Below, piece by piece: positions 1 to 37,793 of a stretch of DNA of 37,793 nt. Position 1 is the stretch's first letter, and each line of letters starts with the position of its first letter. The stretch lies in IMG/VR virus record IMGVR_UViG_3300046315_000119, positions 1 through 37,793 of that record. One strand, given 5' to 3'. A program made the position numbers and the translations under genes. Source of the stretch: a virus. The notes under the pieces were generated by a model, which was not told where the DNA came from, made no database searches, and was given only the letters and a program-made list of their open reading frames with translations.

Positions 1-196
1 ATATCACTTGCTATATCGTTGACTATATTGTATTGCATAATAAAACTATTATAACATATATTATTTTTACTACCCCTCTTTTTTATAACTTTATAAGAGA
101 GTAAAAAGAAAATAAATAAATAATCCCAAAAAACTACCTTTATCTGTTAAATCCGTTATGATACCCAAAAAAAACTTTATTTTTTCACAAGAAAAT
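1..196. repeat. Left copy of 196-base terminal direct repeat
   Basis: Bases 1-196 match 37598-37793 except at one place: A at 128 against C at 37725, at a C-run/A-run junction. T7-like podoviruses carry direct terminal repeats of this size, but the same pattern arises when an assembler opens a circular map with overlap. The right copy holds the start and promoter of the leftward gene at 37447-37635. Confidence 0.9.
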
Positions 197-220
197 AAAC
201 AAAAAAATAGGTATCATAAC
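155..220. repeat. Nested AT-rich inverted repeat in the divergent control region
   Basis: The outer arms GTTATGATACC (155-165) and GGTATCATAAC (210-220) are perfect 11-base complements. Inside, TTTATTTT (176-183) pairs with AAAATAAA (192-199) around an 8-base loop, and A-runs lie between the two stem layers. The site lies between the leftward and rightward promoters. It could be an operator, a cruciform at a replication origin or a packaging/end site; the sequence alone does not decide. Confidence 0.7.
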
Positions 221-324
221 AAAATGCGTATTTTCTACAACACTTTTTCTATTTTCACCACCTCTGTTAATTTTTGCAAAATTCACAATATACCGATAAT
301 GTATAAAAATAAACCATAAAAGCA

Positions 325-353
325 TTGACGTACATGCTTTTTTTTGCTATTAT
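325..353 (+). promoter_or_regulatory. Strong sigma70-type promoter of the large RNA and early operon
   Basis: -35 TTGACG (325-330), a 17-base spacer and -10 TATTAT (348-353). Predicted start is about 360, immediately before a 5-bp hairpin at 361-378. This is the best-matching promoter of the rightward block. Confidence 0.8.
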
Positions 354-359
354 TAATAC

Positions 360-1000
360 ATAACCAAAGCAAAGGTTACACCGAAAAGCACCTACACAAT
401 CCGCCAAAGTCTAAAAGATGAATTATACATAAATCATCACTTCACGGAAAAAGGTACTCAAGCACTAACCGCTTCAGTTATACACCTTAAAAATTTATCG
501 CCATTTTGACCGTCCTAGTGAAAGTCTAAGCGTGTAAAGCCTGTAGCTCTATCGGAGCGTAAATCGACGGTTTGCCTCGTAAGCCTCGCACAATATGGAA
601 CGTCAGAGCGATAAATGATAAGAACCGCACATTTTACAATTACAACCGCACGAACGAGTCAGACGACGCAGCAATGCGTAGCAGTAGACAATCAAGGTAT
701 CTGACAGCAAATGCAAGCGTAATGCAGTAATCGACATTTAACAATTCGGCAAATGGAATCACAAGCAATCGAGTGCAGCATGGCTGTTACCACGAAATGC
801 GGTTGCTTGTGGCTCAAATATTGATGACGATGGTATAAGTCCGAAGTGGCGACCACGGTCATAGTGTGGTTAATGGTAGCAAGGCAGAAAAGACATTAAA
901 ACAGCGTTCCTTGCAGGCACTTCGTCATCAATATTTGGGTTTTCTCTCACCCCTGATTAGGTGGACTATTCGGCGGTGAGAGCCAACGCAAAGGCTATTA
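360..1000 (+). ncRNA. Large structured phage RNA candidate (ROOL/GOLLD-like in size and setting)
   Basis: About 640 bases with no convincing reading frame but many perfect pairings. They are 361-365/374-378; 493-501/608-616 (9 bp) enclosing 508-514/566-572 and 546-549/555-558; 658-663/700-705 enclosing a 5-bp stem with GCAA loop (666-679); 709-713/735-739; 760-771/800-811 (12 bp, one G-U) enclosing a hairpin at 773-793; 815-830/922-937 (16 bp, perfect) enclosing 846-849/853-856 and 879-884/909-914; 944-951/975-982; and 981-984/993-996. A consensus promoter starts just upstream. ROOL and GOLLD RNAs are known large phage-borne RNAs of about 580-830 bases; I cannot tell whether this belongs to either. 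No U-tract terminator follows, so it may be a processed RNA or the leader of the early operon. The 5' and 3' limits are approximate. Confidence 0.75.
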
Positions 1001-1024
1001 AAAAAATAAACAAAGGAATATAAA

Positions 1025-1087
1025 ATGCAAATCAAATCAGTAAAATTCGACAAACAAGGCAACATTAAAGCAGTGAAGTTTCAATAG
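1025..1087 (+). CDS. 20-residue micro-peptide at the head of the early operon
   Basis: An ATG follows an AAAGGA ribosome binding site directly after the large RNA. The 20-residue product contains two similar halves, SVKFDKQG and AVKFQ. It stops one base before the next ATG. I do not recognise it. It could be a genuine peptide or a leader ORF that brings ribosomes to the operon; codon support is minimal at this length. Confidence 0.45.
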   Translation: MQIKSVKFDKQGNIKAVKFQ

Positions 1088-1088
1088 T

Positions 1089-1166
1089 ATGACAACTTTT
1101 CTCTTTATGATAGCAATAATTTTAATATGTGAAGGCGTTGAACGCCTCAAGAAACGGAGCAAATAA
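1089..1166 (+). CDS. 25-residue membrane micro-peptide
   Basis: An ATG lies one base after the previous stop, and the stop lies one base before the ATG at 1168. Residues 3-14 are almost wholly hydrophobic (TFLFMIAIILIC) and a basic tail follows (ERLKKRSK). That is the look of a single-pass membrane peptide with a positive cytoplasmic end. There is no clear Shine-Dalgarno sequence, so translation would depend on coupling. Function is unknown. Confidence 0.4.
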   Translation: MTTFLFMIAIILICEGVERLKKRSK

Positions 1167-1167
1167 C

Positions 1168-1587
1168 ATGAGCGCATACATTATGAACGAAGACGAGATA
1201 AATATCATTGTCGGCTACTTTTTGAAGCCTCACAATTCAGGCGTTAATGGCACTGGTTTGTGGACTAAAATCGGCGACAATTATGACCATATCAACGCCG
1301 AGAACGCACGAGAAATCGGAAAAATTCTTTTCGATGAGAATGTTCGCAGCGTTGAGGGTCGTTACAATTCAAATGAAAATCACGAGTACTGTTTTCGCTT
1401 TATGGCAGGCGCTCACAAGCGACCAGTCGGCAATATTGCAGGCGCTCTTGATTGTTTAGAGTACCAGAGTTGTGAAAGCGACAACTGGCACGAAACAAAT
1501 GCTTGGCACATTATTTGTGATATGCGTAAAGAATTATTAAAGGAAATTGCCGAAAAAGACGGCACTTATACCTGGGGGATTGAATAA
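1168..1587 (+). CDS. Conserved phage hypothetical protein, 139 aa
   Basis: I do not know its function, but the make-up matches a small protein often seen in early regions of phages of Gram-positive bacteria. It has a central block around GKILFDENVRSVEGRY, a middle block around CLEYQSCESDNWHET and a C-terminal helix. The start is placed at the ATG at 1168, which has a GGAG site 9 bases upstream and directly follows the micro-peptide stop; a GTG 39 bases further upstream is in frame but lacks a ribosome site. The conserved aromatic/cysteine/acidic pattern suggests a folded soluble protein. Confidence 0.8.
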   Translation: MSAYIMNEDEINIIVGYFLKPHNSGVNGTGLWTKIGDNYDHINAENAREIGKILFDENVRSVEGRYNSNENHEYCFRFMAGAHKRPVGNIAGALDCLEYQSCESDNWHETNAWHIICDMRKELLKEIAEKDGTYTWGIE

Positions 1588-1588
1588 A

Positions 1589-1813
1589 ATGGCAACTTCA
1601 AGAATCAAACAAATGGAGAAAATTCAAGCGAAAGCAGCTAAACTCGCCGAAGAGGTGGAAGCCCTGAAAGATGAGTTCGAGGAGGCATTTGAAAATATGC
1701 CCGAAAATCTACAATATAACAGTGAAAAGGGCGAACGAGCTCAAGAGCGTATTAATGTCTTGGACACTTGGCAGATGGCACTTGACGAAATCGCCGAGGA
1801 AGGAATTGAATAA
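1589..1813 (+). CDS. Acidic coiled-coil hypothetical protein, 74 aa
   Basis: The ATG follows the upstream stop by one base with a GGGGG ribosome site. Nearly the whole protein is a charged helix (heptads in residues 10-45: KIQAKAAKLAEEVEALKDEF), so it probably forms a coiled coil. The stop overlaps the next ATG (TAATG), so the two are translationally coupled. Function unknown. Confidence 0.75.
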   Translation: MATSRIKQMEKIQAKAAKLAEEVEALKDEFEEAFENMPENLQYNSEKGERAQERINVLDTWQMALDEIAEEGIE

Positions 1814-1965
1814 TGAGTGAAGAATTAAAAGAGCAAATTAGGGACTTGGGTCACTATTACCGACAGCACAAAATCGCAAAAATGGTCAAAACTCATCCGA
1901 GCTTTGTCGCCGAAGACTTTGCGAAATTACTAGCAAAATTACACGTTGAAATGGAGCAAAAATAA
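1813..1965 (+). CDS. Small hypothetical protein, 50 aa
   Basis: TAATG couplings on both sides (1811-1815 and 1963-1967) place it firmly in the operon. The product is helical and mixed-charge, with LGHYYRQHKIAKMVK in the middle and a C-terminal helix. The basic HYYRQHKIAKMVKTH stretch might touch nucleic acid, but there is no recognisable domain. Confidence 0.65.
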   Translation: MSEELKEQIRDLGHYYRQHKIAKMVKTHPSFVAEDFAKLLAKLHVEMEQK

Positions 1966-2291
1966 TGGAAACTTTCAAATACTCAAAAACAATTACAGGC
2001 GATGAAATCGACGACATAATGGACAGCGCAATGCGTGGTATTAGCTACTGGGCAGGCAGCGCCGACGTTGTGGGCGATTATCTCGGTAAATATGCAAGCG
2101 AGCAAATCAGTCGTGGCGGTAGAATTAAAATTTACGACGCTGAATCTGAAAAGACATATGTTCTAACTCGTGGTAAATTCCTAAAAGGCATGGGACTTTT
2201 CACAGGTAACACAGAACCAACCGAAATTGACGACCCAGCAGCTGATTCAATCATCCAACTGGCGTTGTTTGGAAGGGAGTTGTATTCATAA
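1965..2291 (+). CDS. Conserved phage hypothetical protein, 108 aa
   Basis: Resembles a recurring small phage family with the layout: YKKTIT-type N-terminus, a central SYWAG segment, a TRGKFLKGM helix and an acidic block ending in an (A)D(S)IIQLALFGRELY-type C-terminus. Function in that family is not established. The start overlaps the previous stop (TAATG) and the stop overlaps the next ATG. Family resemblance is from memory of the pattern, not from a search. Confidence 0.8.
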   Translation: METFKYSKTITGDEIDDIMDSAMRGISYWAGSADVVGDYLGKYASEQISRGGRIKIYDAESEKTYVLTRGKFLKGMGLFTGNTEPTEIDDPAADSIIQLALFGRELYS

Positions 2292-2593
2292 TGAGTGATT
2301 CAATTTTAGAAACCTCACGCAAGCATGGCAAGGAAATGCACATTCTTGGACTCAAGCACTCGCTAGAAATGGCAAGGCTTTTCCGAGATTATGGCGACCA
2401 GCCAATCGAGCAGCTTATTAAGCACCTCGAAGATAAATTGACTGAAGAGTCAATGCCAGAGCATAGCCGTTTTGACCTTGAGCACATCAAAACTTGCGAC
2501 GATTGTCGTCGTGACCATGATGATTTTGTTCAAGAGTCGAATGACGACGCACGCCTGGACGCAGCAAGTGAAGCAGCGGAAGATAAAGAATAA
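2291..2593 (+). CDS. Small putative zinc-binding protein with HxxxCxxC motif, 100 aa
   Basis: Residues around 65-72 read HIKTCDDC, an H-x3-C-x2-C arrangement like the zinc-binding core of ZAS-type anti-sigma factors. The rest is helical, with a strongly acidic tail (about residues 85-100). There is no membrane segment, unlike many anti-sigma factors. It sits in the early operon with coupled start and stop. A role in redirecting host transcription is possible but is inference; a structural zinc knuckle is the conservative reading. Confidence 0.75.
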   Translation: MSDSILETSRKHGKEMHILGLKHSLEMARLFRDYGDQPIEQLIKHLEDKLTEESMPEHSRFDLEHIKTCDDCRRDHDDFVQESNDDARLDAASEAAEDKE

Positions 2594-2612
2594 AAATAAT
2601 ATAGGGGGCTAT

Positions 2613-2774
2613 ATGAAAAAATCAGTAAAAATTCCAGTCCATCATTATGTGGAAATAAACAAAGTGATGACCGTTGATTCTCTTATTAAAAGAGTGCACG
2701 CAATAGTCAATAACGACCAGACGTACATCACTAACAAGAACGGTAAAACGTATATTGTGGAGGTATGGGCATGA
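2613..2774 (+). CDS. Small basic hypothetical protein, 53 aa
   Basis: The ATG follows an AGGGGG ribosome site. The product alternates short beta-like segments (KIPVHHYVEINKV; KNGKTYIVEVW), suggesting a small beta-rich fold. Its TGA overlaps the next ATG by ATGA. No family recognised. Confidence 0.65.
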   Translation: MKKSVKIPVHHYVEINKVMTVDSLIKRVHAIVNNDQTYITNKNGKTYIVEVWA

Positions 2775-3097
2775 GTCAAGCAGACCACGAACTCGATTTA
2801 ATCATTGATGATGTCGAGTCAATAATCAGAAAACCAGCACCGAAAATCAAAACAGTAAAACCAAAAAAGGAATATACTAACGTGAATAAAGAAACATATC
2901 ACAAGGCGAAGGCTCTTCATAAAGCCGAAATTCGCAAGTATCGCAAAGCAATTTTTGACTCTCACGTCAAAGTGTGGAAAACTATTTTCAAAGAAATTGG
3001 TGCTCGTCATCAATCAGGAAAATCAATCCGCAAGCACAAGCTGTTAAAAAAACAGGCGAAGATAACGTATAAATTAAGTAAAGTAAAGGAGTCATAG
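2771..3097 (+). CDS. Lysine-rich basic protein, 108 aa
   Basis: The start is placed at 2771 because GGAGGT lies 6 bases upstream and ATGA couples it to the previous gene; an ATG two codons earlier (2765) is in frame. The N-terminal 20 residues are acidic, the rest highly basic (KPKKEY, RKYRKA, KSIRKHKLLKKQAK). This suggests nucleic-acid binding. No domain recognised. Confidence 0.7.
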   Translation: MSQADHELDLIIDDVESIIRKPAPKIKTVKPKKEYTNVNKETYHKAKALHKAEIRKYRKAIFDSHVKVWKTIFKEIGARHQSGKSIRKHKLLKKQAKITYKLSKVKES

Positions 3098-3099
3098 AC

Positions 3100-3303
3100 A
3101 TGGCAGGAACAAAAGCGGGCGGAAAATTGGCGGCACAGAAAAACCTAGCGAAGAACCCGAATTTTTATCGCGACATTGGTCGCAAGGGTGGATGCTTAGG
3201 ACATACCGGTGGATTCGCAGCAAACCCAGAGCTTGCGCGTATCGCAGGAGCGAAAGGCGGTCATATTAGCCGTCGCAAACCATCAACAGTAAAAGGAGTA
3301 TAA
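3100..3303 (+). CDS. KGG-repeat (Con-10/GsiB-like) small protein, 67 aa
   Basis: Three KGG-type turns are visible (KAGGK near residue 6, RKGG near 28, AKGGHISRR near 52) around FAANPELARIAGAKGG. These repeats define small hydrophilic stress proteins of the GsiB/Con-10 type, and phages often carry short members near recombination genes. The product is likely mostly disordered and basic. Its phage function is unknown. It is two bases after the previous gene and two before the next. Confidence 0.75.
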   Translation: MAGTKAGGKLAAQKNLAKNPNFYRDIGRKGGCLGHTGGFAANPELARIAGAKGGHISRRKPSTVKGV

Positions 3304-3305
3304 TC

Positions 3306-3641
3306 ATGGCACAAAACGAACTATTAGTAAAATTTGAAAAGAACCAGATGGCAATAGCCAAGCTGAACAAGCAAATTGAAAAAGAGGTCGGTCACCAAAT
3401 CGAGAAGCGCGCGGAGCTTGAGGCACAAAACGCCGACATGCGCCAAGCAATTCTTGAGGCGATGGAAGCCAACGGTGTCACGAAGTTTGACGGTGATTTA
3501 ATCACTATCACCTACGTCGCGCCGAGCAAGCGCAACACCTTTGACAGCAAGAAATTTGCCGAAGAGCGACCAAAGACCTACGAGAAATATCTCAGGGTTA
3601 CAGAGGTCAAGGCGTCAATTCGTCTAAAAGTCAAGGCGTAA
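3306..3641 (+). CDS. Gp157-like coiled-coil protein, 111 aa
   Basis: The N-terminal half is a long helix (about residues 5-55, with EKEVGHQIEKRAELEAQNADM). The C-terminal half is beta-rich, around LEAMEANGVTKFDGDLITITY. This is the layout of the Siphovirus Gp157 family, whose members lie beside phage recombination genes and have been linked to protection from host nucleases or phage resistance. Here the gene directly precedes and is coupled to the YqaJ exonuclease (stop and ATG overlap at 3639-3643). Family assignment is by pattern only. Confidence 0.65.
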   Translation: MAQNELLVKFEKNQMAIAKLNKQIEKEVGHQIEKRAELEAQNADMRQAILEAMEANGVTKFDGDLITITYVAPSKRNTFDSKKFAEERPKTYEKYLRVTEVKASIRLKVKA

Positions 3642-4357
3642 TGAAAAAGTTCGCCAAAGAGTTCCGCATATCTGACGCGCCCCAGCGGTCGCCGAAATGG
3701 TATGCGGAGCGCGCCGGCATACCGAGCGCGAGTGGGCTAGGCTTTTTGTTTGACACGCTCAGGGACGGCAGAACACCAAGCGCAAAAGCAAAAAAGTATC
3801 TAAAGCAATTGGCTTTTGAGCGGAAATTCGGAGTAACATTCGAGCGATTCCAAACCAAACCGATGGCTGATGGTGTCTTTTTTGAGGACTTTGCCAAAGA
3901 GGTGTATAGGAGCGACACGGGCAACTCATTGCTACCGGCTTTTTCGTATGTATCGAGTTGGTTCATCGCGACGCCGGACGCTCAGGTGATAGATATCCAA
4001 GCGAAAAAAGGCTTGCTTGAGTGCAAGATTGTCGGCGACGAGACTTTTATGCAAATGATGGAAGACGGAGCGCCGATTGAACACGAGCTACAGACGCAAT
4101 CGCAGTTGATGGCGAGCGGTTACGATTGGGTCGATTACATCGTGGTGAACCTGAAAACGCGCAATTACTTTATCATTAGAGTAAAGCGCAATAATGTGCT
4201 CATCAAGCGAATCTACGAGCGACTACATGAGCCGCTAGATTTGCCAGAGTTGAAGGACATAGGCGTGAAACAGTTCGACGAGAATTTACTACATGACTTT
4301 ATGGGCGAGAACAACTTGATAGAAGAGCCAAAATTTATAGAAAATCTACCATTTTAA
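3641..4357 (+). CDS. YqaJ/lambda-exonuclease family recombinase nuclease, 238 aa
   Basis: A PD-(D/E)XK nuclease predicted to resect double-strand ends 5' to 3' and leave single strands for annealing. Visible signatures are RSPKWYAERAGIPSAS near the N-terminus (the R-s-W...G..S motif of YqaJ), a conserved acidic helix around FFEDFAKEVY, catalytic D113 in ATPDAQV, and E127/K129 in LLECK. HELQTQSQLMASGYDW is the usual Q-containing motif that follows. The length is typical for the family. It works logically with the Sak4-like ATPase and SSB downstream. Confidence 0.88.
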   Translation: MKKFAKEFRISDAPQRSPKWYAERAGIPSASGLGFLFDTLRDGRTPSAKAKKYLKQLAFERKFGVTFERFQTKPMADGVFFEDFAKEVYRSDTGNSLLPAFSYVSSWFIATPDAQVIDIQAKKGLLECKIVGDETFMQMMEDGAPIEHELQTQSQLMASGYDWVDYIVVNLKTRNYFIIRVKRNNVLIKRIYERLHEPLDLPELKDIGVKQFDENLLHDFMGENNLIEEPKFIENLPF

Positions 4358-4366
4358 GGGGGAATT

Positions 4367-4456
4367 ATGATACATGTTAAGGTCAAGCACATCCCGTCGA
4401 CATACCCACTGGGTACAACCGATGGGGTCGACTACACCGTAATCCCGATTCAATAA
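4367..4456 (+). CDS. 29-residue micro-protein
   Basis: The ATG is preceded by an excellent AAGGGGGAA site, 9 bases after the YqaJ stop. The product (begins MIHVKVKHIP, ends YTVIPIQ) looks beta-rich. It closes the first rightward transcription unit just before an internal promoter. Unknown function; the strong ribosome site is the main support. Confidence 0.5.
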   Translation: MIHVKVKHIPSTYPLGTTDGVDYTVIPIQ

Positions 4457-4464
4457 ATAAACTA

Positions 4465-4493
4465 TTGCATTGTGTATTTCGCCGTGCTACAAT
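4465..4493 (+). promoter_or_regulatory. Internal sigma70-type promoter before the recombination ATPase
   Basis: -35 TTGCAT (465-470 of the 4 kb block), a 17-base spacer and TACAAT (4488-4493), with TG at the extended position (TGCTACAAT). Start predicted near 4500, where AGC/GCT (4502-4504/4514-4516) can close a loop of AAAAGCAAA. The 4457-4538 gap holds this promoter and leader. Confidence 0.7.
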
Positions 4494-4538
4494 AGTGGTA
4501 CAGCAAAAGCAAAGCTACAAAGAAGGAGAGAATAGGAC

Positions 4539-5162
4539 ATGAGTCAATTAACATTCGTACTGGGGAAGACGGGCACCGGTAAATCTACCAGCCTCCGAAA
4601 CTTCACCGCAAAAGACGGTATCGGTTACGTTACCGCAACGGGAAAGCCACTCCCCTTTAAGAGTGACATCCCACAATTTCACGCGAGAAGCTACACAGAG
4701 CTCACGGCGGTTATCAACCAAGCTGAAGCACCCGTGGTCGTTATCGACGACTTCAATTACCTGATGAGCTTCGAGGAGTTCAGCAAATCAAGCATTAAGG
4801 GTTACGAGAAATTCACAGAAATGGCAGTCAACGTCGTGAATATTATCGACATCATCACCAAAAAAGAGACCGACCAGCGTTTTTATATTCTTGCCCACAG
4901 CGAGAACAATGACAATAACGAGCTTCGTCTAAAAACCACCGGTAAAATGGTGAGCGACAAGTTCGTGCCGGAAGGTTTAACAAATCAAGTAGTCGAGACC
5001 GCAGTCGTTGACGGCGAGTTCGTGTTCAAAGTAAAAACAGACGGCACCGGCATTAAAACGCCAATAGGCATGTTTGCAACGGACACGATTCCGAACGACC
5101 TGAAGGTACTCGACGAATCAATTAGGGCGTTTTATGCGCCAGTAAAGGAAGGAAAAAAGTAA
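4539..5162 (+). CDS. Sak4-like RecA-fold ATPase / annealase, 207 aa
   Basis: Walker A GKTGTGKST (9-17) and a Walker B ending in DD (VVVIDD, 66-71) lie in a protein of about 200 residues with a single RecA-type ATPase core. FYILAHSENN follows, at the place of the sensor strand. Phage ATPases of this size beside an SSB gene match Sak4, a remote RecA homologue with single-strand annealing activity aided by its cognate SSB. The SSB lies two genes on and the YqaJ exonuclease just upstream, which supports a recombination role. A generic phage AAA NTP-binding protein is the alternative. An AAGGAGAG site precedes the ATG. Confidence 0.78.
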   Translation: MSQLTFVLGKTGTGKSTSLRNFTAKDGIGYVTATGKPLPFKSDIPQFHARSYTELTAVINQAEAPVVVIDDFNYLMSFEEFSKSSIKGYEKFTEMAVNVVNIIDIITKKETDQRFYILAHSENNDNNELRLKTTGKMVSDKFVPEGLTNQVVETAVVDGEFVFKVKTDGTGIKTPIGMFATDTIPNDLKVLDESIRAFYAPVKEGKK

Positions 5163-5503
5163 TGGCAGAGCAAACACCGGCTGAATATAGCGGCATTCAC
5201 CAGTTAGCAATCGAAAAGTTGCGGGGAGTCCCGGCTGACGACTTTACGCAGACGGGGCAAGACGGCAAAGAGTGGCTACACGTCAAGTTCCAGAGTGGCG
5301 GCACGGCAGAGAATCCACGCAACGGTCTCTTTATTGAAGACCTGCTGATTGTGGCATACTTGAAACTGAGCTCTTACCAAGACCAGTTCCCTTGCCGTGA
5401 AAACGCACTAGCATTAACTAAAATCGAAGAGTCGCTCCAATGGTTGAGCGCTCGTAAAGCAGACCGCGAAGCCCGCGGTGTCTATGGAAAGGACGAAAAA
5501 TAA
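5162..5503 (+). CDS. Acb2/Tad1-like cyclic-nucleotide sponge (anti-CBASS/anti-Thoeris), 113 aa
   Basis: The C-terminal half carries the hairpin-domain signature of Acb2/Tad1 proteins: FPCRENALALTKIEE (76-90), SLQWL (91-95), then DREARGVYG (101-109). It is preceded by VKFQSGG and NGLFIEDLLIVA, which match the beta part before the helices. Acb2 proteins form hexamers that bind cyclic di- and trinucleotides and blunt CBASS; the related Tad1 binds gcADPR of Thoeris. The first ~35 residues look like an extra N-terminal piece. TAATG couplings on both sides place it between the Sak4-like ATPase and SSB, so it would be made early. Ligand choice cannot be read from sequence. Confidence 0.82.
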   Translation: MAEQTPAEYSGIHQLAIEKLRGVPADDFTQTGQDGKEWLHVKFQSGGTAENPRNGLFIEDLLIVAYLKLSSYQDQFPCRENALALTKIEESLQWLSARKADREARGVYGKDEK

Positions 5504-6105
5504 TGGCACAAACAGAGGAAGAAAAACTACAAGCAAACCTATTCGGTGAACTTGAGAAGAACGACATCACAGTGAGCGGCGACGCGGCTGAGAAGATGAA
5601 AGAAAACATCGTCAATTCAAAGGGCGGGAGCTATCTCGGTCTCGGCATCCACGACGTATTCATTGAAGCAGTTGAACTATTTCAAGCGAACTCAGGTACG
5701 CTCGGAATCCGATTCAGCGTTGAGAACGAAAACGGTAAGAACGACGCAACCTTCTGGTTGAGCGAAGCGGCGTTGACCTACACAATCGAAAACGTCAGCC
5801 GCCTAGTTGTTCACAACACAGCGGAAGACAAAAAAGCCGATGCCCGCAACTTTATGTCAAATATCGTTAGCGCCAAGCAGTTGTTTGAAGTGGCAAAAGA
5901 AAAGCTCACCGGCGGTGTTGCAGTCCTGTCTATTCGCGAGAGTAAGACTCAGACCTACACCGACAAAGAGGGTGTCGTCAAGCCTAGCCTTGATAAACAA
6001 CTCTTAAGCTACCGTCCGAAAGCCGATGTGCAGCAAGCAGCTGTAGCGGTTGCTGGCGGTGGTACACCGGTCGACCAGAAAACAAAGTTAGACATCCCTT
6101 TCTAG
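5503..6105 (+). CDS. Single-stranded DNA-binding protein, 200 aa
   Basis: A beta-rich protein (about residues 40-165) that could form an OB fold. After a low-complexity linker (residues ~178-190, Ala/Gly/Val-rich) it ends in LDIPF. A linker plus a D-I-P-F tip is the hallmark by which SSBs recruit partner proteins. It sits next to the Sak4-like ATPase, where a cognate SSB is expected. Length and position fit phage SSBs; the OB fold itself is inferred. Confidence 0.72.
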   Translation: MAQTEEEKLQANLFGELEKNDITVSGDAAEKMKENIVNSKGGSYLGLGIHDVFIEAVELFQANSGTLGIRFSVENENGKNDATFWLSEAALTYTIENVSRLVVHNTAEDKKADARNFMSNIVSAKQLFEVAKEKLTGGVAVLSIRESKTQTYTDKEGVVKPSLDKQLLSYRPKADVQQAAVAVAGGGTPVDQKTKLDIPF

Positions 6106-6132
6106 CATAATGAGGCGATATGCCTCATTATG
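6106..6132 (+). other. Perfect 11-bp hairpin just after the SSB gene
   Basis: CATAATGAGGC (6106-6116), loop GATAT, GCCTCATTATG (6122-6132). There is no T-run after it, so it is a poor intrinsic terminator. It may be an mRNA processing or 3'-end-protecting element, or part of the structured RNA that starts at 6132. Confidence 0.65.
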
Positions 6133-6248
6133 GATGGCTAGATAGACTGGATGAGGGAAACTACTAAGTAAACTGAGCGTTGCCACCACCGCTCAGCCAC
6201 CACTTTCTTGTAGCCTTTGCGCCCGATTCCGTAGCTTATAGCCATCCT
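6132..6248 (+). ncRNA. Structured RNA candidate, ~117 nt, upstream of VRR-NUC
   Basis: A closing stem GGATGGCTA (6132-6140) pairs perfectly with TAGCCATCC (6240-6248). Inside, CTACtAAG pairs with CTTGTAG (one bulge) and encloses CTGAGCG/CGCTCAG (7 bp) with loop TTGCCACCAC. There is no reading frame in this 167-base gap. The end lies about 15 bases before the GGAG site of the next gene. It could be a small RNA or a 5'-UTR control element; I do not recognise a known riboswitch class. Confidence 0.6.
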
Positions 6249-6272
6249 TATTAGGGCATATTGGAGATACAT

Positions 6273-6590
6273 ATGTTAGAAAAGAATTTCAAGAAAAAAC
6301 AGCAAGATGAACTATCGGCGTCTGGTTGGGTATTCATCCAGCTGGTCGCCGATTCTGGTATTCCGATGGGATTCCCAGATACGCTTTGCCTTTCGCCCAC
6401 CGGCTACAGTTGCTATGTGGAGTGGAAAAAATCCGCAAAGTCGAAACATCAACCCCTTCAGGACTATTGGATAAACAAACTTAATAATATGGGACACGAC
6501 GCTCAGTTCGTATTCCCCGAGAACGTACTTGCTTGGAAAAATGAAGCAATAAAGAAATCAAAGGAGGTGGGTCATGCTAAAAAAGATTGA
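6273..6590 (+). CDS. VRR-NUC domain nuclease, 105 aa
   Basis: Stand-alone VRR-NUC proteins are PD-(D/E)XK nucleases common in phages and thought to act on branched DNA. Visible motifs are SGIPMGFPDTLCLSP (the G-x-PD element) and CYVEWKK (the E-x-K element), followed by LQDYWINKLNNMGHDAQFV, the usual Q...L...G helix of the family. The ATG at 6273 is chosen because GGAG stands 5 bases upstream; an in-frame TTG at 6261 is less likely. Its end overlaps the HNH gene by 17 bases. Confidence 0.88.
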   Translation: MLEKNFKKKQQDELSASGWVFIQLVADSGIPMGFPDTLCLSPTGYSCYVEWKKSAKSKHQPLQDYWINKLNNMGHDAQFVFPENVLAWKNEAIKKSKEVGHAKKD

Positions 6591-7065
6591 AGGGTTTGAT
6601 GACTACTTTGCCTTTAGTGGTGGGTTAATTATTAGTATGAAATTTGGCAAAAGACGACCGCTTGCCGTAGATATCAACAAAGAGGGATATGAGTTTGTTC
6701 GCCTACATAAAGATGGTAAGCGACACGGCAAAAAAGTGCATCGCTTAATTGCACTAGCATTCTTACCAAACCCAGAGAAAAAACGTACCATAAATCATAA
6801 AAACGGCATTAAAACTGATAATCGGCTTGAAAATCTTGAGTGGGCTACACATTCCGAGAACACCTTGCATGCATACAGAGTGTTGAAGCGTGAAGTATAT
6901 CCACCAGACCCAAGCAAGCCTGTTCGATGCATAGAAACTGGAATAATATACAAATCTGGTTCTGATGCAGAACGAGCGCTAGGTATATGGGCGGGCGGAG
7001 TTAGCTGCGTAATCCTCGGTGGTCAAAAAACCGCAGGTGGATATAGATGGGAGAGAATGGCGTGA
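6574..7065 (+). CDS. HNH homing-type endonuclease with NUMOD4/NUMOD1-like modules, 163 aa
   Basis: N-terminal NUMOD4-like segment (about residues 1-50, FDDYFAFSGGLIIS...GYEFVRLHKDGK). HNH core follows: VHRLIALAFLPNP, then INHKNGIKTDNRLENLEWAT (about 75-100). The C-terminus reads VRCIETGIIYKSGSDAERAL...GGYRW, like NUMOD1. This layout is typical of selfish homing endonucleases. It is wedged between VRR-NUC and the helicase with strong GGAGGTG and overlaps at both ends, so it is co-translated. Its target may be the cognate site in related phages lacking it (inference). Confidence 0.88.
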   Translation: MLKKIEGFDDYFAFSGGLIISMKFGKRRPLAVDINKEGYEFVRLHKDGKRHGKKVHRLIALAFLPNPEKKRTINHKNGIKTDNRLENLEWATHSENTLHAYRVLKREVYPPDPSKPVRCIETGIIYKSGSDAERALGIWAGGVSCVILGGQKTAGGYRWERMA

Positions 7066-8261
7066 TACAGTTATATCAAAGCCAAGAGCAGTATCTCGCT
7101 AATCTCGGCGATAAGCCCTATATGTTCGCAGGGGTTGGCTCTGGCAAGACGCTGATGGCGTTATTCCGCGCACACCGTACGGGAGCACGCAAGGTCATTG
7201 TCATTTGTCCGGCGAGCGTCAGAGACACGCGCGTCTGGGAGCTAGACCTTGAGAAGTCGGGGCTACAGTTCGACGAATTTCAAGTTGAAGGCTACCACTT
7301 TTTGCAGAAGTTCAAGACAGTTGACTTTACAAAGTATAGCGATTACTACGTCGTCATAGACGAAGCGCACAAAATCAAAAACAGCCAGAGCAAGCAGGGG
7401 CTAGGCGCGTTTAAGTTGTGTACCTCTGCGATGGGCTACTCACTCCTATCTGGTACGCCGATGAGCAAGTGGGCAGACGCAGTGAACTATGCCAAGATTA
7501 CCGGGCTTGTGAAGCATAAGACAGAGTTTTACCGACGATTTGTGGTTGAACAGCGGTCTTATGCCCACAAAGGCATGGACATTGTGGGATATAAAGACAC
7601 TGACACGCTCGTTAAGTGGTGGAATAATATCGCCCTGCGCGGTAAATCAGAGGACTTCGTGGAGTTACCAAAGAAGCAAATAATCGACGTACAGGTTCCT
7701 ATTAAGCGCCAGAAGTACATCAACATGATTAAAACGCGCATGAATAGTGATGGAGAGCCGCTCGATTCAGCACCGAAGTTGACGTGGGCGCTACGACAAT
7801 ACGCCGAAGAAGCACCCGAGAAAGTGCGCTGGGTCGTTGAGAAGCTTGAAGGTATTGAGAACGCGCTGATATTCGTCAACACGATTGCGGCACTAGATGG
7901 GCTCAGCTTCGCATTGAAAGAGGCTGGAATTAAGCACGGTGTCTGGTACGGTAAGAAGAAGGACGACTTCGCCGACCACAACGTCATGATTGTGCAATAT
8001 CAATCTGGCGGTACTGGGCTCAACCTTCAAAAATTCAGCACGACGATTTTCCTTTCGCCATGCTACAGCTTCATCGACTACACTCAAGCCGTCGGTCGCA
8101 CCTACCGCAACGGTCAACCAAACAAGTGTACGTTTTACCACCTTCGAGCCTTTGGCACGATTGATAATGCGATTTACGAAGCGCTCAACGAGAAGCGAAA
8201 TTTTGACGACAAACTAACAGACGTCCCACCTCAAAGCTGGATGTCATTTATGGGGGAATAG
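7062..8261 (+). CDS. SNF2-type superfamily 2 helicase, 399 aa
   Basis: Motif I GVGSGKT (24-30), motif Ia VICPASV, motif II DEAH (100-103, in VVIDEAHKIKN), motif III LSGTPMS, and in the second half GGTGLNL and motif VI QAVGRTYRNGQ (about 343-353). The order and the R-x-x-R-x-G-Q form fit the compact phage SNF2/DEAD helicases found beside VRR-NUC and DUF3268 genes. It probably remodels DNA during replication or recombination. GTG at 7062 overlaps the HNH TGA and follows GGAGAG; an ATG at 7047 in frame is an alternative. Confidence 0.9.
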   Translation: MIQLYQSQEQYLANLGDKPYMFAGVGSGKTLMALFRAHRTGARKVIVICPASVRDTRVWELDLEKSGLQFDEFQVEGYHFLQKFKTVDFTKYSDYYVVIDEAHKIKNSQSKQGLGAFKLCTSAMGYSLLSGTPMSKWADAVNYAKITGLVKHKTEFYRRFVVEQRSYAHKGMDIVGYKDTDTLVKWWNNIALRGKSEDFVELPKKQIIDVQVPIKRQKYINMIKTRMNSDGEPLDSAPKLTWALRQYAEEAPEKVRWVVEKLEGIENALIFVNTIAALDGLSFALKEAGIKHGVWYGKKKDDFADHNVMIVQYQSGGTGLNLQKFSTTIFLSPCYSFIDYTQAVGRTYRNGQPNKCTFYHLRAFGTIDNAIYEALNEKRNFDDKLTDVPPQSWMSFMGE

Positions 8262-8262
8262 C

Positions 8263-8424
8263 GTGATATTTTTTAAGAAAAAGCGAATCACCGTTTACGT
8301 CACATGGCGTGACCAAAAAGGTAAAGAGGTCACTAAAAAGCTAGATATGTTCACGTGGCGCAAAAAAAATATGATTGTTCTTTGGGGCAACGGCGCTCAA
8401 TTTCAGGTGAGGGTGGAGCTATGA
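8263..8424 (+). CDS. Small hypothetical protein with GTG start, 53 aa
   Basis: The GTG at 8263 follows a GGGGG site (inside the helicase 3' end) and the TGA overlaps the next ATG (ATGA). It has a basic, beta-rich make-up: KKKRITVYVTWRD, then a turn, then NMIVLWGNG and FQVRVEL. No family recognised. Coupling on both sides supports it as real. Confidence 0.6.
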   Translation: MIFFKKKRITVYVTWRDQKGKEVTKKLDMFTWRKKNMIVLWGNGAQFQVRVEL

Positions 8425-8825
8425 GCAAAAATCCAAAAGAGTATATAGTTTTATGCCCAGTAGACGGTAAACCCGCCCCTTGGGTCGAGAACAAGGAAAA
8501 GTACGGTCGTAACTATGGCAAAAGTTACATGGCTTACTACTGTAAAGAGCATGATACCTATGTGGGCTGCCATAACAATACTCGACAACCACTAGGCACG
8601 ATGGCTGACGATGAATTACGCAAGTTGCGAATGGCCGTTCACGCAAAAATCGACCCCCTGTGGCGTAGCGGACAGTATGAGAGGAAGCACATCTACAAGT
8701 GGTTATCGAAGAAGCTCGGCTATCAGTACCACACAGGCGAGAGCACGAAAGAGACTTGCGGGGAAGTTTTAGCGCTTGAAATTGATATTGATGTCGCGGA
8801 GCTGTATCATGGACGAGCTGAATAA
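8421..8825 (+). CDS. DUF3268-like zinc-finger protein, 134 aa
   Basis: Layout matches the DUF3268 family of small phage proteins. A CPVDGK element lies near residue 12, YYCKEHDTYVGCHNN around 40-52, then PLGTMADDELRKLRMAVHAKIDPLW with R-x..Y-x-WLSKKLGY at 90-105. Cysteine and histidine spacing suggest one zinc site. In other phages it accompanies the SNF2 helicase and VRR-NUC, as here; a role as a replication accessory is inferred. The ATG at 8421 follows GGGTGGAG and overlaps the previous stop. Confidence 0.8.
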   Translation: MSKNPKEYIVLCPVDGKPAPWVENKEKYGRNYGKSYMAYYCKEHDTYVGCHNNTRQPLGTMADDELRKLRMAVHAKIDPLWRSGQYERKHIYKWLSKKLGYQYHTGESTKETCGEVLALEIDIDVAELYHGRAE

Positions 8826-9528
8826 TCTCAAGTCATTTGCCTGGAAAGGCACGAAAAAGGAGCGCTACACTACCGACAAGTGGAGCGACGACAAGAATTG
8901 CCGACCTCTCGGGGAGAGCAAGGCTCGTGCCAATGCGCTACTGACGGGGAAGAGGCAACTCGACCCGACTGGGCGCTGGAAGCTCATCGCCGTAGACCTC
9001 GACCACAAAGACAACTGGGACGAAGTGATTGCGACTTATAGAGCGCTTGATTTGCCCCGGTCGCTCACGATTGCAACACCGAGTGAAGGCTACCACGTTT
9101 TCTTTTGGATTCAAAAGGACACACCGGCGCAGAACATCAACGACGACCGTCACTGTAAGAATTTCGAGCTGAAGGGCGACATGAGTAATATCACAGCACC
9201 GCAGAGCGTGTTTGACGACGGCTCAGCGTATCGAATTGCCCGCAACATCCCAATAGCCAGATTACTGGCTGGAGAGGCTCACAGGCTATGCAAACATCGT
9301 CAGGAGTGGCGTCCGCCACGTCTGCCGGGTGACTTTGTGCCGGACGAGATAGATGTTGAGAATCTTGCCAAGCATTACGACCAGAGAGCTCGTCATACGC
9401 CAAGGGGCTGGTACTTCCGTTGTCCATTCCACGAAGACCGCAAGAGTAGCGCCGTGCTGTTCAATAATGGCTGGTTTTTCTGTAGTGGGTGCGGTAAAAA
9501 GGAACAATTAGTGAAAAAAGCGTTATAA
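8809..9528 (+). CDS. AEP-type primase with C-terminal zinc-binding motif, 239 aa
   Basis: The N-terminal ~180 residues look like an archaeo-eukaryotic primase (prim-pol) domain: VDLD with D63/D65 as the metal-binding pair and GYHVFFW with H96 as the s-x-H motif. A C-terminal C205-x2-H208...C225-x2-C228 element (CPFHED...FFCSGCG) follows, resembling a CHC2-like zinc finger, which in many primases is N-terminal instead. There is no helicase domain in the same protein; a D5-type helicase is encoded separately at 35058-36455 on the other strand. The start at 8809 has GGAG upstream and overlaps the previous gene by 17 bases. Confidence 0.8.
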   Translation: MDELNNLKSFAWKGTKKERYTTDKWSDDKNCRPLGESKARANALLTGKRQLDPTGRWKLIAVDLDHKDNWDEVIATYRALDLPRSLTIATPSEGYHVFFWIQKDTPAQNINDDRHCKNFELKGDMSNITAPQSVFDDGSAYRIARNIPIARLLAGEAHRLCKHRQEWRPPRLPGDFVPDEIDVENLAKHYDQRARHTPRGWYFRCPFHEDRKSSAVLFNNGWFFCSGCGKKEQLVKKAL

Positions 9529-9529
9529 T
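9501..9529 (+). promoter_or_regulatory. Possible promoter at the end of the primase gene
   Basis: A perfect -10 TATAAT (9524-9529) overlaps the primase stop; the -35 (GGAACA at 9501-9506, 17-base spacing) matches only ACA. It would serve 9671-10390. Confidence 0.4.
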
Positions 9530-9554
9530 CGAAAAAAGCGGCAGTGTAGTTGTT

Positions 9555-9580
9555 TTTTGAAGTCGAATATTCCTTCAAAA
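9555..9580 (+). other. 8-bp hairpin in the 9529-9670 gap
   Basis: TTTTGAAG (9555-9562) and CTTCAAAA (9573-9580) pair perfectly around a 10-base loop. The rest of this 142-base gap holds a weaker pairing, TTGGGGT with ACCCCACCAA (about 9603-9642). There is no reading frame. It is possibly a leader structure after the 9501-9529 promoter. Confidence 0.5.
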
Positions 9581-9670
9581 TTCTGACGTAAAACCAAGCA
9601 AATTTGGGGTAGCAAAGTAAACCAGTCGCCAACCCCACCAAACTGATGTTTAAGAATAGGAAAAAATAGT

Positions 9671-10042
9671 ATGAAAAAATTCAAGATTCAACCAGAACAA
9701 CGAAAGAGCGGCGTTTTGCCGACCCCACTCGTAGTCAACGATAAAGGTTTCGTGGGTCGTCAGAAATTCTGGCAGGGCACACCGAAACGCTTGCTCGGGT
9801 TCAATAGCACACCACAGTCAGGTGACATGGATGTGGCAATTTTTGCCAACAAGAACTCAATCTCAACTGAAGATATGATGCTCGGGATTGGCAATTACGC
9901 CGTCTTTATCGACGACAAGGACAACTGGTTTACGTTTGGCGTCAAGATTGCCGATATTCAAGAGGTGATAACGAAAAAGAGATTGCCGAAGCAGCTACCA
10001 GGTCAACTAGACATTGAAAAAGAACTGGAGCGACGGAAGTGA
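9671..10042 (+). CDS. Hypothetical early protein, 123 aa
   Basis: A soluble, mixed-charge protein. The central part (residues 45-95, AIFANKNSISTEDMMLGIGNYAVFIDDKDNWFTF broken into short strands) looks beta-rich. The C-terminus is helical and basic (EKELERRK). I do not recognise a family. It follows its own apparent leader and promoter, and its TGA overlaps the GTG of the next small gene. Confidence 0.7.
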   Translation: MKKFKIQPEQRKSGVLPTPLVVNDKGFVGRQKFWQGTPKRLLGFNSTPQSGDMDVAIFANKNSISTEDMMLGIGNYAVFIDDKDNWFTFGVKIADIQEVITKKRLPKQLPGQLDIEKELERRK

Positions 10043-10143
10043 AGTTTGTAGTAAAAAATGGGAAAACCTATGTACGACACTGGTTTTGCTGGTACTGGGT
10101 TGACGGGGTTGTAGTTCTCAAGCTAGATTTTAAGGAGGCGTAA
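10039..10143 (+). CDS. Aromatic-rich micro-protein, 34 aa
   Basis: GTGA couples it to the previous gene, with GGA-containing sequence upstream. It is very aromatic (YVRHWFCWYWVDG) followed by VVVLKLDF. It may be a membrane-associated peptide or a small beta hairpin. The stop is four bases before the next ATG. No family recognised. Confidence 0.45.
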   Translation: MKFVVKNGKTYVRHWFCWYWVDGVVVLKLDFKEA

Positions 10144-10147
10144 ACAC

Positions 10148-10390
10148 ATGACCGATACAAGCAACGATGAGACTCCGCGGGGGTGTATTGACCATAAGGT
10201 CTGGGACGATAATCTGAGGGCAGCTTTCTGGGTACTTACTCTTATGGGGGTCTTCTCTCCGCTGTTCACTAGAAGCTTTTTCATGAGCGTTGTGTTCATA
10301 CTCGGTGCGATTGCTCTACTGGTTATCGCCGCTGTTTTGGATGTGAGACACATCAAATGGCATTACGAAAAAGATGAGAAAAACAAATAA
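10148..10390 (+). CDS. Small membrane protein with two transmembrane segments, 80 aa
   Basis: A hydrophilic N-terminus (1-22) is followed by two hydrophobic helices: about 26-42 (AAFWVLTLMGVFSPLF) and about 46-66 (MSVVFILGAIALLVIAAVL). The tail is charged (HYEKDEKNK). AAGGAGG precedes the ATG. It could be an early superinfection-exclusion or holin-like factor, but the sequence only shows a membrane protein. Confidence 0.7.
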   Translation: MTDTSNDETPRGCIDHKVWDDNLRAAFWVLTLMGVFSPLFTRSFFMSVVFILGAIALLVIAAVLDVRHIKWHYEKDEKNK

Positions 10391-10403
10391 AGCCGTCAAA
10401 TAA

Positions 10404-10412
10404 TGGTAAAAT
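10404..10412 (+). promoter_or_regulatory. Extended -10 promoter for the last rightward gene
   Basis: TGGTAAAAT (TG at 10404-10405, TAAAAT at 10407-10412) without a good -35. The predicted start at about 10419 is followed at once by a GAGT/ACTC hairpin (10422-10425/10431-10434). The 10391-10480 gap holds only this and the leader. Confidence 0.45.
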
Positions 10413-10480
10413 AGGGGTAGTGAGTAAAATACTCGTCAGTTCTGTACCGAGCCGTCGGAAGAAAATTCAGGTAGAAGTCA

Positions 10481-10741
10481 TTGCCCCGGAATGGACGCAA
10501 TACATTGATTATTAGTGAAGAAGAAAAGCTGGAGCGTCTCAAGCTCGTAAGCTACTGCAACAGATGCGACGAATGGTATAAGTTCACCGATGACCCGGTA
10601 AACCCCGCTGTTCAGTTGCACTCCTGTGGCAGTAAACCGTCGAGCAAAATTGGCTTTCAGCTCACGACACAACGGACATTTAACCCAGCGAGCAAAAAAT
10701 TGAGCAAAGCAAAGCTCAAGCAAATGGGACTTGGAGCATAA
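10481..10741 (+). CDS. Small zinc-ribbon-like protein, 86 aa
   Basis: A frame with no ATG: upstream in-frame TAG at 10472-10474 forces a TTG start at 10481, with AGGT about 9 bases before. C-x2-C (YCNRCDEW, about residues 25-31) and a later HSCG (about 47-50) would form one zinc site; the C-terminus is Lys-rich (KKLSKAKLKQ). It may bind RNA or DNA. It ends exactly where the block terminator begins. Confidence 0.6.
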   Translation: MPRNGRNTLIISEEEKLERLKLVSYCNRCDEWYKFTDDPVNPAVQLHSCGSKPSSKIGFQLTTQRTFNPASKKLSKAKLKQMGLGA

Positions 10742-10776
10742 AAATAGCCCCTCTTTGAGAGAAGGGGGTATTTTTT
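10741..10776. terminator. Bidirectional terminator ending the rightward block
   Basis: AAAATA/TATTTT and CCCCT/AGGGG arms (two internal mismatches) around a TGAG turn, followed by TTTTTT on the + strand and by TATTTTTA on the - strand. It also lies at the 3' end of the leftward gene 10775-11149. Confidence 0.85.
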
Positions 10777-11149
10777 AAGTTCTAATTTCGTCGGGTGATT
10801 CCGCCCAGTATGGCTTGCCGAGCTCTAGCGCCCATACGGCAAGACTAGCCTGCGCCCTCTCGATGTCGTGCGCCTGCGGCACGCTTGCAGCCTTCTCAAT
10901 AGCAGACATCACATTGTCGACGCTCTTGAGTGGTGAGCCACCCGGCTCGTATGTCGCCAATACTCTTTTGAGGGTGTGATAGCCTAGGAGCGGTATAGGT
11001 GGAGTGTCTCGGTGTTTTGCTTCGTGTGTCGTGCGGTCAAGGCGGATAATGAGAGAGCCCATGGTTCGCAGGGTGTTTGCTTCTTTTGTGCTTGTCCAGT
11101 GACCCTCCGTCCAAAAAATGTGGTCACGGTCAAACCGCTCCCCATCCAT
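10775..11149 (-). CDS. Hypothetical protein of a terminator-boxed unit, 124 aa
   Basis: Opens with FDRDHIFWTEGHW and has a further H-x3-H (THEAKH, about 41-46). This histidine-rich N-terminal pattern reminds me of small actinophage/Gram-positive phage proteins that look like decayed HNH folds, but there is no catalytic HNH core. Residues 70-110 are helical. The start is one base after the stop of 11151-11324. Boxed by terminators, it looks like an independently acquired accessory gene. Function unknown. Confidence 0.72.
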   Translation of the reverse strand: MDGERFDRDHIFWTEGHWTSTKEANTLRTMGSLIIRLDRTTHEAKHRDTPPIPLLGYHTLKRVLATYEPGGSPLKSVDNVMSAIEKAASVPQAHDIERAQASLAVWALELGKPYWAESPDEIRT

Positions 11150-11150
11150 G

Positions 11151-11324
11151 CTAGTCTTCGCCTCTTACAATCCAGCGCTCGTCGTCTGGATGGTCGACAG
11201 TGGGGTAGTCGAACAGAGTTGCGTCGACAAGTCCGACCTGTCCGAGCGCGTGTTGCAGCTCTTCTTTTTGCTCTTCAGTTATTCTCGTTGTTTCGGGGCT
11301 TGTGTTGATTTTTTCGATGCTCAT
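11151..11324 (-). CDS. Acidic 57-residue protein, possibly leaderless
   Basis: Begins MSIEKINTSPETTRITEE and ends ERWIVRGED. It is acidic throughout, with an aromatic DYPTVDHPDDERW stretch. There is no Shine-Dalgarno sequence; instead a TGG-TAAAAT box ends six bases before the ATG, so the transcript would start at the ATG itself. First gene of a two-gene unit lying between terminators at 10741 and 11351. Function unknown; small acidic accessory proteins in such units are often anti-defence factors (inference only). Confidence 0.65.
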   Translation of the reverse strand: MSIEKINTSPETTRITEEQKEELQHALGQVGLVDATLFDYPTVDHPDDERWIVRGED

Positions 11325-11330
11325 ATCGTC

Positions 11331-11339
11331 ATTTTACCA
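11331..11339 (-). promoter_or_regulatory. Extended -10 promoter of the two-gene leftward unit
   Basis: On the - strand: TGG-TAAAAT, -10 at 11336-11331, only six bases before the ATG at 11324. It lies just downstream of the hairpin terminator at 11351-11380. No clear -35. Confidence 0.5.
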
Positions 11340-11350
11340 CACAACAAACA

Positions 11351-11380
11351 AAATATCCTCCGAGTTTATGGAGGATATTT
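11351..11380 (-). terminator. Perfect 11-bp terminator after the lysis genes
   Basis: AAATATCCTCC (11351-11361) and GGAGGATATTT (11370-11380) around GAGTTTAT. In the leftward direction a broken T-run (TTTTGTTTGTTG) follows, so it should end the late transcript. Confidence 0.85.
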
Positions 11381-11390
11381 TGCGACATTA

Positions 11391-11438
11391 AGTTTTTAGC
11401 CTTGGGATGGGTTCATACCCATTATAAAACTAAAAACT
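11391..11438 (-). other. Symmetric nested hairpin at the holin stop codon
   Basis: AGTTTTTAG (11391-11399) pairs with CTAAAAACT (11430-11438), and ATGGGT/ACCCAT (11407-11412/11417-11422) forms an inner stem with exactly seven bases on each side between the layers. The holin stop lies in the outer arm. Probably a 3' end structure of the late mRNA. Confidence 0.55.
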
Positions 11439-11618
11439 ACCCTTGTCGGCGGGGTTATTAAGCCCTGCGAAGAGGTTTAGGATTGCTACGAGCGCACCCG
11501 ACACCACCTGAATCGCTTCTGTCTGGTTCGGTGCAAAGAATATCAAGACACCGACGATAGTACCGATAATCTGCACTATGACGACTGGACTTTTCAACCT
11601 TGCTAGTATTTCTTTCAT
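11430..11618 (-). CDS. Holin-like small membrane protein, 62 aa
   Basis: Two hydrophobic stretches (about 10-29, SPVVIVQIIGTIVGVLIFFA, and 36-52, IQVVSGALVAILNLFAG) follow a short basic N-terminus (MKEILARLK). The size, two-helix layout and position right after the amidase fit a phage holin that opens the inner membrane. An AAGGAGAAT site precedes the ATG. It is the last gene of the main leftward block. Confidence 0.8.
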   Translation of the reverse strand: MKEILARLKSPVVIVQIIGTIVGVLIFFAPNQTEAIQVVSGALVAILNLFAGLNNPADKGSF

Positions 11619-11629
11619 GGTAATTCTCC

Positions 11630-12796
11630 TTACTTTTTATATGTGAACTTTTTTAACACTTCCACTACTATGTTCCAAATCTTTTGCAACCAAGCGAAAG
11701 CACTTTCGCCCGGCTCTGGAGTGGGAACAATAGGTGGCGTCGTTGGGGGCTCGACATACGAGCCGACCGCGATGAGCTCATCAACTGCTGGAGTTGTGAC
11801 CGCATCTGATTTGAGAGTTCGGGCTGTCTCAACATTGTTAGTATACGTCACGGTGAAGACGATTGTGCGGACTCCCTTAACCCCCTGGCGGATGACTCTC
11901 TCTTCGCCAGCTGATACTGTAGCATCGGTCGATTTGGTAATCTGGAACGCAACTTCTTGAGTCTGTGTCTCTTCCTTCACGCTGACAACTGGCAGCTCTT
12001 CGAGGGTGTTCAGGTCGAACCCGTTGCCGGCGCCGGCAGTAGAGGAGTAGACGGTACGGAGGTATGTTTTGCCATTCCAATCTGATTTCTGGTTGAGGTC
12101 GAACTGCTCTCCGGCAGCATAGTTTTTCACCGCGGCGCCCGTTTTGACGGTGACGAGAGTTGTCCCGCCGGCTTTAGCCCTCATCTTGCGAGGGGCGTCC
12201 ATTGGCTTCCAGACCGGCTCGGCTGGTTTTGGCGGCTGAGGTGGGTTGTTGATATAGTTGACCACCGTGTCACGCATTTCCATGATTCGAGCAGGGCAAG
12301 CTGTGCCAAGTTGCGACACCTCCTGGTGTCCGTACACTGCAGTCCTTCCACCAAGAGCGACGTCTTGCGGTCGCCAAAAAGCGGCTATCACCTTAGCATC
12401 TCCGTCGCGGAGTGTATAATTTCGGTAATCACCAAGGTTTTCAATGCCTATTGAGCCACAGTTCGCAGCCCAGTTGCCTGCATGCCATGTTATTTGACCG
12501 AATGGGTCGGCAACAAGTTGCACGAGGCGGTAGCCAGCGGCTCGCTCGGCATCTGTCGCGTCCGGAGTGGCACTCGTAACTCTTTGACCCGCAAAGTGTG
12601 CCTGAGAGTACGAGCGAGCACCTGTGTAGGGGTTTGTGAGCCCAGACCAGTTGGCAGGGTTCGAGCCGTACGCACGAGCGTAACCATTATCAGAAAACCA
12701 TTGGGCTAACCACGCCCTTGACCTGTCTTCCCATAGGGGTGTGACGGCGTGGTGGAGCACCAGCTTGTCGACTGTAGTTCGGTTTGCATCAGCCAT
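11630..12796 (-). CDS. Endolysin: N-acetylmuramoyl-L-alanine amidase with C-terminal SH3-like and G5-like regions, 388 aa
   Basis: Residues 1-180 form an Amidase_2/PGRP-type zinc amidase: LHHAV with H15/H16 near the N-terminus, ITWHAGNW, IGIENLGDY, and GHQEV...TACPA (about 157-166) for the second His and the Cys ligand. After a Pro linker, residues ~210-270 look like an SH3-type wall-binding unit (WNGKTYLRT). Residues ~278-345 (VAFQITKSTDATVSAGEER, then GVKGVRTIVFTVTYTNN and DELIAVG) match the G5 pattern of Gram-positive surface proteins. A Pro/Thr linker and a hydrophobic tail helix end it. The ATG at 12796 overlaps the upstream TAA, which decides against an ATG 30 bases earlier. Confidence 0.9.
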   Translation of the reverse strand: MADANRTTVDKLVLHHAVTPLWEDRSRAWLAQWFSDNGYARAYGSNPANWSGLTNPYTGARSYSQAHFAGQRVTSATPDATDAERAAGYRLVQLVADPFGQITWHAGNWAANCGSIGIENLGDYRNYTLRDGDAKVIAAFWRPQDVALGGRTAVYGHQEVSQLGTACPARIMEMRDTVVNYINNPPQPPKPAEPVWKPMDAPRKMRAKAGGTTLVTVKTGAAVKNYAAGEQFDLNQKSDWNGKTYLRTVYSSTAGAGNGFDLNTLEELPVVSVKEETQTQEVAFQITKSTDATVSAGEERVIRQGVKGVRTIVFTVTYTNNVETARTLKSDAVTTPAVDELIAVGSYVEPPTTPPIVPTPEPGESAFAWLQKIWNIVVEVLKKFTYKK

Positions 12797-12966
12797 TATG
12801 CAGCCTTCCCTGGAAGGTTCTTCCATACAGCTTCAGGGATGACACCCTGACCATTATTGACGAAAGTCTTACTCTTCTTCTCTTGAGATGCGAGCTTTTT
12901 CTCGTCCTCGGCTGTTGCCTTGGTGACAATCCTGTCTGATTCTCGTTTTGTTGGAATTTGAGCCAC
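12796..12966 (-). CDS. Small protein with GTG start before the amidase, 56 aa
   Basis: GTG at 12966 with AGGAG nine bases upstream; TAA overlaps the amidase ATG (TAATG), so they are coupled. The N-terminal 35 residues are highly charged (AEDEKKLASQEKKSK). The C-terminus reads NNGQGVIPEAVWKNLPGKAA, with W/P features like a short virion-associated or lysis-accessory peptide. Unknown function. Confidence 0.7.
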   Translation of the reverse strand: MAQIPTKRESDRIVTKATAEDEKKLASQEKKSKTFVNNGQGVIPEAVWKNLPGKAA

Positions 12967-12978
12967 TGTTTTTTTCTC

Positions 12979-13350
12979 CTATTTTTTAATAGTTTGCTTG
13001 TCGACTATCTGCTTCCCAATATGCTGGATGGGTAGGTTTGATATTGCATTAAGTATATCCTGATTCTGCTTGAAATTGCTATCTTTATTTTCAACAGCTA
13101 TTTCGGCGAGGTGTCCGTTGCGCTTCTCGGCTTCAAGTGCCTGCTTCTCAACAGCCTTCGCCACCTTCTCTTGACCATCCTTGGTCGCTTTTGCCATCCT
13201 GCTGATTGCAGCAGTCAGGGCGGTCGTCTGTTTCGAGTCCCTGATATCTTTTTTCTCTTGCGCCCTACGGTTGACGGCTTCGTTACGAAGAAATAGTGTC
13301 ACCAGCCCCGTGAAGATTACGCCAATTGCTGTGATTCCTGCTGCATCCAT
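12979..13350 (-). CDS. Membrane-anchored coiled-coil protein of the lysis cassette, 123 aa
   Basis: One transmembrane helix at residues 3-22 (AAGITAIGVIFTGLVTLFLR) is followed by a long charged helix (23-90). The topology resembles Gram-positive phage membrane proteins of the haemolysin XhlA/holin-partner type and also i-spanins, but a spanin makes sense only with an outer membrane. Its place just upstream of the amidase supports a lysis role; the exact job is uncertain. Confidence 0.72.
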   Translation of the reverse strand: MDAAGITAIGVIFTGLVTLFLRNEAVNRRAQEKKDIRDSKQTTALTAAISRMAKATKDGQEKVAKAVEKQALEAEKRNGHLAEIAVENKDSNFKQNQDILNAISNLPIQHIGKQIVDKQTIKK

Positions 13351-13362
13351 ACCATCAGCCGC

Positions 13363-15219
13363 CTATATACCGTTAAAGGTATAGCCTACCTTTGTTTGAG
13401 TTGCGGTGATTACAGTAGCCGCTGTTGATATGAGGTAGAATGCTGCTTGTGTGGTCGTTAGAGCAGCGTTGCCGGAGATTCCAACATACTGGTTGGTCGT
13501 AGCCTGACCGGCACCAAGAGCAAGCCCGAATTGATGGATGTCAGTAAACATACCGCTCGGGAAGTTAATCACATATGGAGTATTTGCTGCTGCCGATAGA
13601 GCCAGTGTTGCCGTAAAGCCATAGCCAGCCACTCGACCACTGTCGATGGTGAAATAGAAGCCACCACCGGCGTTACCGTTCTGAGCCCATCTAATTGGGT
13701 CTGTCGCTTGTGAAATAATGAAATCCGATATCTGAGCGGCAAGTGCTTTCGTATCGGTTGCATTAAATGCCGACAACCTGAAAGATGTCAATTTAGGCAT
13801 ACCGTAGGGGGCTGCCATGCCCGAATACAAGACCTCGCTCACGCCACCCGATGTAGGTATTGTGTTGCCGGCTGGCGCCTGGACAGTTACCGTGGTGTTT
13901 GTGCTAAACGTAGCAGCCGTAACGATTCCGTAGTCAAGGGTTGGACTAATCAGCCCGCTACCTTGAGTGCCAAATGGCGAGTCCGCGTTGGTTGCCGTTG
14001 CTGCGCCGCCGCCTATAGATAGGTCGTTAGGGGTCGCTATATTAAGGTCGGTGACTGCATTGCTGAATGAGTATGCCGAGGCAATAGAGGCTTCGGAACC
14101 TGATAGCCCTTGTGAGATATATGTGCGGATGATTGCCTGAGTAACCTTGGCGTTGAAAATCGCTACCTGAGCTATCTTTCCTGGGAAAAGTACGGTGCCG
14201 CCATTCTGACTCCCTATCTCAAGGTTTCCTGCTTGGAGGAGAGAAGTTGGGTTAGTTCCACCGCGGGTTACATACGCAGGGACGTCAGTGCCGTCAATCA
14301 TAATATAACTAGTCGTCGTGGTTGCGGTAAAGGCAGACATATCAAGCTGAACAGCAATGTGTACCCACTTATTGAGAGGGATTGACTGATAGCTCGTGAC
14401 TCGGCTTACATTTGCCGAAGCTCCGTTGCGCCCGTACATATCCACTGTTCCCTCAGAACCAATCACGAGCCCCCATCCTGATGTGCCGTTATACCTCGAA
14501 ACGATGACACCGCTTGAGGCTGGGTAAGAAGCTAATTTCACCCATACACTCACTACAAAGTCATCAGTAAAAGTAAGTTTATTAGGTGACGTTTTTACCC
14601 AATACTGAGTCGTGCCGTTAAGGCTCGTACATTGGACTGGAGCTGCTGCTGTTCGAGTGGTTCGGAGGCGAGTGCTCGGGTTCAGGCGGTCTGTATAGTC
14701 CACCCCGTTAAATACCATCTCGTATGACCGTTGTCCGAGATAAGTCACGGACGACGGGGGGTTGGCAAGTGGCGTGTAGTCAGGTGGGATTGCACCGCTG
14801 ATATTTAGGGCTTCCTGGACGGCAGCAGTTTTCAGAGTACCGTCAGGGTTGAATGAAGTCAAGAGCGCGTCGATAAGGCTGTTCTCCCAGTATGAGGTAG
14901 GAATACATTCAATAAAATCACCGACATCGTTTCCGTCGTCAGTATAGCCTGGCGCGAGTGTCAGGTTGGTAAGTGTATTCGCACCGGCGTTCACGAGAGC
15001 CTTCCAGCTCACGAGGTTGGTGACAGATACGACATCCGTCAGTGGGTCGGTTGTCTTTTTGTAGGTGACGAAGAATACTGGGGTGTCATCGGCGAACCTG
15101 CTCAGGTCAAACGCCTCAAGCACAGCTACACCAGACACGCGAGTTGTCTTCACCGTAGTGGCAATCGCGTAGTCAGTGTCGATACTTGATTTGCCGAATT
15201 TATCAAGAATGTCAGGCAT
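13363..15219 (-). CDS. Tail fibre/receptor-binding protein with LamG-like domain, 618 aa
   Basis: Residues ~200-375 read as a concanavalin-like LamG domain: DDFVVSVWVKLASYP, SRYNGTSGWGLVIGSEG, LNKWVHIAVQLD and GKIAQVAIFNAKVT are the standard strands. LamG folds bind glycans. Residues 1-130 hold an N-terminal module that likely attaches to the tail (starts with PDILDKFGKSSIDTDYAI); the last ~200 residues are Thr/Ala-rich beta structure typical of a fibre tip. It is one of three adhesin-like genes here and probably contributes to host surface binding. Confidence 0.72.
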   Translation of the reverse strand: MPDILDKFGKSSIDTDYAIATTVKTTRVSGVAVLEAFDLSRFADDTPVFFVTYKKTTDPLTDVVSVTNLVSWKALVNAGANTLTNLTLAPGYTDDGNDVGDFIECIPTSYWENSLIDALLTSFNPDGTLKTAAVQEALNISGAIPPDYTPLANPPSSVTYLGQRSYEMVFNGVDYTDRLNPSTRLRTTRTAAAPVQCTSLNGTTQYWVKTSPNKLTFTDDFVVSVWVKLASYPASSGVIVSRYNGTSGWGLVIGSEGTVDMYGRNGASANVSRVTSYQSIPLNKWVHIAVQLDMSAFTATTTTSYIMIDGTDVPAYVTRGGTNPTSLLQAGNLEIGSQNGGTVLFPGKIAQVAIFNAKVTQAIIRTYISQGLSGSEASIASAYSFSNAVTDLNIATPNDLSIGGGAATATNADSPFGTQGSGLISPTLDYGIVTAATFSTNTTVTVQAPAGNTIPTSGGVSEVLYSGMAAPYGMPKLTSFRLSAFNATDTKALAAQISDFIISQATDPIRWAQNGNAGGGFYFTIDSGRVAGYGFTATLALSAAANTPYVINFPSGMFTDIHQFGLALGAGQATTNQYVGISGNAALTTTQAAFYLISTAATVITATQTKVGYTFNGI

Positions 15220-15224
15220 GGCGG

Positions 15225-16307
15225 TTAAACTCCTACTAGTCCGAGTTCACCCTCGGTCTTCTTTTTAATACCAAGGTCTTTGTCGTTTACTGCGATAGCC
15301 TTGATTGCAAGGTTTCCAGGAACAGCTCCCGGGGCACTACCGGCACCGACTGGGGTGACGTTTCCAATTTGAGTGGTGTCGTATTTTGCAATATCTTGCG
15401 TGTAGTCACCGAGTTCTGGCGTTGCCATAGCTTTCGTTTCACCAGTGTAACTAGGATTCATAAATGAAGCACCAGCAATCATATCGTTGAGGCTGTTGCC
15501 CTCGTTCATAACTGCTTCGCGCTCTGCGTCTCGACCACCGTTGCCGTAGATGTCGGCTTTTTTGTATAGGGCGGTCTGCTTGTTCTGGAGGTATTGGCGG
15601 TTTGTCTCGCCTTCGTCGTAGCCATACTGGTCGCTGATTTTCTTAACGTCGCTCTCATTACCGGCGCTGTATTCGTTGAATGCTGCATCTAGCCCTTGGG
15701 TGTCTTTAGCTTGAGTGGCGTTGGCTTTGCGGTTGCTCATGTTAGCGGCGTCAAGGATTTGACGAGTCAGCGCTCGTGAGCCACCAAGACCAAGCGTAGA
15801 GAGTGAGCTGACGAGATTCTCAAGAGTGTTGCGCGTATTAAGGTCAGTGTCGGTTTTCGCACCCGCGAAGTCTTGAAGAACACCAAGTTTGCTGGTGTTA
15901 AATTTGCCTTCTTCTCGTGTTTTCTCTTCCTCTTTTTCCTTCAGACTAGTGTCGCGTTTGATAGCTGCTTTACGGATACCTTGGCTTTTAATAGTGTCAT
16001 AGCTCGCAAGAAGTGAGTCAATACTGTTTAAGCCAGCTTGGTCAAGGACTTTGACTGGAGCGGTAGAGCCGAGTACGGCTCCGCCATCGTCTGTCGCTTT
16101 AGCTGGAACGTCATGAGGAGCAAATAGGTCACTTGTGCTATACCCCATAGCGTTTAGTTCCATCGCACCAGAGATGTCTCGTGAAGCCTTTTGTTCTAGC
16201 GCGTTGGTGTCAACACCTGTCGCTAGGCTAAATGCAGCGTTGGTGATAGGGTTGCCATCTTGGAAGTAGTCGACTCCTGTTGGCTTTAGTTGATAACTAT
16301 ATCCCAT
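15225..16307 (-). CDS. Probable virion/tail-associated protein, 360 aa
   Basis: Not recognised as a named family. It has two helical blocks (about 95-135, KEKEEEKTREEGK; and 195-260, SDVKKISDQYGYDEGETNRQY) with a Gly/Pro-rich, Ala-rich tail from about 300. A long helix-rich protein between the nozzle-like and fibre genes could be an internal or ejection protein or a tail chaperone. A candidate own promoter lies at 16348-16376. Its AAGGAA site is 6-9 bases before the ATG. Confidence 0.65.
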   Translation of the reverse strand: MGYSYQLKPTGVDYFQDGNPITNAAFSLATGVDTNALEQKASRDISGAMELNAMGYSTSDLFAPHDVPAKATDDGGAVLGSTAPVKVLDQAGLNSIDSLLASYDTIKSQGIRKAAIKRDTSLKEKEEEKTREEGKFNTSKLGVLQDFAGAKTDTDLNTRNTLENLVSSLSTLGLGGSRALTRQILDAANMSNRKANATQAKDTQGLDAAFNEYSAGNESDVKKISDQYGYDEGETNRQYLQNKQTALYKKADIYGNGGRDAEREAVMNEGNSLNDMIAGASFMNPSYTGETKAMATPELGDYTQDIAKYDTTQIGNVTPVGAGSAPGAVPGNLAIKAIAVNDKDLGIKKKTEGELGLVGV

Positions 16308-16347
16308 ATTTTTATTTCCTTTTTATTTTTCGTTCTTTTATAGTTTT

Positions 16348-16376
16348 ATTGTAGCACACCACTAAATTTTTATCAC
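16348..16376 (-). promoter_or_regulatory. Internal leftward promoter before the 360-residue protein
   Basis: On the - strand: -35 GTGATA (16376-16371), 17 bases, TGC-TACAAT (-10 at 16353-16348). The TGCTACAAT element is identical to that at 4485-4493. It overlaps the end of the nozzle-like gene. Confidence 0.5.
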
Positions 16377-18446
16377 ACCTTTTTGGCTCAAGAATTCGAT
16401 ACCAAGCCCGATATAGGTGAAAAGCATACTTAGGTGCGACAGCTCGTAGTATGTGTCCTTGGTAGAAGACCTGACTGAGAAGCTGATGTATGCTGCATTT
16501 TTGCGTATCTTCTGGCTCACCTTCTTGTCTGAAGGGTCTTTGAAGCTCAACAGGTCTGCGAGTGTCTCGTCCCAACTTCGGTTGTTCCATGCGCCACGAG
16601 AGATGTTCGTTGTGTTCGGCTGAATTGCGTCCCAGCCACTCTGGCTGTTGACGGTGCTCGCCTCGTTGAATGGCACTTCGTTGACCTTAATAATGTCGCC
16701 GTTCTTGCTGTGTATATTCACCGTTAGGGTGATTTGTCCAACAGCCTGGTCAAATTGCCAGATGTTTTTCAAAAGGTGAACCCACTCAAGCTTGTTATCT
16801 TTGGCAAACGGAATGAGACCACTCTCGATGTATGCCTCAAATGCAGTACCAAGGTCGGTGTGGCTGTGTGAGTTCTTATAATAACGGAGAAGCTTGTTGC
16901 CCTGACGGATGTAAAGGCTTGGGCTCACGGTCGTACCTGAAGCCCATCGGAAAATACAGTCAGCAGGGATGCGCCAGATTGACCAAATGCCACCGTGAAG
17001 GATGTCGTATGTCCAAATCTCGTTGTTCTGCTGAGCACCGTAGGCGATTGTCCAGTGGAGGGTCTCGTCGTAGTATGCGGCATAAGTGCCAGATAGGTCA
17101 GACTGTGCCAAGTTGAGCACTCGGTCTCGAATAGCAGACGAGATGATATCGGTCGACTGGATGCCGTTCACGTTTGGCTTTACACCGGTTGACTTGAAGC
17201 CGTCCATAGAGAGGTAGTAGGCGTTGTTGTTCGCGCGTATGACAGAGTATGGTGCGTCTGTTCCGTCGTTACCTTCACGCTTTTTGAACTGGTATGTACC
17301 AGTCGAGAAGGTTTGCCCGTTGGCGGTGATTGAGTTAGTTGTCGCGTATACGTCCCAGATTGCACCCTGTCCAGCCATGGTTCGGGTCAAGAGGTTGATA
17401 CAAGTCGTACCGGCGTTATCGCGACCAAGTGTAATCGCCATCGCCTTCTCGGAGCTACCGTTGTTGATTGAGTAGCTGTCCGAACCGTTTGCAGAGCCAA
17501 AGTACAGCTCGTTACCAATGTCGCCACCCCAGAGAATCAGTCCATTATTGTCGAGCGCCCACAGGCGACCAGAAATGTTTACGAAGTACCAGGCGATGAT
17601 ACCGGCAGTGGTATTTTCAACCGGAGCAGATGTTAATAATGTCTGTGCGCCGGTGTCCGTATATTGCTTTTGAGAGACGGGGAGTGCGTCAACAACGCCG
17701 AGGTACTCGCTATCTGTTGGTGCGCCAGTGCCAGTCGAAACGCTAGCAACGTATAGAGCCCACGTCTGTGCGTTCGGGTCGATAGTGAATAGGCTGATGT
17801 CAATCATGACTGACTTTAAGCCGTCCCAGGTGTCTCGGATTGTTGAGCTAGTCACTTTTACGAATGGTGTCATCTTCGTACTACCGCCGATACCAGTAAA
17901 TGCGACACGGTAATAGTAGTCGATAGCTGCAACGCCACCAAAACCAGCAGTGGTTGCTGTCGGAGTTGCAACGGGGTCTGCGACGGCTATCAGCCGTTTG
18001 ATGGTGTTGTCGGTAATATGGTAGTAAGTGAATGGGTCAACACCATTACCAATAACAACCTCTCCTGCAACCTGAGCGAACGAAGGTGTGGCATCTTTGT
18101 CAAAAGTAACTGTGTCGAACTTCGTCCAGTCAAGCATATCTGCATCGAGTACGAAGAGCCAGGCGTCTACACCGTCAGTAAAGACATTGAGTAACCCCTC
18201 GCTCTCATCGGCTCGCTTGAAGGGGAAATCGGCGCCTAGTGGTGTCAGTCCATCTGGTAGGTCTGGGATGCCGCTAACGTCGAATGAACCTCGCGGGCGA
18301 ACGATTGCGTCGTAGTCGTAAATAACATTGTATGCAGTCTTGAGGGCGTCCTCCTGCATTCGGCTCTTTGAGAAATAGGAAATCTGCCCTTTTTTCCAGT
18401 TGTCGATGTCTTTGATTTGGATTTCGTCAGAATTCTTGTTTGCCAT
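16362..18446 (-). CDS. Tail nozzle/stabilisation-like protein, 694 aa
   Basis: A long beta-rich protein with no transmembrane or coiled-coil part. The N-terminus (WKKGQISYFSKSRMQEDALKTAYNV) and the next block DAIVRPRGSFDVSG are the form taken by nozzle/stabilisation proteins of short-tailed phages (T7 gp12- or P22 gp10-like): a list of mesh strands introducing a beta-propeller-like barrel. Internal phrases such as GRLWALDNNGLILWGGD and GGIWSIWRIP are propeller-blade-like. With portal and adaptor it would form the DNA exit channel. Assignment rests on pattern and size. Confidence 0.68.
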   Translation of the reverse strand: MANKNSDEIQIKDIDNWKKGQISYFSKSRMQEDALKTAYNVIYDYDAIVRPRGSFDVSGIPDLPDGLTPLGADFPFKRADESEGLLNVFTDGVDAWLFVLDADMLDWTKFDTVTFDKDATPSFAQVAGEVVIGNGVDPFTYYHITDNTIKRLIAVADPVATPTATTAGFGGVAAIDYYYRVAFTGIGGSTKMTPFVKVTSSTIRDTWDGLKSVMIDISLFTIDPNAQTWALYVASVSTGTGAPTDSEYLGVVDALPVSQKQYTDTGAQTLLTSAPVENTTAGIIAWYFVNISGRLWALDNNGLILWGGDIGNELYFGSANGSDSYSINNGSSEKAMAITLGRDNAGTTCINLLTRTMAGQGAIWDVYATTNSITANGQTFSTGTYQFKKREGNDGTDAPYSVIRANNNAYYLSMDGFKSTGVKPNVNGIQSTDIISSAIRDRVLNLAQSDLSGTYAAYYDETLHWTIAYGAQQNNEIWTYDILHGGIWSIWRIPADCIFRWASGTTVSPSLYIRQGNKLLRYYKNSHSHTDLGTAFEAYIESGLIPFAKDNKLEWVHLLKNIWQFDQAVGQITLTVNIHSKNGDIIKVNEVPFNEASTVNSQSGWDAIQPNTTNISRGAWNNRSWDETLADLLSFKDPSDKKVSQKIRKNAAYISFSVRSSTKDTYYELSHLSMLFTYIGLGIEFLSQKGVIKI

Positions 18447-18505
18447 ATTTTTGTTTTTATCCTATTTGTCTCCATAATATCATGTATGACCGCTCTCTCA
18501 TAGGA

Positions 18506-19423
18506 CTACCAGCTAACGATGTAAACAACACCGTCGCCACCTCGACCGCCTACGCCCCCAGTGACACCGCCTCCGCCGCCACCTCCGCCTCCTCCAGGGA
18601 AGCCTCCGTTACCACCTGCACCACCGACAGTAGCAGCAGCACCTCCTGTGCCTCCACCTGCGCCACCGTAGCCGATAGTCGTAGCGAGTATTTGAGCTTG
18701 TCCGTAGCCACCTGCACCGCTCGTAGCAGTACCGCCACCTGTTATAGTAGGGAATAGTCCTGCGCCTGTTTGTGCGCCACCTGCAAACTCTGTGTTAGCA
18801 GCAGGGGTTGTCCCACCTCCAGCTCCACCGTTCATCTGAGAAGCAGTCAGGAGAGTGTTAGCTGCACCAGCACCACCTCCGACGACTCCACCGATTGCAC
18901 CGATTTTACCAGCGATAAACTGTGTCAAACCGAAGTTTGAAAGAATAGATAGCGTCGTGGTTGAGATAGTCTCAGCAGCACCAGCAGCAGCCGAACCAGC
19001 GACCGAACCAGCAGCACCAGCAGTTGCGGCAGCAGCTCCTGATTGCATGACGATGTTTGCAGCAGTGACGTTTGGTGCAACAGATACGTACGAGCGGTTT
19101 CCTACCGTACCGATACCAGCAGCAGCTCCACCGTTACCACCTGCGCCCACTTGCACATAAAGAGTAGAAGGAAGCGTAAAGAGTGGGATAAGACCACGAG
19201 CAATAGCTCCTGAACCACCTCCACCGCCTCCACCTCGGATAGTACCAATAGCGCCAGTCATGCCTCCACCGCCACCTGCACCACCTCCGATGACAATCAT
19301 GTATGCCATGGACTCGTCAGGGAGTGCTTGCCACGTTGAAAAAGAACCACCGTTAGGCAAGAATTGTTCAATTCTTGCCTTGGTTTTGCTGTTCGACATT
19401 GCTCCAGGTTCTAAAAATGGCAT
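18506..19423 (-). CDS. Glycine-rich adhesin/tail tip protein, 305 aa
   Basis: After a 45-residue N-terminal part (WQALPDESMAYMIVIGGGAG) the protein is built of Gly-rich runs, including a tract of ten glycines near the end, and it closes with GGDGVVYIVSW. Gly-rich domains with such tails occur in phage tail-tip adhesins where polyglycine II helices carry variable loops. The middle (120-180) is Ala-rich. A second ATG at residue 9 has GGAG too close to use, so the first ATG is kept. It is likely a receptor-binding protein. Confidence 0.75.
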   Translation of the reverse strand: MPFLEPGAMSNSKTKARIEQFLPNGGSFSTWQALPDESMAYMIVIGGGAGGGGGMTGAIGTIRGGGGGGGSGAIARGLIPLFTLPSTLYVQVGAGGNGGAAAGIGTVGNRSYVSVAPNVTAANIVMQSGAAAATAGAAGSVAGSAAAGAAETISTTTLSILSNFGLTQFIAGKIGAIGGVVGGGAGAANTLLTASQMNGGAGGGTTPAANTEFAGGAQTGAGLFPTITGGGTATSGAGGYGQAQILATTIGYGGAGGGTGGAAATVGGAGGNGGFPGGGGGGGGGGVTGGVGGRGGDGVVYIVSW

Positions 19424-19424
19424 A

Positions 19425-19880
19425 TTAGTAGTCCGTTGCGATTACTTGGATTTGCCATGCGGTGTTGGCTGCTGCGACGTGGTGCATAGAGAACAGAATG
19501 TCGTCACTTGCTGCGATACGAATACCCACTGGGATATCAATAGGCACTGTTGCAGTAGTCGTTTGAGCTGTTGTCTGGGCAGGTAGTGCTACTTCTTGCC
19601 ATAGCTTCGTATCTGTTGCAGTCGTTGAACCAGAGCTTACTGTTGATAGGTAGACACGTCCGACTGTTGCTGTCGTTGCGGTTGCTGCAACTAGTCCTAC
19701 TGGGTGTAGGCGAATACGGTCGATATATGCACCGTTAGCTCCTGCTGTGTAACAAAGCAACATACTTGTACCGATAGTACCTACTCCGTCATTACGGGTG
19801 TTTGCTGTGCTTGATGGTGTCCAGACTGCACCACTGCGCTGTGGTGTTTGTCCAAAGATTGGTGTTGCTGTTACTGCCAT
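19425..19880 (-). CDS. Small beta-rich virion protein, 151 aa
   Basis: Thr/Ala/Val-rich with alternating hydrophobic pattern and no charged helices: likely a beta sandwich. Phrases are GAYIDRIRLHPVG, ATVGRVYLSTVSSG and SDDILFSMHHVAAAN. It stands between two adhesin genes with a GAGGAGAAATAAC ribosome site. It could be a head or tail decoration protein or a fibre partner. No family recognised. Confidence 0.7.
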   Translation of the reverse strand: MAVTATPIFGQTPQRSGAVWTPSSTANTRNDGVGTIGTSMLLCYTAGANGAYIDRIRLHPVGLVAATATTATVGRVYLSTVSSGSTTATDTKLWQEVALPAQTTAQTTTATVPIDIPVGIRIAASDDILFSMHHVAAANTAWQIQVIATDY

Positions 19881-19922
19881 GTTATTTCTCCTCTACTCTT
19901 AGTTTGTTCGTGATAGTGTTCA

Positions 19923-21707
19923 TTATATGTACCCTCCGATAGCGACCCAGTATTTGTAGTCTGCTGAACCGCCTCCGCCTCCACCGAGGTCAGCAATACT
20001 CTGAGCCGTTACTTGCTTGAGGTTGTTGGTGTCGCTGATGTCTGCGATAAGGAGCAAGTCACCAGATGCGACTGTCGCTGATGTCTTGCCTGTAATTATA
20101 GCAGGTTGAGCCGTAAGAGCTGTTGCACCTGTTATGTCTCCTGTGTGGGTAGCGTTGGTGACTTTGGCGTTGTTGGTAGCCGTGTCAGATTCAATCGTAT
20201 CGAGGTCAACAGCCTGTGTAACAGATACGAAGCCGAGTTTTGTCTTCTCAGCTGCAGTTGCAAACTTGTTGGCAGCTCCTACTGTAATGTCATCAGTATC
20301 GTCAACAGCCTTCATAAACGCGCCAGCAGCGGCTACGTTAGTTGCGTCGGTTACGTCAGCCAACGCCTCGATACCGTCGAGCTTTGTTTCGTCGGCGGTA
20401 AGGAACGACGCAGTAGTAGCCGCAATGATGGCTCCGTTATTTGCCGCTGCGATAGTTGTTAGGTCGCTATCGAGGGGCTGTTTGCCAGCGATGTCGCTCT
20501 CCATAGTATCTAGGTCGACAGCCTGCGTTACTGTAATATGTCCAAGTTTCGTTTTCTCTGCTGCGGTTGCCCATTTGTTCGTTTGACCGCTATCGGAGAC
20601 GTCATCAGTGGTCAATGTTATTGCGCCGACCTCGCCATTTACACTCAAAACTGCATCGGTCGGTGTCAATAGCTCTGACCAATCAGCCATAGTGCCTGAT
20701 ACGCCGCCGTTATGGGCATATGACCTGTTTTGGTCAGTACGGATAGCAATGTCACCCTCTTCCGCCGTTAAAGCAAGCTGAGCGACCTGAGAGGCAACGA
20801 CAAAGACATCGGTAATCGCCAGGGCGGGTAGCTGAGAAGTTGGAACCTTACCGCCAGATAGGGATGCGACTGAGACGCCAGCCGCGGCTGCGATTCTCGC
20901 GTCTGAGGCGGAGTTGAAGTCAGATATGGTCGATGATGCCTGTGTGCCAGTGTGATTTGCACGGTTCTTTAGGCTTGCGTCGGTGTCGTTAACCGTGGCG
21001 CCAGCGGCAATACCAGCGAGCTTGGCAATCTCTGCTGCGGTCGTGAATTTTTTCGTTGTTGAAGCGTCCGATATATCATCGGCGTCGAGCACCGCTACGC
21101 CCGTCTGTCCGTTTACTGAGCTTACGCCAGCACCGCCGCCGGCAATAGGGATGTCACCGCCACCGAGTAGGCTCTCGCCATTCACGGTTTTGATATTGAC
21201 GCCCGATACAAGGTCGTCTTGCTTCCCACCTAGAGATAGTGCAAGCCCGGCAATCGTCTCTATCGCTTGTGTGCCAGTGTGTGTGCTCCTATCGCGCAGG
21301 GCTGCAGCAGACACGTTGTCGACGTCAGGCAAGCCAACCTGGGCTTTTGTTGTTGAGTGCGGGTTTGATGTGTTCTCGGTGTGTGAAGTCAGCGCCGCAG
21401 TGGTAGCCTTGGCGTCTAGTGCTGCCTGAGCAGCCACCGAGACAGGCTTGTTCGCGTCTGCCGTGTTGTCGACGTTCGATAGCCCCACGTCCGACTTTAC
21501 GAGTATAACGTCGCCTATCCTGCCCGCAACACTCTGAACGGGTACAACAACAACCTCTCCATTCATATCAACCAGAATACCACCCGGAGTAGTGCCGTCC
21601 CCTATGTATAGCTTTTTGGTGTCAGTGGTGAATATCGGCTCACCAACACCAGGAGTAAAGCTCAGCCGGTTCGCTTCGAGCCCGCGCCTTACCCTGATGT
21701 TACCCAT
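19923..21707 (-). CDS. Tail fibre with Mtd-like N-terminus and internal repeats, 594 aa
   Basis: The first ~45 residues (IRVRRGLEANRLSFTPGVGE, then FTTDTKKLYIGDG) match the N-terminal tail-attachment module seen in Mtd-like and hyaluronidase-type tail fibres. A chain of imperfect repeats follows: blocks reading (S/A)VNG-x-G and DDISDAS/DDVSDSG, FTTAAEIAKLAGI/WATAAEKTKLGHI/FATAAEKTKLGFV, and VTQAVDLDTMESD/VTQAVDLDTIESD. LTSHTENTSNPHSTTKAQVG is a common fibre collagen/triple-helix linker. The repeats suggest a trimeric shaft. Its ATG overlaps the adaptor stop. Confidence 0.82.
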   Translation of the reverse strand: MGNIRVRRGLEANRLSFTPGVGEPIFTTDTKKLYIGDGTTPGGILVDMNGEVVVVPVQSVAGRIGDVILVKSDVGLSNVDNTADANKPVSVAAQAALDAKATTAALTSHTENTSNPHSTTKAQVGLPDVDNVSAAALRDRSTHTGTQAIETIAGLALSLGGKQDDLVSGVNIKTVNGESLLGGGDIPIAGGGAGVSSVNGQTGVAVLDADDISDASTTKKFTTAAEIAKLAGIAAGATVNDTDASLKNRANHTGTQASSTISDFNSASDARIAAAAGVSVASLSGGKVPTSQLPALAITDVFVVASQVAQLALTAEEGDIAIRTDQNRSYAHNGGVSGTMADWSELLTPTDAVLSVNGEVGAITLTTDDVSDSGQTNKWATAAEKTKLGHITVTQAVDLDTMESDIAGKQPLDSDLTTIAAANNGAIIAATTASFLTADETKLDGIEALADVTDATNVAAAGAFMKAVDDTDDITVGAANKFATAAEKTKLGFVSVTQAVDLDTIESDTATNNAKVTNATHTGDITGATALTAQPAIITGKTSATVASGDLLLIADISDTNNLKQVTAQSIADLGGGGGGSADYKYWVAIGGYI

Positions 21708-22450
21708 TAGAAGTCTCCGCCGTCAATCGAGATGAGTCCGCCCGCACCAATACCGCTGTCAATAGCCGCAGACAGTGAGCTGAACCTGCTATCGCTGAGG
21801 CGCTTGATGATAAGCATTTGGTTGCGACGGTTGGTTTCGCGCATCTCTTTCATAAACATCGCCGCTTCTTTGTAATACTTATCGGCGTTTCGAGAGATGA
21901 ACGGTACTGGGCTTGCGTCACAGATAAAGGCAGCCATCGAAGCAACGAGCCAAGGCACACTGTCGACAACAACCGTTTGAGAAGCGGTCGTGTACGGCAC
22001 TGGGTCAACATAGGCAGGGATGCGAATTGTCGTCCCGATGATTTTGTCCTCGGTTGCCTTCAGCCAGATTTTGTCACCAGATATCGCGCAAACCTCTGTG
22101 TTGGTTGTGGACTGGAACATTGCGATGTCAACAATCTTGTATTTCGCCGCAATAGAGCCGTCAACATTCATGAAGAAAACGTGGTCAAACGGAGAGCTGG
22201 CAATCGTAATGCTATTCATATTCGGGATAGTATACGAAAGGACTGGCGCGGCTACTACGTCCGGCAGGTCGTATTCCATGTCGAAGAAGATGTTCCACTT
22301 TACATATGGCGTGTGAGCAAGGTTATCCATAACCTGATTTAAGACGTTCAGATATGTCTTGAAATCGTCGCTAGACTCAACCTGTGTCTCAAATTCACCA
22401 TTTACTTTGGTGTATGCTTTGTCGATGATTGTTTGGATAGTAGCAGACAT
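21707..22450 (-). CDS. Head-tail adaptor (T7 gp11-like), 247 aa
   Basis: Helical N-terminus (MSATIQTIIDKAYTKVNGEF...YLNVLNQVMDNLAH), then a beta part (FDMEYDLPDVV...) and a C-terminal helix with basic residues (FMKEMRETNRRNQMLI). This is the layout of the adaptor/tubular A protein of podoviruses, which joins portal to nozzle. It is the second gene after the portal and just before the fibre, which fits. Family membership inferred from fold pattern and position. Confidence 0.7.
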   Translation of the reverse strand: MSATIQTIIDKAYTKVNGEFETQVESSDDFKTYLNVLNQVMDNLAHTPYVKWNIFFDMEYDLPDVVAAPVLSYTIPNMNSITIASSPFDHVFFMNVDGSIAAKYKIVDIAMFQSTTNTEVCAISGDKIWLKATEDKIIGTTIRIPAYVDPVPYTTASQTVVVDSVPWLVASMAAFICDASPVPFISRNADKYYKEAAMFMKEMRETNRRNQMLIIKRLSDSRFSSLSAAIDSGIGAGGLISIDGGDF

Positions 22451-22453
22451 AAT

Positions 22454-22810
22454 TTACCTCACTTCACTTTTTATTTTTTCAAGAATTTCAACCAAGTCCG
22501 CGCTCAGCTCCATCTGTAACTCGTTTGTGCGCTTGTGCTTTTTTGCAAGCTTACGGACAGATATCGTCATAGAGTGCTCATTGATGTATTTATCAAGCAT
22601 CATGATGACCTTCTCTGATTGAGTCGCGATGGCTTTTTTCTCTTTTTCCTGAGTACGGGCAAAAACGTCGGCACTGTGAGCTCGTTGAATCTGCTCGCTC
22701 GACTGGTACTCTGAAGCCTGTGGCTTACTCGTCGGAATGAGCAACTTTGCTACTATCTCTGGTATTGCCACCTCTTCGAGTGGTGCCGGTGTTACTTCTT
22801 TAGCAGTCAT
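22454..22810 (-). CDS. Hypothetical helical protein between portal and adaptor, 118 aa
   Basis: The N-terminus is Pro/Glu-rich and probably flexible (1-35), then a charged helix (40-105) with KKHKRTNELQMEL. The ATG overlaps the portal stop. It could be a small head-completion or portal-partner protein. No motif that would name it. Confidence 0.6.
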   Translation of the reverse strand: MTAKEVTPAPLEEVAIPEIVAKLLIPTSKPQASEYQSSEQIQRAHSADVFARTQEKEKKAIATQSEKVIMMLDKYINEHSMTISVRKLAKKHKRTNELQMELSADLVEILEKIKSEVR

Positions 22811-24783
22811 TATGCCGCCACCTCTGGTTTAGCTTTCTTGGCGTCTTCGTCAAGCTTTTGGCGCATGACGTCTTCAGCGGTGAGATTTATGCCATATTTT
22901 GCAGCAGCCTGTATTTTTCCAGCCGGGGGAAGGTCTTTGAATGAGATTGAAACCGTAGGCGGTTTGACCTCATCCATCGGTTTATTTTTCTCTTGAGCAG
23001 CCTGTTGCTCCGCTTGCTGTTGGACTTGCTCGTCCCGCTGGACTTGAGCCAGTGCCGTCTTCATTGTCTCGGCAATTTTAGAGCTATTCTCAAGGTTTGA
23101 GCTCTTTGTCATCTCAGACATCAGCAGTGGCATGACAGAGCGCATGACCTTCGCCATTGATGGGTCAGATTTAGCAGCCTCAAAGAACCCAGTCATAAAG
23201 GTGTTAAGACGCTTGAGGTCTTCTTCTTTCGCCATCTGGCGCGTGCTCTCGAAGTCAACGGAGATGTTTACGCTCTTCACGTCGTTCAGGTCAAGACGAA
23301 CCTCGTTCTTGTCGTTGATGTACTTAGCGGCTGCCTCTGGGGTATCAAATGTCTCGCGCACAAGGTTCGCGTACTCGTCGTCTAGCTTGAGGAGTGGCAC
23401 GGCACCATTTTGGTTGGCAATCTCACGAACCTCGGCGATGTAGATGTTGAGCTTGTTCTCGATAGCCATCTCGAAGTATTGCTCGTAGTTCTTGCGGTAG
23501 TAGTTGTTCTCGATGTCAGCCTTTTGGTCTTGGCTATTGACACCCGCCTGAGTCTTCGACTGGTTAGGGTCGCCCGAGCCAGCTGGAAGCGTTTCGTTTG
23601 AGCTAGGGAGCGACTGCAGCAGGATACTTTTGAGCAGGTTGTATGATGTCGGGAAATTCTGGATAGTGGTGGTGTCGATTGGATGCAAGTCCATCTTGCC
23701 GTCTTCGTCGTTGAGGAACATTGTGTTGCCTTTTACGAGGTTGAAGTTGTCCTCATTGAGAGAGATACCCTGTACGGTCTTCGCCGGGTCGGTGTTGTAG
23801 TCAGTTGTGTAGATGAAGCTTCGGAGCAGTTGAGTCAGTGCTTGCTGTGCACCGTAGCCCATGTCAATAAGTGAGCGACCCATGATGCTCGAACCGTCAT
23901 AATCAGAATAAAGACCAATGACGCGACGACGACCACTGAGGTTAGGGATAACACGGAGAAGGGTTTTTGATGCGTAGTGGTAGTATGCAACCCAGTCGCG
24001 GTTGGTGAATACGAATAGCTCGTACATACCTTCTGGTAGACCTTCCATCTGTACTTTGTAGTTTTGGGCGTTTCGCTTGCTCGTACCGACACCATAGGCG
24101 AGAACCTGTTCGATGCCTTCCTTTGACCAGTTGCCGCCACCACCTTCGGTGTCGAACCCAGCAAGGATTTCGTTGAGGTCTTCTTCAGTCCGGAGGCTTC
24201 GGTACTGCGTGAAGTTCGTGCTGTTCAGGTTGTTAGCATACGCTTCAGGGAAGAGGTCGCCCCAGTAAATTGGAATTTCACCGACAGTATACTCGCCGTG
24301 GTCGTTTTCAAAAGGAAGGTAGACAGCACATGCGCCAAACGTCGCTGCGCTGCGGAGTTCAATCCACTGCTTCTGAAGCAAGCCATAGCCCTCAGAGGAG
24401 CCCGAGCGAAGAATGATTTTCTTTGCGACGAACTCGTATGTGAGGTCTTCAGCTTTGTTTCGGGTGTGGGCGTCAACGGTGAACGTAGGCAATTTCTGGA
24501 TGACGTTTTTAGGCATTTTTTCAAGATACGAAGGAAGCGTGTTGTCCACGAGGTCGGCAAATTCCATCTTACCCTCGGTGTTGAGCGATGGCTTGCGGTA
24601 AAAGATACGCTCGTTGCGCTCCATGAAGCCATTCGTGACGAGCTCCATAAATGTAGCGCTGTCGTCTAGCTTTTTACAGAGCTCATCGACTGTATATGGG
24701 AAGTTGGCGAACATAGGATTTTGAGCCTCGGCGTTTTCATTATCCGTGCTGTTCACTTCAGTATTTTCGTCTTCAGGCTTCAT
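22810..24783 (-). CDS. Portal protein, 657 aa
   Basis: Large, mostly helical protein with the layout of podovirus portals: an N-terminal clip/wing with WIELRSAATFGACAVYLPF, a turn EIPIYWGDLFPEA, a core with YDGSSIMGRSLIDMGYGAQQALTQLLRSFIY split in two, a long helix LKSILLQSLPSSNE-LPAGSGDPN, and a coiled C-terminal tail (about 570-640, Gln/Glu-rich). A dodecamer would form the DNA gate and the packaging docking site. Size fits. Unusually it lies after the capsid and the giant gene in transcription order. Confidence 0.85.
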   Translation of the reverse strand: MKPEDENTEVNSTDNENAEAQNPMFANFPYTVDELCKKLDDSATFMELVTNGFMERNERIFYRKPSLNTEGKMEFADLVDNTLPSYLEKMPKNVIQKLPTFTVDAHTRNKAEDLTYEFVAKKIILRSGSSEGYGLLQKQWIELRSAATFGACAVYLPFENDHGEYTVGEIPIYWGDLFPEAYANNLNSTNFTQYRSLRTEEDLNEILAGFDTEGGGGNWSKEGIEQVLAYGVGTSKRNAQNYKVQMEGLPEGMYELFVFTNRDWVAYYHYASKTLLRVIPNLSGRRRVIGLYSDYDGSSIMGRSLIDMGYGAQQALTQLLRSFIYTTDYNTDPAKTVQGISLNEDNFNLVKGNTMFLNDEDGKMDLHPIDTTTIQNFPTSYNLLKSILLQSLPSSNETLPAGSGDPNQSKTQAGVNSQDQKADIENNYYRKNYEQYFEMAIENKLNIYIAEVREIANQNGAVPLLKLDDEYANLVRETFDTPEAAAKYINDKNEVRLDLNDVKSVNISVDFESTRQMAKEEDLKRLNTFMTGFFEAAKSDPSMAKVMRSVMPLLMSEMTKSSNLENSSKIAETMKTALAQVQRDEQVQQQAEQQAAQEKNKPMDEVKPPTVSISFKDLPPAGKIQAAAKYGINLTAEDVMRQKLDEDAKKAKPEVAA

Positions 24784-24821
24784 GTTTATTTTTTATCCTT
24801 CTTTGTTTTTATTCTATCACA

Positions 24822-27800
24822 CTAGAAGCTTCTATCCGAGTAGTTTTGGGTCTTGTTTTTCTTGACCTCATTGCCAAGCTTGACCTTTATCTGCACGGGG
24901 GTATACTTTCCAGTCTTTACTGCGGCTTGCTTGCGAGCTGTGACGGGAGACCACTTCACGCCAGTGTTCTTCCGGTCGCCAGGCTTGTTAGTTGCGCTCC
25001 GACCATTACCACCACGCCCCCAAGGGGTGAAGCCTTTGTCGTCCTTAGGGTAATTTGCGGCTGGGGTAGCACCCTTGCTACCAAGCAATGCGTTGAGGGA
25101 GTTCCATAAGTAGGTTTGACCAGAGCGAGTTGAGCCGAGACCATCAGCATCAAAGAAGCCAGAGTCGTCAAGCTCGTCCATTAAGCCAAGCATTTTCTGA
25201 TAACTTTCAGAGTTTTCTAACAGGCTAAGTTCCTGCGCCCCGATTTCAGCTCGCATAGCCTGCTCTTGCTCGTAAGTAATCTCACCAGATTTGCGTCGTT
25301 CGTATAAGCCTTCTTTTTGCTGACCGATTTCATATAAAGTATTTCTTTGGTCTTCTGGCAAATCAGTCTGACCAATAGCATTTTTAATCGACTCCATAGA
25401 CAATGGCAATCGAGTGTTCTTGCCACCATACTTACCTGGTACTGATACGTCAGAGTATAGATTTTTACCATTAAGGGTTAATAGCTCATTGCCCGTATCG
25501 CCGTAGAAACCTTCACGGACTTGGCTAGACAAATCAGTGAGCTTAGCATTTTTCTCGAGCTTCTTGGTGTTGTCTGGCTTGCCGTCGACTGCATCGAGGA
25601 AGGTAATCGAGTCTTGGACTGACTTGAAGTTGTTATTTTTGCCAGTGTCGTAGGTGTTGAACATATCTTTTGTGTTTTTGCCCAGACCAGCTTCGCGACC
25701 GTAATCGACCAAATCGGTAATGCGGTCGTTAAATTCAGCTGTGCCAGCGTCGTTCATGGTTTTATTACTCACAACGCCCTGATTATCGACAGTTCGAACA
25801 CGACCAGCGTTATCGCGACTGTCCTTCAGGGAGTTGTAAAACTCTGGGTCGTAACTCTTTTGAACGGTGTTCGTGAACCACTTCACAAGATTCTCATCAT
25901 AGACTGACTTCGCATTAAGGCTTTCGCCCTTTTTACCTGCGATATACGGCTGGACACCGTTGTTTGAGCCAGGGACAAACGACTTCGCCATATTAACGCC
26001 GTACGCCTTGGCGGCGTAGCCAGCGTCTTCACCGCTCGTGAGCGAGTCAAGGGCGCCAGTTGTTGTGTTCATCTGGTCGATGTACGGAAGGCTCTGAGTG
26101 ACCATTTTTGCGTAATACTGCCAGTCGCGAGGTTTACCGGCAGCAACATCACGAGCGATTGCTTGAGCCGTACCAGCCAGGGCAATAGGAAGTTCGAGAG
26201 ACGTCGAGCGCACGGGGACATAGTTGTTGTCGCCGACTTTAAGAGACCAGCCGCGGGGCTTGTCAACGTCTTCGCCGTCGTTGTACACGAGAACACCCGA
26301 AGTGGCAAGCAGGGCAGCACCGCCCATAATGCCGTAATCGACGAGCTTGCTCTTGATAAGGTTTACGGCGTTTTTTCCACCTGAACGCTGGTCGACGCGG
26401 ATTTCATCAAGCAGGCTCTTAGCCATTGGGTTGAGGTCTTGCTTGACGGTGTTGATAGCAAAGTTGGTAGACGTACGAACAAATGGGAAAATCAAGTTGC
26501 CCATAGCCTTTAAGCCGCGCGCTTTTGTCTGGTCGTCTTTTGAAAGCCCGGCAATCATTTGGTCTGCAAGGCTGTTGTGCTGCTCAACTTTGCCCAGGAA
26601 GTCAGCTTTTGCACCGTCGTCACCCGTGCGAATATATTCTTTCCATGCCTTCATCGCAGCGGTCGCCTGACCCCTGTTTGTCATACCGTTGTCAACGCCG
26701 ACGAATGTGTTGACGAGGGCTTCGAGTTCGTTGCCGGCTGTTCCAGATAGCTTCTTGGCTTCAGCAGAAGACAGCTCACGCCCTTCGAGCTCTTTATACG
26801 CCCACTTGGTGAACTCTTCACGAACAGCGCCCCTGCGCGTGTTTGCGAGTACCGTGGTGGGTATCATCGCCGTACGGTAGGTATTGCCTACGACATACTT
26901 AACGATTTCAACGGGGTTTATCGAAGGCAGGTCAGCCCAGTGGCTTAGTTCGGACTTCGCCGTATCTTTAACGATATTGCCGCTATTAAACGTGCTCCGC
27001 GCCATCTTGATAGGGTTTTTAATAGCCAGTTTTGCGTTGGCTGTGAGCTCCTGGAAGATGTTTCGCTCAAGCAGACCTGCGCTCGTCAGGACGTTGGCAT
27101 TACGGGTACCAATAATATTATTGATGTTGTTGAGGAGGGCGACTTTCTTGTCTTTGTGCCCCTCTAGCCGCTTAATTTCTGCGAGCAGGCGACGAGTAGT
27201 AATACCCAGCTCACGAGCCGCACGAGAGCGACTCTTTGAGACCTCTGGGTCAAGCGCGTCTGCGCCACCTTCAGCGTAAGCTTTTTGGTTCAACTCTTCG
27301 AGTCTGTTGTACTCCTGAACTTGTTTATCGAGCTTGTCAAAGCCAGTCGCGACTCGCTCAGCTCGTTTTGGTTTGACGTTAGCCTGCTTGAGAATGTCTC
27401 GAACGTCACTTGCTACGTCTTTGCCCATACCAACAGAGTCGGCGATGCGCTGTTTGATGTCTTTATTGTCGGCGAGCTTTGGCATCAGCCGCTCAGCCAC
27501 TTGAGCAGGGGTGAGTTTTCCGTCAGTTGGTGTCTCCATAACGGGAACGGAGTCCTCTTTGACAGGCGCAACATTACGAGTTTTGCCTTCTGAGACAGCG
27601 GTCGTGGCACTAGAGCCCCCACTTCGCACTAACGACTTCTCCCACTTGTCAATTCTGTTGAAGTCCGCTTCAGACAATGGATTACCCTGCTTTTGCTCAT
27701 AAAGCGCATCCTGAACTGTTTTAGGAATGGTGACCTTCGTCCCATCTGGAAGCTCGGCATAGACACTACCACCCCGAGACTGTTTAAGTGAGTAGTTATT

Positions 27801-29309
27801 CTCTATGGAAGGAATATTTGCCTCCGCCTCTTGGAGCTTCTGATTGATGACGGCTTCGTCAGCCTGACTTGCGCCAGCACGAGCTTCTTGCAGTTTTCGT
27901 ACTTCCTCGGATTTAATTACTGGCACGTTAGGGTCTACGGCTGCTGGAAGCACCTTTGATGGCTGCACGACACCATCTGCAACAACCGGAGTGACTTCGG
28001 GTGTTGGCGCCTGAATGTTTTCCACAGGGGTAACAGTAGTAGGGGTAGCGTTGTCCACAGGATTTTCCACAGGTGTCACCACGCCGTCAGCGACTGGTGT
28101 CTGAGTGTCTATGACTGGAGTAAGGTTGCTCGCAGTATCACCTGGGACGCCAGCTGGTTGGTCAAGATTTGTATCAAAAGTTACATTGCTGTCGGTAGGT
28201 ACTGAATCTGGGCGTACATTTTCGGGGATGCCAACACCGCCATCAGCGGCTTCGATGACACCGGCAACCTCACCAGCTGGGTTAATCTCGCCGGCTGGAG
28301 TAAGCTCACGAGGGCGACGTAGACTATTCACGGTTCTATTGGCAACCGCGTTAATGCCGCTTCCACCGAGGTCGAGCCCCCCTTGAAGAGTCGCGCCGAT
28401 AGCGGCATCTTGGAGTGCGGCTTCCATCGCCTGTTCAAAGTCGCCAGTCTCGCCATAAACGGACTGGAAGGTAGCAGTTCCCTGGAGGCTACCGAAGAAG
28501 GCAGCGTCACGCGCTGCGTAGCGAACAGCCGGGCTCTTAAACACTTTCGTGGCAAGATTAGCCGAGCTAACGACTGGGTTTACGGCAGCAGGAGCGCCCT
28601 TCAAGGCTATACGAGCGGGATTCAAGAACATAGTTGCGTCAATACCAGCCTGAAGACCCTTGCCGCCAACGGCTGCAAAGTCCTGAATGTCACCACGACC
28701 CATGGCAATATCGGTCGCTTGCTGCTCTACGTCGCGAGTACCGACAATCTCGTTGCCCACGATATCCTTGTTGCCATGAAGCCAGCTGCGGACTTTTTCG
28801 ACGTTTTCGAGGTGTTTCACGAGCTCTTGGTCGTTTTTACCGATAGAGCCGATAAGACCACCGCCCTGAATGGCGATATCACCAAGGGCGCCTACACCCT
28901 GTTGGATGCCGGCTCCGACTCCCCTTAAGAAGCCGACAAACCCCTCGTCCTTCTGTTGCTCGGGGACGTACTTAGGGGCAGCTTCGGGAGATGATTCTGC
29001 TGCAACTGCGGCGGCTGCTTCAGCTCGACGAGCTGCGTCTGCCTGCTCTGCAACGGCGGCTGCACGAGCGGCTTCGGCTGCCTGCTTTTGGCGTTGAGCC
29101 TCATCGCGCTGCGCTTTCTCATCAGATAGCAAATAGTTCTGCTGTTCGGGCTCTCGGGTAGCTATACCATCTGTTGCAACAGCCGAATCGGCTCCGCTTG
29201 GAGCTGGTTGCCACGCACCACTTTGGAGAGAGGAGATAGACTTGATTGGCGCGGGATTGAAGAGGTCTTCTTTTTTCTGTTCCTCGTCATCCCAGGGTAG
29301 TAATGCCAT
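24822..29309 (-). CDS. Giant virion (ejection-type) protein, 1495 aa
   Basis: The N-terminal ~115 residues are an Ala/Glu/Arg coiled coil. A Gly-rich amphipathic segment follows (about 125-165, FLRGVGAGIQQGVGALGDI). Residues ~340-470 are a Pro/Val/Thr linker with repeated TPV and PVE units. The middle to C-terminal half is helical, with LIFPFVRTSTNFAI near residue 940 and a hydrophobic helix near 990-1005 (MGGAALLATSGVLVY). A PFVRT-x-x-N element is found in large polyvalent/internal virion proteins of short-tailed phages, which are ejected with DNA. No lytic transglycosylase motif was found. It sits directly between capsid and portal and has its own promoter. Confidence 0.8.
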   Translation of the reverse strand: MALLPWDDEEQKKEDLFNPAPIKSISSLQSGAWQPAPSGADSAVATDGIATREPEQQNYLLSDEKAQRDEAQRQKQAAEAARAAAVAEQADAARRAEAAAAVAAESSPEAAPKYVPEQQKDEGFVGFLRGVGAGIQQGVGALGDIAIQGGGLIGSIGKNDQELVKHLENVEKVRSWLHGNKDIVGNEIVGTRDVEQQATDIAMGRGDIQDFAAVGGKGLQAGIDATMFLNPARIALKGAPAAVNPVVSSANLATKVFKSPAVRYAARDAAFFGSLQGTATFQSVYGETGDFEQAMEAALQDAAIGATLQGGLDLGGSGINAVANRTVNSLRRPRELTPAGEINPAGEVAGVIEAADGGVGIPENVRPDSVPTDSNVTFDTNLDQPAGVPGDTASNLTPVIDTQTPVADGVVTPVENPVDNATPTTVTPVENIQAPTPEVTPVVADGVVQPSKVLPAAVDPNVPVIKSEEVRKLQEARAGASQADEAVINQKLQEAEANIPSIENNYSLKQSRGGSVYAELPDGTKVTIPKTVQDALYEQKQGNPLSEADFNRIDKWEKSLVRSGGSSATTAVSEGKTRNVAPVKEDSVPVMETPTDGKLTPAQVAERLMPKLADNKDIKQRIADSVGMGKDVASDVRDILKQANVKPKRAERVATGFDKLDKQVQEYNRLEELNQKAYAEGGADALDPEVSKSRSRAARELGITTRRLLAEIKRLEGHKDKKVALLNNINNIIGTRNANVLTSAGLLERNIFQELTANAKLAIKNPIKMARSTFNSGNIVKDTAKSELSHWADLPSINPVEIVKYVVGNTYRTAMIPTTVLANTRRGAVREEFTKWAYKELEGRELSSAEAKKLSGTAGNELEALVNTFVGVDNGMTNRGQATAAMKAWKEYIRTGDDGAKADFLGKVEQHNSLADQMIAGLSKDDQTKARGLKAMGNLIFPFVRTSTNFAINTVKQDLNPMAKSLLDEIRVDQRSGGKNAVNLIKSKLVDYGIMGGAALLATSGVLVYNDGEDVDKPRGWSLKVGDNNYVPVRSTSLELPIALAGTAQAIARDVAAGKPRDWQYYAKMVTQSLPYIDQMNTTTGALDSLTSGEDAGYAAKAYGVNMAKSFVPGSNNGVQPYIAGKKGESLNAKSVYDENLVKWFTNTVQKSYDPEFYNSLKDSRDNAGRVRTVDNQGVVSNKTMNDAGTAEFNDRITDLVDYGREAGLGKNTKDMFNTYDTGKNNNFKSVQDSITFLDAVDGKPDNTKKLEKNAKLTDLSSQVREGFYGDTGNELLTLNGKNLYSDVSVPGKYGGKNTRLPLSMESIKNAIGQTDLPEDQRNTLYEIGQQKEGLYERRKSGEITYEQEQAMRAEIGAQELSLLENSESYQKMLGLMDELDDSGFFDADGLGSTRSGQTYLWNSLNALLGSKGATPAANYPKDDKGFTPWGRGGNGRSATNKPGDRKNTGVKWSPVTARKQAAVKTGKYTPVQIKVKLGNEVKKNKTQNYSDRSF

Positions 29310-29343
29310 TGTAATCCTTTTTGTTTTTGTTCTTTATAAAACT

Positions 29344-29352
29344 ATTATACCA
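29344..29352 (-). promoter_or_regulatory. Extended -10 promoter for the giant virion gene
   Basis: On the - strand TGG-TATAAT (-10 at 29349-29344) directly after the capsid terminator; the predicted start is about 29337, giving a 27-base leader with AAGGA. TATAATAGTTTTAT is shared with the promoter at 37645-37653. Confidence 0.6.
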
Positions 29353-29353
29353 A

Positions 29354-29378
29354 AAAGCACTGTATTAAACAGTGCTTT
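29354..29378 (-). terminator. Intrinsic terminator of the capsid transcript
   Basis: AAAGCACTGT (29354-29363) and ACAGTGCTTT (29369-29378) pair perfectly (10 bp, 5-base loop). Leftward, a TTTTT run follows. It separates the capsid gene from the giant virion gene. Confidence 0.85.
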
Positions 29379-29398
29379 ATTTGGTGGTTCATTATTGC

Positions 29399-30229
29399 TT
29401 AGGTTGCAATAATTGTAGCGATACCCTTGCGCTTCGGAGTAGACACGACACAAGTGTACATGTATAGACAGAGCAACAGGCTACCGAATGCGGCTGCGCT
29501 TTCGCCGACCTTTGAGTCGTCGAGGAAGCGAGGTGCTGAAACGATGTGAGGGTTCACAAGGATTCCAAGCGTGTTAGCTGGAAGGATGTCCGCAGGGACT
29601 TCTTTCAACTTAACACCAGCAAGCATACCAAGGTCGCCAGTTCGCAAGCTTTTCTCAAGACCAGGTGTGAATGGGTCGAGCTTTCCGCTGTTGCGGACGT
29701 TGTTGGCAGTAGTTGTACCTACATAACCAATAACGTCTTTGAATTGGCGTCCGTTGACGATGAATGCGCGGGCAACAAGCCAGTCAGCGTAACCATCAGC
29801 AGTTGCGACACGAGTCTGGCTCGTTACAACGGCGATAGCTGCAAGGACTGCAAGACGATACGCGTCAATGAGCGGAACCATTTGCTCAGAGATAATCGCG
29901 CTAAGAACTTTACCACCTTCGGTGATGCTGTTGTTAGTTGCGATAACAGTACGGTCAAGGAACTGCTTGATGTCTTTTTGCTGGTCAAGCGTGTAAGTGT
30001 TGATTGTTGAGTCAACATTTACGATACCAGCGATTTGTGTGCTGAATGATTGAGTCGCGTCGTGAGTTGTGACTGCACCAGCGGTAACTACGGTTCGGAC
30101 TTTAACAGTCTTTGAACCCTTTTCAAACTTGATTTCTTTCGAGTTACCTTCAAGTTCTTTTGTGAAGCTTTCGTCGTCGAACGGCTGGTCGATGACTGGG
30201 CTATAAATTTCTGAAGCTGTAATAGCCAT
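29399..30229 (-). CDS. Major capsid protein, 276 aa
   Basis: HK97-type capsid by position (after scaffold, before portal) and by shape. An N-terminal arm (residues 1-45) precedes a beta-rich E-loop-like region with KTVKVRTVV, a long spine helix IKQFLDRTVIATN, and a P-domain-like strand set LGILVNPHIVSAPRFL; it ends in IATIIAT. The AAGGGG ribosome site is strong, as are its own promoter upstream (30374-30403) and terminator downstream (29354-29378). High, separate expression fits the most abundant virion protein. The fold is inferred; no cleavage site seen. Confidence 0.75.
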   Translation of the reverse strand: MAITASEIYSPVIDQPFDDESFTKELEGNSKEIKFEKGSKTVKVRTVVTAGAVTTHDATQSFSTQIAGIVNVDSTINTYTLDQQKDIKQFLDRTVIATNNSITEGGKVLSAIISEQMVPLIDAYRLAVLAAIAVVTSQTRVATADGYADWLVARAFIVNGRQFKDVIGYVGTTTANNVRNSGKLDPFTPGLEKSLRTGDLGMLAGVKLKEVPADILPANTLGILVNPHIVSAPRFLDDSKVGESAAAFGSLLLCLYMYTCVVSTPKRKGIATIIAT

Positions 30230-30373
30230 GGTTTTATCCCCTTATAGGACTAGTTTTAGTGTTGTGTTTGTGTTGATGACACACGATTACATCGAGTGCT
30301 ATCTGCTTGAACCTGTCGACGGGGACGAATACCGCTACATCATTTCTCAACCGGGAAGCATTAAGCTACTTAC

Positions 30374-30403
30374 AGTATAGCGCGGGATAATTTCATTTGT
30401 CAA
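30374..30403 (-). promoter_or_regulatory. Strong dedicated promoter of the capsid gene
   Basis: On the - strand: consensus -35 TTGACA (30403-30398), 18-base spacer, -10 TATACT (30379-30374). Start predicted at ~30367. The 138-base leader (30230-30367) begins with an AGC/GCT hairpin and ends in AAGGGG before the ATG; no reading frame of note in it. Confidence 0.82.
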
Positions 30404-30421
30404 CAAAATTGCAACAAAAGT

Positions 30422-30449
30422 AAAATAGCCCTCAGACGAGGGCTATTTT
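30422..30449. terminator. Perfect 12-bp bidirectional terminator before the capsid promoter
   Basis: AAAATAGCCCTC (30422-30433) pairs with GAGGGCTATTTT (30438-30449) around AGAC. T-rich on both exits. In leftward reading it ends the scaffold transcript just before the capsid promoter. Confidence 0.88.
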
Positions 30450-30490
30450 GACGTAGGGAAACAGTAAAAACCCTACCAGAACCAATTATA

Positions 30491-31012
30491 TTACAGTTCT
30501 TCGATTTCAGTGTTCTGAATGTCAGCTTCTTTTTCTTCGATGCTGAGCAACTGAATTTTTGAAAGTGTGCCAGTTTCGTTCTCGCGAATCATCACCTCTT
30601 TGGTGTCCTTGTTGCGGACGAGGCTGAAGCGGTGGTCAACACCTTCGTCTGGCTGAAGGGCGAAGTTGTCGTTTTTAGAAGCCTTGAGACCCTCGGTAAT
30701 CGCTGCTGCGATTGCTGCACCAGCAGCCGCACCTTCGTCAGAACCCTGAGAAGCACCATTGTCGCTACCCTTTTTGGCATCCTTGTCCTGAGCTTTGGCT
30801 TTCTTTTTAGCTTCAGCTTCGAGGGCTTTTTGCTCTTTTTCAGCCTCTTTCGCATCTGCGTTGGCAGCTTCTTGCTCAGATGCTGCTCGCGCTTCATCTG
30901 CTGCTGCGTCTTCTTGCGCCTGCAGCTCTTCGAGAGCCTTAGCGTCAGCGACTGCCTGAGCTTCTTGCTCAGCAAGAGTTAATACTTTTTCGTCTTCGTT
31001 TGGTTGTGCCAT
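30491..31012 (-). CDS. Head-associated Ala/Glu/Lys-rich protein, 173 aa
   Basis: Residues 10-80 form an uninterrupted charged helix (repeats of A, E, K: EAEKEQKALEAEAKKKAKA). A Gly/Ser hinge (82-95) and a smaller C-terminal domain (130-173) follow. Between scaffold and capsid this suggests a second scaffold or a capsid-assembly or vertex chaperone. No family recognised. Its GGAGT site is good. Confidence 0.65.
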   Translation of the reverse strand: MAQPNEDEKVLTLAEQEAQAVADAKALEELQAQEDAAADEARAASEQEAANADAKEAEKEQKALEAEAKKKAKAQDKDAKKGSDNGASQGSDEGAAAGAAIAAAITEGLKASKNDNFALQPDEGVDHRFSLVRNKDTKEVMIRENETGTLSKIQLLSIEEKEADIQNTEIEEL

Positions 31013-31037
31013 GATTATGACTCCTTAATTATTTATT

Positions 31038-32330
31038 TTATAACCGTTTATCAATGTTGAGCGAACGATAAAGCTCGTTAGCCGCAGCGATATTCGGGTC
31101 TGATGAACGACTACCGTGGGGCACGTTTTTGTTAGACCTTACTTCTACATTATCACTTAGCCCGTTCAATGGCAATGTAGGTTTTTGGCTCCTGATTGTG
31201 TTCATGACGCTCAGGATTTTCGTTGGGTCAACCCGCAGACCGATGATGACTGGTCTGTTCTTCTCCTCGTTGCCCGGCTCTGTTCCCTTTTGGTAGATAA
31301 TCGCGTCTTCGATGATTGGCATCACCTGAGACGAAAACTCTTCGTCAAAGTCTGGGTTATCCGTACCATCAGCGTTTTTACTGTTGAGCTGCGGGTACGT
31401 TTCAAGTAGCCCGGTGAGTGTGTCGTAGGCAGCAACGGAGCTTTCCATGACCTCACGAGCGGCTTTTTCCTGATATTCCTTCAGCTCTACTTGGCGATTA
31501 ACCTCAGCGTCGCGCTCAGTTTTGCGCTGGTCGTAACCATCCTTCCATCGACGATAAGCCAGTTCGGCTTCGTCGTCAGTGAGGTCAAGAATGTTCCCCT
31601 CGTCGTCACGGACTTTTTTGAAGTCCTCTAGTTTATACTCGGGGTCTTTTTGGTCAATTTTCGACTGCTCTTGGGCGATGGTAGCTTCTTGCAGTTTTTT
31701 CTCTGCAGCCTCGGCGCGGTCAAGGGCTTCTTTGCGTTCAGCGGCGAGACGCTGCATTCGAGCCTCTACTGCTGGGTTTGATTTTCCTGGGCGTTTAACA
31801 CCTTCTTCATCAAGCTCTTCCTCTTCCGCCTCTGTGCCCTTGTCGTGTGCTTCTTGTCCAAGTCGTTCAGCTCGCTGCTCAGCACTTTCTTCGCGTCCTC
31901 GCTCAGCATCTCCTTTGCCATCGGATTCAGTCTTGCGAACTCCACCGTCAGCCTCTTCTGGTTTATCTGGTACTTTCTCTGAATCTTTGCCGACTTCCGA
32001 GCCCTTCTTGTCAGGATTATTTCGTGAATCGCCATCTTTATCTGAAGCAGGTGCATCTTTCGATTTACCTTTGTCGTCAGCGTCTTTTTCTTTTTTCCCA
32101 GAATCGGAATCTCCTGCTGGGTCTTTCTTATCGTCTTTAGCTCGAACGTCAGTGGACTTAGGTCGTCCTTTAGCTGCGCCAGTGGGGACAGGAGCGGTGA
32201 TGCCAAGGTCTTCATAAAGTGACTTAACTTCTGCAGAGGTCGGGTCGACTCCTGGAATTCCTTCTGGTGCGCTGATTGCGGCTTCTTCGATAATTTCTTG
32301 TTCGTCGTCATTGATGATTTCTCCTGTCAT
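31038..32330 (-). CDS. Scaffolding protein, 430 aa
   Basis: Very acidic and hydrophilic. A disordered Lys/Asp/Ser-rich segment (55-165) is followed by a coiled-coil helix (residues ~175-300, AAERKEALDRAEAAEKKLQ and EVNRQVELKEYQEKAAREVM). The C-terminal third has a folded look (SSQVMPIIEDAIIYQ) and ends in a short helix (NELYRSLNIDKRL). This make-up, immediately before the capsid in order, is that of a podovirus scaffold. It would template procapsid growth and leave. It starts a transcript with its own promoter (32395-32423). Confidence 0.8.
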   Translation of the reverse strand: MTGEIINDDEQEIIEEAAISAPEGIPGVDPTSAEVKSLYEDLGITAPVPTGAAKGRPKSTDVRAKDDKKDPAGDSDSGKKEKDADDKGKSKDAPASDKDGDSRNNPDKKGSEVGKDSEKVPDKPEEADGGVRKTESDGKGDAERGREESAEQRAERLGQEAHDKGTEAEEEELDEEGVKRPGKSNPAVEARMQRLAAERKEALDRAEAAEKKLQEATIAQEQSKIDQKDPEYKLEDFKKVRDDEGNILDLTDDEAELAYRRWKDGYDQRKTERDAEVNRQVELKEYQEKAAREVMESSVAAYDTLTGLLETYPQLNSKNADGTDNPDFDEEFSSQVMPIIEDAIIYQKGTEPGNEEKNRPVIIGLRVDPTKILSVMNTIRSQKPTLPLNGLSDNVEVRSNKNVPHGSRSSDPNIAAANELYRSLNIDKRL

Positions 32331-32394
32331 GATTTACCCTCTCTTATAATTTTGTGCCCAGATATAGTTTTTGTTGTTTTTTGGTGTTACTCGA

Positions 32395-32423
32395 ATTGTA
32401 CTATAGCGCTTGGGTTAGCGCAA
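32395..32423 (-). promoter_or_regulatory. Promoter of the scaffold gene
   Basis: On the - strand: -35 TTGCGC (32423-32418), 17 bases, -10 TACAAT (32400-32395). Start about 32388; leader of about 58 bases with a GAGAGGG site before the ATG. Lies in the 111-base gap after TerL. Confidence 0.6.
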
Positions 32424-32441
32424 TAGTTGAAATGTTTATTT

Positions 32442-33875
32442 TTATATAAACACGGATAACCCTCCGTCGCTTGATTTTTTACCCCCAAGAGTCAGCTCCG
32501 CCTCCATAAATTTATTAAATCGAGCCAGCTTTGCGTCTTTGGTTTCGACTTTATCGGGGTCGCTCTTGACGTGTGCCGCCGAAAAAACATTCTGTGCGGT
32601 AATGCGGTATTTGTTAATTGCCTGCGCCATATAGCAAAGCGAGTCCACTGTGTCTGAGTAACCGCCGACGTGAGTCGGTTTGCTCGACCAGATATGCAAC
32701 TTCTCGTTCCACTCGTACTCAAGCTTATCGAGACACTCGACGATACGGGTGAGGCGTTCGTCAATTCGTAGCCCCCCGAAAACGCGGCGCAGTTGGTTCA
32801 GCTTATCCTCAATACGGTTCGGCTTGTTCAAAATAATTGTGTTCGTGATGCCTTCCTTGGTGAGCACCTGTTTATAGCTCTCGTTGCGAGCACCCTTAAC
32901 GTGCGCGGCATCGTGTGGCAAGAAGTGGGTGTGGATACTCCAACCCCGCTCCTTCCATTCGCCAATATACCAAGTGACATCCTCGTTGCGGTTCTCGATA
33001 TGGTCGAGCACAGTCGGAAAGCCATTTTCATCAACCTGGAACAGCACGATAGAGGTGTAGTCGGCGTTACCCAAGTCCCATGCGGCGTAGCACGGCTGGT
33101 CTTCGACGATATTGAGCATTGAGAGACGACCTTCGTCCTTCATAATTTTAGCGAGCGCACCGAATACCGAACCGGAGTTTGGCGAAATCCAGCTGGTCAT
33201 ATACTCCTGCTGATAGAGCGCGTCATTGCCGTATTTGCTGATAATCTTTAGCCGCTCCATTTCAAGGAAGCCCTTCGCCATATACTGAGCGACCTCTGGC
33301 ATTCCACAGTGCATGTTGCTGTAAAAAGCGAACTGAGGGTGAGCGAGTGCAAATTGCACCTCTTCGTAGAAGTGGTTTTTGCCGCGAGGGGTAGAAATCA
33401 TCAAGCGCCAGCCGCCAGTTTCCGCGAGCATGGCGGTAATGAACTCAATCGAAGCTGGGTTCAAGACGGCGTACTCATCGAAGACCACGCCCATCAGACC
33501 GGTACCGACGAGCTTGTCGGCTTTGTTAATACCGACGAGCTTGATGACGGAGCCATTGGTCAGCTCAATTTCCATCTTCTGTGAGTTCATCCTCACCACC
33601 ATGTCGGGTGGAATCATATCGAGGAACTTTACCCCCTTGGACGTCATCGCTATCCAAATGTCATTATAGGCGGTCGAGTAGTTGTCGAAGGCATACCAAT
33701 ACGTCCCCGGCTTTTGAATCGCCTCGCGGACAATCAGTGTCCAAGCAAAAAGAGATTTCCCGGCACGACGCGACCAGCAAAGGACGATAAATCGGATGCC
33801 GTTATCAAACGCCTTTAGTACCGCCTTCTGGTACGAGCGCATTACAATGCCGGCGCCGATTTTCAAAAGTGACAT
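32442..33875 (-). CDS. terL: Large terminase subunit (TerL), 477 aa
   Basis: ATPase: Walker A SRRAGKS (35-41), Walker B VVFDEYA (about 128-134), motif III STPRGKNHF (about 158-166). The nuclease half carries the acidic metal ligands: DLGNADYTS (about 268), DHIENRNED, and SDTVDSL near 430. Length and motif order are complete for the family. It pumps DNA through the portal and cuts the concatemer. Its ATG overlaps the HNH stop (TAATG), so it is coupled to that inserted gene. Confidence 0.96.
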   Translation of the reverse strand: MSLLKIGAGIVMRSYQKAVLKAFDNGIRFIVLCWSRRAGKSLFAWTLIVREAIQKPGTYWYAFDNYSTAYNDIWIAMTSKGVKFLDMIPPDMVVRMNSQKMEIELTNGSVIKLVGINKADKLVGTGLMGVVFDEYAVLNPASIEFITAMLAETGGWRLMISTPRGKNHFYEEVQFALAHPQFAFYSNMHCGMPEVAQYMAKGFLEMERLKIISKYGNDALYQQEYMTSWISPNSGSVFGALAKIMKDEGRLSMLNIVEDQPCYAAWDLGNADYTSIVLFQVDENGFPTVLDHIENRNEDVTWYIGEWKERGWSIHTHFLPHDAAHVKGARNESYKQVLTKEGITNTIILNKPNRIEDKLNQLRRVFGGLRIDERLTRIVECLDKLEYEWNEKLHIWSSKPTHVGGYSDTVDSLCYMAQAINKYRITAQNVFSAAHVKSDPDKVETKDAKLARFNKFMEAELTLGGKKSSDGGLSVFI

Positions 33876-34294
33876 TAGACTGTATACCTCACCCCGTTAG
33901 AGTAAAGCCTGTGCTCTCTATCCCAAGTACTTGTTCTCTGGCGACGGCAAATTATGCACCCTCGCATGTTTTTGTACACGTACAGATTGTCCCCATATAA
34001 CGGATGCCCATTCTTGCAGGCAGTTCTGTTTCGGTTGACAACAGAAATGCCCGTGCTTCTCAAAATATTCTCTTGGATAGTAACAATTTCCATATGCTCG
34101 ACATTGATACACGGAGGGTTTCCACACAAGTGGTCGACAGTCATGCCTTCGGGTATTTCGCCGATAAGTAGCTCGTACATTACACGATGAGCGCGTTCAC
34201 GCTTGCCGTCAACCAATGTCGTCCAGTTGCCATAGCCATTAGGCGTTGCACCCCTAGCCCAGAGCATACATTCATCTGTACTAACCTTGCTCAT
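33875..34294 (-). CDS. HNH endonuclease beside the terminase, 139 aa
   Basis: C-terminal HNH: DHLCGNPPCINVEHMEIV (about 66-83) has the H..C-x4-C..H core. Further C-x13-C (CKNGHPLYGD, then RGCIICRR) gives a second zinc pair, as in phage HNH enzymes linked to packaging or homing. The start is ATG 34294 because GGAGGAG stands 7 bases upstream; an ATG 39 bases further back would overlap most of the small zinc-finger gene. The gene may assist terminase or be a homing element between TerS and TerL. Confidence 0.88.
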   Translation of the reverse strand: MSKVSTDECMLWARGATPNGYGNWTTLVDGKRERAHRVMYELLIGEIPEGMTVDHLCGNPPCINVEHMEIVTIQENILRSTGISVVNRNRTACKNGHPLYGDNLYVYKNMRGCIICRRQRTSTWDREHRLYSNGVRYTV

Positions 34295-34433
34295 CTTGCG
34301 ACTCCTCCTCTTCCTTTTCGTCCCAGTGCTCATTGTTCATATGGTTGGTCAGTGCACCCTGCGAGTAATACACTAACCAACAATATGGGCAAGGACACGC
34401 TTTGTGCTGGTTGCCATCATGTTTGCCACTCAT
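34281..34433 (-). CDS. Small single C2H2 zinc-finger-like protein, 50 aa
   Basis: CPCPYC (13-18) and later H31-x4-H36 form a C2H2-type zinc site spanning the aromatic WLVYYSQGALTNHMN. The tail is strongly acidic (EEEES). ATGA couples it to the TerS stop (34433-34430), and its end overlaps the HNH start, whose GGAGGAG site lies inside this gene. The GALTNHMN turn resembles the alpha-helix of a zinc finger. It may bind DNA or RNA; function unknown. Confidence 0.7.
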   Translation of the reverse strand: MSGKHDGNQHKACPCPYCWLVYYSQGALTNHMNNEHWDEKEEEESQDEQG

Positions 34434-35086
34434 ACAACCGCCTGCGTTTCGATATACCATACACCGTCTTCACCGAGTTTGGCTTCGTACGGAGCCACGT
34501 CAGCCCAGTTTTCGAGCACAATGGTATCTTCACCGTCTAGGCGGATGACATCAGCCACCGCGCCATCGAGATAGTCAAACAGCATCATGATTGCAGCGAG
34601 GTTCGCACCCTTTATGGCGATGCCGTATAAATTAGCGACCATCACTTCAGCTACGGAGTAAGTGTCTTTTGCGTCGAGCACCTCGTAGGCATAATTGCGA
34701 CCCTCGTCGCCAATCTTGTCAAGCATTTTACGAAGAAGAATACCGGGTGCATTCGCCTCGTCAATAATCACCTTCTCGTCGTAAATGGGTGCAACGCCCA
34801 CCTCATCCTGAACTCTGTCGTCGACAAGCATTCTCGGCTGTTTTGTCTTGGCGTCAGGGAAAACTGTGCGGACAAGCGTCCGTTTAATCACCACCACCTT
34901 CTCGGGTTTACCGAGAATACGCTCGAAGGCGATTTTTATCGCCTTCACGTCGTCCTCTTCACAGCAGATGCGGATGAGTTCACCTACAACTGCTTGATTT
35001 GAGCTCAGTTTCAGAAGTCCACGGTGAAACTCGCGATATTTGAGCGGCAGAAAGTCGTTAAAGGAGTTTTGGAGCTTCTTTGACAT
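34430..35086 (-). CDS. Probable small terminase subunit (TerS), 218 aa
   Basis: Placed two small genes before TerL, the usual relation. The N-terminal part (FHRGLLKLSSNQAVVGELIRICCEEDDVKAIK) is helical, with a helix-turn-helix-like look. The middle carries an acidic turn (DDRVQDEVGVAPIYDEKV) and the C-terminus is mixed. TerS proteins recognise the packaging site and activate TerL. I cannot point to a definite family motif, so another DNA-binding role is possible. It overlaps the D5 helicase stop by 29 bases. Confidence 0.58.
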   Translation of the reverse strand: MSKKLQNSFNDFLPLKYREFHRGLLKLSSNQAVVGELIRICCEEDDVKAIKIAFERILGKPEKVVVIKRTLVRTVFPDAKTKQPRMLVDDRVQDEVGVAPIYDEKVIIDEANAPGILLRKMLDKIGDEGRNYAYEVLDAKDTYSVAEVMVANLYGIAIKGANLAAIMMLFDYLDGAVADVIRLDGEDTIVLENWADVAPYEAKLGEDGVWYIETQAVV

Positions 35087-36455
35087 GGTAGTACCTCTCT
35101 TTTAGTTTTTCACCGTAGTCAGCCCAATCAACGTCAAGAAAGTTTTTGCCATATTGTCGATTCAGCTCTGCGAAGCCTGACCGCATTTCATCTACTGTTT
35201 CTTTTGTTAGCATATATCGTGAAGCACCATTGTACACTTGTTGATATTCCGAGTAGGTCACAATGCGACCCTCGTCTACACATATTCTCGCATAAGTGTT
35301 AGCTTCTTTCAACCATAATACCCAGCCGTACATTTGGTAGTCGTCAATCGGTGGTCGCTCCACCTCACCCTTGGCGAGTTTAATGGCACAGTTTATGGCG
35401 TAATTGAGCCACGCCTGTTTGTCGGCGAGAATCAAGCGCTTCATTTGCCCGCCATCGGCGCGAGGGCTGATATAGGTGTAAAGGCAGAAGCGAACACGGT
35501 CAACAAGCGATTGTTCAAACGAAATCGTGCTCGGGGCGTTGGAAATCACCTCAATAAAGCCATAATTGGTCGTCTGGTAGATTTCAGACCCTTTCACCTC
35601 GACTTGAATCGGGTCGCCACTCGCCATAAGGTGAAGCGTCCCATAATTCTCGTTGTTCTGATTTTTAGCCCCCTTCGCGTCGGCGTCATACAAATAAGTC
35701 GTGTTGTCCATGTGCTGCGTATAAAACCGTCCCCAGTTGCGGCTCAAAGAAAACACACCAGCGCCCGAGCCGAGCACCTCCGCCAGCCCTTCAGCAAGCG
35801 TACTCTTCCCGGTACGGCTCTGTCCGAAGGAAAAAAGAAGACCGTGGTTACCTATGAGCGCTGACCCGACGCTCCAATCACGCACTTTTTGCTGAGACTC
35901 GTCCATCGTGTCGTACCATTTATGCCATGCCTCGCTCGGCTCATAATCTGGGGCATAGCTCAATTTAGAGCTGCGAGTTGTCGGGCTCGTGAGAAAACGC
36001 TCCTTAGAATAGTCGAGCTCGCCAGTGATGCCGTCCATCACGCAGTTGTCCATCTCAAAGTAGCGGCGGTTGTCAAAGTCAATCTCTGGTGCGTAGACCT
36101 GGAAATATTCCCAAAGCGCCTTCGTCCGATTCGTTGACCAGTTTGACTCCTGTAACTCGCGAAAAGTCGCCATCGCGTCGCGCCAAAACTCAATCTGCTC
36201 TGTGCGGCGGTATAATTTCCACTGATTGCCAATGCGAATTGCGAGCCCGTGCTCTGAGCGGCGGAGATAAAGTGGTGAGCGTCGCCCATTCAAGCAAGTG
36301 AAGTTGTCGGCAACCGACCTATAAAACCATTGTAATGTGTCCGCGTTGCGAACTGTCTCGGGCATAACCGGCAACTCGTCATTTGGTGTCGCCTGAATCG
36401 CCTTGATATCCTGGGCACTCTTTTTCAGCTGCTCCTCTTTGTAATCCGCCATCAC
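35058..36455 (-). CDS. D5-type SF3 helicase/NTPase, 465 aa
   Basis: Residues ~135-190 match the D5_N/P4-type region (MDGITGELDYSKERFLTSPT, SYAPDYEPSEAWHKWYD). The SF3 helicase core has Walker A GQSRTGKST (about 208-216), a Walker B-like acid in TTYLYDADAKG and motif C VISNAPST. This type of helicase is normally fused to the primase in virus and phage primase-helicases; here it is alone on the opposite strand from the primase at 8809-9528. Starts ATGATG at 36455/36452, either usable; overlaps the previous gene by ATGA. Confidence 0.85.
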   Translation of the reverse strand: MMADYKEEQLKKSAQDIKAIQATPNDELPVMPETVRNADTLQWFYRSVADNFTCLNGRRSPLYLRRSEHGLAIRIGNQWKLYRRTEQIEFWRDAMATFRELQESNWSTNRTKALWEYFQVYAPEIDFDNRRYFEMDNCVMDGITGELDYSKERFLTSPTTRSSKLSYAPDYEPSEAWHKWYDTMDESQQKVRDWSVGSALIGNHGLLFSFGQSRTGKSTLAEGLAEVLGSGAGVFSLSRNWGRFYTQHMDNTTYLYDADAKGAKNQNNENYGTLHLMASGDPIQVEVKGSEIYQTTNYGFIEVISNAPSTISFEQSLVDRVRFCLYTYISPRADGGQMKRLILADKQAWLNYAINCAIKLAKGEVERPPIDDYQMYGWVLWLKEANTYARICVDEGRIVTYSEYQQVYNGASRYMLTKETVDEMRSGFAELNRQYGKNFLDVDWADYGEKLKERYYHVKEAPKLL

Positions 36456-36673
36456 TGCCTCACCTTCACGACGATTGAGCTGATGTTGCTCACCGAAATG
36501 CCGATTTCTGCACCCGACCGCACGTCGACCGTCTCAATAAATGCCTTCTGATTCTCTGTGTCGTCGGTGGTCAAGTCTTTCAGTAATTGTCTGCCAAGCT
36601 CGACCGAGATGTAATATGTGTCCTTATTCGTCATACTCACGAGTGCGTAAGATGAAAGTTGTTGTGTGCCCAT
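36452..36673 (-). CDS. Small hypothetical protein, 73 aa
   Basis: ATGA overlap with the helicase start. Beta-rich look with an acidic turn (LTTDDTENQKAF) and a hydrophobic C-terminus (SNISSIVVKV). It might be a small helicase partner by position. No family recognised. Confidence 0.65.
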   Translation of the reverse strand: MGTQQLSSYALVSMTNKDTYYISVELGRQLLKDLTTDDTENQKAFIETVDVRSGAEIGISVSNISSIVVKVRQ

Positions 36674-36728
36674 TGCTTTTTATACCCCTATAATTGATGA
36701 TTGATGATTTTGGCGTAGCTACCCGCTA

Positions 36729-37085
36729 CTATTTGCGTCTGTTGGCGAACTCCTGCTCCTGCAGCTTCCGCTTCTCCCGATACTTTTTCTGGCGTCGGGC
36801 TTCTGCTCGCCGCTCGTCATCCGAGCGAGTCGCGCGTACTTTCCTATAATACTCCTGCCAGTATTTTTTGGTAGCCTCAAAAGCCTCGTCGTATGTGGAA
36901 AACTCCTCGTTCTCCCCGATAGGCACTTTCGTCGTTTTCCCTAGCACGCGAATAATCGCCTTCTCCGAGACCATAAGCAGATTCCCGTCGGCGTCCCGCT
37001 TATAGTCACGGTCAAAGTCATATGTCACGACCCTGACCCGCTCAGCGGAATACCTATTCGCAAATTGTAATAAGTCTTGCTCCAT
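36729..37085 (-). CDS. Hypothetical protein with basic C-terminus, 118 aa
   Basis: Mixed N-terminal fold (YDFDRDYKRDADGNLLMV turn) and a highly basic C-terminal helix (RRAEARRQKKYREKRKLQ). It starts one base after the stop of the small membrane protein. The basic tail suggests nucleic-acid binding; it could be an accessory of the replication genes that follow. Confidence 0.7.
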   Translation of the reverse strand: MEQDLLQFANRYSAERVRVVTYDFDRDYKRDADGNLLMVSEKAIIRVLGKTTKVPIGENEEFSTYDEAFEATKKYWQEYYRKVRATRSDDERRAEARRQKKYREKRKLQEQEFANRRK

Positions 37086-37086
37086 T

Positions 37087-37239
37087 TTATACTCCGGCTA
37101 TATGACGATTGCTGTTGTCATAGTCGCGCACTGGTGTCTCAATCTCAACGCGCGGTGTCAATAAAATCGTGAGCGTCACGAGCCAGGCTGTTAGTAGCGC
37201 ACCAATTATGACGATTACGATTAAGTTTGTTGTTTTCAT
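37087..37239 (-). CDS. Small single-pass membrane protein, 50 aa
   Basis: Residues 6-27 are a hydrophobic helix (LIVIVIIGALLTAWLVTLTI). The C-terminus (PRVEIETPVRDYDNSN) is charged and likely outside or cytoplasmic. GTAGGAGAT precedes the ATG; its own promoter lies at 37274-37302. It is the first gene of the operon that carries the D5 helicase. Function unknown. Confidence 0.7.
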   Translation of the reverse strand: MKTTNLIVIVIIGALLTAWLVTLTILLTPRVEIETPVRDYDNSNRHIAGV

Positions 37240-37273
37240 AAAATTATCTCCTACAGCTTTTTAAGCTATCCCC

Positions 37274-37302
37274 ATAGTATCACGCGGAGCACGAACTGTA
37301 AA
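37274..37302 (-). promoter_or_regulatory. Strong leftward promoter of the 37239-> operon
   Basis: On the - strand: -35 TTTACA (37302-37297), 17 bases, -10 TACTAT (37279-37274). Predicted start at 37267, exactly where an AGCTT/AAGCT hairpin (37267-37255) begins. The rest of the 37240-37446 gap is AT-rich with a pyrimidine tract. Confidence 0.78.
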
Positions 37303-37367
37303 CACTTTTTTTATGTTGTTTTGAGTTATTTGTCGTGGGGGAATATGTGCGTATATATATAATATTA

Positions 37368-37409
37368 TCTCTTCCCCTGCCGGTACCCCTCCCCCCTTGC
37401 CTTTACTAT
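37368..37409. other. Pyrimidine/purine-biased tract in the 37240-37446 gap
   Basis: C-rich on + (with CCCCT and CCCCCC runs), interrupted by GCCGGTA. GGGGAA (37338-37343) and TTCCCC (37372-37377) form a 6-bp inverted repeat around an alternating AT stretch. No reading frame. It may be a 3' end structure of the gene at 37447 or an origin-side element. Confidence 0.4.
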
Positions 37410-37446
37410 TGCCTGTATATATTTTCTTATATATTTTTATTTTTTA

Positions 37447-37635
37447 TTATTGCTTATGTATACTAGCGCGTGCGTGTTGCCTAGCATAACGCTTCAACAT
37501 ATCATCAGACACGCGCCTATCGTGGCGTGCCCTCTCACGTCTCTTGCGTATTCTGAATCGTTCACTCACTTTAAGCTGTTGCCTGTCTATATCCTCTATA
37601 TCACTTGCTATATCGTTGACTATATTGTATTGCAT
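37447..37635 (-). CDS. Basic protein at the left-going end, possibly leaderless, 62 aa
   Basis: Residues 18-62 are rich in Arg/Lys (KVSERFRIRKRRERARHDRR); the N-terminus is acidic (DIASDIEDIDRQQ). It looks like a small DNA- or RNA-binding helix pair. A TGT-TATAAT box ends only nine bases before the ATG and there is no Shine-Dalgarno sequence, so the mRNA would have a 3-base leader at most. Its first 38 bases lie in the terminal repeat. Confidence 0.6.
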   Translation of the reverse strand: MQYNIVNDIASDIEDIDRQQLKVSERFRIRKRRERARHDRRVSDDMLKRYARQHARASIHKQ

Positions 37636-37793
37636 AATAAAACTATTATAACATATATTATTTTTACTACCCCTCTTTTTTATAACTTTATAAGAGAGTA
37701 AAAAGAAAATAAATAAATAATCCCCAAAAACTACCTTTATCTGTTAAATCCGTTATGATACCCAAAAAAAACTTTATTTTTTCACAAGAAAAT
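37598..37793. repeat. Right copy of 196-base terminal direct repeat
   Basis: Second copy of bases 1-196, differing only at 37725. It contains the first 38 bases of the leftward gene 37447-37635 and its predicted -10 box. It ends inside the inner arm of the inverted repeat that is whole only at 155-220. Confidence 0.9.
37645..37653 (-). promoter_or_regulatory. Leftward extended -10 promoter in the terminal repeat
   Basis: TGT-TATAAT on the - strand (-10 at 37650-37645). The same sequence occurs in the left repeat copy at about 48-56. Downstream TATAATAGTTTTAT matches the promoter at 29344-29352. No good -35. Confidence 0.55.

Follow-up and report, generated by a model that had tools for sequence, protein, structure and literature searches.

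A large modular leader RNA with boxA-like sites heading the early operon of an uncultivated phage: a candidate anti-termination leader

Introduction

The nut site of phage lambda, composed of boxA and boxB and bound by N and the Nus factors, is a cis-acting anti-termination element. To our knowledge, few RNA-encoded anti-termination systems have been described and those of phages have mostly been studied in lambdoid coliphages. The put RNA of HK022 is about 70 nt long, consists of two stem-loops, requires no boxA and contacts the zinc-binding domain of the RNA polymerase beta-prime subunit (PMC9378689). In bacterial rRNA operons, the boxA of the leader directs the assembly of a Nus-factor anti-termination complex (PMC5725501, PMC10250234), the gamma-proteobacterial consensus being GYTCTTTAANA (PMC5725501). 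Two large RNAs of another kind, ROOL and GOLLD, are encoded by genes usually located near tRNA islands (PMC12286853).

Here we describe a structured RNA in the 37.8 kb genome of an uncultivated phage from an IMG/VR record; the window hereafter designates this whole 37.8 kb stretch of DNA. A preliminary description had proposed that an ornate RNA, either one of ROOL and GOLLD or a new class, occupies positions 360-1000 at the head of the early operon.

Results

A structured leader opens the early operon

The window carries a 196-bp direct terminal repeat (1-196 versus 37598-37793, 99.5% identical) and is therefore probably the whole of a circularly mapping genome, whose end-to-end junction is spanned by contig 3300046314_000574 (L002). 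Replication-type genes form a rightward operon between 1.0 and about 11.4 kb; the structural genes are oriented leftward. The structured region opens the rightward early operon and has the following landmarks:

325-353, plus strand: early promoter TTGACG-17-TATTAT, sigma-70-type, from a consensus scan
359-1024, plus strand: whole structured leader RNA, from the start site (~359) to the first start codon, recognised by its fold z-score and by homologous leaders in seven phages
361-378, plus strand: start hairpin UAACC-AAAGCAAA-GGUUA at about +1, present in all relatives
1025-1087, plus strand: first ORF of the operon, 20 codons, preceded by AAAGGA, read from the sequence

The promoter named in the preliminary description is thus present and starts the leader, and all relatives share it, with the -10 box 5 nt ahead of CATA. 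The region was rightly said to hold no convincing ORF, none longer than 56 aa being found in 360-1000 on either strand, and to be structured: the minimum free energy of 355-1010 was -170 kcal/mol (z = -3.6, none of 20 shuffles as good) and the fold of 359-1024 gave z = -2.85 (none of 60 shuffles as good). The span of 360-1000 had to be extended to about 359-1024, up to the first start codon. The leader continues straight into the ribosome-binding site (Shine-Dalgarno) of the first early gene, and no terminator was found on the plus strand between leader and gene.

Several sequence elements surround this operon start. Positions 1-320, just upstream of the early promoter, form an AT-rich intergenic stretch which separates the divergent operons and is likely a replication origin. 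An operator-like inverted repeat (GTTATGATACC ... GGTATCATAAC) lies at about 157-222, 5' of the promoter. A motif resembling CCnCCTCTGTTA was found about 80 nt 5' of the promoter in all relatives, and TTATCCACA, the DnaA-box consensus, occurs just upstream of the early promoter in L009 and L010. The leftward operon has its own promoter, TTTACA-17-TACTAT, at about 37250-37310 on the minus strand, followed by a +1 hairpin with a different loop (ATAGCTTAAAAAGCTGTAG) and then by a ribosome-binding site.

Leaders of related phages vary in length and share a start hairpin

Related phages, designated here by locus numbers, were collected through their terminase (20 loci) and, for additional ones, through the start-hairpin pattern, a primase-like protein and a YqaJ-like protein. 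Part of what the pattern scans yielded was set aside: the output of the hairpin-pattern scan of IMG/VR was mostly an unrelated, highly conserved sequence, and the promoter-plus-hairpin scan also picked up phages whose GCAAAGG resembles a Shine-Dalgarno sequence. Compared by blastn with 50,697 phage records, the leader gave short chance matches only. Start site and start codon could be fixed for eight distinct leaders, window included, which measure 666 nt in the window, 737 in L077, 502 in L048, 386 in L012, 486 in L066, 410 in L067, 512 in L080 and 382 in L119. The leaders of the seven relatives therefore span 382-737 nt, an almost twofold spread, with fold z-scores of -1.3 to -8.2; L077 is identical to L065 over 900 nt. 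A ninth phage (L021, identical to L093) has the promoter, the start hairpin and the ribosome-binding site without the long leader.

In every relative, UAGC-[AACGCAAAG]-GCUA or a close variant, with a GCAAAG loop, is found at about +1 of the leader, and the A-U pair of the start hairpin is replaced by G-C in the UAGC/GCUA versions. In the window, the sequence 364-378 is directly repeated at 983-997 (87% identity) as part of a second start-type hairpin, which lies just 5' of the ribosome-binding site of the first gene in the window, L066 and L067. In the predicted folds this second hairpin shares its 5' half with the leader's last long helix, so that the two may be alternative pairings. UAGC..GCUA hairpins with a GCAAAG-type loop also occur in these genomes at +1 of further early promoters without a long leader, directly followed by a ribosome-binding site (window 4465-4518; L066 3989; L067 2063 and 6511; L080 7122).

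Compensating mutations maintain two large hairpins

All four helices named in the preliminary description were found: 815-830/922-937 (16 of 16 pairs), 760-771/800-811 (12 pairs, one of them G-U), 493-501/608-616 (9 of 9) and 658-663/700-705 (6 of 6). They belong to the following domains:

493-616, plus strand: domain closed by helix 493-501/608-616
658-705, plus strand: domain closed by helix 658-663/700-705, with a homologous domain in L048
760-811, plus strand: hairpin A, covarying in five phages and matched by a covariance model
813-939, plus strand: hairpin B, helix 813-829/923-939, corresponding to the 815-830/922-937 helix and directly 3' of hairpin A
944-982, plus strand: last hairpin, ahead of the second start-type hairpin, from the fold, with a counterpart in L066 and L067
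981-997, plus strand: second start-type hairpin AGCC-AACGCAAA-GGCU, at the same place in L066 and L067

The 944-982 hairpin was considered as a terminator and rejected, as it has no U run and the second start-type hairpin is located directly 3' of it.

Since sequence alignment of whole leaders worked at their ends only, covariation was analysed domain by domain. In hairpin A, five phages gave 42 countable cells for the nine outer pairs, all of them standard pairs (100%), with changes on both sides in five of these nine pairs, while sliding the partner strand by 1-3 columns reduced pairing to 24-51%. Over the whole hairpin, the three best-aligned phages show changes on both sides in 11 of 20 pairs, compared to 3.8 ± 1.6 in shuffles. 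A covariance model built from these three phages, with the window left out, matched the window at 760-815 (E = 1.9e-9) and L048 (E = 6e-4); in 172 kb it had no match besides these two and its own three sequences, and it matched none of 14 further related phage records, which include many fragments stopping short of the leader. In hairpin B, aligned in four phages with one bulged U of L077 omitted by hand, 67 of 68 cells were paired (98.5%) and 10 of 17 pairs covaried. Of the listed helices, 760-771/800-811 and 815-830/922-937 therefore pass the test set in the preliminary description, compensating changes across related phages.

Elsewhere the changes were fewer. Helix 658-663/700-705 passed this test on a small scale, showing two double changes relative to its counterpart in L048 alone, while helix 493-501/608-616 had no alignable relative and lies outside the covariation data. 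Among the 59 pairs predicted for the 3' domain of the close pair L066/L067, double compensatory changes were counted four times and a one-sided change once, with no pair broken, and the counterpart of the 944-982 hairpin in these phages shows two double compensatory changes. As the alignments are small and partly hand-made, the case for structure under selection, kept by compensating mutations, is strong for hairpins A and B and suggestive for the other parts of the leader.

boxA-like sites in all eight leaders

A motif of the form GCACnTTWACAATT was present in one to four copies in each of the eight leaders, often at a spacing of about 100 nt. The window has four sites, scored where indicated with a matrix of Patescibacteria rRNA boxA:

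388-401, plus strand: boxA-like site 1, GCACCTACACAATC, weak (5.9 bits)
482-495, plus strand: boxA-like site 2, ACACCTTAAAAATT (10.6 bits)
627-641, plus strand: boxA-like site 3, GCACATTTTACAATT, the consensus plus one base, a direct repeat with site 4
733-746, plus strand: boxA-like site 4, GACATTTAACAATT (8.6 bits)

The motif of site 3 takes the form GCACATTTACAA in L077, L048 and L012. The exact core TTAACAATT was found in six of the eight leaders, where 0.06 occurrences were expected in all eight together.

The matrix was trained solely on sequences upstream of Patescibacteria 16S genes, no phage data being used; it was one remote terminase relative, and not an identified phage host, that suggested this group. 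An expectation-maximisation search for the strongest motif in these 16S leaders returned GAACTTTaACAATTgA in 22 leaders. This de novo boxA-like motif lies about 50-290 nt 5' of the 16S gene in L136-L165 (Patescibacteria) and mostly carries A at position 3, a T in E. coli. The summed best scores of the eight phage leaders reached 106.6 compared to 26.7 ± 9.6 for shuffled sequences (maximum 52.4 in 300), and 13 sites exceeded 8 bits where 0.8 were expected. By this matrix, a boxA-like element is located in the promoter-proximal untranslated leader of all eight phages, as in rrn and nut-type systems. In the folds, the boxA-like sites were less paired than the remainder of the leaders (0.60 vs 0.44). 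The leader is an array of folded RNA modules with boxA-like sites in between.

Taken by themselves, the sites of the window reach only a moderate 5.9-10.6 bits, a level equalled or exceeded at a few other positions of the window (15.4 bits at 3329, minus strand); the boxA case consequently rests on the leader family and not on the window alone. The strict gamma-proteobacterial GYTCTTTAANA had no match in the phage leaders. The phage motif departs from it chiefly at position 3, with A instead of T. Since most Patescibacteria 16S leaders also have A there, deviation from the E. coli boxA was no longer taken to speak against a boxA. The phage form GCACTTTAACAATTTA itself is present in one Patescibacteria rRNA leader. 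Patescibacteria were absent from the eight best full-text literature matches on boxA antitermination, and GAACTTTaACAATT, derived from their 16S leaders, is a candidate boxA consensus for this group.

The host was approached by several routes. In a genome profile scan, the only cellular relative of the terminase was a remote one (25% identity) in one Gottesmanbacteria MAG; similarly remote terminases were found in phages of many bacteria. At E 1e-40 the terminase profile found nothing in 287 Patescibacteria genomes. In 380 Patescibacteria genomes, two matches of 32-35 nt at 91% identity fell in ordinary sequence without CRISPR-like repeats, and the hairpin A model had no match. In having A at position 3 of the boxA-like sites, the phages agree better with Patescibacteria than with gamma-proteobacteria, and their host may perhaps belong to the former, although neither this base nor the Gottesmanbacteria terminase is proof, because remote terminases are widespread and no close relative, CRISPR spacer or RNA match was found in up to 380 Patescibacteria genomes.

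The leader is a new RNA family

No structured-RNA family of Rfam matched the whole window at gathering thresholds. In window 1-1300, at E values up to 10, three chance-level matches were obtained, with ROOL, GOLLD, OLE and HEARO absent, and the loci of six relatives had no match at E up to 0.5. Membership of any of these four families is unsupported, their covariance models being without a match, and group I or II introns and ribozymes were rejected for want of an Rfam match. The window contains no tRNA gene. The identification with ROOL or GOLLD offered in the preliminary description was abandoned: there is no Rfam match, there are no tRNA genes, the RNA has no terminator of its own, its length varies about twofold and it forms the 5' leader of early genes. 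The alternative offered there, a new class, is supported for this conserved structured RNA, and the leader is a new RNA family.

Discussion

We propose, with a probability of about 0.5, that 359-1024 is the leader of the early-operon mRNA and acts in cis, recruiting Nus factors for anti-termination, as a modular and much enlarged equivalent of nut, put and rrn leaders. Action in cis is suggested by three features that the preliminary description had not noted, namely the boxA-like sites, the duplication of the start hairpin and the construction from modules; Nus recruitment, anti-termination and each protein partner are what we infer. Once the polymerase leaves the promoter, the leader would recruit host NusB-S10 to the boxA-like sites, and NusA, NusG and SuhB-type partners would join. 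Hairpins A and B and the last hairpin might position or stabilise the Nus complex, or contact the polymerase themselves, and the polymerase so modified would pass Rho-dependent and other terminators along the early operon (~1.0-11.4 kb). The start hairpin at +1, repeated ahead of the first gene, could protect the 5' end or bind a phage or host protein. This proposal is favoured by the covariation of hairpins A and B and the model match on the window, by the passage without terminator into a ribosome-binding site, by boxA-like sites that are enriched in the eight leaders, present in every one of them and less paired than the rest, including six occurrences of TTAACAATT, and by precedents in kind among phages, HK022 put (PMC9378689) and lambda nut. 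Against it stand the A at position 3 in place of the T of the gamma-proteobacterial consensus, the scores of the window's own sites, the phage L093/L021 which manages without a long leader, and the search with Pfam, which recognised no N-like protein among ten window proteins, nine of them early, small N proteins being easily missed. A more tentative possibility is a new class of large modular phage RNA with a variable number of boxA-headed folded units, which, beyond loading Nus factors, would bind RNA polymerase directly, in a put-like manner but at 5-10 times the size, or become a separate RNA after processing.

The main rival to the anti-termination leader, which we regard as rather unlikely, is that an ornate RNA of a new class is released from the early transcript and works in trans, by itself or in oligomeric form, resembling ROOL or GOLLD in kind. 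The size and complexity of the leader and the covariation of its helices would suit such an RNA, its near-continuous long helices might be cut by RNase III and the second start-type hairpin would then cap the processed mRNA; however, the lack of an Rfam match, lengths of 382 to 737 nt among relatives, the direct run into the ribosome-binding site and the absence of the long RNA in L093/L021 argue against it. The +1 hairpins at early promoters lacking a long leader, and the overlap of the last long helix with the second start-type hairpin near the ribosome-binding site, suggest instead that the leader might act in cis on mRNA stability or translation, its hairpins and helices blocking decay or gating the first ribosome-binding site with the boxA-like sites as incidental unpaired linkers. 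This would leave unexplained both the boxA-like enrichment and the need for 400-700 nt of folded RNA, and we consider it unlikely. Early expression, repeated modules and fast divergence among relatives would also fit a decoy or sponge directed against host defence or regulators (e.g. a toxin-antitoxin antidote or a polymerase-binding decoy), an improbable reading given the conserved position at the head of the operon, the lack of a separate terminator and the lack of a family match. Most improbable is a pre-primer RNA made beside a replication origin: the AT-rich stretch between the divergent operons and TTATCCACA in L009 and L010 speak for it, but the origin-like stretch is located upstream of the promoter and not downstream, the RNA leads into genes and L093/L021 has no long leader.

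If the anti-termination proposal is true, phages far removed from the lambdoid coliphages also make use of the rRNA anti-termination route. A large modular boxA-bearing leader would be retained by uncultivated phages, perhaps of Patescibacteria, and it constitutes a testable RNA family whose core is backed by covariation.

Among known systems, ROOL and GOLLD (PMC12286853) resemble the window leader as large ornate phage RNAs of a similar size class, whereas the leader is co-transcribed without a terminator, has no tRNAs nearby and varies almost twofold in length; their trait is a homo-oligomeric RNA cage, while the leader is known here from sequence and folds. HK022 put, compared by size and layout alone, is likewise a phage early leader at the transcript start whose RNA structure itself may act on the polymerase, but the leaders described here measure 380-740 nt and carry boxA-like sites. 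As in lambda nut, a boxA-like element and hairpins start a phage early operon; the window leader is, however, 6-10 times longer, has other hairpin loops and has no recognised boxB or N protein. With rRNA operon leaders (PMC5725501, PMC10250234) it shares a promoter-proximal, non-coding position, boxA-like sites matching a 16S-leader matrix and folded RNA around them, although it precedes phage early protein genes, has one to four sites and contains large phage-specific hairpins. At position 3 of these sites the phages have A, as do most Patescibacteria leaders, where the E. coli rRNA boxA has T.
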